Part shown: piece after piece, positions 1 to 64,000 of the stretch | Numbering within the stretch: the stretch's first letter is position 1 | Layout of the letters: every line of letters begins with the position of its first letter | NCBI GenBank assembly: GCA_944392985.1 | Contig: CALXYL010000003.1 | Coordinates: 1-64,000, forward strand | From: an uncultured Spirochaetaceae bacterium | GTDB taxonomy: Bacteria > Spirochaetota > Spirochaetia > Sphaerochaetales > Sphaerochaetaceae | DNA: 64,000 nt | Direction of reading: 5' to 3' | Made by a program: the position numbers and the translations under genes | The notes under the pieces: model-generated | Database searches by the model: none | What the model was told of the DNA's origin: nothing | Seen by the model: only the letters and a program-made list of their open reading frames with translations

Positions 1-76
1 CATCAGGTGTCTTGAGTGAGAAGAAGCTCCAGCCTCAGGCTCACAGCAATGTGAGGCAGGATGGAGAGTAGGTCAC

Positions 77-781
77 TCAGCCATTGATCCGCTCAAGAAA
101 GTAATCCCAGAGCGTTCCCTGCGGTGGAGGCGCTGTTATAACAAGCTCCTCCTTCCTTATTGGATGGACAAAGGAGATGCGGCGGGCATGCAGGCAGATG
201 CCTCCATCAGGATTGGAACGCTGCGCTCCATACTTAAGATCCCCTTTGATATGCACTCCGATCGCAGCAAGCTGTGCCCTGATCTGATGATGACGCCCAG
301 TGTGGAGATCGATCTCCAGCAGATGGTACTTGTCAGAAGAGGCGAGCAGGCGATAGGAGAGCTTCGCGATCTTCGCTCCCTTCGCCTCCTTTGCCGATGC
401 GATGCTCTTGTTGTTCGCGGCAGACCTTGTGATGTAATGGATGAGATCCCCTTCCCTTCTCTCTGGAGCGCGGTCAACGATCGCCCAGTATGTCTTTTTC
501 ACATCGGAGGTCCGGAAGAGAGCGGTCATGCGTGAAAGCGCCTTATCAGTCCTGCAGTACACGACGATTCCAGATGTTGGCCTGTCCAGGCGATGGGGAA
601 TGCCAAGATAGACATTCCCTGGCTTGCCGTATTTCTCCTTGAGATAAGCCTTCACATCATCCGCAAGTGTCCTATCACCGCTCTCATCCCCCTGGACAAG
701 CTCTCCTGGGAGCTTGTTGATGATTATCAGATGGTTGTCCTCATAGAGGATCCTTGAAGCGATATCACCCATCGAGCCCAT
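77..781 (-). CDS. RluA-family pseudouridine synthase
   Basis: This 234-residue protein belongs to the RluA/RsuA-type pseudouridine synthases, which isomerise uridines in rRNA or tRNA. The catalytic motif HRLDRPTSG (Asp about residue 66) is present, as is the LHTGRHHQIRAQ motif near residue 160 and a C-terminal LHARRISFVHP segment. There is no N-terminal S4 domain, so it is a short, single-domain member. It is the last gene after parE-parC and overlaps the end of parC, so it is probably co-transcribed with them. Two ATGs (781 and 772) are possible starts and neither has a strong Shine-Dalgarno. The exact RNA target cannot be told from sequence. Confidence 0.9.
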   Translation of the reverse strand: MGSMGDIASRILYEDNHLIIINKLPGELVQGDESGDRTLADDVKAYLKEKYGKPGNVYLGIPHRLDRPTSGIVVYCRTDKALSRMTALFRTSDVKKTYWAIVDRAPERREGDLIHYITRSAANNKSIASAKEAKGAKIAKLSYRLLASSDKYHLLEIDLHTGRHHQIRAQLAAIGVHIKGDLKYGAQRSNPDGGICLHARRISFVHPIRKEELVITAPPPQGTLWDYFLERING

Positions 782-2756
782 CCAGCAGCGAAGGCTGCTC
801 CTTCTGCTCCGTCGTGGAGGTATCCTTGGTCTGGCGGATCGAAAGCGACTGAAGCTCCTTGCCTGTCAGCTTCTGTCCCGCAGCTGTCGGGGACTTGTAG
901 ATCGGGAAATCAGCAAAGCGCGCGCTGTCCTCGAGTATCTTGTAGCCATATCCCTGCTTGAATTTCATCGAGATGATAGCCGATGGCCAGAGCGACATCT
1001 TCTTTACCTTCGCCTTTTCCCCAGAGACGACCGAATAGACCTTATCGGTAGTGAACGCCGAGATGCGGAATCTCTTGATCTGATAGACATTCTTATCGCG
1101 GATACGGTCACGGTATATGACTGTAAAGACCTCCTTGAAGATGATGTCCTTCTCACCGTAGTTGATGTAGAAAAGCCCCTCCGTGCCGATGAATACCTTG
1201 TCCTGCACATTTATGACGCGGTACTCACCGTTCTGCTTCATATAGAAGATCTTATCGTACGGACTGACCTTCAAGAGGGATTCCCCGGTCTTGATATTCG
1301 TTCCAAGGTACCCTGTCTCCTGGTCATAGCGTACATCCATGTTCCTCACGGCGACCTGGCGCACATTGAGAGTACGGAAGGATGATATCTCCGTCTTGCG
1401 GCTGAAGGTCTCTTTATCAAGCATGCCCTCAAGCTCCGTAAGGCAGGATTCTGCGTACTCGATGATATGGGAAAGATGATGCGCAATCTCCTTCAATGAC
1501 GCGTTGATCTCCCTTATCTCCGTCCTGTTCTTCTCGATATCGAAGAGGCTTATGCGCCTGATAGGTATCTTCAGCAGTCGTTCGATATCCTCATCGGTAA
1601 GCATCTCGCCGCCAATCTCCTTCTCAAATGGCACGAAGCCATCGATTATGGCCTGGCTTACCGCTTCCGCAGTCTTTTCCTCCTCAATCCGCTTGTAGAT
1701 CCTCTCCTCGATGAATATCCGCTCCAGCGTCCTTGCACGGAGCCTCTCCTGGAGGTGCTTCCTTTCATTCTCAAGCTCTGCACGGAGAACATCGACAAGA
1801 TGCCTGGAATGGAAGCGGATCATCTCCGTAATCGGCACAGCCTTGGGAAGCCCATCCACTATGACAAGCGGATTGACTGATATCTTCTTCTCGCAGTCAG
1901 TTGCGGCATAGAGGACATCGACCATATCCTCGGAATAGACACCGCGCTGCCAGCAGATCTCTATCTGGGCCTTCTCCGCAGTGTAGTCACTGATAGAGGC
2001 GATCTTGAGCCTTCCTGTCGCGTTGGCCTTCTCTATCGAGGCGATCATGGAATCGCTCGTGACGCCATAGGGCAGCTCCTCTATGACGAGCTTCTTCGGA
2101 TCCGAGGCATTCAGCCTGGCCCTGACAGCGATCCTTCCCGTGCCATCAGCATATTCGGAAACATCCATGATGCCGCCGCCAGGGAAATCAGGGTATATCA
2201 CGAAGTCCTCGCCGCGAAGCGCTTTCTTCTCCGCTTCAAGCACCTCGAAGATATTGTGGGGAAGGATCATCGTGGACATGCCGACGGCGATTCCCATCGT
2301 GCCCTGTATGACGACCACAGGAATCTTTGCCGGGAATACGACTGGCTCCTTGTTCCTTCCGTCATAGGAATCAACGTATTCCGTGATCTCAGGGTTATAA
2401 AGGACCTTCTTCGCAAATGGCTTGAGGCGGCATTCGATGTATCTTCCCGCCGCGGCTCCATCTCCGGTGAGGAAGTTGCCGAAGTTGCCCTGCTTCTCTA
2501 TGAAGAGCTCACAGTTCGCGAGGTTGACAAGGGCTTCATAGATCGAAGCATCCCCATGCGGATGGTACTTCATCGCCTCTCCGACAACATTGGCGACCTT
2601 CATGAAACGTCCATCATCCATGCGGAAGAGCGTATGCATGATACGGCGCTGGACAGGTTTGAATCCGTCTATGAGATCGGGAATCGCCCTGTCGCGTACG
2701 ACATAGGACGCATATTCGAGAAAGTAGTTCCTGTAGAGTTTATCAGCCTGTGACAT
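765..2756 (-). CDS. parC: Topoisomerase IV subunit A (ParC)
   Basis: This is the DNA breakage-reunion subunit of a second type IIA topoisomerase, which decatenates chromosomes in the cytoplasm together with ParE. The N-terminus carries the quinolone-pocket region ([13 protein letters not shown], residues about 64-76) and the active-site tyrosine in AAAGRYIECRL (about Tyr106). At 663 residues it is much shorter than the GyrA at 46.8 kb (839) and has no GyrA-box, which separates it from gyrase. Its start overlaps the end of parE by 14 bases and has a GGAG about ten bases upstream. The gene pair parE-parC is typical of spirochaetes that also carry gyrAB. Confidence 0.93.
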   Translation of the reverse strand: MSQADKLYRNYFLEYASYVVRDRAIPDLIDGFKPVQRRIMHTLFRMDDGRFMKVANVVGEAMKYHPHGDASIYEALVNLANCELFIEKQGNFGNFLTGDGAAAGRYIECRLKPFAKKVLYNPEITEYVDSYDGRNKEPVVFPAKIPVVVIQGTMGIAVGMSTMILPHNIFEVLEAEKKALRGEDFVIYPDFPGGGIMDVSEYADGTGRIAVRARLNASDPKKLVIEELPYGVTSDSMIASIEKANATGRLKIASISDYTAEKAQIEICWQRGVYSEDMVDVLYAATDCEKKISVNPLVIVDGLPKAVPITEMIRFHSRHLVDVLRAELENERKHLQERLRARTLERIFIEERIYKRIEEEKTAEAVSQAIIDGFVPFEKEIGGEMLTDEDIERLLKIPIRRISLFDIEKNRTEIREINASLKEIAHHLSHIIEYAESCLTELEGMLDKETFSRKTEISSFRTLNVRQVAVRNMDVRYDQETGYLGTNIKTGESLLKVSPYDKIFYMKQNGEYRVINVQDKVFIGTEGLFYINYGEKDIIFKEVFTVIYRDRIRDKNVYQIKRFRISAFTTDKVYSVVSGEKAKVKKMSLWPSAIISMKFKQGYGYKILEDSARFADFPIYKSPTAAGQKLTGKELQSLSIRQTKDTSTTEQKEQPSLLDGLDG

Positions 2757-4548
2757 CGAGTAGGTTCTCCATTATGAACTCCCTTCTCTGGGGAGTGTTG
2801 TCTCCCATATAGAACTCCATCTTGTCCCGGATATCCTTTATGGATGTGATCGTGACAGGAAGCAGCTTTATATCCTCGTTGATGAAGCGCTTGAATTCCT
2901 TCGGGCTGATCTCCCCAAGTCCTTTGAAGCGCGTGATCTCCGCTCCCTTGATGCGTGATGCCGCGGCATCGCGCTCAGCTTCGGTATAGCAGTATTCAGT
3001 CACCTGCTTGTTCCGGACGCGGAAAAGCGGCGTCTCAAGGATGAAGAGCTTTCCGGAGGTGACGACCTCCTCAAAGTATGTCAGGAAGAACGTCATCAGA
3101 AGTATACGTATATGGAAGCCATCGGTATCGGCATCGGTTGCGATCACGATCTTCGAATACCTGATATCATCAATCCCGTTCTCAATCCCAAGCGCCACCA
3201 TTATGTTATAAAGCTCCTCATGCTTATAGAGCTCAGTCCTTTTATAGCCCTGGACATTGAAGGGCTTTCCACGCAGCGCGAACACCGCCTGGGTATTGGG
3301 ATTGCGTACAGTCGATAGCGTGCCGGCAGCACTGTCCCCCTCTGTGAGGAAGATCATCGATTCCTCCGCATCCTTGCGATGCGCGGCAGGGGCATTATCC
3401 AGATGATAGCGGCAATCGCGCAGCTTCTGGATATGGATGGCGGTTTTCTTCGCTCTCTCCTTCGAGTTGTTGCGTACCTCCTGCTCCTCCTTGTGGACCT
3501 TCTCGTTCGTGGAGACCTTCTCCTGCAGTCCCTGCGCCTTCGCCTTGTCCTTCATCAGGGCATCCATCACCGCTTCCTTGACCTCGTTGACGATCCATGC
3601 CCTGACCTCGGTAGAACCGAGCTTGTTCTTCGTCTGGCTCTCGAATACAGGATTCTGCATCCTGATCGCGACAGCGGCAACGATTCCATCCCTGATCTCA
3701 GGAGCCTGCCAGCTCTTGCGGTAGAACTCATTTATCCCTTTCAGCACACCTTCCTTGAATGCTGCGAGGTGGGTTCCTCCGTCTGCGGTGTTCTGCCCGT
3801 TTACATATGAGAAATAATTCTCCCCATAGCCGGAAGTATGGGTGAAGGCGAATTCAAGATGCTCGTTGCGGAAATGTATGGCAGGATAGAGCCCATCATC
3901 CCCGATGACCTTTGACAGCAGATCCAGCAGTCCGTTCCTGCTCCTCAGTATCCTCTTGTTGTATTCAATGGTCAGCCCGGTATTCAGATAGACATAGCTC
4001 CAGAGCCTGTCGAGGATGAAGTCATCATTGAAGGCGTAGTCGGGGAAGATCTCAGGATCGGGGGTAAAGGAGACGAATGTGCCATCCCCTTCTTCCGTCG
4101 TTCCCTCGTTCTTCTTCTTCAGCTTTCCCTTCCTGAACCATGCCTCAACGAACTTCCCCTCCCTGAATGACTTGACATAGAACTCGGAGGAAAGCGCATT
4201 CACGGCCTTTGTACCGACACCATTGAGGCCGACGGAGAACTGGAACGCCTCATCATCATACTTTGCGCCTGTATTGATGACAGAGACACATTCAACTACC
4301 TTTCCAAGCGGGATGCCGCGGCCATAATCACGGACTGAGACAGAGCCATTGAGCACAGTGACCTCGATCTTCGCACCATGCTTCATGATGAATTCATCAA
4401 TGGAGTTGTCAACGACCTCTTTCAGAAGTATGTAGATGCCGTCATCGGGATGGGAGCCATTTCCCAGCCGTCCTATATACATTCCAGGGCGAAGCCTAAT
4501 ATGTTCAAGGGAAGACAGCGATTTGATATTCTTTTCATCATACGCCAT
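2743..4548 (-). CDS. parE: Topoisomerase IV subunit B (ParE)
   Basis: This is the ATPase subunit of topoisomerase IV, about 601 residues. It shows the GHKL ATP site (EVVDNSIDEF, DYGRGIPLG, GLNGVGTKAVNALS), the TOPRIM motifs (LTEGDSAAGTLS, IATDADTDGFHI) and the C-terminal RFKGLGEIS. The ATG at 4548 (MAYDEKN) is preferred. A longer reading would need an in-frame TTG at 4584, and the conserved domain starts soon after the ATG. No Shine-Dalgarno is visible, but a TATACT hexamer ends exactly six bases upstream, suggesting a leaderless message. The gene starts about 84 bases after the ABC transporter operon, with a terminator hairpin between. Confidence 0.93.
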   Translation of the reverse strand: MAYDEKNIKSLSSLEHIRLRPGMYIGRLGNGSHPDDGIYILLKEVVDNSIDEFIMKHGAKIEVTVLNGSVSVRDYGRGIPLGKVVECVSVINTGAKYDDEAFQFSVGLNGVGTKAVNALSSEFYVKSFREGKFVEAWFRKGKLKKKNEGTTEEGDGTFVSFTPDPEIFPDYAFNDDFILDRLWSYVYLNTGLTIEYNKRILRSRNGLLDLLSKVIGDDGLYPAIHFRNEHLEFAFTHTSGYGENYFSYVNGQNTADGGTHLAAFKEGVLKGINEFYRKSWQAPEIRDGIVAAVAIRMQNPVFESQTKNKLGSTEVRAWIVNEVKEAVMDALMKDKAKAQGLQEKVSTNEKVHKEEQEVRNNSKERAKKTAIHIQKLRDCRYHLDNAPAAHRKDAEESMIFLTEGDSAAGTLSTVRNPNTQAVFALRGKPFNVQGYKRTELYKHEELYNIMVALGIENGIDDIRYSKIVIATDADTDGFHIRILLMTFFLTYFEEVVTSGKLFILETPLFRVRNKQVTEYCYTEAERDAAASRIKGAEITRFKGLGEISPKEFKRFINEDIKLLPVTITSIKDIRDKMEFYMGDNTPQRREFIMENLLDVTG

Positions 4549-4554
4549 AGGGAT

Positions 4555-4560
4555 AGTATA
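4555..4560 (-). promoter_or_regulatory. -10 element of a leaderless parE promoter
   Basis: TATACT lies six bases before the parE ATG and no Shine-Dalgarno is present. The -35 is weak: TTGCAG at a spacing of 18. The same TATACT-N6-ATG arrangement recurs at the traB and nagA starts. Confidence 0.55.
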
Positions 4561-4599
4561 GAGCAGTTTAAGCAAACACTGCAAATGCGTTCAGAATAC

Positions 4600-4626
4600 A
4601 TGGAAACGGCGCCCTTATGGACGCCG
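4600..4626 (-). terminator. Terminator of the amino acid ABC operon
   Basis: Read on the minus strand, CGGCGTCC pairs with GGGCGCCG across an ATAA loop, followed by a short TTT. It sits between the ABC ATPase stop and the parE start. The T-run is short, so termination may be partial. Confidence 0.5.
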
Positions 4627-4631
4627 CTGCT

Positions 4632-5369
4632 TCAGTTCTGGCTGAATCTCGAAAGGAAATCCCGTGTCCTTGGGCTCTTCGGAGCGTAGAATACATCCTT
4701 GGGACTTCCCTCCTCCTCGATCCTTCCATCTGCCATGTAGATGACCCTGTTGGAGACATCCCTTGCAAACGCCATCTCGTGCGTCACGACAAGCATCGTC
4801 ATACCGGTTTCCGCCAGCGCCTTCATGACATCCAGAACCTCTCCGACCATCTCCGGATCAAGAGCGGATGTAGGCTCATCGAAAAGGAGAACTTCCGGAT
4901 CCATTGCCAGCGCACGCGCTATGGCAACGCGCTGCTTCTGACCACCGGAAAGCTGCCGTGGCTTTGCGTTGATGTACAGCTCCATGCCGACCTTTGAAAG
5001 GTACTCAAGCGCCTTGTCACGTGCAGACGCCTTGCTCCTTTTCAGGACATGGGTCTGTCCTATGATGCAGTTCTCCAGCACTGTATAGTTATTGAAGAGG
5101 TTGAATGACTGGAATACCATGCCGACCTTCGTGCGGTACTGGTCCTCATCAAGCTCACCGGCAAGGATATTCTTCCCATGGTAGAGAATCTTCCCACCTG
5201 TCGCTTCCTCAAGCATGTTGATGCACCTCAGAAGCGTGGACTTGCCGGATCCGGAAGCTCCGATGATGCTTATCACATCACCCTTGCTGACTGTGAAATC
5301 GATATCCCTCAGAACCTCGTTCGTACCGAACGTCTTTACAAGATGCTCTATCCTCAGTATCTCGCTCAT
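4632..5369 (-). CDS. Polar amino acid ABC transporter ATPase
   Basis: This 245-residue protein is the cytoplasmic ATPase of a GlnQ/HisP-type importer. The full set of motifs is visible: Walker [10 protein letters not shown] (about residue 36), Q-loop, signature LSGGQKQR, Walker [12 protein letters not shown] and the H-loop TH. It is the third gene of a binding protein, permease, ATPase operon. Its ATG overlaps the permease stop (TGATG), with a GGGAGGG Shine-Dalgarno, so it is likely translationally coupled. The substrate is probably a polar amino acid such as glutamine, cystine or arginine. The sequence does not say which. Confidence 0.92.
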
Positions 5370-6169
5370 CAGTGTGTCCCTCCCTTCTTCGCGTCATAGC
5401 GTGTAAGCCCGCTTGTGAAAGCGAGGGTATCCGTTGTCGCGAGATCGAAGTTCGATGGCCCGTCCATCTTCGATTCCGCCCATCTGAGGAGGCGTGAGCA
5501 GGTGAACGTGAGGATGAAATAGATGATCATAGTGACGCTTGCTGCCTCAAAATACGTATAGAGTGCGCCAGAGATGCTGCGGAACGTGAAGAAGAGCTCG
5601 ACAGTCCCGATGATCGAAAGGACGCATGTATCCTTGATGTTTATGATCAGGTTGTTGCCGATCTGCGGCATGATGTTCCTCAGAGCCTGCGGAAGGATCA
5701 CGAGCATCATCGTCTGGAAATGGGACATGCCGATGGCTCTTGCGCCTTCGCTCTGCCCTGGATCGACAGAGAGGATACCTCCTCTGACAGTCTCAGCCAT
5801 ATACGCTCCGGTATTGATGGAAACGATGATGATGGCGGCACTCCACATTCCCAGGTTGATTCCGAAAAGCTGGCTCATTCCATAGTATATGAATGCCGCC
5901 TGGAGCATCATCGGAGTTCCCCTGAAAACCTCTACATAGGCTGTGAGTATCACCTTGACCACGCGTAGCACACCTCTTTTCACGAGGCCGTCCTTCTTAT
6001 GGGGTTCAGTGGTCTGGACAAGACCGACAGCAAAACCAATCACACACCCCAGAAGTGTGCAGATGATGGCTATTGCCATCGTGGTAGCGGCTCCTTTCAC
6101 CAAGGAGCCACCATAACGCTCGAGGATGTAGAGCATCCTCTGGAAGAAATTCATTTCAGCGATTGTCAT
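5369..6169 (-). CDS. Polar amino acid ABC transporter permease
   Basis: This inner-membrane permease of the HisM/GlnP class has about five membrane segments. The EAA loop is visible near residue 165-185 ([19 protein letters not shown]). It runs directly into the ATPase gene and starts next to the end of the binding-protein gene. The ATG at 6169 was taken as the start; TTG at 6190 or GTG at 6172 would overlap the upstream stop and are also possible. With only one permease gene the channel is probably a homodimer. Confidence 0.9.
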
Positions 6170-6179
6170 CACACCACCA

Positions 6180-7031
6180 TCACTGAGCAAGCGGCTGGGC
6201 TGCGATCGCTTCGTCCATCATCCTGTTGAAATCATCAACAGTGAGCGTCTCAAGCACGCTGTTGATTCCATCGACAAGCTCGGTATTGCCCTTCCTTACG
6301 GAGATTCCGATGTTGATCTCCTCCTGGCTGACCTGGAAATCATCGTCAGAACCAGCGAAATCGAGAAGCCTCATGTTGGGATACGCTATAAGGGCAGCCT
6401 GTCCGGTCGGCATGTCGGTGCAGACAAGATCGATCCTGCCGCTGTTGAGAGCAACAAGCATTGCAGGTGCGCTGTCCTGTGCGGGAAGGATCTCCGCATC
6501 CGGAATCTGGGGAAGGCAGACATCATACCAGATCGTACCAAGCTGGCTTGTGCAGGATGCGCCTGCAAGATCGCTGACACCCTGTGCGTTCTCATACTCG
6601 CTTCCCGCATTTACAAGGCAGATGATGGATGCGTAGTAGTAAGGCTCTGTGAAATCGACCATCTGAAGCCTGTCGGATGTGATGGACTGTCCTGCGATGG
6701 CACAGTCAACAACACCGGACTGCACAGCAGGAACAAGGGAATCCCAATCCAGCTTCACGATCTGGAGCTCATAGCCAAGACGCTCCGCGATGAGCTTCGC
6801 CATCATGACATCATAACCATATGCATAGTCATTGGAGTCAGCGATAGGAACCGCTCCATTTTCATCCGTGGTCTGGGTCCAGTTATATGGAGCATAGCCA
6901 CACTCCATGGCAACACGGAGCACAGGAAGGCCGGACTCCGATACCGCTTCCTCCTTACTGCCACCGGCAAAGACTGCCAGAGTGGACAGCATTATCATCA
7001 TAGCAACTGCTGCAAATCTTCTGAGATTCAT
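6180..7031 (-). CDS. Amino acid ABC transporter substrate-binding protein
   Basis: This is a family-3 (SBP_bac_3) solute-binding protein of about 283 residues. The signal peptide MNLRRFAAVAMMIMLSTLAV is followed by FAGGSKEE. There is no lipobox cysteine, so the mature protein is probably released in the periplasm or anchored by its signal. The fold-typical segments RVAMECGYAPYNW, GYDVMMAKLIAERLGYE, VQSGVVDCAIAGQSIT and VDFTEPYYYA are present. The start at 7031 is set by an AGGAGGT five bases upstream; an in-frame ATG at 7052 lies before that site. It is the first gene of the transporter operon and has its own strong promoter. Confidence 0.93.
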   Translation of the reverse strand: MNLRRFAAVAMMIMLSTLAVFAGGSKEEAVSESGLPVLRVAMECGYAPYNWTQTTDENGAVPIADSNDYAYGYDVMMAKLIAERLGYELQIVKLDWDSLVPAVQSGVVDCAIAGQSITSDRLQMVDFTEPYYYASIICLVNAGSEYENAQGVSDLAGASCTSQLGTIWYDVCLPQIPDAEILPAQDSAPAMLVALNSGRIDLVCTDMPTGQAALIAYPNMRLLDFAGSDDDFQVSQEEINIGISVRKGNTELVDGINSVLETLTVDDFNRMMDEAIAAQPLAQ

Positions 7032-7061
7032 AGAATACCTCCTGATCCTCATCTGGCAGTG

Positions 7062-7090
7062 ATGATAAAGAGGAGTTAAGATTGTGTCAA
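7062..7090 (-). promoter_or_regulatory. Sigma-70 promoter of the amino acid ABC operon
   Basis: On the minus strand TTGACA (7085-7090), 17 bases and TATCAT (7062-7067) form a near-consensus promoter. Transcription should start near 7055, giving a leader of about 24 bases that includes the AGGAGGT of the binding-protein gene. This is a leadered counterpart to the leaderless promoters elsewhere in the window. Confidence 0.8.
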
Positions 7091-7134
7091 TATGTTATGA
7101 ATAAAACTTGAATGTTATTATTTTAACACAATAT

Positions 7135-7407
7135 CTATTCAGTTTTCACCTTCTCCATCTTCGCTTTCAGCTCGTGGATCGCGGAATAGATCTCCTCATC
7201 ATTCTCGAGACCATCCTTCAGAGCCTGGAAAAGGCATCCCGCGGCAAAGCTACCGAACGCACAGCATGCTCCAGATAGAAGCATGACGACACCGCTCATG
7301 AAGCCGACATTGGCCATCGTGACGAATGCCATAATGACGAAGGCTGCCGCGATGACAGCTGCAATGATGAAGAAAATCTTGCTGATGAAACCTAGATTAC
7401 GAGTCAT
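7135..7407 (-). CDS. Small two-helix membrane protein
   Basis: This is a 90-residue hypothetical protein. Two hydrophobic helices (about residues 8-31 and 36-62) are followed by a charged, probably alpha-helical tail rich in Glu and Lys (NDEEIYSAIHELKAKMEK). It has its own start signals: AAGGGGG before the ATG and a TAGAAT hexamer near 7441-7446. No family is recognised. It stands alone between the ABC operon and leuS on the other strand. Confidence 0.7.
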   Translation of the reverse strand: MTRNLGFISKIFFIIAAVIAAAFVIMAFVTMANVGFMSGVVMLLSGACCAFGSFAAGCLFQALKDGLENDEEIYSAIHELKAKMEKVKTE

Positions 7408-7532
7408 ATGAACCCCCTTGGAACTTAATGATGATGTTTTATTCTACCATACCCCTGACAACATACCAGATGCATATGCAATCCGTTCGATACACAATGT
7501 GCTCCAATATAGCCTTTCATCCCCCTTAGTGA

Positions 7533-7538
7533 TATCCT
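7533..7538 (+). promoter_or_regulatory. -10 element of a leaderless leuS promoter
   Basis: TATCCT lies seven bases before the leuS ATG and there is no Shine-Dalgarno. No convincing -35 is visible 17 bases upstream. The call rests on the same pattern at other operon heads. Confidence 0.45.
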
Positions 7539-7545
7539 CTGCCGT

Positions 7546-10059
7546 ATGAGCAGGTATCCTTTCAATGAGATAGAGCCGAAATGGCAGGAATACTGGGAAG
7601 AGCATAAGACATTCCGCGCAGAGGAAGATGAGACAGTGCCTAGGGAAAAGAGGAAATACGTCCTCGATATGTTCCCCTACCCGTCGGGAGCCGGACTTCA
7701 TGTCGGGCATCCTGAGGGATACACAGCGACAGATATCTACTCCAGATATCTCAGGATGAAGGGATACAATGTCCTCCATCCGATGGGATTCGATTCCTTC
7801 GGCCTCCCCGCGGAGAACTACGCCATCAAGACAGGAACGCATCCATGGGAGACGACGAAGAAGAACATCGACACATTCCGCCGTCAGATAAAGAGCCTTG
7901 GCTTCTCTTATGACTGGGACAGGGAGGTCTCCACCTGCGAACCGGATTACTACCACTGGACACAGTGGATCTTCGAAAAGCTCTACGAGAAAGGACTTGC
8001 CTATGAGGCCGTGACCCCGATCAACTGGTGCCCGAGCTGCAAGACAGGGCTTGCCAATGAGGAAGTGAAGGAAGGCAGGTGCGAGCGCTGCGGCGAAAAG
8101 GTCGAGAAGAAGAACATAAGGCAGTGGATGCTCCGCATCACAGCGTATGCGGACAAGCTCCTCGAAGGGCTTGATGAACTTGACTGGCCGGAATCAGTCA
8201 AGGCAATGCAGCGCAACTGGATCGGACGCTCGGAAGGTGCTGCCGTGTTCTTCACAGTCGAGGGAACAGGGGACAGGCTTGAGGTCTATACAACGCGCTG
8301 CGATACCCTTTTCGGAGCGACATACATGGTCATTGCGCCCGAGCATCCCCTTGTGGAGAAGCTGACGACTGCAGAGCAGAAGGCGGCCGTCGAAGCATAC
8401 CTTGATGAGGTAAAGCATAAATCAGATCTGGAGAGGACCGATCTCGCAAAGGAGAAAACCGGCGTATTCTCCGGCTCCTATGCAATAAACCCTGTCAACG
8501 GGAAGAGAATACCGATCTGGATCGCGGATTATGTTCTCATCAGCTATGGAACCGGCGCGATCATGGCTGTTCCTGCACACGACACGAGGGACTGGGAGTT
8601 CGCCAAGAAATTCGGGCTTCCGATCATCGAGGTCCTCAAAGGGAAGGTGGATGTGCAGGAGGAAGCCTGGACGGAGGACGGGATCCATGTCAATTCCGAA
8701 TGGCTCGATGGCCTGAACAAGGAAGATGCCATAAAGAAGATGCTCGAATTCCTCGAGAAGAATGGCTATGGACACAAGGCCATCAACTACAAGCTCCGTG
8801 ACTGGGTATTCTCGCGCCAGCGCTACTGGGGAGAGCCGATACCACTGATCCACTGCCCGCACTGCGGAACGGTGCTGGTTCCAGAGGATGAGCTCCCGCT
8901 CACGCTTCCAGAGGTCGATAAGTACGAACCGACAGGTACAGGAGAGTCTCCGCTCGCGAATGTCGAGAGCTGGGTGAACTGCAAATGCCCGAAATGCGGC
9001 GCAGATGCAAAGCGTGAGACGAACACGATGCCTCAGTGGGCTGGCTCCTGCTGGTATTACCTGAGGTATATCGACCCGAAGAACGAAAAGGCATTCCTCG
9101 ATCCAGAGAAGGAGAGATACTGGATGCCTGTCGATCTCTATGTCGGAGGCGCTGAGCATGCTGTCCTCCATCTCCTCTATTCCAGGTTCTGGCACAAGGT
9201 GCTCTATGATCTCGGCCTTGTCTCGACATCTGAGCCCTTCCATTCACTGGTCAACCAGGGAATGATCACATCATTCGCATACCAGAAGGCGAACAAGAGC
9301 CTCGTCCCGACTGATATGGTGGAGGAGAAGGACGGGAAGTATTTTGACAAGGAAACAGGAGAAGAGCTCACGCAGGTCATTGCCAAGATGTCCAAGTCCC
9401 TGAAGAACGTCATCAATCCGGATGACTTCATCAGGAACTACGGTGCTGACAGCGTCAGGATGTATGAGATGTTCATGGGACCGCTGAGGGAATCAAAACC
9501 ATGGGCGACAAACGGATTCATCGGCGTCTACCGCTTCCTTGACAGGATCTGGCGCATTGCGACGGAGAAGAAGGTAGAGGATATCGTTCTGCCGGATGAC
9601 CTTGACAAGCTGATGCACAAGACCATCAAGAAGGTGACAGAGGACACGGAAACGCTTGCCTTCAATACAGCCATCAGCCAGATGATGGTATTCGTCAATG
9701 AGCTCAATAGGCTTGAGACCGTGCCGAAGAAGGCGCTTGAGACACTGACACTGCTGCTCTCTCCATATACTCCGCATCTGGCAGAGGAGCTGTGGGTTAT
9801 GCTTGGACATGAACCATCTGTCTCAAAGGAGAAGTGGCCATGCTACGACGAAAGCAAGACGATCGATGATGAGATCGAGATCGTTGTGCAGGTCAATGGC
9901 AAGGTCAGGGCGAAGATGCAGATGCCACGCTCAGCTTCAAAGGAAGAGATGCTCAAGGCTGCAAAGGACAACGAGAAGATCCAGAGCTGGATGGATGGAA
10001 AGTCCATCGTGAAGGAAATCGTCGTTCCCGGAAAGCTGGTCAACATCGTGGTCAGGTAA
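7546..10059 (+). CDS. leuS: Leucyl-tRNA synthetase
   Basis: This 837-residue cytoplasmic class I synthetase charges tRNA-Leu. The start [17 protein letters not shown] is typical of bacterial LeuRS. The HIGH motif appears as HVGH (about residue 52) and the KMSKS motif as AKMSKSLKN (about 613). A CP1 editing domain with the T-rich segment [14 protein letters not shown] lies between, and Cys pairs (CPSCK, CERCG) fit a zinc module. The length is normal for bacteria. It is transcribed alone, with a terminator behind it. No T-box or long leader is seen upstream, as the upstream gap is short. Confidence 0.97.
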
Positions 10060-10082
10060 GGCATTTCCTGCTGATCCAGAAG

Positions 10083-10118
10083 GGGCATACGGCTCAGGCT
10101 GTGTGCCCTTTTGCATTT
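10083..10118 (+). terminator. Rho-independent terminator of leuS
   Basis: GGGCATAC (10083-10090) pairs with GTGTGCCC (10101-10108), followed by TTTTGCATTTCTCTTT. The hairpin begins about 24 bases after the leuS stop. Confidence 0.75.
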
Positions 10119-10138
10119 CTCTTTATGTTTCCATGTAT

Positions 10139-10160
10139 GTGTAATACACTGGAATACAAA
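10139..10160 (+). promoter_or_regulatory. Possible operator of the RelBE-type pair
   Basis: Two near-identical nonamers, TGTAATACA and TGGAATACA, stand in tandem just before the AGGAGG of the antitoxin gene. RelB-type antitoxins usually repress their own promoters through such repeats. The assignment is an inference from position and repetition. Confidence 0.35.
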
Positions 10161-10171
10161 AGGAGGCTGGA

Positions 10172-10387
10172 ATGATAATATCCCTTCGCCTATCAGAAGA
10201 TGATGCGATTCTCTTCAGGAAGTACGCGGAACTCAACAGCATGAATCTCTCGGAGATGATAAGGCAGACCGTGCTTTCCAGGATCGAAGCAGAGTACGAT
10301 GCGGAGATATACAGGGCCGCTCTTGCCGAATACAAGGAGAATCCAGCGACAGTGTCTCTGGAGGAGGTGCATGATGGCAAGGATTGA
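10172..10387 (+). CDS. RelB/DinJ-type antitoxin
   Basis: This 71-residue protein begins MIISLRLSEDDAILFRKYAE, the pattern of a ribbon-helix-helix DNA-binding domain. Its C-terminal half is charged and would wrap round the toxin. An AGGAGG stands five bases before the ATG. The stop overlaps the toxin start, so the two are translationally coupled. By family knowledge it neutralises the adjacent RelE-like toxin and represses the operon. Confidence 0.85.
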   Translation: MIISLRLSEDDAILFRKYAELNSMNLSEMIRQTVLSRIEAEYDAEIYRAALAEYKENPATVSLEEVHDGKD

Positions 10388-10643
10388 GCTGTCGATGCGC
10401 GCGCAGGGCGAGCTTGAAAACCTCGATCCGATCACAAAGGCTTTCATCATCGGGTGGATGAAAGTGCATCTTGCGCCCCTTCACGACCCAAAGGGCGTGG
10501 GAACACCGCTCGGAGGAAGCAAGCGATGGCAGTACAGAATCGGCGACTACAGGCTGCTTGCAAGGATATCAGAGAAGAGGACCGTGATACTTGCGATCAC
10601 CCATGGGCACCAGCTGCCGACAGTGGGAACTGATCTATCCTGA
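10374..10643 (+). CDS. RelE-type mRNA interferase toxin
   Basis: This 89-residue protein shows the RelE/ParE fold pattern: a basic helical region, then WQYRIGDYRLLARI and a final ITHGHQL strand. RelE toxins cleave mRNA at the ribosome; the K/R-rich WQYRIGDYRL segment is the usual catalytic strand. Two adjacent ATGs exist (10371 and 10374), and the second has the better spacing from GGAGG. The gene overlaps the antitoxin by about 14 bases. Its stop lies only five bases from the convergent serine dehydratase stop, with no clear terminator. Confidence 0.85.
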   Translation: MARIELSMRAQGELENLDPITKAFIIGWMKVHLAPLHDPKGVGTPLGGSKRWQYRIGDYRLLARISEKRTVILAITHGHQLPTVGTDLS

Positions 10644-10648
10644 GAGGA

Positions 10649-11854
10649 TCAGAGTTCATGGATGCGGGCAAGACCGCCCATTGAAGTCTCCCTATAAAGG
10701 GAAGGAAGGGCATGCCCCGTCTCCATCATCACTTCCACGACATCATCGAAGGATATCTTATGCCGTCCATCCCCCATCAGGGCAAAGGAGGCATGGTCGA
10801 TAGCTCTCATGCATGCCATCGCATTGCGTTCGATGCAGGGTATCTGCACAAGGCCCATCAGAGGATCGCAGGTCAGGCCGAGGTGATGCTCAAGACCCAT
10901 CTCAGCTGCATACTCGATCTGGCGGATCGTCCCTCCTGTAAGCTGTGCGGCAGCGGCCCCTGCCATGGCACATGCAACACCAACCTCCCCCTGACAGCCG
11001 ACTTCCGCACCGGAGATCGAGCCATTGGCCTTCACGATATTCCCTACCATTCCTGCCGTCAGCAGTGCCCTGAGCACTCTGATCTCAGGAATCTCATACT
11101 CCTTCATAAGATGGTAAAGAACACCAGGAAGCACTCCACAGCTCCCGCATGTCGGAGCGGTCACTATCCTTCCCCCTCCCGCATTCTCCTCTGAAACGGC
11201 AAGGGAATAGGCAAATGCCTGGGCAGCATTGCCAAGCGAACCGGTGAAATCCTTTGATTTGGCATATGCCTGACAGGCCTTCCTCTGCAGATGGAGCCCA
11301 CCGGGAAGAACACCTTCCGCTTCAAGGCCACGCCTGATCGACTCCTTCATCGCATCCCAGACCTCTGCCATGTAATCGAGGATGCCTTCCCCTTCAGCCT
11401 CTATCGCCGTCTCCCATATCTGGTATCCGTTCTCATCACAGTACCGGAGAAGCCTTGTCATGCTGCCGACATGCTCATCGTCATATGGTTGGGGAACATC
11501 GGACTGCTCCTCACCTTCCCTTATCACCTTTCCGCCACCAACGGAGTAGTATGTCTCGCTTCCGGCAGGCCCTTCTATTGCGGTCAGGGTCAGGGCATTC
11601 GGATGGAAAGGCTTCTCTACATCAGGGAACCATAGGATCTCAGCTTCGATTCCATGGCTGCTGAGAACATCCCTGATGGCCTTGTCCGTCAGATGCCCCT
11701 TGCCAGTAGCGGCAAGCGACCCATACAGCTCTGCACGGACCTTCCTTGATTCTGGATGGGAGGATATGAACATCTCTGCCGCGGCCCTCGGCCCCATCGT
11801 ATGGGATGAGGATGGCCCATATCCGATTCGGTATAGCTCTCTCAGGGATTCCAT
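10649..11854 (-). CDS. sdaA: Iron-sulphur L-serine dehydratase
   Basis: This 401-residue single-chain L-serine ammonia-lyase converts serine to pyruvate and ammonia using an oxygen-labile 4Fe-4S cluster. The beta-type domain carries GPSSSHTMGPRAAAE at the N-terminus. The alpha-type domain has cysteines in APTCGSCG, EVGCQGEVG and LTCDPLMGLVQIPCIERN, the usual cluster ligands and active-site loop. No C-terminal ACT domain is present. The start ATG has no Shine-Dalgarno, but TAGACT lies six bases upstream. The enzyme fits an anaerobic amino-acid-fermenting lifestyle. Confidence 0.93.
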   Translation of the reverse strand: MESLRELYRIGYGPSSSHTMGPRAAAEMFISSHPESRKVRAELYGSLAATGKGHLTDKAIRDVLSSHGIEAEILWFPDVEKPFHPNALTLTAIEGPAGSETYYSVGGGKVIREGEEQSDVPQPYDDEHVGSMTRLLRYCDENGYQIWETAIEAEGEGILDYMAEVWDAMKESIRRGLEAEGVLPGGLHLQRKACQAYAKSKDFTGSLGNAAQAFAYSLAVSEENAGGGRIVTAPTCGSCGVLPGVLYHLMKEYEIPEIRVLRALLTAGMVGNIVKANGSISGAEVGCQGEVGVACAMAGAAAAQLTGGTIRQIEYAAEMGLEHHLGLTCDPLMGLVQIPCIERNAMACMRAIDHASFALMGDGRHKISFDDVVEVMMETGHALPSLYRETSMGGLARIHEL

Positions 11855-11860
11855 GCCCTG

Positions 11861-11866
11861 AGTCTA
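11861..11866 (-). promoter_or_regulatory. -10 element of a leaderless sdaA promoter
   Basis: TAGACT stands exactly six bases before the sdaA ATG. A -35 would fall in the last codons of the upstream lipoprotein gene and is not convincing. Confidence 0.45.
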
Positions 11867-11883
11867 CAGAAAAACTGCCTCTT

Positions 11884-12600
11884 CTACCACTCCGGCATAG
11901 CGGAAATGAAACGCGAAACGCTTCCATCCTCGCCAACGATGACCGTCAGAAGCAGATCCTTATCCGCTTCCGCATATCTATAAACACCTGGATAGAGGCT
12001 GAAATGGACAGGCCTTGAACTGAATGCGACTGAGAATGATGGGATATCGAAGCGCTCGGGAATCCATTCTCCAGAGGGAATCGAATCAAGGGAGAATATG
12101 ATCCTCTCATTGATAGCGATCCCATATGAGAGCGTACCATCGAACACATCCTCAAGGAATGAGGGCTCATTGACAGACTGCAGGTCATCGACAGAGCCAA
12201 GCACCTGAACCATGGAAAGGCGGGAAACGGGCTGGGGTCTATATGAAGCGGCCCGGAGCAGCATCTCCGCAAAAGCACCATGCTCTGGAAGGAGGCTGAC
12301 GCGGCTCCTGCTGCCTGGCTCGAAGAAGCCGCCAAGGGCACCGAGCTCACCCAGCGGTCTGAGGGCGAAAACGGAAAGGCTCCCAGCTTTGACGGAAACC
12401 TCTATGCGCCGCTGACCACGTGGAATATGCTTCTCGGTTATCGTCTCCCCGTCAAAGTACACAAGGGTGAACCACAGGCTTTCCCCGTATGCTTCCTCAA
12501 AAGGATGAGGCTCCGGTATCTCAAGCACAACGGGGATGCTGTGCCTCAAGGTGCAGGAGGAGGAGGAAAGGACGGCAATGAGAATGAACAAGAACCTCAT
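11884..12600 (-). CDS. Hypothetical lipoprotein
   Basis: This is a 238-residue protein with a lipoprotein signal: MRFLFILIAVLSSSSC, cysteine at about residue 16. The mature part is mostly beta-strand-like, with no motif recognised. It follows the DUF4416 gene by 15 bases and probably belongs to the same transcript as the aromatic biosynthesis fusion. Lipidation would be done by Lgt, which is also encoded in the window. The function is unknown. Confidence 0.75.
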   Translation of the reverse strand: MRFLFILIAVLSSSSCTLRHSIPVVLEIPEPHPFEEAYGESLWFTLVYFDGETITEKHIPRGQRRIEVSVKAGSLSVFALRPLGELGALGGFFEPGSRSRVSLLPEHGAFAEMLLRAASYRPQPVSRLSMVQVLGSVDDLQSVNEPSFLEDVFDGTLSYGIAINERIIFSLDSIPSGEWIPERFDIPSFSVAFSSRPVHFSLYPGVYRYAEADKDLLLTVIVGEDGSVSRFISAMPEW

Positions 12601-12615
12601 ATGAGGTTATGCGCC

Positions 12616-13149
12616 CTATCCCTGCCTTCCGGTCAGCTTCCTTGTATCAAGATACTCCCTGCGGAAAGAGAGAAGGACATCCTGGATCTCCTTTGAGCGG
12701 TAATCCGCATATGTCCATGGGAAGGACTCGAATCCATGATGATGGTATATGAGCGTGACCTCGGCATAAAGGGACCTGCCAATGGCAATGCGGTGCGCAC
12801 GGTTTTTCGTCGTGGCGAGAATGACACTGCTTTCAGTGATCAGTCCAGGGTCAAGATTGACAGGCCTCCGTCCATCATCTGCCATCGACAGCTCAAGCGT
12901 ATCGGTAATGGTCTTGACCTCTGCAAGACGGTCAGGGGAAATGAGATTGGAGAAGGCGATAAGAAAACGCTCTATCCCCTTTCCCATCTCGGCATCATAG
13001 TAATCTGTGAAGGTGAACGGGATAGGGGTGGAGACAGTCCTGATAGGCCCGAAGAGATCCTCAAGGGATGCTCTCAGGGAAGAAGGGAATCCCCTGACAG
13101 AGAGGATTCCCATGAAAAGCAACGCGTCTTCGTAAGGCCGGATAAGCAT
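12616..13149 (-). CDS. DUF4416 family protein
   Basis: This 177-residue protein matches the DUF4416 pattern: FTDYYDAEMGKG near the middle, FSNLISPDRLAEVK, a VNLDPGLIT segment, then YAEVTLIYHHHGFESFPW and TYADYRS. The family is uncharacterised and is found in spirochaetes, Deltaproteobacteria and related anaerobes. Its ATG shares one base with the stop of the DAHP synthase-prephenate dehydratase gene (TGATG), so translation is coupled. No signal peptide or membrane segment is present, so it is likely cytoplasmic. Confidence 0.85.
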   Translation of the reverse strand: MLIRPYEDALLFMGILSVRGFPSSLRASLEDLFGPIRTVSTPIPFTFTDYYDAEMGKGIERFLIAFSNLISPDRLAEVKTITDTLELSMADDGRRPVNLDPGLITESSVILATTKNRAHRIAIGRSLYAEVTLIYHHHGFESFPWTYADYRSKEIQDVLLSFRREYLDTRKLTGRQG

Positions 13150-15071
13150 CAGATTGCGGAAGTATAGATGCCAAGGACACGGAAGGAAACGGCTTTGGCA
13201 CGTATCTCCTCCGTCAGTTCATCGAATCCTGCCATATTCTCCGGAAGCTGGAGCTCCACGAAGAAGAGGTACTCCCAAGGCTTGCCGGGTATCGGTCTTG
13301 ATTCGAGCTTTGTCATATTGATCCCCTTTGCCGCTATCGTCGAGAGGATGTCCATCAGGGCACCCGGCTCATCGGAAACGGAGAATGAAAGGGATGCCTT
13401 GTCCGGCTTTGACTGCGAACGGAATACATCGGCATTCTCCTCACGCGCGAGGATGTAGAAGCGGGTATAGTTGGAGGCATCCGTCTCAATACCCTGCCTA
13501 AGCACCTCCATGCCGTAGTAATGCGCAGCAGGAGCTCCCGCAATCGCGGCGATGGACTTATCACCGGCGGAAGCGATGTACTCAACCGCACCTGCTGTAT
13601 CGAAGAAAGGAACGCGCTCCGCATCCGGCAGTTCCCTTTCAAGGAATGCGCGGCACTGCTGCAGTCCCTGCGGATGGGAATAGACCTTCCTTATGTCCTC
13701 CATCCTGGTTCCAGGCACAACGATGAGATTATGCATCACACGGACCTGCTGCTCGCCTACGACAGTAAGCTCCGGATGCATGGCAAGAAGATCGAGATTG
13801 TCATAGACGGTGCCGCCAAGTGTGTTCTCTACCGGGAGGACAGCGTAATCCGCCTTTCCTGAGGAAACAGCCTCAAAGGCATCCGAGAAGGAATGGCAGG
13901 CAAGCATTGCTGCGCTCTCATCAAACGAACGGCGCGCTGCAAGCTCCGAAAAAGCTCCTCTAACACCCTGGAATGCGACAACGAGGCTATCGTCCGCCTT
14001 ATCCCTGCTCTCCTCTTCCCTCTTCGTCCTCATGCTCTGCGGAAGGATACGTGGTATCTTCTCAAGGCTCTTGCCGACAACCGGACACAGTGCCTGTATA
14101 TCGTGGACGAGCTTTGCAAACTGCTGCGGGTAAAGAGACTGAGGCCCATCGGAGAGCGCCTTCTCTGGACAGTTGTGGACCTCCACGATCACTCCGGATG
14201 CTCCGGATGCCACGATGGCAAGGCTCATTGGCGCGACCATGTCGCGGATTCCCGTCGCATGCGAGGGATCCCCGATGACAGGAAGGTGCGTCAGCTTCTG
14301 GACAACAGGGATAGCGGAGCAGTCGAGGGTGTTCCTCGTTGCTTTCTCATATGTCCTGATACCCCTCTCGCAGAGAACCACCTGATCCGTGCCGGAAGCC
14401 ATCAGGTATTCAGCTGCCATCAGCCATTCCTCGATCGTTGCTGAAAGGCCCCTCTTGAGAAGGACAGGCATCCCCGTCTTTCCCACTTCCTTCAGCAGCT
14501 CGAAGTTCTGCATGTTCCTCGCGCCGATCTGGAACATATCGACATAGCCAGCCATCATGGCGACATCTGAAGGGGAAACGACCTCTGATGTGATCGGCAT
14601 ATCAAAGGCATCGCCGGCTTTCCTCAGCAGCTTGAGACCTTCCTCTCCCAGACCCTGGAATGCGTAGGGGCTTGTCCTTGGCTTGAAGGCACCGCCCCTG
14701 AGCATCACGGCACCGGCCTCCCTGACCGATTCCGCTATGCTCATCATCTGATCATAGCTCTCAACGGCGCATGGACCGGCAATGACAGCGACGCGCCCTC
14801 CTCCGATCTTCACCTTCCCGACCTTCACGATCGTATCCTCTTTCTTCATCTCACGTGAAGCGAGCTTATAAGGCTTGGAGATAGGAACAACGGAGCTGAC
14901 GCCGGGAAGGAGCTCTACTGTACGCGGATCGATCGTTGATTTGCCGACCGCGCCGAATACGGTATCCTCCTGCCCGATGATTTCCTTGACGATGAATCCT
15001 TTTTCCGAGAGAAAGGACCTGACTTTATCTTTTTCCTGAGGTGTAATACCTTGCTTAAGGATGACAATCAT
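13149..15071 (-). CDS. DAHP synthase-prephenate dehydratase fusion
   Basis: This 640-residue protein joins the first enzyme of the shikimate pathway to the phenylalanine-branch dehydratase. Residues 1-70 form a ferredoxin-like regulatory domain (MIVILKQGITPQEKDKV). Residues about 90-335 are a class I beta DAHP synthase (IAGPCAVES, RGGAFKPRTSPYAFQG, IGDPSHATG). A charged linker follows. Residues about 365-545 are a prephenate dehydratase (AFQGVRGAFSELAA, PVENTLGGTV, NYTRFYIL), and the end is an ACT domain with GALMDIL and ESRP, the usual Phe-binding motifs. There is no chorismate mutase domain. The ATG at 15071 is set by homology; a leaderless promoter lies before it. Confidence 0.93.
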   Translation of the reverse strand: MIVILKQGITPQEKDKVRSFLSEKGFIVKEIIGQEDTVFGAVGKSTIDPRTVELLPGVSSVVPISKPYKLASREMKKEDTIVKVGKVKIGGGRVAVIAGPCAVESYDQMMSIAESVREAGAVMLRGGAFKPRTSPYAFQGLGEEGLKLLRKAGDAFDMPITSEVVSPSDVAMMAGYVDMFQIGARNMQNFELLKEVGKTGMPVLLKRGLSATIEEWLMAAEYLMASGTDQVVLCERGIRTYEKATRNTLDCSAIPVVQKLTHLPVIGDPSHATGIRDMVAPMSLAIVASGASGVIVEVHNCPEKALSDGPQSLYPQQFAKLVHDIQALCPVVGKSLEKIPRILPQSMRTKREEESRDKADDSLVVAFQGVRGAFSELAARRSFDESAAMLACHSFSDAFEAVSSGKADYAVLPVENTLGGTVYDNLDLLAMHPELTVVGEQQVRVMHNLIVVPGTRMEDIRKVYSHPQGLQQCRAFLERELPDAERVPFFDTAGAVEYIASAGDKSIAAIAGAPAAHYYGMEVLRQGIETDASNYTRFYILAREENADVFRSQSKPDKASLSFSVSDEPGALMDILSTIAAKGINMTKLESRPIPGKPWEYLFFVELQLPENMAGFDELTEEIRAKAVSFRVLGIYTSAI

Positions 15072-15078
15072 AGGGAAA

Positions 15079-15107
15079 ACGCTAGCTTTTCCATCTGATT
15101 TGGTCAA
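15079..15107 (-). promoter_or_regulatory. Leaderless promoter of the DAHPS-PDT gene
   Basis: TTGACC (15102-15107), a 17-base spacer and TAGCGT (15079-15084) are followed by seven bases and the ATG. There is no Shine-Dalgarno. The promoter shares about 45 bases with the start of the divergent nth gene. Confidence 0.65.
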
Positions 15108-15116
15108 CGAGGAACA

Positions 15117-15782
15117 ATGCTTGACGAAGAATATATCGACTCGATCTTCATATCATTCAGCGAGAAGCTGAAGGCGATGGGCTCTCCCCTTCCTTCAGTC
15201 AGCCTGATAGCTGAGGAGGACAGCAATCCATATAGGGTACTCGCCTCAACCATCATCAGCCTCAGGACGAAGGATGAGGTAACACTTACCTCCTCGAGGC
15301 GGCTCTTCGCCGAAGCCCCGGATATCAGGACGCTGGCATCCCTTGATGCCAATGCAATCGCCGAACTGATAAAGCCTGCGGGATTCTACCGCAGGAAAGG
15401 CGAGCAGCTGAAGAAAATCGCCTCAATCATCCTGGATGAATACGGTGGCACTGTACCTGCGGAGATGGATAAGCTCCTTGCCCTTCCGGGAGTAGGGATC
15501 AAGACAGCATCGCTTGTGCTTAATCTGGGCTATGGAATCGATGCAGTGTGCGTTGACTGCCATGTGCATGAGATCGTCAATCGTCTTGGGTGGGTAAGCA
15601 CAAGAAGTCCGGAGGAAACGGAACGCAGGCTGAGGGAGATCCTGCCCAGGCGCTTCTGGATACCTCTGAATGAGCTTCTGGTGCGCTATGGGCAGAAGAT
15701 ATGCACGCCTGTCTCCCCTTTCTGCTCTCTATGTCCTGAGGAGAGCAGATGCCCGAAGCATGGCGTGGGGAGACAGCGCTGA
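15117..15782 (+). CDS. nth: Endonuclease III
   Basis: This 221-residue DNA glycosylase/AP lyase removes oxidised pyrimidines in base excision repair. The helix-hairpin-helix with catalytic lysine is LPGVGIKTASLVLNLG (Lys about residue 126), with the catalytic Asp in VCVDCHVHEIVNRLG. Four C-terminal cysteines spaced C-X6-C-X2-C-X5-C (CTPVSPFCSLC and following) hold the 4Fe-4S cluster. A GAGGA precedes the ATG. It is divergent from the DAHPS-PDT gene and convergent with the small membrane protein gene. Confidence 0.93.
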   Translation: MLDEEYIDSIFISFSEKLKAMGSPLPSVSLIAEEDSNPYRVLASTIISLRTKDEVTLTSSRRLFAEAPDIRTLASLDANAIAELIKPAGFYRRKGEQLKKIASIILDEYGGTVPAEMDKLLALPGVGIKTASLVLNLGYGIDAVCVDCHVHEIVNRLGWVSTRSPEETERRLREILPRRFWIPLNELLVRYGQKICTPVSPFCSLCPEESRCPKHGVGRQR

Positions 15783-15784
15783 GA

Positions 15785-16195
15785 TCACTTGTTGCCGAGC
15801 TTCCTTACAGCAGGGGAAGCAACACGGTAGATGCAGTAGAGGATCAGAAGATGATAGACAAGATCCTCAAGCCATTCAAACCACTCGCTTCCGTCATTTC
15901 CGCCAAGGCCATAGACGAAATCCGAGAGGATGATGTAGATCACCCATGCCACAAGGACAACCAATGTCGATATCTTCACGAAGGATGGCTTGATGCCTCC
16001 TATGAATGAAGGAACGATCAGGAGAAGTCCCGCGACGAGGAGAACGACACCTACGATGATCTGGAACACCTCATCGAGCTCATCATAGAGATCATTGCCA
16101 CCGAAATCAGCGATTCCCTCGATTCCGATCACGACGAAAAGAATGCCTACAAGTATCTTAAGGATGAAATCCCCGTTTACCTTGCCTGTTGCCAT
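15785..16195 (-). CDS. Small four-helix membrane protein
   Basis: This is a 136-residue hypothetical inner-membrane protein with about four hydrophobic helices (roughly residues 10-30, 43-65, 72-95 and 110-128) joined by acidic loops (FGGNDLYDELDE, GGNDGSEWFEWLED). A GGAGGT Shine-Dalgarno stands before the ATG. A TATAAT hexamer lies farther upstream, so it has a normal leader. No family is recognised. Confidence 0.7.
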   Translation of the reverse strand: MATGKVNGDFILKILVGILFVVIGIEGIADFGGNDLYDELDEVFQIIVGVVLLVAGLLLIVPSFIGGIKPSFVKISTLVVLVAWVIYIILSDFVYGLGGNDGSEWFEWLEDLVYHLLILYCIYRVASPAVRKLGNK

Positions 16196-16264
16196 AATGC
16201 ACCTCCAAAGCGTGTATTATCATCTGGATATTATAACGGACAGCGCTTTTGGTTAAGAGACGGA

Positions 16265-16293
16265 TTGCCGCTCCTTCCCCAGAGGCTTATCCT
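16265..16293 (+). promoter_or_regulatory. Leaderless promoter of pth
   Basis: TTGCCG (16265-16270), a 17-base spacer and TATCCT (16288-16293) are followed by seven bases and the homology-supported ATG at 16301. Confidence 0.6.
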
Positions 16294-16300
16294 TTCCTAT

Positions 16301-16822
16301 ATGATACGTCTGATCGCCTTCCTGGGTAATCCGGGAAGGGAATACCGTGAAACAAGGCATAATGCCGGCTTCATGCTGGCGGATTTCCTATACCCGGATG
16401 CTTCGTGGAAGATCAGGTTCCATTCAGCATTCGCCAATGACGGAGGCAGGAAGCTCATAAAGCCGATGACGATGATGAACCTCTCAGGAACGGCTGTATC
16501 CGAAGCATCTTCCTTCTACAAGCTGAAAGCTGACGAGATCCTCATCGTACATGATGATCTGGAACAGGACCTTGGATGCGCAAGGCTGCAGAAAGGAGGC
16601 GGCCTGCAGGGGCACAATGGCTTGAGAAGCATAAAGGAAAGGCTTGGCAGCGATGGCTTCTGGCGCCTCAGGATAGGGATCGGACGCCCTGTCCATGGGG
16701 ATGTCAGGCTTTTTGTCACATCCCCCTTCACGAAGGATGAGAAGATCAGGCTGGACGCTCTTTTCAGCAGGATCCCTCCTCTGCTGGCGGAACCCATGAA
16801 GGAGGGTTCTGTCAGGATCTAG
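16301..16822 (+). CDS. pth: Peptidyl-tRNA hydrolase
   Basis: This 173-residue enzyme releases peptides from stalled peptidyl-tRNA. It opens with MIRLIAFLGNPGREYRETRHNAGF, which contains the catalytic His (TRHNAGF), and has the catalytic Asp in IVHDDLEQDLG. The GGGLQGHNGLRSI segment matches the family core. It is slightly shorter than the usual 190 residues. The ATG at 16301 was chosen because the family begins there; a TTG 36 bases upstream is in frame but lies inside the promoter. Confidence 0.93.
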   Translation: MIRLIAFLGNPGREYRETRHNAGFMLADFLYPDASWKIRFHSAFANDGGRKLIKPMTMMNLSGTAVSEASSFYKLKADEILIVHDDLEQDLGCARLQKGGGLQGHNGLRSIKERLGSDGFWRLRIGIGRPVHGDVRLFVTSPFTKDEKIRLDALFSRIPPLLAEPMKEGSVRI

Positions 16823-16918
16823 GAAGAAAGCGCCACTACATCGCCAAAATTCCCCAACCGTGGAATGAAAGAAGATATTTTCTATGCTAGGATAAAGGAA
16901 ACTAGAAAGAAGGTCTGA

Positions 16919-19900
16919 ATGGAAAGAAGGGATTTAAGGATACCCCTCCTGACAAGGGAGAGAATAAGGATAAGTGGATCGGTTTTCGCCACGGATGAAG
17001 GGCTTGACCTCATGTACAGGGAGGCCTCCCTTCTCGCTTTCCAGTACAACAGCGAACTAAAGAAGAACGGAGCGGAGGGTGGATTCGTCTCTCCCGGCAA
17101 GCTCCATGCCTCTGCTGTGCTCCATCTCATATACCAGATTGTCCTTTCAGCAAGAATGGGAGACGGCCAGAGTGATTTCTTCACGAGGCGCATAGCGACT
17201 GTCGCCTCGAATGATGAACTATCGAACGCCCTTGGCTTCTACTCAAAGTCATTCCCCTCCCCCGCACTGGAGGAAAGGAAGCCGGACTCACCAACGAGGA
17301 TGGCGGAGGACATGAGGGGATTCTTCATCCATCAGGTGCTTCTGCAGAATCCTGCGCTTCTCGCGGCATCAAAGCCATTTGTCTCCCCGGATCAGATCAT
17401 CTATCCGCCGGAGTGCAAGGCGCTTTCAAGCATCCTCTCCTCATACCCTAAGGATGATCTGAGGAACGGAAAGCCCAACACGGACGACATCTTCACGATG
17501 CTCCAGCTGCCAGCCCGTCTCTATCCGAACTCGCTTGAGGAGCAGATCAGATACATCCTCAGGGAGTGGAGCGCGTTCCTGCCTTCCGACCTGATAAGGC
17601 TCCTTGAGACATCCCTCGACTACATCCACGAGGAGGAGAAGGACAGAGGCGGCGTCGGCGGAGGCGGAGGGCCTACGCAGGTCATAGACTATTCGGACAG
17701 CGACCTGAATGAGTATGAGGCGTTCTCCGATGACTCGAACTGGATGCCCCGTGTTGTCATGATGGCGAAATGCACCCTCGTCTGGCTTGACCAGCTCACG
17801 AAGCAGTACAAGCGCTCAATAACAAGGCTGGACCAGATTCCTGATGAGGAACTTGATGCCCTCAGGGAAAGAGGATTCACAGCGCTCTGGCTCATCGGAC
17901 TCTGGGAAAGGTCTGAGGCATCGAAGAAGATAAAGAACCTCTGCGGCAATCCGGATGCAGAGGCATCGGCGTACTCCCTGAAGGATTATGAGATCGCCTC
18001 ATTGATCGGAGGATGGAGCGCCCTTGAGAACCTCCGCGAGCGCTGCCGCCAGCGCGGTATCCGCCTTGCCTCTGATATGGTTCCAAACCATACGGGAATC
18101 GATGGCAACTGGGTTTATGAGCATCCGGATTACTTCGTGCAGCAGGACTGGCCTCCATTCCCGTCATACACATACAATGGCCCGGATCTCTCAAACAACC
18201 CGGATTACGAGGTGAAGATAGAAGATCACTATTATGACAGGACTGATGCCGCTGTCACGTTCATGCTGCGCAACAGGCATACAGGGCAGACACGGTATAT
18301 CTTCCATGGCAACGATGGCACATCAATGCCCTGGAATGACACTGCTCAGCTGGATTATCTCAATCCAACGACAAGGGAAGCTGTCATACAGAAGATAATC
18401 CATGTCGCGAAGAACTTCCCGATCATCCGCTTCGATGCCGCGATGACTCTTGCAAAGCGTCACATACAGCGCCTTTGGTATCCGAAGCCGGGTCATGGAG
18501 GAGACATCGCAGGAAGGGCACGCTACGCCCTTTCAGACGAGGAATTCAATCGCTGCATACCACAGGAGTTCTGGAGGGAAGTCGTCGACAGGGTTGCTGT
18601 GGAGGCGCCTGACACGCTGCTCCTTGCAGAAGCATTCTGGATGATGGAAGGCTACTTTGTACGTACTCTTGGCATGCACCGCGTCTACAACTCGGCGTTC
18701 ATGAACATGCTGAAGAACCAGGAGAACCAGAAGTACCGCCTCGGGATAAAGAACACGCTGGTCTTTGAGCCTGAGATCCTGAAACGGTATGTCAACTTCA
18801 TGAATAACCCTGACGAGGAGACCGCCATCGCCCAGTTCGGAGACGGGGACAAGTATTTCGCGGTCTGCACTCTGCTTGCAACCCTTCCCGGCCTGCCGAT
18901 GATCGGACACGGCCAGATTGAGGGTTATCATGAGAAATACGGCATGGAATACAGGAGAGCTTACTACAATGAACAGCCGAATGGCTGGCTTGTCGGAGAG
19001 CACTACAGGAGGATCTTCCCGCTCTTCAGGAGACGCTATCTCTTCTCCGGTGTCGACTGCTTCCAGTTCTTCGATTGCTACGGCATGAACGGTGCGGTTG
19101 AGGAATCCATCTACGCATTCGTCAATGGAGCGGGATCGGAGCGCACATTGATCCTCGTCAACAACCGCTATGAGCAATGCGGAGGAACGATCAACGTGTC
19201 CGTTCCCAAGCTGAAGAAGGACAAGGACTCGCGCACGACAGTGACGACAAAGCTCGCCGACAGCCTCGGCCTTTCCTTCGGCGGAAGGAACTACGCACTC
19301 CTTGACTGCTTCTCTGATGGCCTGACATACATCATCCCGTCGATCCAGCTCTATGATGAGGGATTCTCGTTCTCCCTCAATGGCTATGAGGCGCGTGTAT
19401 ATTGGAACATCAGGCAGGTGGAGGATACCGACGGAAGCTATGAAAGGCTCTGGAGGATGTACGGCAGGAAGGGCATCAGCAATATCTCCAAGGCCGTTGC
19501 TCTTCTGCGGCTCGAACCTCTCTTCAAAGCACTTGAACCGCTCAGAGCGCAGGAAACGCTCAAGCATCTTGAGGATCTTGTCAGTGGCCGCCTTTCCAAG
19601 CAGGGAGAGAGGGATCTTCTGCTGTCGATCGCTGAATGCTATTCAACGATCCCTGAAGTGTATGAGGCTCTGGATGAACCGGCAAAGGGACAGATCAGCG
19701 TCATACCAGCAGAGATTGAGCCCAAGCCGATGATCCGCACGGTCAGGACGCTTGCATCCCTTTTCAGGGAGCGCCACGGAAAGGCATTTGCCGCATGGGC
19801 TGGTGCCGACAGCTCGCTTGCCCTGACGCTTGCCTCTGCGCTTGTTCTGCATCCATTCTCAGGTGGACTCTCGATAAGAGGCGCGATGGAGGAAGCCGAC

Positions 19901-20302
19901 AGGCTGCTTATCGATGCCTTCTTTGATTATGAATTCGGAGCGCTTGGACTCTGCGAGAATGAAAGAAGGGCTGTGACCCATGGGGCGGCAATCCTCACCT
20001 CCGCAGGACAGAGCTATGACAAGGACGAGGATCCGCTTACGCTGTTCACGCGCATAGCGAATGATGAAGGCGTGCAGAACCTTGCCCTCTGCAATAAGTA
20101 TCAGGGGGAGATCTGGTACAACAAGGAGCAGATGCAGCGCGCGATACTCCTTTCCGCCCTTGCGTTCGCACTGCTTCCAAAGGCGAAGGATTTCGATGCC
20201 GATGCGTATATCAGCAGTCTCTTTGAGAAGGAAGCTGTGAGCGGATACAGGCTCAGAGAGCTTCTGAGAAGGGAGAAAGATGAGGAGGATACGGTCAGCT
20301 GA
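16919..20302 (+). CDS. Very large GH13 alpha-amylase-family enzyme
   Basis: This 1127-residue protein contains a GH13 barrel flanked by long extra regions. Residues 1-240 are a helical domain not recognised, ending in a glycine-rich linker (GGVGGGGGP). The barrel shows region I DMVPNHT (about 385), region II IIRFDAAM with the nucleophile Asp (about 504), region III LLLAEAF with the acid Glu (about 569) and region IV NFMNNPDEE (about 629). In region IV the usual His before the Asp is Pro. Residues after about 760 are again helical and unassigned. No signal peptide is present, so it acts in the cytoplasm. The substrate is unknown; an alpha-glucan is a reasonable inference. The start has a GAAGG Shine-Dalgarno. 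Confidence 0.85.
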   Translation: MERRDLRIPLLTRERIRISGSVFATDEGLDLMYREASLLAFQYNSELKKNGAEGGFVSPGKLHASAVLHLIYQIVLSARMGDGQSDFFTRRIATVASNDELSNALGFYSKSFPSPALEERKPDSPTRMAEDMRGFFIHQVLLQNPALLAASKPFVSPDQIIYPPECKALSSILSSYPKDDLRNGKPNTDDIFTMLQLPARLYPNSLEEQIRYILREWSAFLPSDLIRLLETSLDYIHEEEKDRGGVGGGGGPTQVIDYSDSDLNEYEAFSDDSNWMPRVVMMAKCTLVWLDQLTKQYKRSITRLDQIPDEELDALRERGFTALWLIGLWERSEASKKIKNLCGNPDAEASAYSLKDYEIASLIGGWSALENLRERCRQRGIRLASDMVPNHTGIDGNWVYEHPDYFVQQDWPPFPSYTYNGPDLSNNPDYEVKIEDHYYDRTDAAVTFMLRNRHTGQTRYIFHGNDGTSMPWNDTAQLDYLNPTTREAVIQKIIHVAKNFPIIRFDAAMTLAKRHIQRLWYPKPGHGGDIAGRARYALSDEEFNRCIPQEFWREVVDRVAVEAPDTLLLAEAFWMMEGYFVRTLGMHRVYNSAFMNMLKNQENQKYRLGIKNTLVFEPEILKRYVNFMNNPDEETAIAQFGDGDKYFAVCTLLATLPGLPMIGHGQIEGYHEKYGMEYRRAYYNEQPNGWLVGEHYRRIFPLFRRRYLFSGVDCFQFFDCYGMNGAVEESIYAFVNGAGSERTLILVNNRYEQCGGTINVSVPKLKKDKDSRTTVTTKLADSLGLSFGGRNYALLDCFSDGLTYIIPSIQLYDEGFSFSLNGYEARVYWNIRQVEDTDGSYERLWRMYGRKGISNISKAVALLRLEPLFKALEPLRAQETLKHLEDLVSGRLSKQGERDLLLSIAECYSTIPEVYEALDEPAKGQISVIPAEIEPKPMIRTVRTLASLFRERHGKAFAAWAGADSSLALTLASALVLHPFSGGLSIRGAMEEADRLLIDAFFDYEFGALGLCENERRAVTHGAAILTSAGQSYDKDEDPLTLFTRIANDEGVQNLALCNKYQGEIWYNKEQMQRAILLSALAFALLPKAKDFDADAYISSLFEKEAVSGYRLRELLRREKDEEDTVS

Positions 20303-20372
20303 TGACCGTATCGCTCCAGCATCATCATATGATGCAACGACTTGTATGGCAGGATGCCTGCATGGTGCAAGA

Positions 20373-20401
20373 TTGACTACAGAATGGAGGTGAAGTATCC
20401 T
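20373..20401 (+). promoter_or_regulatory. Leaderless promoter of the DAACS symporter
   Basis: TTGACT (20373-20378), a 17-base spacer and TATCCT (20396-20401) are followed by six bases and the ATG at 20408. A GGAGG exists at 20386-20390 but is 17 bases from the ATG, too far to serve it, which favours a leaderless message. Confidence 0.65.
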
Positions 20402-20407
20402 TTTCCT

Positions 20408-21655
20408 ATGAAAACGTGGATAACATACATTGCTGCGGTTCTTATGGGCCTTGCAACCTCTTTGCTTTTCGGTTCATTCGCAGCCACGGCTTCGATTCTT
20501 TCGGCTGTATCATCATATCTGATCAGCCTTGGTGTATTCATTGCAATCCCTGTCGTATTCATCACCTTCGCTTCGGGAACAGCTTCGCTGATGAAGGACC
20601 GCAAAGGACACCGCGTTGCTGGAATGGCAGCCCTCTGGTCACTCCTGTCAACTGTGCTTCTCTCATTTGCAGCTGCGCTTGTATTCGTCATCATGCCGGA
20701 GAGCTTCCCCGTCACAAGCTCTGCAGGTAGCGCACCAGGAACGCTTTCTGCCCTTGTTTCATACTCTGTCTCATCCGCAGGAAGCGCGCTGTATCCGCTC
20801 AACGCCCTATGGTCCATCGCTTCGGCAACACGTTTCATCATCTCTGTCATCATCATCTCATGGATCCTCGGGCTCGCACTCAAGCCCTCCGCTGATATCA
20901 TCAGGCCGGCTTATACAACGATGAATTCCTTCTCGGAGGTCATGTACCGCATATCAAGGACATTCTCGGTTTTCGGATTCTTCATCGTATTCCTCTCCTC
21001 CGCCTCCTTCTTCACTACCATGTATCAGGAGAAAACCGTATTCGCCGCACCTGGTTTCATCCTCATGCTGACGTTGTCCGCAGCTGTGGCTGTTTTCGCA
21101 GTGCTTCCCCTCCTCTATGGGGTTTTCACGGGATTCAGGAAGAATCCATACAGCATCCTCTACCGTTCGCTGCCGCAGATGCTCATGGGTCTTTCAACGG
21201 CAAACAGCGTTGCCTCGATCCCTCTTTCGGAAAGCGTTGCCAGGCAGAGCCTTGGTGTACAGAAGCGTGTTGCCTCAACAGCGACACCGCTTTTGAGCGT
21301 GATCGGAAAAGGCGGAAGCGCGGCAATCTCCGTCATTGCGCTTCTCTCGCTGTATATCGCGACAACTGAGACGATGCCTCCAGGGAACGTCATTGCCGTG
21401 ACAGCAGTTGCTGCAGCCCTCGTCTCATTCATCTCCAGTGCAGCAACCGGAACCGAATGCGCCGCGATTACAGTGATCGTGCTCCAGATGCTTGGAATCA
21501 ATCTCTATGGAGCCGAGAACGCAATCATCGCATTCCTTCCGATGCTCTGCGGTATGGGAACTGCTATCGATGCCCTGATCACCGCATACGGAAACAGCAT
21601 CGCCGCGTCAAGCATACAGACAGATGTGGAGATTCCCTATAGGGATACTCTCTGA
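20408..21655 (+). CDS. Divergent DAACS-family sodium symporter
   Basis: This 415-residue inner-membrane protein has about eight hydrophobic segments and two re-entrant-loop-like stretches, as in glutamate/dicarboxylate symporters. The serine-rich first hairpin is represented by GLSTANSVASIPLSES. The second hairpin is ATGTECAAITV. The NMDGT sodium-binding motif expected after TPL is replaced by VIGKGGS, so ion coupling or substrate may differ. Upstream in-frame ATGs (20342, 20384) were rejected because the promoter fits 20408. The stop overlaps the next membrane protein's ATG. Confidence 0.8.
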   Translation: MKTWITYIAAVLMGLATSLLFGSFAATASILSAVSSYLISLGVFIAIPVVFITFASGTASLMKDRKGHRVAGMAALWSLLSTVLLSFAAALVFVIMPESFPVTSSAGSAPGTLSALVSYSVSSAGSALYPLNALWSIASATRFIISVIIISWILGLALKPSADIIRPAYTTMNSFSEVMYRISRTFSVFGFFIVFLSSASFFTTMYQEKTVFAAPGFILMLTLSAAVAVFAVLPLLYGVFTGFRKNPYSILYRSLPQMLMGLSTANSVASIPLSESVARQSLGVQKRVASTATPLLSVIGKGGSAAISVIALLSLYIATTETMPPGNVIAVTAVAAALVSFISSAATGTECAAITVIVLQMLGINLYGAENAIIAFLPMLCGMGTAIDALITAYGNSIAASSIQTDVEIPYRDTL

Positions 21656-22428
21656 TGCCGCAGAAGAAGAAAAAACAATTCTCCATATCCTTGCTGCTGC
21701 AGCTGTTCATCTCTGTTGCATACAGCATAATGCTGGTCCACATGACCATTGTCCTTCTCCAGAGGAGGACAGTGGGGTGGTTCATCAACATGATGGTCTA
21801 CCTTCCGCAGCTGGTCATAATCATCGCTTCCATTGTCTTTCTTTTCATACTCCGCCTGCGTCACAGAACACACAGCATAGACAGCACCCTGCTTCCGATG
21901 CTCTTCACGTTCATCGCACTGGAAGCAACGATGATAGTCCCCCTCTATACGGAAGTGACAGGCATTGCGATCATGGCCCCGAATGCGGTCGTCATCATAG
22001 AGCGCTTCGCGATCATCGCGGCGGCAGTGGTATTCGTATTCACTTCCATTCAGTTCTATGGGACAAACCTCTCAAGGCTTAAGCTCTACCTTTCCATCAC
22101 AATAGGCGCCGCTCTGTATCTTGCGCTGGCAATGCCTATGAACACCGGAACAACAGACCTGACACAGCTCAAGGTATTCTCATCTTCCTATGATGCACTC
22201 CTTCTTGCCGCGATCTGCTGCATCTATCTCGTCTCCATCGCGACATATATCGCTGCTGTGGCAAAGGACAGATCAACGCACAGCCTCTCCCGCGCGGGAG
22301 CCTTCATACTCATGATGCTCGGCAACTTCTTCTCAATGAGCAACACGGTCATTCCTTCCGTCGTATCCGCAGTGCTCTATCTTTCAGGCATCATAATGCT
22401 GTCCATGACATCGAAGAATACATTCTGA
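21655..22428 (+). CDS. Polytopic membrane protein coupled to the symporter
   Basis: This is a 257-residue protein with about eight hydrophobic helices and a basic N-terminus (MPQKKKKQ). No motif is recognised. Its ATG overlaps the symporter stop (TGATG), so the two are translationally coupled and may act together. It could be an accessory subunit or a sensor without soluble output domains. The function is unknown. Confidence 0.7.
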   Translation: MPQKKKKQFSISLLLQLFISVAYSIMLVHMTIVLLQRRTVGWFINMMVYLPQLVIIIASIVFLFILRLRHRTHSIDSTLLPMLFTFIALEATMIVPLYTEVTGIAIMAPNAVVIIERFAIIAAAVVFVFTSIQFYGTNLSRLKLYLSITIGAALYLALAMPMNTGTTDLTQLKVFSSSYDALLLAAICCIYLVSIATYIAAVAKDRSTHSLSRAGAFILMMLGNFFSMSNTVIPSVVSAVLYLSGIIMLSMTSKNTF

Positions 22429-22444
22429 ATCGTACTGATTGTAC

Positions 22445-22454
22445 GGGGGGGGGG
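22445..22454 (+). repeat. G10 homopolymer next to a lipoprotein promoter
   Basis: Ten consecutive G residues lie between GTAC and TACC, four bases before a candidate -35 (TTGACC) of the surface lipoprotein gene. It is the longest homopolymer noticed in the window. Poly-G tracts in spirochaete promoters are known to change length and alter expression, for example upstream of some Treponema pallidum tpr genes. Confidence 0.85.
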
Positions 22455-22458
22455 TACC

Positions 22459-22487
22459 TTGACCCCATGGTTATCATTCCTCATCAT
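22459..22487 (+). promoter_or_regulatory. Candidate promoter of the RCC1-repeat lipoprotein
   Basis: TTGACC (22459-22464), a 17-base spacer and CATCAT (22482-22487) precede an AGGGGG and the ATG at 22505. The -10 is poor, so the position is tentative. The G10 tract abuts its upstream side. Confidence 0.45.
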
Positions 22488-22504
22488 CAGGCTAGGGGGA
22501 AACC

Positions 22505-25426
22505 ATGTTCAGGCATCTCTATAGGTTCATGGCAATTTCGCTGCTGCTGTTCTCGGCAAGCTCCTGTCTCTTCGATTCCGGGCAGAAGAACATCGTTGTC
22601 TATCATGACTGGAAGGGCAATGCTGTTGAGACATATACATTCACATTCGGCACACCGGTACCAGAGGCATCTGAGAAATACCCTGCCCCAAATGGTTTCT
22701 GGGGTGGATGGACCTACTATGACCACACAGGAGGCGAAATCCCTCCATCCGACGGTGATAGTACCCCTATAGGCTACGGAGATGTCAACGCATACCCCGA
22801 CAAGGGAATCACCGTAACCTACGATCTGAAAGGCCTCGTCATTGCAGAGTATTCATTATCAGCAGGGGAAGCAGTAACAGAACCTACAAAGGAATCCCAT
22901 CCAGATGCCCCTTGGCCGGATCCTTTCTATTTCTGGACATACTATGATGAGGAAAGCAATCCGGTAGAATACAGCCCTGGAGATGAAACCAGTGAAAGCA
23001 TTGTTGCCTATCCTTATTATCCGACGAAGTACGGGGAAATCGTTTTCATATACATCTTCGAGGGTGGTTTTGAAAGCCTTGGCAACGACTACAACTACTA
23101 CATCGTGGAATTCTCCCCCATAGAGTTCCCTTCTCCAGAGGAAGTGAAGGACTATACCTTCAGCGGATGGTACTACGATGAGGATCTCACAAGGAAAGTC
23201 GAGGGAGAAGTGCTTTATGACCCGGAGACGACCACTGTTTTCTATGGACTTTACACTGCAGATTTTGAATACCATGAAGTGACCTTTGAATATGAGGATG
23301 GCACAGAGGCGGCAAAATATGTCAAGGATGGAGAAACCATCACATTCCCAGAGGACCCGGAATCAGATTCCTCCAAGAGCTTTGCAGGATGGTATGACGC
23401 CTCTGGCAGGAGATACTACAAAGAGACAGTCGTGACGGAGGATACTCACCTTGAAGCCCGCTTTGTCGAGCCGAAGATCATCGATGGGTATATCACTCCG
23501 GCAAAGAGCATATTCCTTCTCAATGATGGTCGGATGTTCTGTAACGGGGAAGAAGGTGAAAACGAATTCTTCAGCGAAGATGGCATCACAGCCTTCGCAT
23601 ACTACAACGGCACAAACTGGCTTTTCAGGAGCGATGGATACTATGTCCATGATAAGGATCTGACTAAGACCAATAGTCTAGGACATGTCATCGATGCAGA
23701 TTCAGCAATAGGCAGCAACAGCAATTTCCTTGTTGTGCTGAACGATGAAGGAAAAGCATATATTAATGGGAATTTCCGAGGCACGGCATACTCATTCGAG
23801 GCCATTGATATTGATGATAAGATCGTGAAGATAGATGCCGCGTGGGACACGATAGCTGCGCTGACTGAAAGCGGTGATCTCTATCTCTGGGGAAAGACTT
23901 TCAAAAGAGGAGCGCAGGGTGAATCATCAAGCGTAAGCGAGTTCCCAAAGAAAGTTGCAGGCGGCGTCAGGGACTTCGATATAGGAAACCACGCTGTTGC
24001 GTATATTGATGGAAACGATGCGCTCTGGTTCAGAGGCGTCATGGGACTCTATGACCACTCAACAACCTACTTTGACTTTGAAAAGCTGAAGGATGGTGTC
24101 TCCTCTGTATATGTCTGCGAGGACGAGAACGATGCCAACATCAATTACATCCTTGTCTCTACCAATGCTGGCGATATCATGATACAGGGGTATGAGAATT
24201 TCCTGCAGGATGGATACGGCAGATATGATTCATTGACAAAGCTCTATGAGGGTTTCGACTGCATCGAGGAGTTCCAGGGAACACCTGCCTTCCTCAGGGG
24301 AAATGATCTCTATCTTCTTCATCCTCCTCTTGATTACGAGATGACTGAAGAAGAGCCCTACCTCGTGTTCCCTGATAAGACAATCACAGCTGTGGCATCA
24401 AATGGGAGCACCAATCTTGCGCTTGCAGAGAACGGCGATCTCTATTATTTCGGAAAGGATATCTTCCATACCGATACTGAGATCATGCCTTCCCCTGCCC
24501 TGTTGATAAGCAATGTGAAGATAGTGACAGAGCATTTCATCATAACCAATGATGACAGGATCCATGCTTATGGTTACACAGAGAGGATGCCGGAGCATAT
24601 CGCTACAAAAGGGGATATCAAGAGTATCAAGGGGCCTTACATTCTCTTTGGGGATCATACGCTCTACTCCTATGAGGATGGGAACTGGAAGCAGGTAATC
24701 ACCTCCGTCAAAGACTTCTTCATCAATGACATGGAACAGCTCGTTGCCTATACGGACAATGATACAGGCGTCTATTGGTCAACGGGTACACAGAATTCAG
24801 GCTCCTTCCAGGAAACTGGAATGATGGATGTCGTTGAGGCGTATGCAGATGGATACATAGATCTCGTGCTTCTTTCCAATGGGGAGCTCTGGTGGAGAGG
24901 AAGCAATCGCTCAGACTATAGCCTGTCACCGGCTGTAAACGATGGAAGCTACTCGAAGGAGTTTGAACGTCTTGGCAAGGATATGACATTCAAGCAGATG
25001 GTTGCTATCGACAATCATTTCCTCTTCATCAATAAATATGGCCGCATCGTGGCGCTTGGTGCAGGACAGAGTTATAACAACAGCATCGGCTTCAATGGAG
25101 CAGAAGTATCAGATTATGGATTCTGGCATCTCGAAAGGCTTACTGATACGGTATTCACAGAGATCATCCCACGGACACAGGCTAAAAACGTTATTGCGCT
25201 GACTTCAAATGACATCTATGAAGTGGAGAATAATTCCCAGCTGCAGCCCAGGAATCACGGCAGGACATACACCTCTGCCACTAACCGTTCCAGCACTCTT
25301 GCCCTCACAGAAGATGGAAAACTCTATTCCTGGGGATCCAACAGGGACGGAACCATCGGCAACGGCATGAGCGGATACACCTATGTGCCTCTGCTGATGG
25401 ATATCTCCCTGGTCTATGACAGATGA
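22505..25426 (+). CDS. Surface lipoprotein with InlB-like and RCC1-like repeats
   Basis: This is a 973-residue protein. The signal MFRHLYRFMAISLLLF is followed by the lipobox SASSC (Cys about 21). Residues about 30-325 hold three to four repeats of the Listeria-Bacteroides (InlB B-repeat, Flg_new) type, ending in phrases such as FSGWYYDEDLTRKV and FAGWYDASGRRYY. Residues about 330-973 are a chain of roughly 50-residue RCC1-like propeller repeats (GDLYLWGKTFKRG, GDLYYFGKDIF, GKLYSWGSNRDGTIGNG). The layout is that of an adhesin or ligand-binding surface protein; this is inferred. A G10 tract lies upstream and a terminator downstream. Confidence 0.85.
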   Translation: MFRHLYRFMAISLLLFSASSCLFDSGQKNIVVYHDWKGNAVETYTFTFGTPVPEASEKYPAPNGFWGGWTYYDHTGGEIPPSDGDSTPIGYGDVNAYPDKGITVTYDLKGLVIAEYSLSAGEAVTEPTKESHPDAPWPDPFYFWTYYDEESNPVEYSPGDETSESIVAYPYYPTKYGEIVFIYIFEGGFESLGNDYNYYIVEFSPIEFPSPEEVKDYTFSGWYYDEDLTRKVEGEVLYDPETTTVFYGLYTADFEYHEVTFEYEDGTEAAKYVKDGETITFPEDPESDSSKSFAGWYDASGRRYYKETVVTEDTHLEARFVEPKIIDGYITPAKSIFLLNDGRMFCNGEEGENEFFSEDGITAFAYYNGTNWLFRSDGYYVHDKDLTKTNSLGHVIDADSAIGSNSNFLVVLNDEGKAYINGNFRGTAYSFEAIDIDDKIVKIDAAWDTIAALTESGDLYLWGKTFKRGAQGESSSVSEFPKKVAGGVRDFDIGNHAVAYIDGNDALWFRGVMGLYDHSTTYFDFEKLKDGVSSVYVCEDENDANINYILVSTNAGDIMIQGYENFLQDGYGRYDSLTKLYEGFDCIEEFQGTPAFLRGNDLYLLHPPLDYEMTEEEPYLVFPDKTITAVASNGSTNLALAENGDLYYFGKDIFHTDTEIMPSPALLISNVKIVTEHFIITNDDRIHAYGYTERMPEHIATKGDIKSIKGPYILFGDHTLYSYEDGNWKQVITSVKDFFINDMEQLVAYTDNDTGVYWSTGTQNSGSFQETGMMDVVEAYADGYIDLVLLSNGELWWRGSNRSDYSLSPAVNDGSYSKEFERLGKDMTFKQMVAIDNHFLFINKYGRIVALGAGQSYNNSIGFNGAEVSDYGFWHLERLTDTVFTEIIPRTQAKNVIALTSNDIYEVENNSQLQPRNHGRTYTSATNRSSTLALTEDGKLYSWGSNRDGTIGNGMSGYTYVPLLMDISLVYDR

Positions 25427-25441
25427 AGGATTAGATACTGA

Positions 25442-25475
25442 AAGAGCCACCGGTCTCCCGATGGCTCTTGTCTTT
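25442..25475 (+). terminator. Bidirectional terminator between lipoprotein and gpmI
   Basis: AAGAGCCA (25442-25449) pairs with TGGCTCTT (25462-25469), followed by GTCTTTGTC on the plus strand and TTTC on the minus strand. It separates two convergent genes. Confidence 0.7.
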
Positions 25476-25488
25476 GTCCTGATGAGCA

Positions 25489-27138
25489 TCAATTCATATT
25501 GACGATACTCTTGTCATAATCCTCTGGCGGAATATAGCCGAGAAGGCTCATGCAGGTTGCTGCGATAGACGAGATGCCAAGCCCTTCATTGAGGGTTGTG
25601 GAATACTCTCCCTTGTACTCGGGATCATAGATGATGCATGGCACAGGGTTGAGCGAATGGGATGTCTTAGCCTTTGGATCTCCATTCTCCTTCCTCTTCA
25701 CTTCCCCCTTCTTGTCATGCTCATACATATCATCAGCATTGCCGTGATCAGCTGTGATGACCATGATTCCACCGGCTTTCTCGATAGCTTCCTTCAGCCT
25801 TCCGATCTGGAGATCCATTCCTTCCATGGAGCAGACAACAGCTTCAAAGACGCCTGTATGGCCGACCATATCGCCATTGGGGAAGTTGAGCTTGATGAAA
25901 TCCCACTTGCCGCTTTCGATTTCCTCGATTACACGGTCCGTGATCTCTGCACACTTCATCCATGGCCTCTGCTCAAACGGAACCTTGTCTGAAGGGATCT
26001 CGACATACTCCTCCAGCCTCTCATCGAACTTGCCGGAGCGGTTGCCATTGAAGAAGTACGTTACATGGCCGAACTTCTGAGTCTCTGAAATCGAGAACTG
26101 CTTCACCCCTGATGCGCAGAGATACTCTGCCATGACACGATCGATAGCAGGAGGGGAAACAAGATACTGATGAGGAATATGGAGGTCGCCATCATATTCC
26201 ATCATTCCGGCATACTCCACCTTCGGCCATCTCTTCCTGTCGAACTCATTGAAATCAGGCTCATCGAATGCCCTGGAAAGCTCAATCGCCCTATCTCCGC
26301 GGAAATTATAGAGAATAACAGAATCCCCATCCCCGATCGTTCCGATCGGCTTGCCATCCTTGGCAATGACGAATGCAGGGAGATCCTGATCGATTGCACC
26401 GGTTTCCGCCCTGAGCGTCTCAATAGCCTCATGCGCTGATGAGAACATCCTGCCCTCTCCAAGCACATGCGTCTCCCAGCCACGCTTCACCATATCCCAG
26501 TCGGCATTGTAGCGATCCATTGTGATCACCATCCTTCCACCGCCTGATGCGATAGCTGCATCGAATGTTCCATCGGCGGAAAGCTCCTTGAGGAAATCAG
26601 CGAAAGGATCGAAATAATCCAGAGCGGACATCTCACCTACATCACGGCCATCAAGCAGAGCATGAACGCGTACCTTCTTCACGCCTTCCTTCTTCGCTTC
26701 CGTGACCATTGCCTTCAGGTGATCGATATGGGAATGGACGTTTCCATCGGAAAGAAGCCCGATGAAATGGAGAGTGGATCCCTTCTCCTTTACATTGGCT
26801 ATGAGCTTCTGCCATGTGCTTCCCTTGAACATATCGCCTGATGAAATGGCATTGGAAACGAGCTTTGCACCCTGCGCGAAAACCCTTCCGCATCCCATTG
26901 CGTTATGTCCTACCTCGCTGTTGCCCATATCAGCATCTGAAGGAAGGCCGACAGCCGTACCATGTGCCTTCAGCTTCGTCCATGGGCAGGAAGCATAGAG
27001 CGCATCGAGATTCTTCGTCATGGATGCAGCAACCGCATCCCCGTCCTTATACTTTCCGAAGCCAACACCATCCATGATGACAAGCATCACAGGACCGCGG
27101 CGCTGGATCCTTCCATTCTTCTTCAGTGGTTCAACCAT
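25489..27138 (-). CDS. gpmI: Cofactor-independent phosphoglycerate mutase
   Basis: This 549-residue glycolytic enzyme interconverts 3- and 2-phosphoglycerate in a metal-dependent way. The alkaline-phosphatase-type metal sites are visible: IMDGVGFG (Asp about 23), the phosphoserine loop MGNSEVGHNAMG (Ser about 74), and VITADHGNADDMY near the C-terminus. The ATG at 27138 has a GAGGTG eight bases upstream; GTG at 27147 is in frame but less well placed. It follows aminopeptidase P by about 40 bases and may share its transcript. Confidence 0.95.
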   Translation of the reverse strand: MVEPLKKNGRIQRRGPVMLVIMDGVGFGKYKDGDAVAASMTKNLDALYASCPWTKLKAHGTAVGLPSDADMGNSEVGHNAMGCGRVFAQGAKLVSNAISSGDMFKGSTWQKLIANVKEKGSTLHFIGLLSDGNVHSHIDHLKAMVTEAKKEGVKKVRVHALLDGRDVGEMSALDYFDPFADFLKELSADGTFDAAIASGGGRMVITMDRYNADWDMVKRGWETHVLGEGRMFSSAHEAIETLRAETGAIDQDLPAFVIAKDGKPIGTIGDGDSVILYNFRGDRAIELSRAFDEPDFNEFDRKRWPKVEYAGMMEYDGDLHIPHQYLVSPPAIDRVMAEYLCASGVKQFSISETQKFGHVTYFFNGNRSGKFDERLEEYVEIPSDKVPFEQRPWMKCAEITDRVIEEIESGKWDFIKLNFPNGDMVGHTGVFEAVVCSMEGMDLQIGRLKEAIEKAGGIMVITADHGNADDMYEHDKKGEVKRKENGDPKAKTSHSLNPVPCIIYDPEYKGEYSTTLNEGLGISSIAATCMSLLGYIPPEDYDKSIVNMN

Positions 27139-27178
27139 ATGATTCACCTCACATCATCAATCAATATAATGGATTGCC

Positions 27179-28942
27179 TCAAAGCGGGGAAGTGGCATCC
27201 TCAAGGAAGGGAAGAACATCGGCATCAACAAGCTCATAAAGGGTTTCCCTGATTCTCCGATGATAGCTGTTGATCTGCTCCCTCTCCTCCTCCGTGATAA
27301 GGCTCATATCAATAAGCCTCTTCTCATAAGGAACAAGGGTAAGGACCTCAAAGGAAAGGAAATCGCCGAACTCCGTCGTTTCCTCATCCCTTACAGCGAT
27401 GAGGTTCTCTATCCTGATTCCGTATCGTCCTTCCTTGTACAGCCCCGGTTCATCAGATGTGACCATGCCAGGAAGCAAAGGCACATCAATCAGAGCCGAC
27501 GATATGCGATGCGGACCCTCGTGGACATTCAAACGGCATCCGACACCATGGCCCGTTCCATGATAGAAGCTCTCACCGTGTTGCCACAGGAACTGCTTCG
27601 CAAGCACATCGAGCTGTACACCGCGCGTTCCCTTTATGAAATGCTGTCTGGAAAGGGCAAGATGCCCTTTGAGCACAAGCGTGTAATCCCTCTTCTCCTC
27701 TTCTGTTGCCTCTCTTCCGAAAAGAAGCGTCCTTGTGATATCCGTGGTACCGAACTCATACTGTCCGCCAGTATCGAGAACAAGAAGGCCATGCCCGTCA
27801 ATGGATGATGATGACTCCCTCGTCGCGCTGTAATGGCACATGGCACCATGCTCCCTATAGCCGGAGATCGGATTGAATGATGGCCCGAGATACCCCGGAA
27901 TGCGCTTTCTTTCCTTCTCAAGCAGGGAAGAGACCTCTATTTCATCATACCGTCCATCAGGATCAAGATGGGAAAGGAAAGTAACGAAAGCAGCGCCATC
28001 ATAGATATGGGCAAGCCTCATTCCTTCCATCTCCGCCTTGTTCTTCCTTGCCTTCATTCCCGTGGTTATATCCATGCCTACAGCATTTCCCTTCCGGGAA
28101 AGCGCCTTCATGAACACCGCACTTACCTTGTCCGGAGAATAATACCCTGCTCCCTTGGCAAGACCAGGAAGATCAGAGGCTGCAGCTTCATACGGACGCA
28201 CATCAAAGACCGTTCTGACACTCTTCAGCAGATCCTTGCTGAAACGCCTGCTGTCAACGAAGAGAACAGCCTTTGAAAGGGAAATGAACGCATATGATAC
28301 AAATACCGGGTTGCAGGGGATATCATCAGCGCGGAGGTTAGTGAGCCATGCGATATCATCAATCGAGGCGATGAACGTCCATCTCAGCCCTCTTTCGCGC
28401 AAGGTCTTCTGCACCCTCCTGACCTTTTCGGCAGGGCTTTCCCCTGCATATTCCAACTCCATTGGAACGCATGGTGTGCAAGGCACTTCAGGACGATCCT
28501 CCCAAATCGGGGAAATGAGATCATCCGTTGCAACAAGCTCCGCCTTCCTCGCCTTCAGGCGTGCAGACAGCGAGGAGAAAAGAGCTATTGATATGGACGA
28601 AGCATCAACTCCTACACGGCATCCCTCTGCCATATTCCCTTCAAGCCACTGGTATGGATCCGGGATGGAATCCGTTTCCAGCTTCATCAGCGTGTAGCCT
28701 TTTCCTTCCGTCTCTGCCGCACCCTGGATGAAATATCGGCTATCGACCCATAGATAAGCCTCGGAAAGCGTGACAATGACAGTTCCAGCGCTGCCAGTGA
28801 AACCGGAGATGAACTCCCTTGTCCTCCATCGGGGCGCGACATATTCGCTCTGATGGGGATCCGTTCCCGTCAAAAGATAGGCATCAAGCCCTCTTTCCCT
28901 TAGCTCTGCCCTGAGGCGTTCCACTCTTTCCCTGATTTCCAT
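27179..28942 (-). CDS. Xaa-Pro aminopeptidase (M24B)
   Basis: This 587-residue metallopeptidase removes N-terminal residues before proline. It has the two N-terminal creatinase-like domains of long aminopeptidase P and the pita-bread catalytic domain. Metal ligands are seen in LVLDTGGQYEFGTTDITRT, the GTGHGVG histidine, TSDEPGLY and the final IRIENL glutamate. The ATG at 28942 has GGAGG nearby. The coding region overlaps the end of lgt by 59 bases in another frame, so the two genes are tightly coupled. No signal peptide is seen. Confidence 0.92.
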   Translation of the reverse strand: MEIRERVERLRAELRERGLDAYLLTGTDPHQSEYVAPRWRTREFISGFTGSAGTVIVTLSEAYLWVDSRYFIQGAAETEGKGYTLMKLETDSIPDPYQWLEGNMAEGCRVGVDASSISIALFSSLSARLKARKAELVATDDLISPIWEDRPEVPCTPCVPMELEYAGESPAEKVRRVQKTLRERGLRWTFIASIDDIAWLTNLRADDIPCNPVFVSYAFISLSKAVLFVDSRRFSKDLLKSVRTVFDVRPYEAAASDLPGLAKGAGYYSPDKVSAVFMKALSRKGNAVGMDITTGMKARKNKAEMEGMRLAHIYDGAAFVTFLSHLDPDGRYDEIEVSSLLEKERKRIPGYLGPSFNPISGYREHGAMCHYSATRESSSSIDGHGLLVLDTGGQYEFGTTDITRTLLFGREATEEEKRDYTLVLKGHLALSRQHFIKGTRGVQLDVLAKQFLWQHGESFYHGTGHGVGCRLNVHEGPHRISSALIDVPLLPGMVTSDEPGLYKEGRYGIRIENLIAVRDEETTEFGDFLSFEVLTLVPYEKRLIDMSLITEEEREQINSYHRRIRETLYELVDADVLPFLEDATSPL

Positions 28943-29891
28943 TCCTCTGCCTCCAGAGAAGCACAGCAAGAAGCAGCGCCCCTCCTATTACCATCAAAGC
29001 ACAGAATACCTGTCCTTTCGATATATTCAGAAATGACTGGAAGAGCGCGATATTATCGCTTTTTTCTCCCAATGCGATGACATAGCCTATGTCGGCATCG
29101 GGCTGCCTGCAGTATTCGATGGCAAAGCGGAAGATACCATAGCCCATCAGATAGGAAGCGAGGACAGTTCCATCAGGAAGCCCTTTCCTCCTTTTCAGCG
29201 GCCTGATGATGAACCATAGGATCAGGAAGAGTATCACTCCTTCAAACAGCGCTTCATAGAGCTGTGAAGGATGCCGCGGAAGATTCACGATGCTGCCAGT
29301 AGCATAGGCTATGCCTGTCTTATCCGCTATGTCACGAACCCATCCAAGATTCGATGAGAAGCCAGGAGCTGTCGGGAATACCATGCCCCAGGGAACTTCA
29401 GTCACCCTCCCATAGAGCTCAGCATTGATGAAATTGCCAAGACGGCCGAATGTATACCCGAGGGGAATGCCAGCAACAACAGCATCCGTCAGCTGCAGAA
29501 GGCTCCTTCGATGGATACGGCAGAAGATGAAGCCTCCGATCAGCGCACCTATGACACCGCCATGGTAGCTCATGCCAGGAAGCCCGACGAACTGCCCGTT
29601 CCGGAAAGGCCAGAAGATCATCCAGGGATGGGTGATGTAGTAAATGCCGTCGCTGTAGAAAAGCACTGAGAAGATCCGGGCGAAGATAAGCAGGAACAGA
29701 ATGACGATGAAGAAGAATGTCTGGCTGTCATCGCTGGAAAGCGTTATCTCACCATGCCTGCACTGGTATCTGAAGAGAGCGTAGGCAATGGCAAATGCCA
29801 CAAGATACATAACGGCATACCATCTGATCGGAAGTCCATCTATGACGAAGGGATCGATCCACGCTGGATAATCCACGAATAGCGCAAACAT
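28884..29891 (-). CDS. lgt: Prolipoprotein diacylglyceryl transferase
   Basis: This 335-residue inner-membrane enzyme moves diacylglycerol from phosphatidylglycerol to lipobox cysteines. It has about seven membrane helices, the MSYHGGVIGALIGG segment with the conserved His, and the Lgt signature FGRLGNFINAELYGRVT near residue 155. The C-terminal extension is basic (RRKGLPDG, QRNGNQGK). Its ATG has no Shine-Dalgarno and sits six bases after TAAACT, with a -35 at exactly 17 bases. It heads the lgt-aminopeptidase-gpmI run and would process the lipoproteins of this window. Confidence 0.94.
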   Translation of the reverse strand: MFALFVDYPAWIDPFVIDGLPIRWYAVMYLVAFAIAYALFRYQCRHGEITLSSDDSQTFFFIVILFLLIFARIFSVLFYSDGIYYITHPWMIFWPFRNGQFVGLPGMSYHGGVIGALIGGFIFCRIHRRSLLQLTDAVVAGIPLGYTFGRLGNFINAELYGRVTEVPWGMVFPTAPGFSSNLGWVRDIADKTGIAYATGSIVNLPRHPSQLYEALFEGVILFLILWFIIRPLKRRKGLPDGTVLASYLMGYGIFRFAIEYCRQPDADIGYVIALGEKSDNIALFQSFLNISKGQVFCALMVIGGALLLAVLLWRQRNGNQGKSGTPQGRAKGKRA

Positions 29892-29897
29892 GACATA

Positions 29898-29926
29898 AGT
29901 TTAAGCGTATGAAAGCATCAATGCAA
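29898..29926 (-). promoter_or_regulatory. Leaderless promoter of lgt
   Basis: On the minus strand TTGCAT (29921-29926), 17 bases and TAAACT (29898-29903) are followed by six bases and the ATG. The -35 lies within the first copy of an 11-base direct repeat. Confidence 0.65.
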
Positions 29927-29945
29927 ACACCTGGATGCAAACACC
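29921..29945. repeat. Tandem 11-base repeat in the divergent lgt/ctp promoter region
   Basis: ATGCAAACACC occurs at 29921-29931 and 29935-29945, a 14-base period. The first copy contains the lgt -35, and the second covers the -35 position of the divergent protease promoter. It could be an operator for one regulator of both genes. Confidence 0.45.
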
Positions 29946-29958
29946 GTGGCATCGGTGG

Positions 29959-29964
29959 TATATT
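29959..29964 (+). promoter_or_regulatory. -10 element of a leaderless ctp promoter
   Basis: TATATT stands seven bases before the ATG at 29972. The region 17 bases upstream (TGCAAA) is only a weak -35. Confidence 0.45.
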
Positions 29965-29971
29965 CAGGCAT

Positions 29972-31396
29972 ATGAAGAAAGCATCGGTACTGATCGCCGT
30001 TTTCACCATAGCCCTGGGTCTTTTCGCAGGCGCCTCTCCGGAATATACCCCGGTGATCGCAAAGACCCCGACCCACCTTGACGCGGAAGGCGCCCTGGAC
30101 AGCTCAAGAAGCATCTCACAGATCCTTTATTCACTCGGGAATCTCTATGCATACCTCGATACGAATTTCCTCGGGGATATCGACACAGAGGAGATGGAAA
30201 CAGAGATGATCTCCGCCATGATCGATTCGCTAGGGGACCAGTATTCCTACTACATACCGCCTGATGTCGCAAAGGAATATGAGGAGGAAACAGAGGGAGA
30301 GTATGTCGGGATAGGAACCTATCTCACGAAGATGAATCCTTCCTATGCGGATCCTGATGATCCTGAGACATACATGGTCATTATCGCATCCCCATTCCCT
30401 GGAGGCCCCGCCGACCGTGCCGGTCTCAGGCCACGTGACATGATCAGCGCCATCAATGGCGAGGATACAGCGCCGCTTACGGCAACTGAGGCATCGAATC
30501 TTCTGAAAGGGCATCTCGGTGAGGATCTTACGCTGACTGTCCATCGCGGTACCGCCGTCTTTGATATCACGCTGCAGCCCGAAGTGGTCACCACCCCATC
30601 CACAGCCTCAGGGATGCTGACTGATGATATAGGGTATATCGCGATATACATCTTCTCGCTGACAACAGGGAGTTCTGTGCAGGAAGAGATAGACAAGCTC
30701 CTGGAACAGGGAGCGGAGAAGCTCATCATCGATCTCAGGAACAATGGAGGAGGAACTGTTCAGAGCGCTCTTGAAACCGCGGATATGTTCCTGTCCGAGG
30801 GTGTGATGCTTGAAACCAGATACAAGCCCGCCTCAGGAAGATCGGAGACAGTCATGAGAGCCGGAAGAAGCGTATCAGTGCCGGAGGATATGCCGCTGCT
30901 GCTGATCGTCAATGGCGGCACAGCCTCATCAAGCGAGATACTCACAGGAGCCCTGATGGACAATGGAAGGGCTGCTGTCCTCGGTAGCCAGACATTCGGA
31001 AAGGGCATCTCGCAGGAAGTCAGGCCATTCAGGAACGGCTTCATCCAGATCACGACAGGACATTTCTACACTCCTTCCGGAAATGATATACATGAAGTCG
31101 GGATCACCCCTGATATCCTTATAGAGGATCCTGAATACACAGATGAGGAAATGGCAGCCTTTGAAGCATTCATGGAAGAGGACAGATTCACGCCATACAT
31201 GGAAGAGCATCCGGAGTACACGAAGGAGAATATAGAGGCTTTCGCTGAGCTAAATGAAGAGAGCGGAGTCCCTGATGATCTTCTGCGCCTTCTGATACGC
31301 AATGAGTACATATACTCAATGGACTATGACGAACGTCCGGTTGCGGATGTCTGGTTCGATCCTTATATCTCTGCGGCACTGGAGGCGCTTGGCTGA
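29972..31396 (+). CDS. C-terminal processing peptidase (S41)
   Basis: This 474-residue serine protease is exported: the signal MKKASVLIAVFTIALGLFAG precedes SPE. Residues about 105-205 hold a PDZ domain (IASPFPGGPADRAGLRPRD). The S41 catalytic core follows, with Ser in NGGTASSSEILTGAL (about 319) and Lys in SQTFGKGISQE (about 344). Such proteases trim periplasmic and lipoprotein substrates. The stop overlaps the rsmE ATG. The C-terminal 90 residues are acidic and unassigned. Confidence 0.92.
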   Translation: MKKASVLIAVFTIALGLFAGASPEYTPVIAKTPTHLDAEGALDSSRSISQILYSLGNLYAYLDTNFLGDIDTEEMETEMISAMIDSLGDQYSYYIPPDVAKEYEEETEGEYVGIGTYLTKMNPSYADPDDPETYMVIIASPFPGGPADRAGLRPRDMISAINGEDTAPLTATEASNLLKGHLGEDLTLTVHRGTAVFDITLQPEVVTTPSTASGMLTDDIGYIAIYIFSLTTGSSVQEEIDKLLEQGAEKLIIDLRNNGGGTVQSALETADMFLSEGVMLETRYKPASGRSETVMRAGRSVSVPEDMPLLLIVNGGTASSSEILTGALMDNGRAAVLGSQTFGKGISQEVRPFRNGFIQITTGHFYTPSGNDIHEVGITPDILIEDPEYTDEEMAAFEAFMEEDRFTPYMEEHPEYTKENIEAFAELNEESGVPDDLLRLLIRNEYIYSMDYDERPVADVWFDPYISAALEALG

Positions 31397-32133
31397 TGAG
31401 GGTTTTCCTGCTCAGAAAGGGTGAAGGCAAGGAAGGGACATACAAGCTGACAGCGAAGGAAAGGAATTATCTTTTCCGTGTGCTGCGCCTGAATGTGAAT
31501 GACGTATTCACAGCAAAGGACGGAAAAGAGGTTTTCTACAGGGCTTTCCTTTTCGATGAGGATACGATCACTCTGGAACGGACAGACAGCCCGGAGGAAA
31601 CCCTCCTTGATGGCCTATCATCGTATACTGGGCCCTTTGTTCCGCTGGATGCGTTCATCGCGGTCCTCAAAGGGAAGAAGAACGAGATTCAGGTCAGGGC
31701 GCTTACCGAGATCGGAGTTAGCCGGATCATTCTTATGGAAAGCGAATTCACCCAGTCTCCCCTCTCTGATCATCAGAAGGAAAGGATGGAATCGATCATA
31801 AGGGAGGCTGTGCAGCAATCAGGGGGGAAATCACCGGAACTGCTTGGCCCTGTCACATTCCAGCAGGCTCTCCAGCTGGCAAAGGGAAGGCTTCTTATCT
31901 TGCATCAGAGCACGATAGAAAGAACAGAGAAGCTATCGGAGGCGCTTGATGGCCTCGATACCGATTCCCATGTTTCAATCATGATAGGACCAGAAGGAGG
32001 CTTCTCTGAAAAGGAATGCTCTCTCGCAGTAAGCCAGGGCGCCACCCCTGTCCTTCTCAGCACGAACATACTGCGCGCCGAGACAGCGGCAATATACACA
32101 GCCGCCGCGGTGCAGGCTATATTGCAGAATTAG
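31396..32133 (+). CDS. rsmE: 16S rRNA U1498 N3-methyltransferase
   Basis: This 245-residue protein is an RsmE-type SPOUT methyltransferase that methylates U1498 of 16S rRNA. It has an N-terminal PUA-like domain with ERNYLFRVLRL and the C-terminal knotted SAM-binding region MIGPEGGFSEKE followed by STNILRAETAAIYTAAAV. Its ATG shares a base with the protease stop (TGATG), indicating translational coupling. The length is normal. Confidence 0.92.
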   Translation: MRVFLLRKGEGKEGTYKLTAKERNYLFRVLRLNVNDVFTAKDGKEVFYRAFLFDEDTITLERTDSPEETLLDGLSSYTGPFVPLDAFIAVLKGKKNEIQVRALTEIGVSRIILMESEFTQSPLSDHQKERMESIIREAVQQSGGKSPELLGPVTFQQALQLAKGRLLILHQSTIERTEKLSEALDGLDTDSHVSIMIGPEGGFSEKECSLAVSQGATPVLLSTNILRAETAAIYTAAAVQAILQN

Positions 32134-32285
32134 TCAGAAAAACAGATTCCGATAGGAAATTACAGCGGACGATCGCTTTCCGCTATCTCCTTTCATGATA
32201 GCAAGAAGAGCTTATAATCCGCGTTTTTCCCAAACAGCTGTAAGTGCTTATTTGGATGATCTTCTCCGATTCGCATGCCATTCCA

Positions 32286-32313
32286 TTGTCCATTCCTTTC
32301 CCATCCATATCAT
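32286..32313 (+). promoter_or_regulatory. Candidate promoter of the orphan AAA+ protein
   Basis: TTGTCC (32286-32291), 16 bases and TATCAT (32308-32313) precede an AGGAGG and the ATG at 32339. Another TATAAT lies at 32214-32219 and could give a longer leader. Confidence 0.45.
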
Positions 32314-32338
32314 CAGAGACTGGAAAGGAGGAAGGGGA

Positions 32339-33346
32339 ATGAGGGTTTTTATGCTCGCTCTGGGAAAGGATGCGGCAGGACGTGTGCAGGATGCCATCGG
32401 AAAGGAGGCCGCTATTTTATGTCCGACTCTTCAGCGCCTCGCTTCTGCAGGTAAGGATGATAAGGACATAGTCATCGCAAAACAAGGCGGAAAGGCAGAA
32501 GGCAAGCGTATCATAGAGCTTCGCGATGGGCTGAGGAAAAGAACAGGGAAGGCTATGGTAGCCAGCGGCCCGAGAATAGCGCTGGTCAGCGGATTCTCGG
32601 AAGAAGAGCTGTTGGAAGCGATCAATGCCGCATCGTCAATGACTTCAGAATCCGCATATCTCAGAGCCGAGCTAGCTGGAAGCTCCGCTGTGATGGAAAA
32701 GGTGAGAACGCAGATAGAGAAGGCAATGAAAACAGCTCTTCCGGTGCATCTCATCGGAGATACGGGAACCGGAAAGACAGTAGCGGCAGGGCTTATCCAT
32801 CGCTATTCAAGCAGCAAGCCGCTGGTTGCTGAAAGCTGCGGCCTTCTGTCCTCCTCTCTAGCAGAAAGCCTGCTTTTCGGACACACGAAGGATGCGTATT
32901 CCGGTTCTTCGACAATGCAGACTGGCCTGATTGCCCAAGCCGATGGCTCAACCCTCTTCCTTGATGAGCTTCAGGATCTGAGTCTCCAGATGCAGGCAAT
33001 GCTGCTGCAGGTGCTTGATACAGGAGAGTATCGCCGCCTCGGATCAGGCTGCGTTCATAAGTCATCACTGCGCTTGATAACAGCTTCAAACGTCTCGCAG
33101 GAGGAACTTTTGAGAACGCACCGCCTCAGGAGGGATTTCTATTACCGCATCTCATGTATAGAGATACGGATGCCGAACCTCTCTGAGCATCCTGAGGATA
33201 TCCCTGAGATCATCGCATCGTATGAAGCGAAGAAGGGATACAGCAAAGCGATAGAGGATACTTCCCCTTTCATGCGGGATTATCCTGGAAACGTAAGGGA
33301 GCTCATAAGGGATGTGGAGCTCTACCACCACGGTCTCATGCACTAG
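32339..33346 (+). CDS. Orphan AAA+ protein of the sigma-54 activator type
   Basis: This 335-residue protein has an AAA+ core like NtrC-family activators. Walker A is LIGDTGTGKT (about 139-147), Walker B STLFLDELQDL, and the arginine-finger segment RLRRDFYYRISCIEI. The sigma-54-contacting GAFTGA loop is replaced by DAYSGS (about 185-190). The protein stops after DYPGNVREL with no Fis-type DNA-binding helix. Residues 1-105 form an alpha/beta domain that could be a degenerate receiver. So it probably does not act as a normal sigma-54 activator. An AGGAGG sets the ATG. It ends about 30 bases before a DnaA-box cluster. Confidence 0.8.
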   Translation: MRVFMLALGKDAAGRVQDAIGKEAAILCPTLQRLASAGKDDKDIVIAKQGGKAEGKRIIELRDGLRKRTGKAMVASGPRIALVSGFSEEELLEAINAASSMTSESAYLRAELAGSSAVMEKVRTQIEKAMKTALPVHLIGDTGTGKTVAAGLIHRYSSSKPLVAESCGLLSSSLAESLLFGHTKDAYSGSSTMQTGLIAQADGSTLFLDELQDLSLQMQAMLLQVLDTGEYRRLGSGCVHKSSLRLITASNVSQEELLRTHRLRRDFYYRISCIEIRMPNLSEHPEDIPEIIASYEAKKGYSKAIEDTSPFMRDYPGNVRELIRDVELYHHGLMH

Positions 33347-33375
33347 AGCCATAACTGGAAGAAACTCCTGCATAA

Positions 33376-33683
33376 CATGGATAACTCCTTCCAAAAGCAC
33401 CAGTTATACGCTGTGGATAACTTAAAGCGCGCTTGTGGAAAACCTGTGGAAAACTCCGGGGAAAAACGGTGTGAAAAAGGTTTTCCACAGCAATCACAAC
33501 AGCATTGGAATTATATAATTCTTATGTTATGCATATGTTATATCGCTATATTATATCCTTGTAATATAAGTAGTTAACATATTTTATATATCTGTATACA
33601 TAAACACGCGCAACCTTATTGAACCACCTCTGGATGGACTTTTCCACAGCAATTCCACAGAGCTGTGGAAAACCTGTGGAAAA
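33376..33683. other. DnaA-box cluster with AT-rich core (candidate origin element)
   Basis: One perfect box TGTGGATAA (33412-33420) and seven one- or two-mismatch boxes lie here: 33434-33442, 33445-33453, 33481-33489 (inverted), 33640-33648 (inverted), 33651-33659 (inverted), 33664-33672 and 33675-33683. Between the two groups is a stretch of about 100 bases (33503-33605) made almost wholly of A and T, as expected for an unwinding element. A 20-base sequence beginning TGTGGAAAACC is repeated at 33434-33453 and 33664-33683. No gene lies in 33347-33726. Confidence 0.7.
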
Positions 33684-33714
33684 ACCATATATAGCGTTGC
33701 TTATGATTTCTTCT

Positions 33715-33720
33715 TATAAT
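33715..33720 (+). promoter_or_regulatory. -10 element of a leaderless PfkB kinase promoter
   Basis: A perfect TATAAT stands six bases before the ATG at 33727 and there is no Shine-Dalgarno. No -35 is recognised at 17 bases. Confidence 0.55.
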
Positions 33721-33726
33721 CAGGCT

Positions 33727-34734
33727 ATGTCTGTCTATGGAATAGGTAATCCACTGATTGATTTTCTGTGCTATGTGGATGATTCGGATCTTGGATACCT
33801 CTCTTTGCACAAAGGTACGATGCTTCTGGTTGATGAGGAGATGAGATCGAGGATCCTTGAAAGGATAAGGAACAGAAGGACATCAGTATCCTGTGGCGGA
33901 TCCTGCCCGAACACCATGGTTACGCTGTGCATGCTTGGAGTGGAGACGACACTTGCCGGAGGAATCGGCAATGATGAGTACGGGATTATGTACCGGTCCC
34001 GCCTGAGGGAAAGCGGAGTGAAGGATGAGACAGCTGAATACGATGCGGCAACAGGAACATCCATAATCCTTCTTACCCCTGACAAGGAGAGGACGATGAA
34101 CACCTATCTTGGAGCAAACAGGCTCTTTGATGCGGATAAGGTGAACATAGACAGCCTGAGAAAAGCCAGCATCCTCTATTTCACAGGCTATATGTGGGAT
34201 ACGGAACCACAGAGGAGAGCAGTAGGCAAGGCTCTGGAAGCTGCAAAGGAATACGGGATAAAGGTAGCATTCGACCTCGCTGATCCTTTTGCAGTAGGAC
34301 GCTACAGATCATCGTTCCTTTCAATCATCCGTGATTACTGCACCATTGTATTCGCTAACAGCGAGGAGGCACGCTTTCTGTTCAGCAATTACGATGCCTA
34401 TGAATGCTGCCGTTCAATGGGAAAGCTATGCCCGATCGCGGTCGTGAAGAATGGAAGAGGCGGTTCCTATATCTCCGACCATGGGAAGATCACAAGGATA
34501 CCACTCTATGGGACAACAACGCCTGTTGATACCACAGGTGCCGGAGATACATACGCCGCCGGCTTCCTCTATGGATACGAGAAAGGCTATTCTCCCGAAG
34601 CCTCTGGTGAGATTGCTTCCTTCCTTGCAGGTGAAATCATATCCCATCTGGGAGCCCAGTTCCCGAAGGAAAGGGCTGCTGAGCTCAGGGACGGGATTCC
34701 TCAGAGATTCGGAAGCTCTCATTCTCCTTCCTGA
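33727..34734 (+). CDS. PfkB-family carbohydrate/nucleoside kinase
   Basis: This 335-residue cytoplasmic kinase has the PfkB pattern: GIGNPLIDFLCYV at the N-terminus, SCGGSCPNTMVTLCMLG, GGIGNDEYG, and the signature DTTGAGDTYAAGFLYG (catalytic Asp about 281) near the C-terminus. The overall resemblance is closest to adenosine or sugar kinases of the spirochaete/Bacteroides type. The substrate is not certain. It lies directly beside the DnaA-box cluster, and its 3' end overlaps the convergent MATE gene by 50 bases. Confidence 0.88.
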   Translation: MSVYGIGNPLIDFLCYVDDSDLGYLSLHKGTMLLVDEEMRSRILERIRNRRTSVSCGGSCPNTMVTLCMLGVETTLAGGIGNDEYGIMYRSRLRESGVKDETAEYDAATGTSIILLTPDKERTMNTYLGANRLFDADKVNIDSLRKASILYFTGYMWDTEPQRRAVGKALEAAKEYGIKVAFDLADPFAVGRYRSSFLSIIRDYCTIVFANSEEARFLFSNYDAYECCRSMGKLCPIAVVKNGRGGSYISDHGKITRIPLYGTTTPVDTTGAGDTYAAGFLYGYEKGYSPEASGEIASFLAGEIISHLGAQFPKERAAELRDGIPQRFGSSHSPS

Positions 34735-36064
34735 CGATGCCTTTATAGCGCGTAAGTATGAACAGGGCGAGCATAGCAGTCAGAAGCGCTGTCCCTGGAA
34801 GGTTCAGCCAGATCCCATCAAGTCCCATGGGCCTCAGCGCAATGATCAGGACGAGGGGGAATATGAATGCCGCAGACACGGAGATCGAGGCAGCGAAGAA
34901 CGGTTTCCCGATTGCTGACATGAAGCACTGCGTACAGATCGCTATCCATCTGAATGCATATGCAATAGATGCAAGAACGACAGCTCCAGAGCCAAGGATA
35001 TGTATTCCTGTGCTTTCTCCCTCGATGAACAGGCTTACAGCGAAATCAGGGAAGAGAAAGAGGAATACGCCAAAGATGATCGATACAGCCGCCCCTGTTC
35101 CGAAGCAGTAGCGCTCAATCGATCCTACCCTGTCAAAGCGCCTTGCTCCCCAGTTGTATCCTACCGATGGCTGCAGGGAATCACAGGTTCCGTACAGCAG
35201 AGGCATCACAAGTCCATCTACCGACATGAGTATTCCATAGACACTGACAGCATCCGCTCCACCAAGGGAAAGGAGCATGACATTCATTATGATCGATATG
35301 ATCCTTCCTGAAACATTCGACAGGAATGTCGGGAGCCCGCATGAAACGATCATCCTTATGAGCTTTGCAGTGAACCGGGGCCTGGTGAATCTCAGTTCCA
35401 TCCTGCCTCTGAGGAATATCGAAAGAACGGTGATAACAGCAGCGCTCATACCGAAGCATGTTCCCATTGCCGCGGATGATATACCGCCTTTAAGCACTAT
35501 AAGGAAGAACATCTCAAACAGAACACACGATGATGCCATACCTATGTTCATCAGAAGCGATCCCTTTATCTTCCCACAGATCCTGAGATAGTTATCCATC
35601 GCGAATACAAGCGTGGTGAATGGTGAGAAGCAGGCATATGTCCTCAGATAATCCACAGCATACGGAATCAGATGCTCATCAGCACCCATCATCCTGAAAA
35701 GCGTAGGAGCAAACGTAAACAGAAGAGCTCCTGTTACAACGCCTGCTATCATAATCATGATGATAGCCGCAGAGAATATCCCATTGGCATCCTTTTTCTC
35801 TCCCCTTCCCAGCTTTATGGCAATAGGAACGGATGATCCGACACCGATCATATCGGAGATTGCGAAGTTTATGATCACGAATGGCATGGCGAGATTGAGG
35901 CCGGCAAAGGCCTCCGCACCAAGAACACGTCCAACAAGAATTCCTTCAAGAAGGTAATACAGCGAAGAGGCAAGCATGCCCATCGCACCTGGAATAGCCG
36001 CCTTGAAGAAAAGATGTCCTGGCTTTGTATCGAGAAAAAGCCTTTCGGTATTGTCCGATGGCAT
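34685..36064 (-). CDS. MATE-family multidrug exporter
   Basis: This 459-residue inner-membrane protein has about twelve hydrophobic helices in two homologous halves, as in MatE (NorM/DinF) antiporters. Typical stretches are AIPGAMGMLASSLYYLLEGILVGRVLG and the second-half SCGLPTFLSNVSGRI. The ATG at 36064 follows a GGAGGG by seven bases; a longer frame upstream lacks such a site. Its 3' end is shared with the convergent kinase gene, so antisense interference between the two messages is possible. Confidence 0.88.
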   Translation of the reverse strand: MPSDNTERLFLDTKPGHLFFKAAIPGAMGMLASSLYYLLEGILVGRVLGAEAFAGLNLAMPFVIINFAISDMIGVGSSVPIAIKLGRGEKKDANGIFSAAIIMIMIAGVVTGALLFTFAPTLFRMMGADEHLIPYAVDYLRTYACFSPFTTLVFAMDNYLRICGKIKGSLLMNIGMASSCVLFEMFFLIVLKGGISSAAMGTCFGMSAAVITVLSIFLRGRMELRFTRPRFTAKLIRMIVSCGLPTFLSNVSGRIISIIMNVMLLSLGGADAVSVYGILMSVDGLVMPLLYGTCDSLQPSVGYNWGARRFDRVGSIERYCFGTGAAVSIIFGVFLFLFPDFAVSLFIEGESTGIHILGSGAVVLASIAYAFRWIAICTQCFMSAIGKPFFAASISVSAAFIFPLVLIIALRPMGLDGIWLNLPGTALLTAMLALFILTRYKGIVRKENESFRISEESRP

Positions 36065-36124
36065 GTGATTTCCCTCCAGTCTATAATATGAAACTATGGA
36101 GCAACTCAATAGTCAATAGATGGA

Positions 36125-36161
36125 GAGAAAAAGAGGATCCGAAGGATAATCCCCCGGATCC
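36125..36161 (-). terminator. Terminator after rubrerythrin
   Basis: On the minus strand GGATCCG pairs with CGGATCC, followed by TCTTTTTCTC. It ends the PerR-type regulator/rubrerythrin transcript upstream of the MATE gene. Confidence 0.7.
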
Positions 36162-36183
36162 ATCATCTGCTGGTAGCAGAAAC

Positions 36184-36723
36184 TCAGTAGTTCTGGCCGA
36201 CAAGCTCGAAATATGCCTGCGGATGATTGCAGACAGGGCAGATGCCAGGAGCCTTCTTGCCTACGACGATGTGGCCGCAGTTCCTGCACTTCCAGATCAT
36301 CTCTCCATCGCGGGAGAACACAAGGCCTTCCTCAACATTCTTCAGAAGGGCAAGATACCTCTCCTCATGATGCTTCTCGATAGCTGCAACACCTCTGAAC
36401 TTCGCAGCGATCTCCTTGAATCCTTCCTCTTCAGCGACCTTTGCGAACTCAGCGTACATATCTGTCCACTCATAGTTCTCGCCCTCTGCCGCAGCCTTGA
36501 GGTTCTCCGGCGTTGACTTGATATCACCACCCTCAAGATACTTGAACCAGAGCTTTGCATGCTCCTTCTCATTCTCAGCTGTCTCAAGGAAGATAGCAGC
36601 GATCTGCTCATATCCTTCCTTCTTCGCCTTTGAAGCAAAGTATGTGTACTTGTTCCTTGCCTGGCTCTCGCCGGCAAAAGCCGTCTGAAGATTCTTCTCA
36701 GTCCTTGATCCCTTCAGTTCCAT
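36184..36723 (-). CDS. rbr: Rubrerythrin
   Basis: This 179-residue protein reduces hydrogen peroxide in anaerobes. The four-helix di-iron domain has [29 protein letters not shown] and the later [14 protein letters not shown], which supply the Glu and His ligands. The C-terminal rubredoxin domain holds iron through CRNCG and CPVC. It overlaps the end of the Fur-family gene by 26 bases, with AAGGAG before its ATG, so it is in an operon with its probable regulator. Confidence 0.95.
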
Positions 36724-37120
36724 TTTCCTTCTCCTTCTTCCTGCATTCTCTGCAGGTACCTACGAATACCACTTCATGGGAGATGATGTCGAAACCATCT
36801 TCCTGTGAAACCACCTTGAATGAGGGTTCCTTGTCATATGATACAGCAATATCCACAACCTTGCCGCATTTTATGCAATGCCCATGATAATGCCTATCAA
36901 GACGCTTGTCATAATGGATTCCGCCACTGGCAAAGGATTCAACACGTCCTATCTTGCCTTCATCAGCAAGCAGAGACAGATTCCTGTAGACCGTCGCCTT
37001 TGAAATAGTGCTGTACTCAGATGCAATCACCCTATAGATATCATCGGCACTGGGATGCCCGGGATACGACATGACGGCATCATATGTCAGTTCCTTCTGC
37101 ATCGTATTCCTTCTTTCCAT
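36698..37120 (-). CDS. Fur-family repressor, probably PerR-like
   Basis: This 140-residue metalloregulator has the Fur winged helix ([30 protein letters not shown]), the [15 protein letters not shown] segment with metal-binding His and a CxxC, and a second CRECR near the C-terminus for structural zinc. Its linkage to rubrerythrin suggests a PerR role, that is, peroxide sensing. Two starts are possible, ATG 37120 and ATG 37102. An inverted repeat just upstream is a likely self-operator. Confidence 0.88.
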
Positions 37121-37132
37121 CTTTCATTCCTT

Positions 37133-37151
37133 ATTGATATCTATTATCAAT
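37133..37151. promoter_or_regulatory. Probable operator of the Fur/PerR-type regulator
   Basis: ATTGATA (37133-37139) and TATCAAT (37145-37151) form a perfect inverted repeat round TCTAT, 13 bases before the regulator start. A second TGATAAT-like half site follows it. Autoregulation of this kind is usual for Fur-family genes, but the 7-5-7 spacing differs from the standard 7-1-7 PerR box. Confidence 0.6.
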
Positions 37152-37181
37152 AGATTATCATTACTGTATTATTTAGTCAAG

Positions 37182-37215
37182 GAAAAAGCCATCCAGGATC
37201 CTTTCCGGGATGGCT
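37182..37215 (-). terminator. Terminator after jag
   Basis: On the minus strand AGCCATCC (37208-37215) pairs with GGATGGCT (37187-37194) followed by TTTTCC. It marks the end of the rpmH-rnpA-yidC-jag transcript. Confidence 0.75.
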
Positions 37216-37233
37216 CTATCCATTGGCATCAGA

Positions 37234-37935
37234 TCACTGCTTCCTTGGAATGATCCTCACCTGCTTATAAAGTCCTTCTCCCTCGCTCTTCGTTTCGACT
37301 CCATCGTAGTCATTGAGAGCTGTATGGACCAGCCTGCGCTCAAACGGATTCATTGGATCAAGGAGCTTCGAGCGTCCTGTCCTCCTGACTTCGGAAGCGG
37401 TTTTGTATGCCATGCGGATTATCTGCTCCTCATGGCGTACGCGGTAGTTCTCGCTATCGATGACAACCTTGATGTCAGGATCGAGATTGCCTGCATAGAC
37501 ATTCGCAATGAGCTGAATCGCATCAAGGTTCTTTCCCTTCCTGCCGATGATTATCGAGGATTCGTCACTCGTGATGTTTATACCTATCTTTGAGTCCCTG
37601 CGGAAGGCTATAGAGGAGCTTCCTGTATATCCCATCTTCTGGATGAGGGTGTCGAGGAATGCAAGTATCTTCCTCTCATTATCATTCTGCGGCTCAGGAT
37701 TCCTGTCCTCTTCAGTCTCCTCCAGATCCTCTTTCACATCATCCTCTTCATAATCATCGCTCTCATCAGGTGTCTCACCATAATAGACCCTGATGCGTAC
37801 CGATCCCTTTCTGAAGAAGGACTTCTTCTCCTTCTCAAGTATCTCAACATCAAACTGATCGCGATCAAGTCCAAGCTCTGCAATAGCCTTCTCTATCGCT
37901 TCCTGCTCAGTCCTTCCTTCATATTCCTTCTGCAT
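37234..37935 (-). CDS. jag: Jag/KhpB RNA-binding protein
   Basis: This is a 233-residue protein. The N-terminal Jag domain (KEYEGRTEQEAIEKAIAELG) is followed by an acidic linker of about 40 residues, a KH domain (IIIGRKGKNLDAIQLIANV) and an R3H domain (LDPMNPFERRLVHTAL). The family binds RNA and often pairs with KhpA. It begins one base after the yidC stop, with GGAGA before the ATG, and matches the usual yidC-jag order. The longer upstream frame lies inside yidC. Confidence 0.93.
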   Translation of the reverse strand: MQKEYEGRTEQEAIEKAIAELGLDRDQFDVEILEKEKKSFFRKGSVRIRVYYGETPDESDDYEEDDVKEDLEETEEDRNPEPQNDNERKILAFLDTLIQKMGYTGSSSIAFRRDSKIGINITSDESSIIIGRKGKNLDAIQLIANVYAGNLDPDIKVVIDSENYRVRHEEQIIRMAYKTASEVRRTGRSKLLDPMNPFERRLVHTALNDYDGVETKSEGEGLYKQVRIIPRKQ

Positions 37936-37936
37936 G

Positions 37937-39724
37937 TTATTTTCTCCTGTTCTTTCTCTTGGCTTCCTTCTTCGCCTGCTTCTCCGCATCCTTTTCCGCG
38001 ATCTCCTCAGCATAGATGCCTTTCTTCTTCTTGTTCACGAGCACCTGCTGTCCGATTGAGATCACATTGACAGTTGACCAGTAGAGAAGAAGTCCTGATG
38101 GCGCGTTATACATCACGAAGAAGAATATCAGCGGCATTCCATAGGTCATGAACTTCATCATCCCCGGCTGCGCTCCAGTGCTTCCTGTCTGTGTTATCTT
38201 CATCGAGAAGATCATCGATATCGTATAGAGTATCGGAAGCAGGTGTACCTGGCTGCCAAGGAACGGAAGGGCGAATGGAAGTGTGAATATCGTATCCGGA
38301 ATGGATAGATCTGGTATCCATCCAGGGATGAACATCGAGCCACGGAGATCGAAGTTCGTATTGAGAAGCCCGTACAGAGCGATGAATATCGGGAACTGTA
38401 TAAGCATCGGCAGACATGATCCCATCGGATTTATGTTCTCTTCCTTATACAGCTTCGCCATTGCGGCGTTCTGCGCCTCAGGATCATTGGGATATCTTTC
38501 CTTGATCTCATTGATCTTCGGTGTAAGGGCGCTCATCTTCGCAGTTGAATCCATACCCTTCTTCGCAAGCGGCTGCAGCAGCAGCTTGATGAGTATAGTA
38601 AGAAGGATAATCGAGATTCCATAATTCGGAATGACCTTATAGAAGAGCTGGAGTATCCAGTTGAGGATCGTCTCTAGCCATGAAAGCCAGCTTCCATCGA
38701 TTATAGAGACAAGATCATGTCCTTCAGACCTGAATACCTCGCTTTCGCCTTTATCGTAAATCGACAGGCTACTCTTCACTTTCGGTCCTGCATACAGTGA
38801 ATACATATCCTGCACGGAAGAGCTTGAGGATGCCGCCCTTGTCATGAATATGGTATTCTCCTGAGGCACACCAGTCTCATTCATCGTCTGGACAGCCTCT
38901 GCACCAGAGATTATCCCATCTGTCTCCGGAATAAGCATAAAAGTGAAATACTTGCCTGAAAGGGCCATCCAATCAACAGTTTCATCACTATCTGCTACAA
39001 ACAGACCATCATTGAACTTCGCATCCCTTCTCTTATCATCATCGTACCTGACAGATACGCGACGATAATCATAGTTATTGGACATCGATGAGAATGAAGG
39101 TCCTATCTGAGGCCCGACTGACAACGTGTACATATCGGATGAGACATTGAGCGGAATGGGAGATCCATCAGGAGTGCTTACTGAAATCGACACCTGGATC
39201 ATATACTCACCATTCTCAGGGATCGCGTACTGCTTGCGAACAGTGAACGGACTGCCGCTTCCTGTCTCGAAGTCCCTCGTGAATGATACGATCGTCAGAC
39301 CTTCACCATTGCTTTTCTCGCTGTGGCTGAAAACTGCATCAATGGGAGCGGAAGCATCCCCTCCTGCATACATCATGAATGCATTCTCATCGTCCGCATC
39401 CTTGAAAAGCAGCTCAACAGGCTCACCGTTATCGAGATGCTCTGAAAGCCTTATCGATGAAACAGAGGCTCCCGCAGGATCGAATCCGATGATATATGAT
39501 CCAGCTGAAACCTCGAATGGCGTTGCATCCGGGTCATCACCAATGGCAATGATATCCGTTCCGGATGCAGCAGCAAGCTCACCACCTGCTGTCTCCTCTG
39601 CTGAAACGGCATCCTCCTCAGCAATCGGCGGCATCTCAGGCATGAAGAATGCTGTCTGGATAGCCATGCCGACTGTGATGACGATAACCGACAGCACAAT
39701 CGCTATGATGGTATTCCTCTCCAT
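37937..39724 (-). CDS. yidC: Membrane protein insertase YidC
   Basis: This 595-residue inner-membrane insertase starts with one helix (IIAIVLSVIVITVGMAIQTA) and has a large periplasmic domain (residues about 50-330). Its conserved C-terminal core follows, with about five helices (YGISIILLTILIKLLLQPL, CLPMLIQFPIFIALYGLL, GMPLIFFFVMYNAPSGLLLY). The end is basic, as in ribosome-contacting YidC. AAGGAG stands before the ATG. It lies between rnpA and jag. Confidence 0.94.
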   Translation of the reverse strand: MERNTIIAIVLSVIVITVGMAIQTAFFMPEMPPIAEEDAVSAEETAGGELAAASGTDIIAIGDDPDATPFEVSAGSYIIGFDPAGASVSSIRLSEHLDNGEPVELLFKDADDENAFMMYAGGDASAPIDAVFSHSEKSNGEGLTIVSFTRDFETGSGSPFTVRKQYAIPENGEYMIQVSISVSTPDGSPIPLNVSSDMYTLSVGPQIGPSFSSMSNNYDYRRVSVRYDDDKRRDAKFNDGLFVADSDETVDWMALSGKYFTFMLIPETDGIISGAEAVQTMNETGVPQENTIFMTRAASSSSSVQDMYSLYAGPKVKSSLSIYDKGESEVFRSEGHDLVSIIDGSWLSWLETILNWILQLFYKVIPNYGISIILLTILIKLLLQPLAKKGMDSTAKMSALTPKINEIKERYPNDPEAQNAAMAKLYKEENINPMGSCLPMLIQFPIFIALYGLLNTNFDLRGSMFIPGWIPDLSIPDTIFTLPFALPFLGSQVHLLPILYTISMIFSMKITQTGSTGAQPGMMKFMTYGMPLIFFFVMYNAPSGLLLYWSTVNVISIGQQVLVNKKKKGIYAEEIAEKDAEKQAKKEAKRKNRRK

Positions 39725-39804
39725 CTTTTCTCCTTGGCGATGGGAAGATAATGTATCCGTATAAGCTGGAACGGGAACTCTCTGCTGATGAGAATGAAGG
39801 TGAA

Positions 39805-40167
39805 CTATCTCCGCCTTGTCCTGTCCAGAAGCATTGTGAATCCGGACTCAAGCAAAGGAAAGGCAGAAACCTTACCGGGATACAGGACCAGCACATAATC
39901 CAGTCCTTTTTCTTCCTCTGGGCTTTCTGAGCTTATCCTGCCAGCATGATTGCGGAATATCTCCTTGGCTCTCCGCCGTGCCTTGTTGCGGTCCACAGCT
40001 CTGCCAAAGTGCTTTGCCGGAATCACGATGATACGGTCAAAGCCCAGATCGTTGCTAAGACTGATTAATCGCATTCCCTGGCATGAAATAGACTTACCAT
40101 GCCTGAAAATGCGATTGATCTCCTCTTTTTTCCTGATGATCTCTGTCTTAGTAAGGCTTCTTCTCAT
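39805..40167 (-). CDS. rnpA: Ribonuclease P protein component
   Basis: This 120-residue basic protein is the protein subunit of RNase P, which matures tRNA 5' ends. The RNR-like motif appears as [20 protein letters not shown], preceded by [11 protein letters not shown]. The start [21 protein letters not shown] agrees with the family. The ATG lies inside rpmH, giving a 20-base overlap in a different frame and no clear Shine-Dalgarno, so it probably depends on rpmH translation. Confidence 0.9.
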
Positions 40168-40315
40168 CGCTGGCTGTAAGGCTATGTCTGCCCTTTGCCC
40201 TGCGGCGAGCAAGTACGAGACGTCCACCCTTAGTGGCCATTCTTGCGCGGAAACCGAACTTCCTTGTCCTCTTCATCTTGCTTGGATGATAGGTTCTCTT
40301 TCCCTTGTTACTCAT
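40148..40315 (-). CDS. rpmH: 50S ribosomal protein L34
   Basis: The reading frame translates to [20 protein letters not shown] and continues with [12 protein letters not shown] and [21 protein letters not shown], 55 residues. This is the L34 sequence with a four-residue N-terminal extension relative to the usual MKRTYQPS. A GGAG lies about eight bases before the ATG. It is the first gene of the rpmH-rnpA-yidC-jag string, and its 3' end overlaps rnpA. It is too short for most automatic ORF cut-offs. Confidence 0.95.
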
Positions 40316-40425
40316 TCGATTACTCCAATTACATCGCTAAAAAGCGGTTAATATCAGATTATGGCTGTCTTTACACCCGATTATGGGATTCTAGCAAACA
40401 CAGCATCAGAGGTCAACCCATCATG

Positions 40426-40707
40426 CTAGCTGAACCTTACGATCCTGATATCATCCGCACAGGCTGAAGGAAAACGGCGGTTGAATTCAGCTATTATCCT
40501 TCTTTTCTCAAGCATGATCCTGTTTCTTGCGGCTGATCCTGAAGCATTGATGCATATGACACTGCCATCGAGCCTGACAAATGAAGTTACCCTTCTGAGA
40601 TAATCACCTGCTATCGAAGGCCATTCCCTGTGATACCTTATATCGATGGACATCTTATTATCGAGGTACTCAATAACAAGATCCTTTATGTCCTTTACTT
40701 CAATCAA
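40426..40707 (-). CDS. DciA/DUF721 helicase-loading factor
   Basis: This is a small DUF721 protein of about 93 residues. It starts IEVKDIKDLVIEYLDN and has WPSIAGDYLRRVTSFVRLDGSVICINASGSAARNRI, the family core. DciA proteins help load the replicative helicase DnaB in bacteria without DnaC. The likely start is TTG at 40707, eight bases after an AGGAGG inside the end of recF, giving an 8-base overlap. This is shorter than typical DciA, which often has a C-terminal extension. Confidence 0.8.
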   Translation of the reverse strand: MIEVKDIKDLVIEYLDNKMSIDIRYHREWPSIAGDYLRRVTSFVRLDGSVICINASGSAARNRIMLEKRRIIAEFNRRFPSACADDIRIVRFS

Positions 40708-41782
40708 GAAAGAATCCTCCTTCCTCAACCCTGTATGAAAGAACCCTTTCCTTCCTGTCTGAGAAATAGCTTTCACGCGGAAGGAATGTATAGAATGACT
40801 GTGAATAGCCAGGCAATGATGATAGGACCATTCCCCTTTTTGCACTATCCAGCTCAAGAAGGACATCATCAATAAGGAGCATTGGCTTTATACCTGTCTT
40901 ATCTGTGAAGTAAACAGCTTCAGCTATCCTGAAAAGTATTGAAGCAAGCCTTATCTGTCCTGTTGATCCAATCGCTGCAAAAGGAGATGAACCGCACATG
41001 ACAGTGAATCTATCGCGGTGTGGGCCGCTGGTGGTTGTGGAGAGAACCATATCCCTGTCTATATTCTCCTTGAGATATCCTTCTATATCCTCCGCTTCAT
41101 CCATCGATCCCCAGGATGGCTGGTATCTGACAGTTATCTCATCATCCCTTCCTGATATCTTCCTATATAGGTCTGGGAATATGCGATTGAATCCATATAC
41201 AGCCTCTGCCCTTGATTTCATTATCTCTATTCCGAAGAGCGCAAGGCGTCCATCATAAAGACCTGCAAGGATCCTGTCCCCTTTCCTTACAGCGGCATTC
41301 CGCTGCATCAGGATTGATCTGTATGAACGCATCGAATCAAAGAAAAGAGGAGAATAAAGGCTCATCATCTGATCGAAGAACCTTCTTCTCATCTCCTGCT
41401 CACCTTTGACGAAGAGGATATCATCATGTGAGAACACAATGCATGGAAAGCGGTATATAAGATCCTTCCTGTCCACTACCTCCTTTCCATCTATCTCGAT
41501 TCTCCTCTTTCCTCCAGAGAATGAGACGGTAATCCTTTCCTTTATGCCTTTATCATCAAGCGCATATGCAGAAAGGCAGAATCCATCGCTTCCATTCCTC
41601 ACGCATTCCCTGATATGGCTTGTCCTGAATGATGATCCATAGCACAGCGTATACACAGCTTCGAGGAAATTGGTCTTTCCCTGGCCATTGATTCCTGTAA
41701 GAACGATATCCTCCGCATCAATGCTTACTTCTGCGGAGGATATATTCCTGAAATCATGTATGGAAGCTGAAAGGAATCTCAT
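40700..41782 (-). CDS. recF: DNA repair protein RecF
   Basis: This is a 360-residue ABC-type ATPase that loads RecA at gaps. Walker A is LTGINGQGKTN (about 28-38), the signature region is STGQIRLASILF, and Walker B is PMLLIDDVLLELD. Its ATG overlaps the dnaN stop (ATGA), so it is coupled to dnaN. The order dnaA-dnaN-recF-dciA is classical. Confidence 0.94.
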   Translation of the reverse strand: MRFLSASIHDFRNISSAEVSIDAEDIVLTGINGQGKTNFLEAVYTLCYGSSFRTSHIRECVRNGSDGFCLSAYALDDKGIKERITVSFSGGKRRIEIDGKEVVDRKDLIYRFPCIVFSHDDILFVKGEQEMRRRFFDQMMSLYSPLFFDSMRSYRSILMQRNAAVRKGDRILAGLYDGRLALFGIEIMKSRAEAVYGFNRIFPDLYRKISGRDDEITVRYQPSWGSMDEAEDIEGYLKENIDRDMVLSTTTSGPHRDRFTVMCGSSPFAAIGSTGQIRLASILFRIAEAVYFTDKTGIKPMLLIDDVLLELDSAKRGMVLSSLPGYSQSFYTFLPRESYFSDRKERVLSYRVEEGGFFLD

Positions 41783-42888
41783 TGAAGCTGCATAGGCATC
41801 AGGACAAAGAGATAATCACGCTCAGGCTCGGAGGAGAAGATCATCGCTGACGAGGGCTTGCTGAACATGATCCTCATATATTCTGAATCCATCTTCTTTA
41901 TAGGGGACAGAAGAAGCTGGCAGTTGAATGACATCCTCACATCGGCACCTGAGTATGAAGCAGGGATTGACTGATGGCTATCACCGAAATCAGTATTCTC
42001 GCTTGAAAGCGTCATCTTCCCTTCAGAAAGATCGATGAAAATCCTCTTTGACTTGCTTTCCACAAGTATTGATATAAGAGATATAGCCTTCTCTACATCC
42101 TCTTTCTTTACGATGCAGGTGTTATCAAGTCCCTTCGGTATGACTTTCTCGTATGCAGGATAAGGTCCCTGGATAAGGGACGAGTAGATTGTCCTCTCTC
42201 CTATTTCCGCGAAGATGAATCCTTCCTTTATGCCTATTGAAAGGAGACCTTCGCCGCTTCCCATCGATCTCATCAGCGAAAGGAATCTTGGAGGGATTAT
42301 AGCTGATGGGAAATCAGGTATCGTCTGCTCAAAATGACGGCACACATATGCAAGCCTCTTCCCATCAGTGGCTACCATTGCGACATCATCTCCCTTCTTC
42401 TCCATATAGACACCAGTAAGGAAATGCCTTGAATCATCATCAGCAACTGCGAATGATGTCTTGTCTATCATATCGAAGAAATCCCTCTGGGTAAGTGAGA
42501 AGTACATCCTTTCATCGATGCTCATCAGCTCTGGGAACTTAGATGCATCGATTGTCTTGATATTGATTATGAAGCTGTCGCTTCCATCTGACGGACGGAT
42601 TATGAGATTGCCATTCTCCTCTGAAACATCAATCTCTGTATCAGGGATGTTCTTCAGAAGCTGTGATAGCTTCTCACAATATACAGTTGTGGAACCTGGA
42701 ACTGATATTGAAACAGGAATGGATGATGAGAATCCTATCTTCTGATCAGTTGCCTTGATAGTAAGAAGGCTGCCATTAGCCTCAAGGAGAACGTTGCTTG
42801 ATATAGAAAGGGAATTCCTTGAGCTTGAGAAGCTGTTTGCTAGTTCGATTTCAGCTCTGAGCACGCTCGACTGGCATATGAATTTCAC
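41779..42888 (-). CDS. dnaN: DNA polymerase III beta clamp
   Basis: This 369-residue sliding clamp begins MKFICQSSVLRAEIELANSF, matching the family when read from the GTG at 42888. That GTG follows AAGGAG by eight bases; another GTG at 42897 overlaps the Shine-Dalgarno and is unlikely. Three clamp-like domains can be followed, ending EPERDYLFVLMPMQLQ. It lies downstream of dnaA, separated by a 287-base region full of DnaA boxes. Confidence 0.95.
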   Translation of the reverse strand: MKFICQSSVLRAEIELANSFSSSRNSLSISSNVLLEANGSLLTIKATDQKIGFSSSIPVSISVPGSTTVYCEKLSQLLKNIPDTEIDVSEENGNLIIRPSDGSDSFIINIKTIDASKFPELMSIDERMYFSLTQRDFFDMIDKTSFAVADDDSRHFLTGVYMEKKGDDVAMVATDGKRLAYVCRHFEQTIPDFPSAIIPPRFLSLMRSMGSGEGLLSIGIKEGFIFAEIGERTIYSSLIQGPYPAYEKVIPKGLDNTCIVKKEDVEKAISLISILVESKSKRIFIDLSEGKMTLSSENTDFGDSHQSIPASYSGADVRMSFNCQLLLSPIKKMDSEYMRIMFSKPSSAMIFSSEPERDYLFVLMPMQLQ

Positions 42889-42960
42889 AGTATTCACTCC
42901 TTTATTGATTATTAATATACCATAAAATAAGTGCAGTAATAATAGTAAGGGTTGTGAAAT

Positions 42961-43174
42961 TGTGGAAAACCTATGCTATTTTATTCTAATGTAAATAAAT
43001 AAACATGTGGATAACTTTGTGGATGAATGTGTATGGAATGGGTTGTTTTCCACAGCATCGGTGATGGTGTCCCAATGGCTGTGGAAAAGCCTTTTTCCAT
43101 CCACAGGTTTTCCATGGTATTTCAACAGGATTTCCACTGCTTTTCCACAGGGTTTTTCCACAATCGGTGGAAAA
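42961..43174. other. DnaA-box cluster between dnaA and dnaN (candidate oriC)
   Basis: The gap 42889-43175 holds no gene. It has a perfect TGTGGATAA (43006-43014) and near-perfect boxes at 42961-42969, 43018-43026, 43046-43054 (inverted), 43080-43088, 43141-43149 (inverted), 43154-43162 (inverted) and 43166-43174. AT-rich stretches lie at 42900-42950 and 42975-43005. The dnaA-dnaN gap is the usual bacterial origin position, so this is the default oriC candidate. It may also be where DnaA represses dnaN. Confidence 0.75.
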
Positions 43175-43175
43175 C

Positions 43176-44525
43176 TCAGCTGTTCACCAGATCTGATCTT
43201 ATTGCTTCTACCGCCTGCTTTACTGACTCATCAGTTCCAAGGATCGATTTTATCTTCTCAACTGAATACATGATTGTTGTATGATCCTTTCCATTCATCA
43301 TCTTTCCTATTTCTGAAAGAGAGTATGATGTAAGCTCTGATGCCAGATAGACTGAAATATGCCTTGCAAGTGTTATATTCTTATTGCGGCTTTTGCCTTT
43401 TATATCATAATCCTTTATATTAAAATAAGATGCTGTTGAATGGATAATCATATCCACAGTTATGTCACTGTTTCTTATTGCTGGTGTTATTATGAAGTTC
43501 CTCAGCTGGTCCTTCGCTATATCAAGAGTGGCGGGCTTGCCAACAAGAGAAGCAAATGAGCTGAGTGTCGTAAGAGCTCCTTCAAGATCCCTTACATTTG
43601 TGCTTACGTTCTGGCAGATGTATTCAAGTACCTTCTGATCGATGCTGTAACCCTTTTCACGGCACTTCTGCATCGCTATCGCCATCCTTGTCTCATATGC
43701 TGGAGGCTGGAGATCCACATTCAGTCCCTTTCTGAAGCGTGTTGCAAGCCTATCGGTTATGTCAGTCAGCTCTGTAATCGGACGATCGCAAGTAAGGACT
43801 ATCTGCTTATGGTTGTCATAAAGTTCGTTGAATGTGTGGAAGAGCTCTTCCTGTGTTGAGTCCTTCTTCTGCAGGAAATGTATGTCATCGATAAGAAGGA
43901 CATCGACGCTTCTGTATTTTGACTTGAATGAGGAAATCCTTTCCTTTGACAGCAGCGAATCAATGAATTCATTCGTGAAGCTCTCCGCTGTCGTGTATAT
44001 GATCCTCATCTTCGGATTATGCTCATCAATGTAGTTTCCGATTGATTCCAGAAGATGTGTCTTACCAAGTCCTACACCTCCGTAGATCAGGCATGGATTG
44101 AATGAGGTTCCAGGGTTCTGGGCTATTACCTTGCATGCATTGAAGGCAAAGCTGCTGTTGTCACCTGCTATGAAATTATCGAATGAATACTGCTTGTTCA
44201 GCGTGGTATTCCTTGATACAGGTTCAGCTGGCTTCTCCTTCTTTTGAGCCTTTGCAGCAGGTTTTGGTGATGCTTTCCTTGATTGGTTGACAATGAACTC
44301 AACCTTCACATCGTGTCCTGCGATGGCAGATACGGTATTCTCTATTTCGGTACGGCATGTCTTTTCCGTGGTTTCCTTATAAAAAGGAGAGGAAAGGGAC
44401 AGAACAAGGGTCCCATTGTCGTCTTTTTCAAAGAAAATCCTATCTATCCATTGGCTCTTCGCTTTAGGAAGAGTGTCTTTGAGCTGCGATGCCGCTTCCT
44501 GCCAAATTACACCTAGATCTGCCAT
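43176..44525 (-). CDS. dnaA: Chromosomal replication initiator DnaA
   Basis: This is a 449-residue AAA+ initiator. Domain I (residues 1-80) is followed by a lysine/alanine-rich linker, the ATPase domain with Walker A YGGVGLGKTH (about 148-157) and Walker B VLLIDDIHFL, and domain IV with the signature KDHTTIMYSVEKI. There is no Shine-Dalgarno before the ATG. A TATAAT ends ten bases upstream with a -35 at the right distance, so the message would have almost no leader. It is divergent from gyrB and upstream of dnaN. Confidence 0.96.
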   Translation of the reverse strand: MADLGVIWQEAASQLKDTLPKAKSQWIDRIFFEKDDNGTLVLSLSSPFYKETTEKTCRTEIENTVSAIAGHDVKVEFIVNQSRKASPKPAAKAQKKEKPAEPVSRNTTLNKQYSFDNFIAGDNSSFAFNACKVIAQNPGTSFNPCLIYGGVGLGKTHLLESIGNYIDEHNPKMRIIYTTAESFTNEFIDSLLSKERISSFKSKYRSVDVLLIDDIHFLQKKDSTQEELFHTFNELYDNHKQIVLTCDRPITELTDITDRLATRFRKGLNVDLQPPAYETRMAIAMQKCREKGYSIDQKVLEYICQNVSTNVRDLEGALTTLSSFASLVGKPATLDIAKDQLRNFIITPAIRNSDITVDMIIHSTASYFNIKDYDIKGKSRNKNITLARHISVYLASELTSYSLSEIGKMMNGKDHTTIMYSVEKIKSILGTDESVKQAVEAIRSDLVNS

Positions 44526-44535
44526 ATACCGTGGA

Positions 44536-44564
44536 ATTATAGCAGAGGGCTTTGCACCCGTAAA
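44536..44564 (-). promoter_or_regulatory. dnaA promoter with minimal leader
   Basis: On the minus strand TTTACG (44559-44564), 17 bases and a perfect TATAAT (44536-44541) lead to the dnaA ATG ten bases on. Start of transcription would be about 3-4 bases before the ATG. Confidence 0.65.
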
Positions 44565-44651
44565 GCAACAGATGATAACACTTACTTTTCCTTATGATTT
44601 AATTCTTTATTTTGAAAAAAGATATACAGCATTTATCTTTTTTCCATCCTC

Positions 44652-44680
44652 TTGAAAACAAATAGTCTGGGATGTATAAT
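44652..44680 (+). promoter_or_regulatory. gyrB promoter
   Basis: TTGAAA (44652-44657), 17 bases and a perfect TATAAT (44675-44680). Transcription should begin near 44687, giving a leader of about 87 bases that contains a short ORF. Gyrase promoters are often sensitive to supercoiling. Confidence 0.8.
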
Positions 44681-44709
44681 CCATTAGACTGAATACTCCG
44701 AATAAGGCT

Positions 44710-44781
44710 ATGCCTGAAAACCTTTTGACATGGCTCAGCCAGCAGTTGTCGGAATCAGACTGGAAGGATAGCAATGGATAA
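44710..44781 (+). CDS. Candidate 23-codon leader ORF of gyrB
   Basis: ATG at 44710, shortly after AAGG, opens a frame reading MPENLLTWLSQQLSESDWKD and three more residues. Its stop TAA lies within the third codon of gyrB (44779-44781), so the two frames overlap by eight bases. It lies downstream of the gyrB promoter and would be translated first. A coupling or attenuation role is possible. It may also be chance, since short frames are common. Confidence 0.4.
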   Translation: MPENLLTWLSQQLSESDWKDSNG

Positions 44782-46816
44782 TGAAGAAATGAGAATCGCA
44801 GGCCATGACAAAGCTGAACTTGAGGCTGAGATCAAGGCAAGCGAGGATTACAATTCCAGTGGTATCACTGTCCTCAAGGGCCTTGAAGCGGTACGCCTGA
44901 GACCCGGTATGTATATCGGATCAACAGGAATCGACGGACTTCATCATCTTGTCTATGAGGTTGTCGATAATTCAATTGATGAGGCTATGGCAGGATACTG
45001 CAATGATATCAAGGTATACCTCGATGATGGTCCTGATGGTGAGATCTGCACTGTAGAGGATAATGGAAGGGGAATTCCTGTCGATATCCACCCTGATGAG
45101 GGGAAGAGCTCGCTTGAGGTCGTTCTCACGCAGCTCCATGCCGGCGGAAAATTCGATCACAATGCCTATAAGGTGTCAGGTGGACTTCATGGTGTTGGTG
45201 TGTCCTGCGTCAACGCGCTCTCCTCATGGATGGAAGTGACGGTACACAGGGCCCCACATGTATACAGGCAGGTCTATCACAGGGGAATCCCTGATGGCGA
45301 TGTATCGATGATCGGTGATACTGACCGCACCGGAACGATAGTAAGGTTCACTCCCGATTTCGAGATTATGGAGCCTAACTCCTTCAGCTATGAGACACTG
45401 TCCGCTCGCTTCAAGGAACTGTCATATCTGAACAGGGGAATTACGATAACGATAGCCGATAACCGCATTGAACCTCAGAAAATTGATACTTTCCATGCGG
45501 AAGGAGGGCTTTCTTCGTTTGTAAAGTACCTTAACGAATACAAGACAGTGCTCTTTGATCCGATTTCATTCGAGTGCCAGAAGGATGATGTATCGGTTGA
45601 GGTATCGCTTCAGTACAATGACAAGTACGACGAGAAGATCTATACATTCGTCAATAATATCAACACGCGAGAAGGAGGTACTCACCTCTCCGGTTTCCGT
45701 GCTGCTCTTTCAAGGTGCCTTAACAATCAGCTCAAGAAGAGCGTCAAGTACATGAAGAAGTACCCGGACAGCCTTGAATCCTCTGATATCTCCGAGGGCC
45801 TTACGGCTATCATCTCCGTGAAGATACCCAATCCTCAGTTCGAGGGCCAGACGAAGATGAAGCTCGGCAACTCGAATGTGAAGGGCATCGTCGATTCCCT
45901 CGTGTATGAGAATCTCACGAATTACTTCGATGAATTCCCCGATTCAATCGACAGGCTTCTTGATAAGGTGACAAATGCAGCACTTGGACGCGTTGCCGCC
46001 AGGAAGGCAAGGGAGAACATCAGGAAGAAATCAGAAGGCGGTGGGCTTCCCGGCAAGCTCGCGGACTGCACCGAGCGTGATCCAGAGCGCTGTGAGGTAT
46101 TCATCGTCGAGGGAGACAGTGCTGGCGGATCTGCCAAACAGGGACGCGACAGCCGCTTCCAGGCAATCCTCCCCCTCTGGGGAAAGATGCTCAATGTCGA
46201 GAAGGCACAGGAAGCCAAGGTCCTGAATAATGATAAGCTGGAGCCTGTCATCCAGACAATCGGAGCTGGAATCACGAGATACAACGATACAGGACGTGAT
46301 TTCGAGGAAGATGATGAGGAAGGAAAGAATGATGGCGAAAAGACCTTTGATATCTCCAAGGCGCGCTACCATAAGATAATCATCATGGCTGATGCCGATG
46401 TTGATGGCTCTCATATCAGAACCCTTCTCCTTACTTTCTTCTTCCGCTATATGAGGCCGCTGATCGAGGCTGGGTACATTTATTTCGCTATGCCCCCTCT
46501 TTACAAGATCACAATAAGCAAGAAGGACTTCTATGCTTATGATGAGGTCGATAAGAAGAGGATACTCGATGAATATGCTCCTGGAATCGATGAATCAAAG
46601 ATAGCGATCCAGCGTTATAAGGGTCTTGGAGAGATGAATCCCGAGCAGCTTTGGGAGACAACCATGAATCCGGAGACAAGGATGATCGGTAAGGTGCATC
46701 TTGCGGATGCCGAACAGGCAGACAGGGTCTTCTCGATGCTTATGGGCGAGGATGTCGAGCCCAGAAGGGAATTCATCGAGCAGAACGCGACGTTCGTCAG
46801 GACGCTTGATATCTGA
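44774..46816 (+). CDS. gyrB: DNA gyrase subunit B
   Basis: This is the 680-residue ATPase subunit of gyrase. It has an N-terminal extension of about 30 acidic residues before GLEAVRLRPGMYIGS. The ATP site (VVDNSIDEAMAGY, DNGRGIPVD, GGLHGVGVSCVNALS) and TOPRIM motifs (IVEGDSAGGSAKQGRD, MADADVDGSHIRTLL) follow, and the end is the typical RREFIEQNA. GGAAGGA precedes the ATG. It is followed eight bases later by gyrA. Confidence 0.96.
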   Translation: MDNEEMRIAGHDKAELEAEIKASEDYNSSGITVLKGLEAVRLRPGMYIGSTGIDGLHHLVYEVVDNSIDEAMAGYCNDIKVYLDDGPDGEICTVEDNGRGIPVDIHPDEGKSSLEVVLTQLHAGGKFDHNAYKVSGGLHGVGVSCVNALSSWMEVTVHRAPHVYRQVYHRGIPDGDVSMIGDTDRTGTIVRFTPDFEIMEPNSFSYETLSARFKELSYLNRGITITIADNRIEPQKIDTFHAEGGLSSFVKYLNEYKTVLFDPISFECQKDDVSVEVSLQYNDKYDEKIYTFVNNINTREGGTHLSGFRAALSRCLNNQLKKSVKYMKKYPDSLESSDISEGLTAIISVKIPNPQFEGQTKMKLGNSNVKGIVDSLVYENLTNYFDEFPDSIDRLLDKVTNAALGRVAARKARENIRKKSEGGGLPGKLADCTERDPERCEVFIVEGDSAGGSAKQGRDSRFQAILPLWGKMLNVEKAQEAKVLNNDKLEPVIQTIGAGITRYNDTGRDFEEDDEEGKNDGEKTFDISKARYHKIIIMADADVDGSHIRTLLLTFFFRYMRPLIEAGYIYFAMPPLYKITISKKDFYAYDEVDKKRILDEYAPGIDESKIAIQRYKGLGEMNPEQLWETTMNPETRMIGKVHLADAEQADRVFSMLMGEDVEPRREFIEQNATFVRTLDI

Positions 46817-46824
46817 GGTGATGA

Positions 46825-49344
46825 ATGGAAGATAATCAGGAACTCAATCCGCGTATTGTTCAGGCGGACATCTCCGAGGAGATGAAGACAAGCTATATAA
46901 ACTATGCAATGTCGGTCATCATCAGCCGTGCTCTTCCGGATGCCAGGGATGGCCTTAAGCCGGTACATAGAAGGATCCTCTATGATATGTGGGAGCTCGG
47001 TATCAGATACAATACCGCAAATAAGAAATGCGCCCGTATCGTAGGTGATGTCCTTGGAAAGTACCATCCGCATGGCGATGCATCCGTCTACGACGCACTC
47101 GTCAGGCTCGGGCAGGACTTCTCTCTTCGCTATCCAGTCATTGCACCGCAGGGAAATTTCGGTTCAATCGATGGTGATCCACCTGCTGCAATGAGGTATA
47201 CGGAGGCACGTATGAGCCGTATCGGTGAGGAAATGCTCACTGATATACAGAAAGAGACCGTCGATTTCATGCCGAACTATGATGGTTCCACAGAAGAGCC
47301 ATCCGTACTTCCTGCAGCATTCCCATTCCTTCTCACGAATGGCTCATCGGGAATCGCTGTCGGTATGGCGACGAATCTTGCCCCTCATAACCTTTCGGAG
47401 GTCGTAGATGGTATCTGTGCCTATATCGATAATCCGGAGATATCCGATCTTGAGCTGATGGATTATATAAAGGGGCCTGACTTCCCCTCCTATGGCATCA
47501 TATGCGGCAAGAAGGGAATCATGGACGCCTACACGACCGGAAAAGGCAAGATAGTCATACGCTCCCGCTATGAAATTGAGGAGAATGACAGGGGCCATGA
47601 TGCCATCATCTTCACAGAGCTTCCTTATCAGGTGAACAAGGCTGAGCTTGTCAAGAAGATAGATGATCTCCGCAAGGACGGAGTCATACCCCAGATCGCG
47701 TCTATCCGTGATGAATCAGGACGCGATGGAATCAGGGTCGTCGTTGAGCTGAAGCAGGGAGCTGTTCCGAAGATCGTTCTGAACATGCTTTTCAGCCGTA
47801 CTGCCCTTCAGAGCAATTTCAACGCCTATAACCTTGCGATCTACCAGGGAAGGCCCAAGCTGATGACTCTCCGTGACATGGTTGGAATCTATGTCGACCA
47901 CAGGGAGGAGGTCATTGAAAGGCGTACCCGCTATGATCTGAGGAAGGCAGAGGAAAGGGCACATATCCTCCTTGGATTGAAGATAGGTCTTGAGAATATC
48001 GATGAGGTCATCAGGATCATCAAGGAGAGCCAGGATAACGCAGTTGCTTCACTTGAGCTTCAGAAGGCATTCGGACTGGATAAGATCCAGGCTGATGCGA
48101 TCATAGACATGAAGCTGGGACGCCTTTCCCATCTCGAGACTGAGAAGATACTTGACGAGCTGTCCGACCTTGAGGCAAAGATCGCATACTATAAGGATAT
48201 CCTTTCAGACCGCAGCAAGATACTCGGTGTAGTGAAGGATGAGATAAGGGCAATCGGAACAGCATATGGAGACAGAAGGAGGACTGAGATCATCGAGCAG
48301 GAGCTCAATGATGCCTCTCCCGAGGACTTCATAAAGAAGGAAGATGTCGTCGTAAGCATTTCCAGAAAGGGCTTTGCAAAGAGGCTCAGCACAACCGAGT
48401 ACAAGGCGCAGGGACGTGGTGGAAAGGGAACAATCGGAGCGAAGCTGGTTGACGGTGACTTTGTTGATCACCTCTTCGTATGCTCCTCCCACGATATCAT
48501 CATGTTCGTGACCAATTTCGGAAAGGCGTACTATAGCAAGGCATTCGAGATTCCAGAGGGAGCAAAGGCTGCCAAGGGATCAAATATCAAGAACTTCCTT
48601 CAGATAGAGAACAACGAGAAGGTCACTTCAATTGTCACGTTCCCGTCATTCAAGGAGGATACATACCTTCTTATGGTCACGAAGATGGGAGTTGCCAAGA
48701 AGGTGCGTCTGAACGACTTCGTCAACGCGAAGGCGCGTGGCGTCAAGGCTATCATCCTTGATGAAGGCGATGAGCTTGTCCAGTCGATCTTCGTGCACGA
48801 TGGCGATGATGCGATGATAATCACCAGAAATGGAAAGGGATTGAGGATCCATGCTGATGATGTCAGGACAATGGGAAGGGCAACACATGGCGTGCGTGGA
48901 ATAAGACTGCTTGGCAGCGATGAGGTCGTAGGCGTCATTGCCGTCGATGATTCACGCCGTATCCTCATGGTGACTGAGAAGGGCAAGGGAAAGCAAGTTC
49001 TCTTCAGCCAGTTCAACGTCCATGGCAGAGGAACGATGGGACAGAAGATCTATACTGTTGAGGATTCTGGTCTTGTCGGTGCTGTGTCCGTTTCCGATGA
49101 TGATGATGTCGTATTCGTTACGCTCAAGGGACAGACAATAAGAGTACATGCGAAGGACATCTCAATCCAGGGCCGTGCGGCAATGGGAGTAAGGGTCGCT
49201 TCATTCAAGAAGAAGGATGATTCAGTCAATGCGATAGCTGTAACAGCGTATCAGGAGGCTGAGGATGCGGATGAGGAAATCCAGAAACCTGAGACAGCTC
49301 CTTCAGCAGAGGAAGCAGCTACAGTTCAGGAAACTGAAGAGTAA
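46825..49344 (+). CDS. gyrA: DNA gyrase subunit A
   Basis: This 839-residue subunit cuts and rejoins DNA. The active tyrosine is in [10 protein letters not shown] (about Tyr125), and the quinolone pocket is [16 protein letters not shown] GyrA-box variant, QGRGGKG (about residue 530), begins the C-terminal DNA-wrapping propeller, which shows repeated blades. This box distinguishes it from ParC. The C-terminal tail is acidic ([16 protein letters not shown]). GAGGTG stands before the ATG. The gene ends in a strong terminator. Confidence 0.96.
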
Positions 49345-49366
49345 TATCTTCCAGTAAAAGAAATTA

Positions 49367-49400
49367 GGGCCTGTACAATGTGCAGGCCCTTCTTCTTTTG
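49367..49400 (+). terminator. Terminator of gyrBA
   Basis: GGGCCTG (49367-49373) pairs with CAGGCCC (49383-49389), followed by TTCTTCTTTT. Confidence 0.9.
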
Positions 49401-49735
49401 ATATAGAAAACCGAAAAATGGGATAAAATCATGGAAATATCACCCTATATAATAGGGAATTTACAGAAAACTGTGCACATATAACCTGATTCTATATATA
49501 GTAATTAATGTTAAAAACCCTTAAATGAATGCGTGAAATGCGGTTTTCACACTCTCCCCTGATCTGCAGCACAGATTTTGAAAATGAAACCAACACCGAG
49601 GAATATATTAATAAGAAAGTAGTAAGGAGAAACAGTGAATATCATTAAAAAATGTATCAGAGAATAAGAAGTTGTGAATTATGCTTAACAGTTGTAATGG
49701 AGATACTTGTTTATTCTTCGTGTCTCTGAATATAC
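49401..49735. other. AT-rich gap upstream of parS with no supported gene
   Basis: This stretch of about 335 bases has no supported gene and no consensus DnaA box. It contains a small hairpin (GTGAAATGCGGTTTTCAC) near 49534 and an AAGGAG followed by a GTG-started ten-codon frame near 49630-49670. The minority features are not strong enough to call. It lies between the gyrBA terminator and the parS sites and may be a protein-binding or structural region. Confidence 0.5.
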
Positions 49736-49751
49736 TGTTTCACGTGAAACA
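49736..49751. promoter_or_regulatory. parS centromere site 1
   Basis: TGTTTCACGTGAAACA is a perfect 16-base palindrome and matches the bacterial parS consensus for ParB. It lies about 1.2 kb from parB and 32 bases from a second identical copy. Confidence 0.95.
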
Positions 49752-49783
49752 TTGCTATCAACAATGATGTTTTGATTTCGGTG

Positions 49784-49799
49784 TGTTTCACGTGAAACA
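49784..49799. promoter_or_regulatory. parS centromere site 2
   Basis: A second perfect copy of TGTTTCACGTGAAACA lies 32 bases after the first. It directly abuts the A/T tail of the nifU-like gene terminator. Confidence 0.95.
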
Positions 49800-49827
49800 A
49801 AAAAGCGGAGCGTTTGATTTGCTCCGC
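49798..49827 (-). terminator. Terminator of the nifU-like gene
   Basis: On the minus strand GCGGAGC (49821-49827) pairs with GCTCCGC (49805-49811), followed by six T residues that run into parS site 2. Confidence 0.85.
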
Positions 49828-49848
49828 CTCGCAGAAGATATCGTGAAA

Positions 49849-50103
49849 TCAGAAGAAGTTTGAAATCTGATCATCGTTGATCACGGTGATTTCAGGATCT
49901 ACGGTCTCTCTTACATATCTTTGTACGCCATTTGTCAATGTAAGCTGGCTCATTGGGCATCCTGCACATGCTCCAACGAGTTTGACATGTGCGTTCTTTG
50001 CTTCCGCATCGTATCTGACGAATTCGATATCGCCACCATCGTTCTGAAGGGCTGGGCGAATCGCATTGATTGCATCTATTACAGCTTTTTCGAGATTATC
50101 CAT
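49849..50103 (-). CDS. NifU-like Fe-S scaffold domain protein
   Basis: This 84-residue protein is a stand-alone NifU C-terminal domain. It starts MDNLEKAVIDAINAIRPALQ and carries GACAGCPMSQLT, whose CxxC binds a 4Fe-4S cluster for transfer to target proteins. A GAGGAG precedes the ATG at 50103. It is divergent from parA, with back-to-back promoters, and lies between the parS sites and parAB. Confidence 0.92.
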   Translation of the reverse strand: MDNLEKAVIDAINAIRPALQNDGGDIEFVRYDAEAKNAHVKLVGACAGCPMSQLTLTNGVQRYVRETVDPEITVINDDQISNFF

Positions 50104-50124
50104 AACTATTCTCCTCTTTGGATT

Positions 50125-50153
50125 AAGATACTTTCTTGTTTGGTGTCGGTCAA
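50125..50153 (-). promoter_or_regulatory. Promoter of the nifU-like gene
   Basis: On the minus strand TTGACC (50148-50153), 17 bases and TATCTT (50125-50130), then a leader of about 15 bases containing GAGGAG. A normal leadered promoter. Confidence 0.7.
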
Positions 50154-50182
50154 CAAGCAATTCATTGTCGTGGTTTCTTTTG

Positions 50183-50211
50183 CTGACAAATATCCTTTAT
50201 GAGTGTATTGT
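50183..50211 (+). promoter_or_regulatory. Leaderless promoter of parAB
   Basis: CTGACA (50183-50188), 17 bases and TATTGT (50206-50211) are followed by seven bases and the parA ATG at 50219. There is no Shine-Dalgarno. Confidence 0.65.
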
Positions 50212-50218
50212 TTGTGGT

Positions 50219-50980
50219 ATGAAAGCTGTTAAGGTTATCTTCTACAATCAGAAAGGCGGTGTTGGAAAGACAACAACAACTGTCAATCTTGGCTCGACGC
50301 TCGCTGATTTAGGTAAGAAAGTCCTTCTTGTCGATTTTGATGCGCAATGCAATCTTACAGGAGCTGTTTCCGGTGATCTGAGGAAAGCCAATATCTATCA
50401 GGTTATTGTTGGACAGGTTGCAGCTGCATCAGCTGTTCAGTCCACCATCTTTCCGAATCTATATCTAATACCAGGTTCATTGGATGTTGCTGGTCTTTCA
50501 TTGGAGCTTGTCAATGAGAACAACAGGGAATTCTTCCTTAAGACTGTGCTTGAGCCTTTGGATGCTGATTTTGACTTCATTCTTCTTGATTGCCCGCCAT
50601 CACTTGGTTTGGAGACGATGAATGCGCTTGCCTGGGCAGATTATGTCCTTATACCGCTTCAGTGTGAGTATCTTGCGATGGAGGGGCTTAATCTCATGAT
50701 GAGGACCATAAGCGGAGTGAAGAAAACACTCAATCCAGATCTAAGGATACTCGGAATACTCTTTACGATGTATTCTAAGCGTGCCTTGCTGAGTCGTCAG
50801 GTTGTTGAGGATATCTCGGAATTCTTCAGTGATCTTGTTTTCAAGACCATCATTCCTCGAACCGTCCGGCTTTCTGAAGCACCATCACACGGGCTTCCTA
50901 TCAATTACTACGATAGGTCCAATATAGGGGCAAAAGCATTCAATGAGCTTGCAAAGGAGGTCTTGAGCCGTGTCGAATGA
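50219..50980 (+). CDS. parA: Chromosome partitioning ATPase ParA/Soj
   Basis: This 253-residue Walker-type ATPase moves ParB-parS complexes over the nucleoid. The deviant Walker A is NQKGGVGKTTTTVNLG (about 10-25), Walker A' LVDFDAQCNLTG, and Walker B FILLDCPPSLG. It has no N-terminal helix-turn-helix, as in chromosomal ParA. The ATG at 50219 was chosen since the family begins there. Its end overlaps parB by 11 bases. Confidence 0.95.
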   Translation: MKAVKVIFYNQKGGVGKTTTTVNLGSTLADLGKKVLLVDFDAQCNLTGAVSGDLRKANIYQVIVGQVAAASAVQSTIFPNLYLIPGSLDVAGLSLELVNENNREFFLKTVLEPLDADFDFILLDCPPSLGLETMNALAWADYVLIPLQCEYLAMEGLNLMMRTISGVKKTLNPDLRILGILFTMYSKRALLSRQVVEDISEFFSDLVFKTIIPRTVRLSEAPSHGLPINYYDRSNIGAKAFNELAKEVLSRVE

Positions 50981-51923
50981 AAAGAAAAGAGGTTTGGGCA
51001 GAGGTATAGGCTCGCTCTTTGGCGGTGCTGATATTGATTTCTCGAAGGATGAACAGCCTGTGGTCAAGAAGGCTGCCGTCAGGATTCCTTCTGCAGCTTC
51101 AAAGGATGACAAGGAACGGCTTGATGCTGTCTATGTTCCAATAGATGATGTTTCTCCGAATCCCAATCAGCCTAGAAAGACATTCGATCCAGAATCGATA
51201 AAGGATCTTTCTGAGTCCATAAAAGCCCAGGGGATCATACAGCCGCTGCTTGTTGAGGAAATCATTCCGGGAAGATATTCAATCATAGCTGGAGAACGAC
51301 GCTTCAGGGCAGCCAAGGAAGCTGGCCTCGAGAAGATCCCCGTGATAATCAGAAAGCTGTCTGAGCTGGAGAGGCTGCAGATGTCCCTTATTGAGAATAT
51401 ACAGAGGGAGGATCTGAATCCGATTGAGGAGGCAAGCGCGTATCAGTACCTTATACAGCGTTCAGGTATGACGCAGGAAGAAGTGTCCGAGAAGGTCGGC
51501 AAATCACGTTCCGCTATAGCAAATTCCCTTCGTTTGCTTTCGCTTAATGATACGGTCAAGGATGATCTGATTTCAGGTGCGATAACACCAGGGCATGCAA
51601 GGGCAATACTTTCCCTCGTCAATCCTTCTGACCAGATGCTTCTCCGAGAGCGTATAATAAATGATGAGCTTTCTGTCAGGGAAGCAGAGCGTCTTGCTGA
51701 AGAGTACAATAAAGGGCATAAGTTCGTCAGTAGAAGAAAGACGAAGGCTGTGGATCCTGATGTTGAGGAAGTCGTCGAGAAGTTTGTATCTGCTGTTGGA
51801 GCCAAGTGCGAGATAAAGGGATCTCTCAGCAAGGGAAAGCTGCTTATACGCTTCAGAAACCAGCAGGACCTTGAAAGGCTTTACGGGCTGATGAGCGGCG
51901 GAGACGAACTTTTCACTGAGTAA
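50970..51923 (+). CDS. parB: Chromosome partitioning protein ParB
   Basis: This 317-residue protein loads on parS as a CTP-dependent clamp. Conserved elements are NPNQPRKTFDPESIKDLSESI, the CTP-binding GERRFRAAKEAGL and ENIQREDLNPIEEA, and the helix-turn-helix TQEEVSEKVGKSRSAIANSLRLL. A C-terminal dimerisation domain follows. The start is GTG with AAGGAGGT before it. Two parS sites lie about 1.2 kb upstream. Confidence 0.95.
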   Translation: MSNEKKRGLGRGIGSLFGGADIDFSKDEQPVVKKAAVRIPSAASKDDKERLDAVYVPIDDVSPNPNQPRKTFDPESIKDLSESIKAQGIIQPLLVEEIIPGRYSIIAGERRFRAAKEAGLEKIPVIIRKLSELERLQMSLIENIQREDLNPIEEASAYQYLIQRSGMTQEEVSEKVGKSRSAIANSLRLLSLNDTVKDDLISGAITPGHARAILSLVNPSDQMLLRERIINDELSVREAERLAEEYNKGHKFVSRRKTKAVDPDVEEVVEKFVSAVGAKCEIKGSLSKGKLLIRFRNQQDLERLYGLMSGGDELFTE

Positions 51924-51937
51924 TGGAGGAGAAAAAG

Positions 51938-52888
51938 ATGGATATTGATAAACTCAATGATGGCATCTATGCCATTATCGATACGGACAAGGGAGAAATA
52001 CTCCTAGAGCTTGAGTATAAGCGCTGTCCTATGACAGTCAGCAATTTCATTGGGCTGGCTGAGGGTACGCTCAATATGGCAAAGCCTGGTGTTCCTTTCT
52101 ATGATGGACTTCGCTTCCATCGCGTAATCAAGGATTTCATGATCCAGGGAGGCTGCCCAAAGGGTGATGGAACAGGTAATCCAGGTTACCGTTTCCCTGA
52201 TGAATTCCATCCCGAGCTGAAGCACGACGGGCCGGGTGTTCTTTCCATGGCAAATGCAGGCCCTGGCACAAACGGAAGCCAGTTCTTCATAACACATGTT
52301 GCAACGCCTTGGCTTGATGGTAAGCACACTATCTTCGGACATGTTGTTGAAGGGCAGGATGTAGTCAACAGAATACAGCAGAACGATAAGATCCGCAGCA
52401 TAAGGATCATCAGGAAAGGTGCTGAGGCTGAGGCATTCCAGGTGACTGGCAGCTCCTTCGCCGAGCTCTGTGACAAAGCGGAGGAACGCCGTCAGGAAGA
52501 GATAAGGAAAGCAAGGAAGAAGATAGAGGCGGAGATCGAGAACCGCTATCCGAATGCCGTTATTACCAATACCGGGTTGAGGTATATTGTAACAAAGGAA
52601 GGAAAGGGAACCGAGACTCCGGAATATGGCAAGGCGGTTACGGTGCATTATCAGGGATCACTCCTTAATGGGAAGATCTTCGACTCATCACTGATCCGTC
52701 ATGAGCCCGCTGTTTTCCATATCGGGGAAGTCATCGAAGGATGGAATGAAGCACTGCAGACAATGAAGAAGGGTGAGAAGCGTACGCTGATCATTCCGCC
52801 TGAGCTTGGCTATGGTGAGTATGGCTATCCTGGAGTGATACCGCCTGATTCATACCTCATCTTCGATGTCGAGCTTATTGATTTCTGA
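51938..52888 (+). CDS. Dual-family peptidyl-prolyl isomerase (cyclophilin-FKBP fusion)
   Basis: This 316-residue protein carries two unrelated prolyl isomerase domains. Residues about 10-165 are a cyclophilin (RFHRVIKDFMIQGGCPKGDG, GSQFFITHVATPWLDG). A charged coiled-coil-like linker follows (EERRQEEIRKARKKIEAEIE). Residues about 215-316 are an FKBP (VTVHYQGSLLNGKIFDSS, VIEGWNEALQTM, IPPELGYGEYG). No signal peptide is seen. The ATG at 51938 follows GGAGG; an ATG at 51923 overlaps the parB stop. It lies between parB and radA. Confidence 0.9.
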   Translation: MDIDKLNDGIYAIIDTDKGEILLELEYKRCPMTVSNFIGLAEGTLNMAKPGVPFYDGLRFHRVIKDFMIQGGCPKGDGTGNPGYRFPDEFHPELKHDGPGVLSMANAGPGTNGSQFFITHVATPWLDGKHTIFGHVVEGQDVVNRIQQNDKIRSIRIIRKGAEAEAFQVTGSSFAELCDKAEERRQEEIRKARKKIEAEIENRYPNAVITNTGLRYIVTKEGKGTETPEYGKAVTVHYQGSLLNGKIFDSSLIRHEPAVFHIGEVIEGWNEALQTMKKGEKRTLIIPPELGYGEYGYPGVIPPDSYLIFDVELIDF

Positions 52889-52894
52889 GGCACC

Positions 52895-54244
52895 ATGAAG
52901 GAAAGCGCTGTACATTACGTCTGCAGGGAATGCGGTCATATCGAAAGCAAATGGAATGGGAGATGCCCTGAATGCGGAAGCTGGAACAGCTTTGATGAGG
53001 AGCGGACTGTTCCTCTGCAGAAAGGGAGGAAGGAAAAGCAGACCGTAATGGATGGAAGTGTACAGCGGCTTTCGGAAATACCGTATGAAAGCAGCATGAG
53101 GGTTTCCTCAGGAATCGATGAGCTTGATCGTGTCCTTGGAGGAGGTGTGATGAGGCCTTCATCGGTTCTGGTCGGCGGTGAACCCGGCATCGGCAAGAGC
53201 ACGATAATGATACAGATGCTGGATTCTCTCTCTTCCTCCGCTCCGGTTCTTTATGTCTCTGGGGAGGAATCCCCGTCCCAGGTGAGGATGAGGGCTGATC
53301 GTCTTTCCCTCAGGACTGATTCCATATCCATATTCTGTGACACGCGCCTTGAGTCTCTGTCAGAGACCATTGAGCGTATCCGTCCGGGATATATCGTGAT
53401 CGATTCCCTTCAGACGCTCTACAGCTCCTCTGTTGTCTCAATGGCGGGATCCCCAAATCAGATCAAAGCATGCTGCATGGAACTGTCACTGGCGGCGAAG
53501 AAGGCAGGATCCGCGATCTTCTTCATCGGCCATGTCACGAAGGATGGGTATATTGCAGGGCCGAAGATCGTTGAGCATATTGTTGACACCGTACTGTACT
53601 TTGAAAGCGCTGAGAGCGGGATGAGACTCCTTAGGGCAAGCAAGAACAGATTCGGATCAGTTGATGAGATCGGGCTGTTCTCGATGGATCAGAGCGGGCT
53701 CCATGGTGTCAAGGATCCATCATCGGTATTCCTTGCATCCCGCCGGGAATCTGGTATTCCCTCAGGGATAGCGTTCACATCCGTCGTTGAGGGCAGCCGT
53801 ACATTCGCAGTGGAGATACAGGCCCTTGTTGTGCCTGCCAAGACTGGGCTGCAGCGCATCTATTCAGACAGGATCGATACAGCGCGCGTCAGCAGGGTGG
53901 CAGCCATCCTGCAGAAGCATGCCGGCCTGATGCTTTCTGATCAGGACATATACGTCAATGTCGCAGGAGGGATAAAGCTCTCCGAGGTTTCCATTGAACT
54001 TGCATTGGCTCTCGCGCTTTACAGCTCAAAGGAGGACATTCCTCTAAGATCTTCTTCCGCGGCCTTCGGCGAGCTTTCACTTGCAGGAGAGGTCCGACGG
54101 GTAGCCTTTGCCGACAGGCGCATGAAGAATCTTGAGGAGATGGGATTCAGCGAGGTGCTGTCCGGTGAGACGTCAGGAGGAAGGAAGGCTGTTGGCAATA
54201 TAAAAGCCGCATTGATAGCGGCTTTCAGCAATCGGAGAGGATGA
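52895..54244 (+). CDS. radA: DNA repair ATPase RadA/Sms
   Basis: This 449-residue RecA-like helicase acts in recombination. An N-terminal zinc finger has CRECG and CPECG (Cys about 10, 13, 24 and 27). Walker A is VGGEPGIGKSTIM (about 92), the RadA motif KNRFGS is present, and the C-terminal Lon-like domain holds DIYVNVAGGIKL. It follows the isomerase gene by six bases with a GAGG before the ATG. It converges on the TraB gene two bases away. Confidence 0.95.
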   Translation: MKESAVHYVCRECGHIESKWNGRCPECGSWNSFDEERTVPLQKGRKEKQTVMDGSVQRLSEIPYESSMRVSSGIDELDRVLGGGVMRPSSVLVGGEPGIGKSTIMIQMLDSLSSSAPVLYVSGEESPSQVRMRADRLSLRTDSISIFCDTRLESLSETIERIRPGYIVIDSLQTLYSSSVVSMAGSPNQIKACCMELSLAAKKAGSAIFFIGHVTKDGYIAGPKIVEHIVDTVLYFESAESGMRLLRASKNRFGSVDEIGLFSMDQSGLHGVKDPSSVFLASRRESGIPSGIAFTSVVEGSRTFAVEIQALVVPAKTGLQRIYSDRIDTARVSRVAAILQKHAGLMLSDQDIYVNVAGGIKLSEVSIELALALALYSSKEDIPLRSSSAAFGELSLAGEVRRVAFADRRMKNLEEMGFSEVLSGETSGGRKAVGNIKAALIAAFSNRRG

Positions 54245-54246
54245 CC

Positions 54247-55437
54247 TCAGATCCTTGAAATGAGAAGAGGGAATGCTACGAATGTCCCAAGCATGCTTCC
54301 AACTGATGATAGGAAGAATACGAGAAGGCAGTGCAGTATCCTGTTCCCATACCATCCTCTGATCCTCATCGCATCATCATTGAGGCGCTCGAAGTCCCTT
54401 ACCTTTGGTTTTCGGAAGGTCGCTTCGAGTATTCCACCGAGCATTCCGACGCCAAGCACAGGATTGAGAGCGAAGAAAGGAGCGGTAATGGCACAGCAGA
54501 GCGCATTGAGAGGGTGTGCCGCTGCGATGATCGAGGCGATCAGTGTACCTCCTGCATTGACGGCAATCCAGTAGAGGAATGTCCTCAATCCCTGATCCCA
54601 GCCATTTGCCGCGATTCCTATCACAAGAAGGAGAACGATAAGAGTCGGGATGATATAGGATGCGGCCTTGCCTATGCCGCTGCCTTTTGGAACTGTATCC
54701 AGCTCTTCCACGCTCTTTACCGCACTGCCGCTTTCCAGCTTTCCGAGCGTTGATATAACGCCGTTTGTATGACCTGCACCTATAACCGCGATCTTCTTGT
54801 GCCCAGGGGCTGCGTAGATCTTCGATGCAAGGTAGATATCCCTTTCGTCGATCAGGACTTCCTTGATGGATGGAAGTTCCTTTGCAACCTCATTCAGCAT
54901 TCCCTCAAGCGTCTCCTGCTTCTTGAGGTCCTCAAGCTCCTCCGGGGATATCTTCTCATCGGAGAAGGCCGCGGAGATCAGCGTCGCAAGCAGCTTGCAT
55001 TTCTTCCAGAGCGATGAGCGCGCCCATGCACGGCGGAATGTCGTCTGTATGTTCCTGTCGCAGAGCGAGAGGGGAATGCCCTTTTCCTCGGCGAGCTTCA
55101 CTGCACCAAGCAGTTCATCACCGGGATTCGCTCCCGTCTGTGCACCGAGCTTCCTCTGGAAGGAGGCAAGAGCAGTATTGGCAAGGAGGAGAAAGCCCTT
55201 TCCCTCCTTGAATACCTTTCTGATGTCCATATCCTCCCAGCTCTGCTTCCTTGTCTTGCTGGCAAGGCGTCCTTCGTCCAGCTCAACGCAGATCCTGTCA
55301 GGGGATTCCTGGTCTATTATTGAAGCGACTTCAGCAACGCTGTCCTTGGAGACGTGTGCAGTTCCGATGAGGAAGAGCTCGTTCCCGTCTGAAAAGACTA
55401 TGCGGTGGTATGTATCGCTGATTCTTTCAACTTGCAT
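54247..55437 (-). CDS. TraB/PrgY-family membrane protein
   Basis: This 396-residue protein has the TraB domain (LIGTAHVSKDSVAEVASII, CVELDEGRL, and IAVIGAGHTNGVIS near residue 230) followed by four or five C-terminal membrane helices. In enterococci the family lowers mating-pheromone activity; in other bacteria and eukaryotes its role is unclear, with a proposed metalloprotease-like fold. No conjugation genes are nearby. The ATG lacks a Shine-Dalgarno and lies six bases after TATACT. It is convergent with radA. Confidence 0.88.
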   Translation of the reverse strand: MQVERISDTYHRIVFSDGNELFLIGTAHVSKDSVAEVASIIDQESPDRICVELDEGRLASKTRKQSWEDMDIRKVFKEGKGFLLLANTALASFQRKLGAQTGANPGDELLGAVKLAEEKGIPLSLCDRNIQTTFRRAWARSSLWKKCKLLATLISAAFSDEKISPEELEDLKKQETLEGMLNEVAKELPSIKEVLIDERDIYLASKIYAAPGHKKIAVIGAGHTNGVISTLGKLESGSAVKSVEELDTVPKGSGIGKAASYIIPTLIVLLLVIGIAANGWDQGLRTFLYWIAVNAGGTLIASIIAAAHPLNALCCAITAPFFALNPVLGVGMLGGILEATFRKPKVRDFERLNDDAMRIRGWYGNRILHCLLVFFLSSVGSMLGTFVAFPLLISRI

Positions 55438-55443
55438 GCTCTA

Positions 55444-55449
55444 AGTATA
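55444..55449 (-). promoter_or_regulatory. -10 element of a leaderless traB promoter
   Basis: TATACT stands six bases before the TraB ATG, the same arrangement as at parE and nagA. No good -35 is seen. Confidence 0.5.
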
Positions 55450-55457
55450 GCTATCCT

Positions 55458-55889
55458 TCAAGGAGTGGGGAAGAGAAGCTGCATCACGCATTCCAGGATG
55501 CTTTCCTTGTAGATCCTTATGTAGAACCGCCCTTCTCCTGATGTGGCATAAGGCAGGATCAGACGCTCAAGGGCAGTCCTGTCAGGGATGAATGGAAGCT
55601 GCTCGAACAGATAGGAACCTGAGGGTATCTCCATGTCCTCCTCTTCCTTCCTTCCGATGGTACCGCCGCTTTCTATGGTTTTCCTCTCCTCTTCGCTGTA
55701 TCCATGCCTCTCTCCTGAGACGTGTTCTGCAATGGAGAGCATCTCGTCCCTGAAGCAGTAGCTGCATTCGATCACGGCATCATAGCCGATGGCTGCATGG
55801 TCAGCCCTCTCCATTGCTTCCTGCAGTGAAAAGGGCTGGCTCCTGTAATAAAGAGGGGAGATGAGATTCAGCTTCAGCGCTCTCTGCAT
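55458..55889 (-). CDS. Hypothetical cytoplasmic protein
   Basis: This is a 143-residue protein with no signal peptide or membrane helix. It contains VIECSYCFRDEML near residue 40 and an acidic middle. Its start is two bases after the pepD stop, so it is the last gene of the nagA-pepD operon. No family is recognised. Some gut spirochaetes carry similar small genes next to peptidases, but that is only an impression. Confidence 0.65.
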   Translation of the reverse strand: MQRALKLNLISPLYYRSQPFSLQEAMERADHAAIGYDAVIECSYCFRDEMLSIAEHVSGERHGYSEEERKTIESGGTIGRKEEEDMEIPSGSYLFEQLPFIPDRTALERLILPYATSGEGRFYIRIYKESILECVMQLLFPTP

Positions 55890-55891
55890 CG

Positions 55892-57319
55892 TTATTTCAG
55901 CATCGGCAGCATCTTCTTGACGAAAGCCGCCGTACGTTCTGCAGAGGCTGCATCGGTAGTCTCGTTGACGGAATGCACATCATGGATCTCCGGTCCGATT
56001 GAGACCGATTCCATTCCTGGGATCAGGGAGTTGATGATCCCGCATTCCAGTCCGGCATGGATCGCAGTGATCTTCGCCTTCCTTCCTTCTATGCTCTTAT
56101 ATGCGGCGGCAACTTCCTTTACCAGCTTTGACTTCGGATCTGGAGACCAGGAAGGATAGCTTCCATTGACCTTCGCCTTGAAGCCGAAGGCCTCTATGAT
56201 GGAAACCAGCTCGCTCATCAATTCCATCTTCCTTGAATCGGTATTGCTTCGCACAGAGTAGGAGACCCTGACCCGATCATCCTCGATGGAAACGATTGCA
56301 AGGTTGTCGGAAGTTTCGACGATGCCAGGTAGCGCGGCGCTCATGTTCCTCACCCCATGTGGAGAGCAGAGAAGGAGACCGGCAATCTTCGCGCTCTTCT
56401 TCGTCCTGATGGCGGTTTCGGGAAGGGCTGTCTCCTCTACCGAAAGCGTGATGCCCGGATCGATGAGGGCGTACTCAGCCGCAAGCTCCTCCTGCAGCGT
56501 CCTTGCCTGCGAGAGCGCAGCATCCCTGTCCTTGACCGTGATGATGGCCTGTGCAGAGGATGGTATGACGTTCTTCCTCGTTCCTCCTTCGATTGAGGCG
56601 ATCTGGAAGGATGGCAGCCTGTCAAGATAACGGGCAAGGATCTTTATTGCATTCGCCCTTTCCTTGTGTATATCGCCGCCGCTGTGCCCGCCAAGGAGGC
56701 CGGATACCTTTATGGCAAGGGCTGTGCCTTCTGCCTTCTCGTACTTCAGCTTCATTGAGGCATCAATATCGATGCCGCCTGCGCAGCCGATGTAGATGAT
56801 TCCTTCCTCCTCGCTGTCGAGGTTGATCAGCCTGCGCGCTGAGATGCGCTCCGGATCGATTGAATATGCTCCTCCGAGCCCGGTTTCCTCCTCCACTGTG
56901 AAGATGGCTTCCACAGGACCATGAGCCGCATCCGGATCAGAGAGGATGTCGAGGATGATTGCGACGCCGAGCCCGTCATCAGCACCAAGGGATGTGTCCT
57001 TTGCCCTGACAGAGATGCCATCTGTGACGATCTCGATGGGATCGGAAAGGAAATCATGCTTTGATCCCTCTTTCTTCACGCAGACCATGTCAACGTGGGC
57101 CTGAAGAGCCACCGGCGGCAGCTTTTCCAGCCCCTTTGTTCCCGCCTTGCGCATATAGACATTGCCCTTGCTGTCAGAGCTCGCCTCTATGCCTTCCTTC
57201 TGCGCCCATGACAGGAGGAAATTCCTTATGCCTTCCTCGTTTCCGCTTTCACGGGGAATCGAGGAGATATCCGAGAAGAGCTTCCAGAGCTTCTTGTTAT
57301 TCAGTTTGCTGTACCACAT
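55892..57319 (-). CDS. pepD: Aminoacyl-histidine dipeptidase (M20, PepD)
   Basis: This 475-residue zinc peptidase cleaves Xaa-His dipeptides. The M20 metal residues are seen in ALQAHVDMVCVKKEG (His about 80), GADDGLGVAIIL (Asp about 119) and TVEEETGLGGAYS (Glu pair about 148), with IHAGLECGI near residue 415. GGAGA precedes the ATG, which overlaps the nagA stop by 19 bases. It would supply amino acids from small peptides. Confidence 0.93.
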   Translation of the reverse strand: MWYSKLNNKKLWKLFSDISSIPRESGNEEGIRNFLLSWAQKEGIEASSDSKGNVYMRKAGTKGLEKLPPVALQAHVDMVCVKKEGSKHDFLSDPIEIVTDGISVRAKDTSLGADDGLGVAIILDILSDPDAAHGPVEAIFTVEEETGLGGAYSIDPERISARRLINLDSEEEGIIYIGCAGGIDIDASMKLKYEKAEGTALAIKVSGLLGGHSGGDIHKERANAIKILARYLDRLPSFQIASIEGGTRKNVIPSSAQAIITVKDRDAALSQARTLQEELAAEYALIDPGITLSVEETALPETAIRTKKSAKIAGLLLCSPHGVRNMSAALPGIVETSDNLAIVSIEDDRVRVSYSVRSNTDSRKMELMSELVSIIEAFGFKAKVNGSYPSWSPDPKSKLVKEVAAAYKSIEGRKAKITAIHAGLECGIINSLIPGMESVSIGPEIHDVHSVNETTDAASAERTAAFVKKMLPMLK

Positions 57320-58437
57320 ACGATTTCTCCATTGACCATCGTGAATTTTATTCCCAGAGACCTGTCCATTACAACAAGATCAGCCCTTTTCCCGGGAGCG
57401 ATCTCACCTCTGTCGGAAAGGGAATATATACTTGCCGGTGTCGTTGAGGTCACAGCGGAAGCCGTTTCTATCGGAAGTCCCCAGTGCACGAGATTGGTGA
57501 ATGCGCTGTGCATTGTCAGCGATGATCCCTGGATCAGCTCCGGCCTTCCCTTCGTGACCCAGAGTCCGTCTCCCATCTCCACTGGAACACCATTTGCCGT
57601 GAGCTCTCCTGTTTTCTGCATCGTCGGGCGGAGGGAATCGGTGATGACAGCAACCCTGTCAGTGCCTTTTGCCTCGATGATGTACTTCACGATATCGCTA
57701 TTCACATGCTTGCCATCTGCAATGATCTCTGTGCTCATCGCGCTGTGCATCATGACACAGCCTACGACGCCGGGCTTGCGATGCGAGAAGCCGGACATCG
57801 CATTGAAGAGATGCGTGGCGTGGCGTATCCCGATATCCATGCCATGCATTGCCTCCTCATATGTGGCATCTGTGTGTCCCATGAGCAGAACCACGCCATT
57901 TTCTGCCGCTTTTGCAGCAATGCGCTCGATTCCCGGCAGTTCCGGCGCACATGTCATCGCTTTCACGAGCGATCCCCCTTCCTCCAGCATCCTCATGAAT
58001 ACAGCTTCATCAGGGTCAAGCCTTCCTGCAGGATTCTGCGCCCCGATGCGGTTGGGGGAGATGAATGGCCCTTCTATATGGATACCGGCAATGGAAGCTC
58101 CCTTCTCCTTGCCCTTCGCGCTTCTTATTGCCCTCTCGTCGGAGAGTATGCGTTCCATGGTGTCTGTGTATATCGTTGGGAAGAAGGAGGTCACGCCTTC
58201 TTCCTTCAAGGCATCTGACATCGCCAGGATCGCTTCTTCTGTTCCATCCTCCGTGCCCCTTCCTCCGATTCCATGGATATGCGTGTCAATGAATCCAGGT
58301 ACGGCGAGGAGGCCGGTTCCATCTATTGTTTCCGTGTGTCCATCGGCAATTCCGAATACGTTGCCGTTTATTGCGATGTCCGTGCGCACAAGACGGCCGC
58401 AGACGACCGCATCGATGTTCTTTATCAGTGTATTCAT
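57301..58437 (-). CDS. nagA: N-acetylglucosamine-6-phosphate deacetylase
   Basis: This 378-residue amidohydrolase removes the acetyl group in amino-sugar breakdown or cell-wall recycling. Metal-site motifs are VPGFIDTHIHGIGGRG, the GIHIEGPFISPNRIGAQNP segment, LLMGHTDATYEEA, RHATHLFNAM and VITDSLRP. The ATG at 58437 (MNTLIKN) is six bases after TATACT; the in-frame upstream extension lacks homology. The operon continues with pepD. No nagB is nearby. Confidence 0.93.
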   Translation of the reverse strand: MNTLIKNIDAVVCGRLVRTDIAINGNVFGIADGHTETIDGTGLLAVPGFIDTHIHGIGGRGTEDGTEEAILAMSDALKEEGVTSFFPTIYTDTMERILSDERAIRSAKGKEKGASIAGIHIEGPFISPNRIGAQNPAGRLDPDEAVFMRMLEEGGSLVKAMTCAPELPGIERIAAKAAENGVVLLMGHTDATYEEAMHGMDIGIRHATHLFNAMSGFSHRKPGVVGCVMMHSAMSTEIIADGKHVNSDIVKYIIEAKGTDRVAVITDSLRPTMQKTGELTANGVPVEMGDGLWVTKGRPELIQGSSLTMHSAFTNLVHWGLPIETASAVTSTTPASIYSLSDRGEIAPGKRADLVVMDRSLGIKFTMVNGEIVCGTAN

Positions 58438-58443
58438 AGCCAG

Positions 58444-58449
58444 AGTATA
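58444..58449 (-). promoter_or_regulatory. -10 element of a leaderless nagA promoter
   Basis: TATACT lies six bases before the nagA ATG. It shares the narrow divergent gap with the lipid kinase promoter. Confidence 0.5.
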
Positions 58450-58470
58450 GCATTGAGGACGCATATGGTG

Positions 58471-58499
58471 TTGAGTATGTCAATGACTTGCAATAGAAT
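58471..58499 (+). promoter_or_regulatory. Promoter of the lipid kinase with minimal leader
   Basis: TTGAGT (58471-58476), 17 bases and TAGAAT (58494-58499), then nine bases to the ATG. The leader would be two or three bases long. Confidence 0.6.
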
Positions 58500-58508
58500 C
58501 CTGACAGA

Positions 58509-59438
58509 ATGCTCAGAAAGGATATCCTGCTCATCATAAATCCGAATGCATCCAAGGGCCGGGGAAGGAAGAAGGCCAAGGAGATACAGGCGCTCTTCCG
58601 CGAGCTCGGACGGGAGTGCACTGTGGCCTATACAAGAGGGCCCGGCCATGCGGAGAGCCTTGCGAAGAGGGGTGCATCCTATGGTTATGCCACGATTGTG
58701 GCTGCAGGTGGCGATGGCACGGTGAATGAGGTTATCAACGGCATAATGAAATCCGGGACAGAGGATGTGAGCATGGGTATCATACCGATCGGGAGAGGCA
58801 ATGATTTCGCCTGGATCGCGGGAATACCCACAAACCAGAGGAAGGCAGTGAGGCTGATCGCCTCAGGCCGGCCAAGCCGCATTGATGTAGGGCTCTGCCG
58901 TGGCGATGCCCATAGTGATATGTACTTCGTGAATGGCGCAGGATTCGGCTTTGAGCCAATGGTCAACTTCCGTGCCATGGGGTATCGACGCATCAACGGG
59001 ATGCTGAGCTATGCCGTTGCGTTCCTCTACATACTCCGTCATCCGCCGCTTCCCTATGATATCCGCATCTCTGTCGATGGGGAGGAAAGGCATATCTCGA
59101 CCCAGCAGATATCCGTTGCGAACGGAAGGAGGATGGGCTCTGCCTTCATCGTTGCTCCGATTGCGTCTATCGATGACGGAATGTTTGATGTGATGTTCAC
59201 CAACCATGCCCTCGACAGGAAGGGCATCCTCCGTGCTGTCATTGCATTCTTCCGCGGCGCGCAGCTTTCCGACAAGGAGCTTTTCTCATATATCAGGGCA
59301 CGGGAAGTGACGATTGACTCCGCCCGTCCGGAGGTGCAGGCGCACTGCGATGGGGAATGCTTCACGGAAAGCGGGACTTCTTTCCGCCTTTCCATACTCC
59401 CCCGTGCGCTCTCGCTGGTCAAAAAAGATGCGCAATAG
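58509..59438 (+). CDS. Diacylglycerol/lipid kinase (DagK/YegS family)
   Basis: This 309-residue kinase phosphorylates diacylglycerol or a related lipid. It has LLIINPNASKGRG at the start, the catalytic glycine-rich VAAGGDGTVNEVINGI (about 70-85), and PIGRGNDFAWIAG. The C-terminal beta domain ends with AHCDGECF. It is divergent from nagA. The lipid substrate is not determined by sequence. Confidence 0.9.
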   Translation: MLRKDILLIINPNASKGRGRKKAKEIQALFRELGRECTVAYTRGPGHAESLAKRGASYGYATIVAAGGDGTVNEVINGIMKSGTEDVSMGIIPIGRGNDFAWIAGIPTNQRKAVRLIASGRPSRIDVGLCRGDAHSDMYFVNGAGFGFEPMVNFRAMGYRRINGMLSYAVAFLYILRHPPLPYDIRISVDGEERHISTQQISVANGRRMGSAFIVAPIASIDDGMFDVMFTNHALDRKGILRAVIAFFRGAQLSDKELFSYIRAREVTIDSARPEVQAHCDGECFTESGTSFRLSILPRALSLVKKDAQ

Positions 59439-59495
59439 TTAATACTTAAGAATTATTTTCTTTTGTAGCAAAAGATAATATGACGAAAAAACAAT

Positions 59496-59524
59496 TTGAC
59501 TTCTCTCTTGCCTTGCGATAATAT
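59496..59524 (+). promoter_or_regulatory. Promoter of the toroid glycosidase
   Basis: TTGACT (59496-59501), 17 bases and TAATAT (59519-59524). It gives a leader of roughly 37 bases containing AGGGA about 11 bases before the ATG. Confidence 0.6.
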
Positions 59525-59567
59525 TTAGAATGCGATTTAAGGACAAAGAGCAGGGATTTTTCCTTAG

Positions 59568-61004
59568 ATGCGGAGTAAGGAATTGGTTAAAGATTTAGTC
59601 CCCCGTATTCATTTCTACGATCAGGATTTTGTTGATATGTATGACAGGACCTGGGTATGGCTTGATGAGCTCTGGCATCCAGGCGAGAAGGACGGCGCTT
59701 TCCCGGAAGGCTATTATACCCATGGTGACAGCGGCACCATCAATCTCTTCGATGCCTGCCTTTCTTCGCTGTCCCTGGTCTACAGCAATCAGATATACAG
59801 CCCATACTCGATGATCGACTTCTTCTATTCCATGCAGGGGGAGGATGGACAGATCGCAGAGAGCTATGATATCGCCACGAAGACGCCGGTATTCTCTGAT
59901 GACAACCCACTCGGGGTCTCCCTTCCCCTCCTTTCCTATGTGGAATTCGTATTCTTCCACAAGATCGGGAACAAGAAGAGGCTGAAGGATGTAGTCCCGA
60001 TGCTTGAAGGATATTTCAGGTGGATACAGGACCATTTCATGATGCCGAATGGCCTGTTCTCCGTTCCTGCAAGCGCAACCCATATGGGAAACCTGCCTCG
60101 CCAGGGTGCCCTCTACACAGTGGATTACAATGCAGCAGTCGCTGTATTCGCGCTTTATATGTCCTATATCGGTGATATCCTCAATGACAAGGAGCTTTCC
60201 TTCCGTTATAAGCGGATCTACTTCTCCGTCAAGACGAGGATCAACGGGATGATGTGGGATGCCGAGGATCACTTCTACTATGATCTGGACAAGGATGAGA
60301 AGAGGATCAGGAACAAGCATATCGGCTGCTACTGGACACTTCTCGCGGAGATCCCCAACAACGAATATGCCGCATTCCTGATCGAGAAGCTGAAGGATGA
60401 AGGGGAGTTCGGTACGGAGAACCCGTTCCCTTCCGTGCCTGTTTCCTCTCCGTATTTCTCGGAGGATGGGAATGGATACTGCGGCGGCGTCTCCTCCTTC
60501 TTCATATACATGGTCGTCAAGGGCCTGATGAACTACGGCTCCTTTGTATTCGCGCGTGAGTGCACGATACGCCATATGTACTTCATCCTTGATACCCTTC
60601 ATCCCGATGCGGAGAAGCAGGGGGACACCTGGGAGCTATACAGGCCAGGGAAGGAAGGGTGTGCGTCGGTTCCTGAAGGAATGGAGAACAGGAAGCGCTA
60701 TCTTCCGATGCTTTCCCTTGTATCTGTCGCCTTGATGATCGAGAACATCATCGGCCTTGAGATCTCTCTTCCACGCAAGACCGTCAACTGGACGATGCAG
60801 TCGCTGGAGGAGATGGGTATCGAGGGTCTTTCGCTGAAGAAGAACAGCATCACGATCCTGTCGAACAAGAATACGAGAGGGTGGGAGATAAGGCTTGAAT
60901 CAGAGAAGCTCTACTACTTCACGATCCACATTCTTGAGGATGACAAGAAGAAGACCCTTCCGATTCCTTCCGGCAAGTGCTCGATGCTGATAGACAAGCT
61001 CTGA
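59568..61004 (+). CDS. GH63/MGH1-like alpha/alpha-toroid glycosidase
   Basis: This is a 478-residue protein with the helical-toroid look of GH63, GH37 and mannosylglycerate hydrolase (MGH1-like) enzymes: DSGTINLFDACLSSLS, SMQGEDGQIAES, PNGLFSVPASATHMGN, GGVSSFFIYMVVKGLMN, and a late TWELYRPGKEG. No signal peptide is present, so it is cytoplasmic. The family assignment is by pattern, and the substrate is unknown. The ATG has only a distant AGGGA; a downstream TTG (59583) is an alternative start. A strong terminator follows. Confidence 0.75.
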   Translation: MRSKELVKDLVPRIHFYDQDFVDMYDRTWVWLDELWHPGEKDGAFPEGYYTHGDSGTINLFDACLSSLSLVYSNQIYSPYSMIDFFYSMQGEDGQIAESYDIATKTPVFSDDNPLGVSLPLLSYVEFVFFHKIGNKKRLKDVVPMLEGYFRWIQDHFMMPNGLFSVPASATHMGNLPRQGALYTVDYNAAVAVFALYMSYIGDILNDKELSFRYKRIYFSVKTRINGMMWDAEDHFYYDLDKDEKRIRNKHIGCYWTLLAEIPNNEYAAFLIEKLKDEGEFGTENPFPSVPVSSPYFSEDGNGYCGGVSSFFIYMVVKGLMNYGSFVFARECTIRHMYFILDTLHPDAEKQGDTWELYRPGKEGCASVPEGMENRKRYLPMLSLVSVALMIENIIGLEISLPRKTVNWTMQSLEEMGIEGLSLKKNSITILSNKNTRGWEIRLESEKLYYFTIHILEDDKKKTLPIPSGKCSMLIDKL

Positions 61005-61010
61005 TGGTGA

Positions 61011-61036
61011 AAAACGGAACGTTGTTCCGTTTTTTG
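61011..61036 (+). terminator. Terminator of the toroid glycosidase
   Basis: AACGGAAC (61013-61020) pairs with GTTCCGTT (61024-61031), then a T-run. The stem begins about ten bases after the stop codon. Confidence 0.9.
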
Positions 61037-61111
61037 CTTGCAAGGTGGGAAAAGCCGTTGTAGACTTCTGATTAGCTTGATAGCAGAAGATATAATTTGA
61101 GGAGGCAGAAT

Positions 61112-61897
61112 ATGGAAATGAAGGATTTCTCCCTTGAAGGGAAAGTCGCATGGGTAACCGGTGCATCATATGGAATCGGATTCGCTATTGCGACAGCATT
61201 CCACGAAGCTGGTGCGAAGATCGCATTCAACGACATCAACCAGGATCTCGTGGACAAGGGTCTTAAGTCATATGCTGAAGCTGGCATCGAGGCAAAGGGA
61301 TATGTCTGCGATGTCACGGACGAGGCACAGGTTGAGGCTACTACAGCCCAGATCATCAAGGATCTCGGAAAGATCGACATCCTCGTCAACAACGCTGGCA
61401 TCATCAAGAGGATCCCGATGGTTGAGATGAGCGCCGCTGATTTCCGCAAGGTCATCGACATCGACCTCAATGGACCATTCATCGTATCCAAGGCTGTCAT
61501 CCCCGGCATGATCAAGCAGGGACATGGCAAGATCATCAACATCTGCTCCATGATGTCTGAGCTTGGAAGGGAGACTGTCAGCGCATACGCTGCAGCAAAG
61601 GGCGGTCTGAAGATGCTCACAAGGAACATCGCTTCTGAGTATGGCGAGTTCAACATCCAGTGCAACGGCATCGGACCTGGATACATCGAGACACCGCAGA
61701 CAGCACCTCTCAGGGTTCCTGGCAATCCGTTCAACGAGTTCATCCTCGCAAAGACTCCTGCCCACAGGTGGGGCAAGACCTCCGATCTTCAGGGACCGGC
61801 AGTGTTCCTCGCATCGGATGCATCGAACTTCGTCAATGGACATGTGCTTTATGTTGACGGCGGTATCCTTGCCTATATCGGCAAGCAGCCGCAGTAA
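61112..61897 (+). CDS. Gluconate 5-dehydrogenase (SDR family)
   Basis: This 261-residue short-chain dehydrogenase has the nucleotide motif WVTGASYGIGFAIA, the NNAGIIKRIPMVEM segment, catalytic Ser in NICSMMSELGR and YxxxK in SAYAAAKGG. The closest known pattern is gluconate 5-dehydrogenase (IdnO/Ga5DH), which reduces 5-keto-D-gluconate; KduD is the main alternative. AGGAGG stands before the ATG at 61112, and TATAAT lies at 61091-61096. The GH4 gene follows. Confidence 0.85.
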   Translation: MEMKDFSLEGKVAWVTGASYGIGFAIATAFHEAGAKIAFNDINQDLVDKGLKSYAEAGIEAKGYVCDVTDEAQVEATTAQIIKDLGKIDILVNNAGIIKRIPMVEMSAADFRKVIDIDLNGPFIVSKAVIPGMIKQGHGKIINICSMMSELGRETVSAYAAAKGGLKMLTRNIASEYGEFNIQCNGIGPGYIETPQTAPLRVPGNPFNEFILAKTPAHRWGKTSDLQGPAVFLASDASNFVNGHVLYVDGGILAYIGKQPQ

Positions 61898-61918
61898 GCT
61901 GAAAGCAGAGGGAAGAAG

Positions 61919-61943
61919 GAGCCAGGGTGATCCCTGGCTCTTT
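61919..61943 (+). terminator. Hairpin between the dehydrogenase and GH4 genes
   Basis: GAGCCAGGG (61919-61927) and CCCTGGCTC (61932-61940) form a perfect nine-base stem, with a short TTT after it. It is probably a partial terminator that reduces expression of the GH4 gene, or a stabilising structure. Confidence 0.7.
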
Positions 61944-61960
61944 GAACAAAAGGAGAAATC

Positions 61961-63304
61961 ATGGAAAAGACACGCATCTGCATCATCGGCGGTGGTTCAA
62001 GGCTCTGGGCGATACAGTTCCTGAAGGATCTCACTCTTCAGGATAAGGTCGGCGCACATGTCGTCCTTTATGATATCGACAGGCAGGCGGCTCTTAACAA
62101 TGAGGCAGTCGCAAATGAGATATTCCGCATCAATGGAAGGAGCGACAGGCTCTCCGTTTCCGTTGCATCCACTCTGTCAGAAGGTCTCAGGGGAGTGGAT
62201 TTCGTAATCATCGCGATCGAGCCAGGTGTCACTGACATCAGGAAGCATGATCTTGGGCTTCCTGAGGAATATGGCATCCTCCAGTCCGTCGGCGACACGA
62301 CAGGGCCAGGGGGCCTGATGCGTGCGCGCAGGGCACTTCCACTCTTCTTCGATTTCGCTAGGGAGATAGAGAAGAATGCCCCGGATGCCTGGGTCATCAA
62401 CTACACCAATCCGCTTACGCTCTGCACCGCTGCCCTGTATAAGGCATATCCCGGCATCAAGGCGCTCGGATGCTGCCATGAGGTCTTTGGCACGGAGAAG
62501 TTCGTTGCTTCCCTGATCGCGAAGAAGCTCGGGATAGAAGTGCCTGACAGAAGGGAGATAGAGCTTGATGTCTCAGGAGTCAATCACTTCACATTCGTGA
62601 CAGCGGCTCGCTATAAAGGCGTGGATTACATGCCTTATCTCAAGGAGCTTGCGGCAGATGATGCCTCTTTCCCTGATCTGACGGAGACAGCCAGGAAGAG
62701 GGTGGAGGAAGGGAAGTGGTTTGATTCAGACCACCTTGTCGCTCTCCGCTTCCTCCGTGATTTCGGTTCTCTTGGAGCTGCCGGAGACAGGCATCTTGCG
62801 GAATTCGTCCCATTCTTCCTCACAAGCGATGAGGAAGCCTGGCGCTATGGCTTCGTGCGCACGCCTTATTCATACAGGGAGCAGGAGGCGAAGAGGAAGA
62901 GGGAGAAGGTGTATGCACCCGAAGAACTCAAGGCTGTCCCCTCCGATGAGGAAGGTGTTGATATCCTTCTGTCCCTGATGGGAGAAAGGACGCTCAAGAC
63001 GAACATCAACATACCGAACAAAGGTCAGGTGAGGTATCTATGCGATGGGCATATCGTGGAGAGCAATGGATATATATCCGCAGATTCCATCGTTCCGATA
63101 GTCTCGGAGAATCCAACGCTTCCCATCATCTCCCTTGAGGAGAGGATCGCGGCGGAGCAGGATATCGCGCTGGAGGCAATCTGGAAGGATGATATGGATC
63201 TGCTGTTCCAGGCGTTCTTGCTTGATCCACTCGTCTCCCTTGGTGTTGATGAGGCCCATGAGCTATTCAGCAGGATGCTTGATAAGTGCGCAATAAGGTA
63301 CTGA
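61961..63304 (+). CDS. GH4-family NAD-dependent glycosidase
   Basis: This 447-residue enzyme belongs to GH4, which cleaves glycosides by an NAD- and metal-dependent elimination. The dinucleotide site is ICIIGGGSRLWAIQF. Metal ligands are expected in ALGCCHEVFG (Cys about 173) and SGVNHFTFV (His about 208). The family covers alpha-galactosidase, alpha-glucuronidase and 6-phospho-glycosidases, and the sequence does not settle which. AAAGGAG stands before the ATG. It overlaps the next gene by 19 bases. Confidence 0.88.
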   Translation: MEKTRICIIGGGSRLWAIQFLKDLTLQDKVGAHVVLYDIDRQAALNNEAVANEIFRINGRSDRLSVSVASTLSEGLRGVDFVIIAIEPGVTDIRKHDLGLPEEYGILQSVGDTTGPGGLMRARRALPLFFDFAREIEKNAPDAWVINYTNPLTLCTAALYKAYPGIKALGCCHEVFGTEKFVASLIAKKLGIEVPDRREIELDVSGVNHFTFVTAARYKGVDYMPYLKELAADDASFPDLTETARKRVEEGKWFDSDHLVALRFLRDFGSLGAAGDRHLAEFVPFFLTSDEEAWRYGFVRTPYSYREQEAKRKREKVYAPEELKAVPSDEEGVDILLSLMGERTLKTNINIPNKGQVRYLCDGHIVESNGYISADSIVPIVSENPTLPIISLEERIAAEQDIALEAIWKDDMDLLFQAFLLDPLVSLGVDEAHELFSRMLDKCAIRY

Positions 63305-64000
63305 CAGCCGTTCTTGCAGCCATGGTGGCCGCTATTCTTCTCGTCTCATGTGGCGGTGATGAGGATAGCGGCCTTCTCCGTGTCGCAGTTGCACAGGAGC
63401 CGGTCTCTCTTGATGTGATGATCACTTCCTCTGTTTCCGGACGGAATATCGCTGTTGGGAATGTCTACGAAAGGCTGTTTGAAATGGATGGGGATACCAT
63501 CCGTCCTGTGCTTGCGACCGGTTATGAGCTTTCATCATCCGGATGCGATCTCCGGATCGGCATAAGAAGCGGCGTGTCATTCCATGATGGAACACTCCTC
63601 GATCCGGAGGATGCCGCAGCTTCCCTCAACCGCTGGCTCCGTTCATACAAAGGGGCGTCTTCGATCACAGGCGACGCATCCTTCTCCGTGGAGGGTGATG
63701 GGATCGTCATATCCAGCACCTCATCCCTTGCGATGCTTCCGGTGATGCTCGCTTCCTCTCCGCAGGCAGCTGTCATCTATCCTGGAGAGGCAATAGCCTC
63801 CGCTGCGGATGGCATGCCTGTTGTCGATGCCCCGGGTACCGGGCCATATAGGGTGGAGGAGTGGATCAGCGGCTCCTCGATCCTTCTCTCTGCATTTGAT
63901 GGCTATTGGGGGGATAAGCCTTCCATCGACAGGATCTCATATGAATTCGTTCCAGACCCGGTGATCCGGCGTCTGGGGCTGGAATCAGGGCAGTATGATT
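63286..64000 (+). CDS. ABC peptide/oligosaccharide-binding lipoprotein (partial)
   Basis: A frame opens with GTG at 63286, inside the end of the GH4 gene, and stays open to the window edge (238 codons). It begins VRNKVLTAVLAAMVAAILLV followed by the lipobox SCGGDE, then RVAVAQEPVSLD, SVSFHDGTLLDPEDAA, GTGPYRVEEW and GYWGDKPSIDRISY. These match SBP_bac_5 periplasmic binding proteins of the DppA/OppA type. The C-terminal half is outside the window. Coupling to the GH4 gene suggests uptake of a sugar-containing ligand. Confidence 0.88.
   Translation, partial: MRNKVLTAVLAAMVAAILLVSCGGDEDSGLLRVAVAQEPVSLDVMITSSVSGRNIAVGNVYERLFEMDGDTIRPVLATGYELSSSGCDLRIGIRSGVSFHDGTLLDPEDAAASLNRWLRSYKGASSITGDASFSVEGDGIVISSTSSLAMLPVMLASSPQAAVIYPGEAIASAADGMPVVDAPGTGPYRVEEWISGSSILLSAFDGYWGDKPSIDRISYEFVPDPVIRRLGLESGQYD

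What the first reader, a model, noticed from the sequence alone, without database searches (positions are those of the whole stretch)
22445..22505. G10 tract at the promoter of a large RCC1/InlB-repeat surface lipoprotein
A ten-G run sits four bases before a candidate -35, about 50 bases before the start of a 973-residue lipoprotein. Poly-G tracts in spirochaete promoters vary in length and switch surface-protein expression. No homopolymer of this length was noticed elsewhere in the window, and the protein has the look of an adhesin.
Basis: partly seen in the sequence, partly recalled or inferred. Interest (0 to 1): 0.66.

Follow-up and report, generated by a model that had tools for sequence, protein, structure and literature searches.

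The report
Poly-G promoter tract before lipoprotein gene
A run of ten G's just upstream of a surface-lipoprotein gene in an uncultured spirochaete belongs to a genus-wide set of slippery poly-G promoters that probably switch surface lipoproteins on and off, although this particular copy has lost one of the usual promoter elements.

Summary
The G10 run (22445-22454) is real and is the only homopolymer of 7 or more in the window. Its genome holds 22 G-runs of 8-10, far more than the decline from G6 to G7 predicts. Ten lie inside one promoter type, TTGAC-N10/11-G8-10-TAnnnT, in front of lipoprotein genes. The same architecture occurs 254 times in 36 of 48 genomes of the genus, against 0 for the reversed pattern. 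Copies with identical flanks differ only in G number, so the tract is the fast-changing part. His geometry is probably wrong: in the family the tract is the spacer between -35 and -10, TACCTT after the window's tract is the -10, and his '-35' (TTGACC) scores no better than chance. The window's copy is atypical: no -35 is recognisable, the RCC1/InlB-repeat gene is absent from the 47 other species, and the unit is a roughly 3-kb insertion that upstream transcription could also reach. Without reads or a second strain, switching at this tract is inferred. The mechanism matches T. pallidum tp0126 and meningococcal porA. What looks new is genus-wide use for lipoproteins, partly as shared promoter-leader cassettes.

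The parts
22445..22454 (+). G10 tract, read as part of a promoter spacer
   Evidence: same position class as 10 canonical poly-G promoters of the genome
22455..22460 (+). TACCTT, putative -10 (TAnnnT directly 3' of the tract); identical to the -10 of the canonical promoter at G000:C4:30351
   Evidence: 424 of 63988 hexamers of the window score as well, so modest evidence on its own
22430..22435 (+). TCGTAC, where the family has TTGACA/G (spacer 19); only 2 of 6 consensus bases, so the -35 is degenerate or lost
22431..22445 (+). inverted repeat CGTAC-TGATT-GTACG in place of the -35; possible operator or chance
   Evidence: sequence; forms a hairpin, but the whole fold is no better than shuffles
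22459..22464 (+).
   Evidence: the promoter-like hit (17 nt to CATCAT, 22482-22487) is at chance frequency
22494..22499 (+). AGGGGG, probable ribosome-binding site
   Evidence: sequence, 5 nt before ATG
22505..25426 (+). 973-aa lipoprotein with Flg_new (InlB-type) and RCC1 repeats; found only in this species of the genus
25442..25469 (+). GC-rich hairpin after the lipoprotein gene, followed by GTCTTTG; possible terminator (weak T tail, not called by the scan)
21655..22428 (+). conserved membrane protein (found in all 48 genomes of the genus); its stop codon is 16 nt before the tract, with no terminator between
20342..21655 (+). SDF (sodium:dicarboxylate symporter) family protein, likely same operon
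16919..20302 (+). alpha-amylase-family protein, likely same operon
25489..27147 (-). phosphoglycerate mutase (iPGM), convergent; directly adjacent to the 21655-22428 orthologue in relatives, so the lipoprotein unit is an insertion

Best explanation
The G10 tract is one of the genome's many poly-G contingency tracts. In the canonical form the tract makes up the 3' half of the spacer between a TTGAC -35 and a TAnnnT -10 of a sigma-70-type promoter for a lipoprotein gene. Slipped-strand mispairing during replication adds or removes G's, changes the -35/-10 distance, and so moves the promoter between strong and weak states in different cells. Shown here: the architecture, its excess over chance, its link to lipoproteins, and length differences between copies with identical flanks. 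Inferred: slippage as the cause, the effect of length on transcription, and the purpose (surface variation). For the window's own tract the same role is inferred from its position, the TACCTT directly after it and the lipoprotein behind it. Because its -35 has been lost or altered, this copy is probably a weak, activator-dependent or decaying version.
For: Genome: 22 runs of G8-G10 with a peak at 9-10. Ten are TTGAC-N10/11-G8-10-TAnnnT, none of the TTGAC-N9-11-G6 hits has fewer than 8 G's, reversed control 0, and lipoprotein genes follow. Genus: 254 matches in 36 of 48 genomes, reversed control 0 in all 48. Lipobox: 46 of 50 promoters against 3 of 49 genes of the window, p about 1e-19. Length variability: of 24 promoter pairs alike downstream, 16 differ in G number; of 8 pairs without any difference in 70-110 flanking bases, 5 differ in G number, e.g. 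L273 G8 and L275 G9 with 0 of 110 flank differences; tract lengths in the sample are 7-12. Two coding tracts of the same genome sit in an out-of-frame state after the signal peptide (C4:32559 and C20:30157, both G8), as expected of contingency loci. Precedent in a spirochaete: T. pallidum tp0126, poly-G between -35 and -10, best at a total spacing of 17 (PMC7864442).
Against: At this locus no -35 is recognisable at any spacing from 14 to 24; the best has 3 of 6 matches, at 14 and 24. The TAnnnT match alone has a chance of about 1 in 100. The commonest spacing in the genus is 19, not the 17 usually best, and which length is ON is unknown. MutS is present in 47 of 48 genomes, including this one, so slippage is not raised by loss of that repair protein. 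No reads, second strain or transcription data were available.
Confidence: 0.62

Rival explanations
1. Relic or passenger: the lipoprotein unit was inserted between two conserved genes, its poly-G promoter has lost the -35, and the gene is now expressed mainly by read-through from the amylase / SDF / membrane-protein operon, so the tract varies without much effect.
For: No recognisable -35; the tract starts 16 nt after the upstream stop codon and no terminator lies between, while relatives have 37-96 nt between the upstream gene and iPGM, several with a hairpin-like sequence; a hairpin follows the lipoprotein gene.
Against: A pure homopolymer of exactly the family's length (G10) next to an intact TAnnnT would be expected to erode if it had no function; operon read-through is not shown.
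Confidence: 0.22
2. One reading: the promoter is TTGACC-17-CATCAT and the tract lies just upstream of the -35, acting like a variable spacer for an activator (as in opc-like or fim-like promoters).
For: The hexamers exist with a 17-nt spacer.
Against: Hits of this quality occur at chance frequency in the region (5 found, 4.8 expected); only 1 of 50 family promoters has TTGAC just 3' of the tract; it ignores the TAnnnT that follows the tract throughout the family.
Confidence: 0.08
3. The poly-G spacer is a fixed structural or protein-binding element of a lipoprotein-specific promoter class (a shared regulator or DNA shape), not a switch.
For: The total spacing clusters at 19 (56 of 121 sampled) and the two main leads compensate (N9 with G10, N10 with G9); the flank is conserved (consensus ACC before the tract).
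Against: Copies with identical flanks carry 8 or 9, or 9 or 10 G's, and near-identical ones 8 and 11; spacings run from 15 to 23; other spirochaete groups use the same tract with spacings near 14-16 or 18.
Confidence: 0.13
4. Chance homopolymer or assembly artefact.
For: Homopolymers are a common error class; the assembly is a fragmented draft (39 contigs).
Against: The excess at G9-10, the fixed context and the reversed controls of 0.
Confidence: 0.03

Closest known systems
Treponema pallidum tp0126 (OmpW homologue) promoter
   Same: Poly-G of variable length between -35 and -10 of a promoter for a surface protein gene in a spirochaete; total spacing sets activity (PMC7864442).
   Different: One outer-membrane-protein gene there; here a genus-wide set, nearly all in front of lipoproteins. 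The window's copy lacks the -35.
Treponema pallidum tprE/G/J and tprL poly-G promoters
   Same: Poly-G in the promoter, length affects transcription (8 or fewer G's permissive for tprE/G/J; PMC7864442).
   Different: In tprL the tract overlaps the -10 region and does not change the spacing; the targets are Tpr proteins.
Neisseria meningitidis porA promoter
   Same: Poly-G in the -35/-10 spacer; length sets expression (described in PMC7864442).
   Different: Unrelated bacterium, single porin gene.
Mycoplasma hyorhinis vlp family
   Same: A homopolymer in the promoter of every member of a surface-lipoprotein family switches each one on or off (PMC10502178).
   Different: Poly-A instead of poly-G; a single vlp family. 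In the spirochaete genus the switch sits on many different lipoproteins, and in some genomes one promoter-leader block is shared by proteins with strongly divergent mature parts.

Membership tests
poly-G spacer phase-variable promoter (tp0126/porA type), genus-wide class | homopolymeric G tract between recognisable -35 and -10 | tested here: met
   TTGAC...G7+TAnnnT 254 times, reversed control 0
poly-G spacer phase-variable promoter (tp0126/porA type), genus-wide class | tract length varies while the flanks stay constant | tested here: met
   between paralogous copies within genomes; not between strains or reads
poly-G spacer phase-variable promoter (tp0126/porA type), genus-wide class | tract length changes transcription | not testable with these tools
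   needs reporter or RNA data
poly-G spacer phase-variable promoter, the window's own copy | tract directly followed by TAnnnT and a downstream surface or lipoprotein gene | tested here: met
   TACCTT, ATG 50 nt downstream, lipobox Cys21
poly-G spacer phase-variable promoter, the window's own copy | -35 hexamer at workable distance upstream of the tract | tested here: not met
   no hexamer with more than 3 of 6 matches at spacings 14-24
poly-G spacer phase-variable promoter, the window's own copy | variable length in the population | not testable with these tools
   no reads and no second strain; no orthologue in 47 other species
Bacterial lipoprotein with RCC1 and InlB-type repeats | lipobox, RCC1 and Flg_new domains | tested here: met

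The most novel reading that the evidence does not exclude
The genus carries a modular switch: a block of about 100-130 nt (-35, poly-G spacer, -10, ribosome-binding site, lipoprotein leader up to the Cys codon) that is copied or homogenised by recombination onto strongly divergent lipoprotein genes, giving each an independent on/off state. In relative G056 the blocks reach 100% DNA identity over 70 nt downstream of the tract while the mature proteins share about 30% identity over most of their length. The window's copy would be an outlier that has lost part of the block.
Probability: 0.45. Interest if true: 0.7.

Novelty: new member of a known kind. Interest (0 to 1): 0.52.

Why it matters
Poly-G promoter switching in spirochaetes is known mainly from a few outer-membrane-protein genes of the syphilis agent. 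Here it appears as a standard promoter of lipoprotein genes in a genus of uncultured spirochaetes, with up to 14 canonical copies per genome. If the switches work, one population could display a very large number of surface combinations, and metagenomic reads could measure it without culture. It also suggests that such switching is widespread in this class (36 of 198 genomes sampled across it, from 14 of 92 genera, had a match) and not confined to a pathogen.

Tried and rejected
Orthologues of the lipoprotein to compare tract lengths at the same locus: none in 47 other species, and no other RCC1_2 protein in the genus. Loss of mismatch repair as a cause: rejected, MutS present in 47 of 48. RNA structure of the leader region as an attenuator: fold no better than shuffles. 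Ordinary (non-poly-G) promoters of the genus as a yardstick for best spacing: too few matches, not above the reversed control. Literature: no paper in the held library combines Sphaerochaeta with phase variation or poly-G; T. pallidum papers found.

Full report
WHAT IS THERE. The window holds ten G's at 22445-22454, four bases before TTGACC and 50 bases before the ATG of a 973-residue lipoprotein. No other homopolymer of 7 or more of any base occurs in the 64 kb. Pfam finds RCC1 repeats and one Listeria-Bacteroides (InlB-type, Flg_new) repeat in the protein, and a sequence search of solved structures gives RCC1-type proteins.

MORE THAN CHANCE. The genome in which the window lies (1.96 Mb, 39 contigs) holds 22 runs of 8 or more G's counting both strands: four of 8, thirteen of 9, five of 10, none longer. 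GGGGGG occurs at 161 positions, of which these 22 runs explain 89. In the part of that list printed place by place, runs of 6, 7, 8, 9 and 10 number 24, 3, 3, 9 and 5: a clear second peak instead of a geometric decline.

WHAT THE TRACTS ARE. Ten of the 22 share one context: TTGAC, ten or eleven bases, G8-G10, then TAnnnT, then a lipoprotein gene. One more promoter of this kind has an interrupted, shorter tract (GAG7) and is not among the 22. Eight others of the 22 lie inside open frames, mostly just after the signal peptide; two of those, at C4:32559 and C20:30157, are in an out-of-frame state at G8. The rest are the window's tract, one upstream of a possible pilus-chaperone-like gene (C4:95520), one inside an acyltransferase-like frame (C8:22528) and one of unclear context (C34:1819); these last gene names were read from the sequence and not searched. 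In the promoter set the tract fills the 3' part of the spacer between -35 and -10.

GENUS-WIDE. The pattern TTGACN{8,18}G7TAnnnT occurs 254 times (sum of the per-genome counts) in 36 of 48 genomes of the genus, up to 14 per genome, and its reversed version 0 times in all 48. In a sample of 198 genomes of the class, 36 have a match, with further concentrations in two other families, where spacings are shorter (about 14-16, and 18). Of 50 promoters whose gene could be read, 46 precede a lipoprotein by a simple lipobox rule, against 3 of 49 genes of the window.

LENGTH VARIES. Among promoter copies within one genome that are alike downstream of the tract, 16 of 24 pairs differ in G number; among 8 pairs without any difference in 70-110 flanking bases, 5 differ. 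In genome G056 nearly identical promoters carry 8, 9 or 11 G's. The sampled tract lengths run from 7 to 12 and total spacings from 15 to 23 with a mode of 19. This is what slippage predicts and what a fixed structural element does not, although it compares copies and not cells of one strain.

THE WINDOW'S COPY. Applying the family layout, TACCTT at 22455-22460 is the -10 (the same hexamer as at the canonical promoter C4:30351) and transcription would start near 22467. The -35 should lie at 22430-22435, but reads TCGTAC; no spacing from 14 to 24 gives more than 3 of 6 matches. An inverted repeat CGTAC-TGATT-GTACG occupies the place.

WHERE IT CAME FROM. The upstream membrane protein is found in all 48 genomes. 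In several relatives it is followed after only 37-96 nt by the convergent phosphoglycerate mutase gene, without poly-G. In the window 3060 nt with the tract and the lipoprotein lie between them. The lipoprotein has no orthologue in the 47 other species and no other RCC1_2 protein was found in the genus. The unit is therefore an insertion or a late gain, placed so that upstream transcription could run into it; no terminator is predicted between.

MECHANISM. Best reading: slipped-strand mispairing alters the -35/-10 distance and thereby promoter strength, as reported for T. pallidum tp0126 and meningococcal porA (PMC7864442). Shown here are architecture, excess, lipoprotein linkage and length differences between copies. 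Slippage in the population, the effect on transcription and the benefit are inferred. MutS is present, so loss of that repair protein is not the driver.

BEYOND THE FINDING. In G056, G037 and G040 the promoter, leader region and signal peptide are shared almost letter for letter between lipoproteins whose mature parts have diverged: protein identity about 30% over most of the length was measured in G056, and ungapped DNA identity falls to about chance soon after the leader in all three. The ungapped comparison understates the shared block for copies with insertions in the leader region, and contigs often end inside the block, as expected for true repeats. This resembles the vlp family of Mycoplasma hyorhinis, where every gene has a promoter homopolymer (PMC10502178), and is the most novel part of what was seen.

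LIMITS. No sequencing reads, no second strain of this species, no transcription data; one genome per species; draft assemblies; tract lengths are consensus calls. The lipobox rule is a simple pattern and the window's 49 genes are a small background. The promoter sample for lipobox and flank comparisons was chosen from genomes rich in such promoters.

Noticed in passing
L266-L277 (genome G056), L287/L289/L291 (G037), L280/L281 (G040): Promoter-leader blocks of roughly 100-130 nt shared at up to 100% DNA identity between lipoprotein genes with strongly divergent mature parts; contigs often end inside the block.
   Followed up: partly
G000:C4:32559 (L036) and G000:C20:30157 (L044): G8 tracts just after the signal peptide leave a lipoprotein gene and an outer-membrane-like protein gene out of frame, as in an OFF state of a contingency locus.
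   Followed up: partly
G000:C7:5391 and C7:7660 (L040): Two nearly identical outer-membrane-like genes, each with G9 directly after the signal peptide.
   Followed up: no
window 22431-22445: Inverted repeat CGTAC-TGATT-GTACG where the -35 should be, with a third GTAC (22454-22457) overlapping the 3' end of the tract.
   Followed up: no
G004:C11:20167, G048:C86:3807, G045:C12:5871: Other tracts of the form TAC-G9/10-TAAAAT without TTGAC upstream, so the window's copy is not the only one lacking the usual -35.
   Followed up: no
G221, G215, G164 (same class, another family), loci L306-L316: The same poly-G promoter architecture with shorter spacers (mostly 14-16) and -10s closer to consensus, often before lipoproteins.
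   Followed up: partly
L063, L070 (Alphaproteobacteria bacterium Emb289P3bin18) and L069 (Lentisphaerae bacterium): Several TTGAC-N10-G9-TA sites in one genome outside the spirochaetes; may be independent use of the same design.
   Followed up: no
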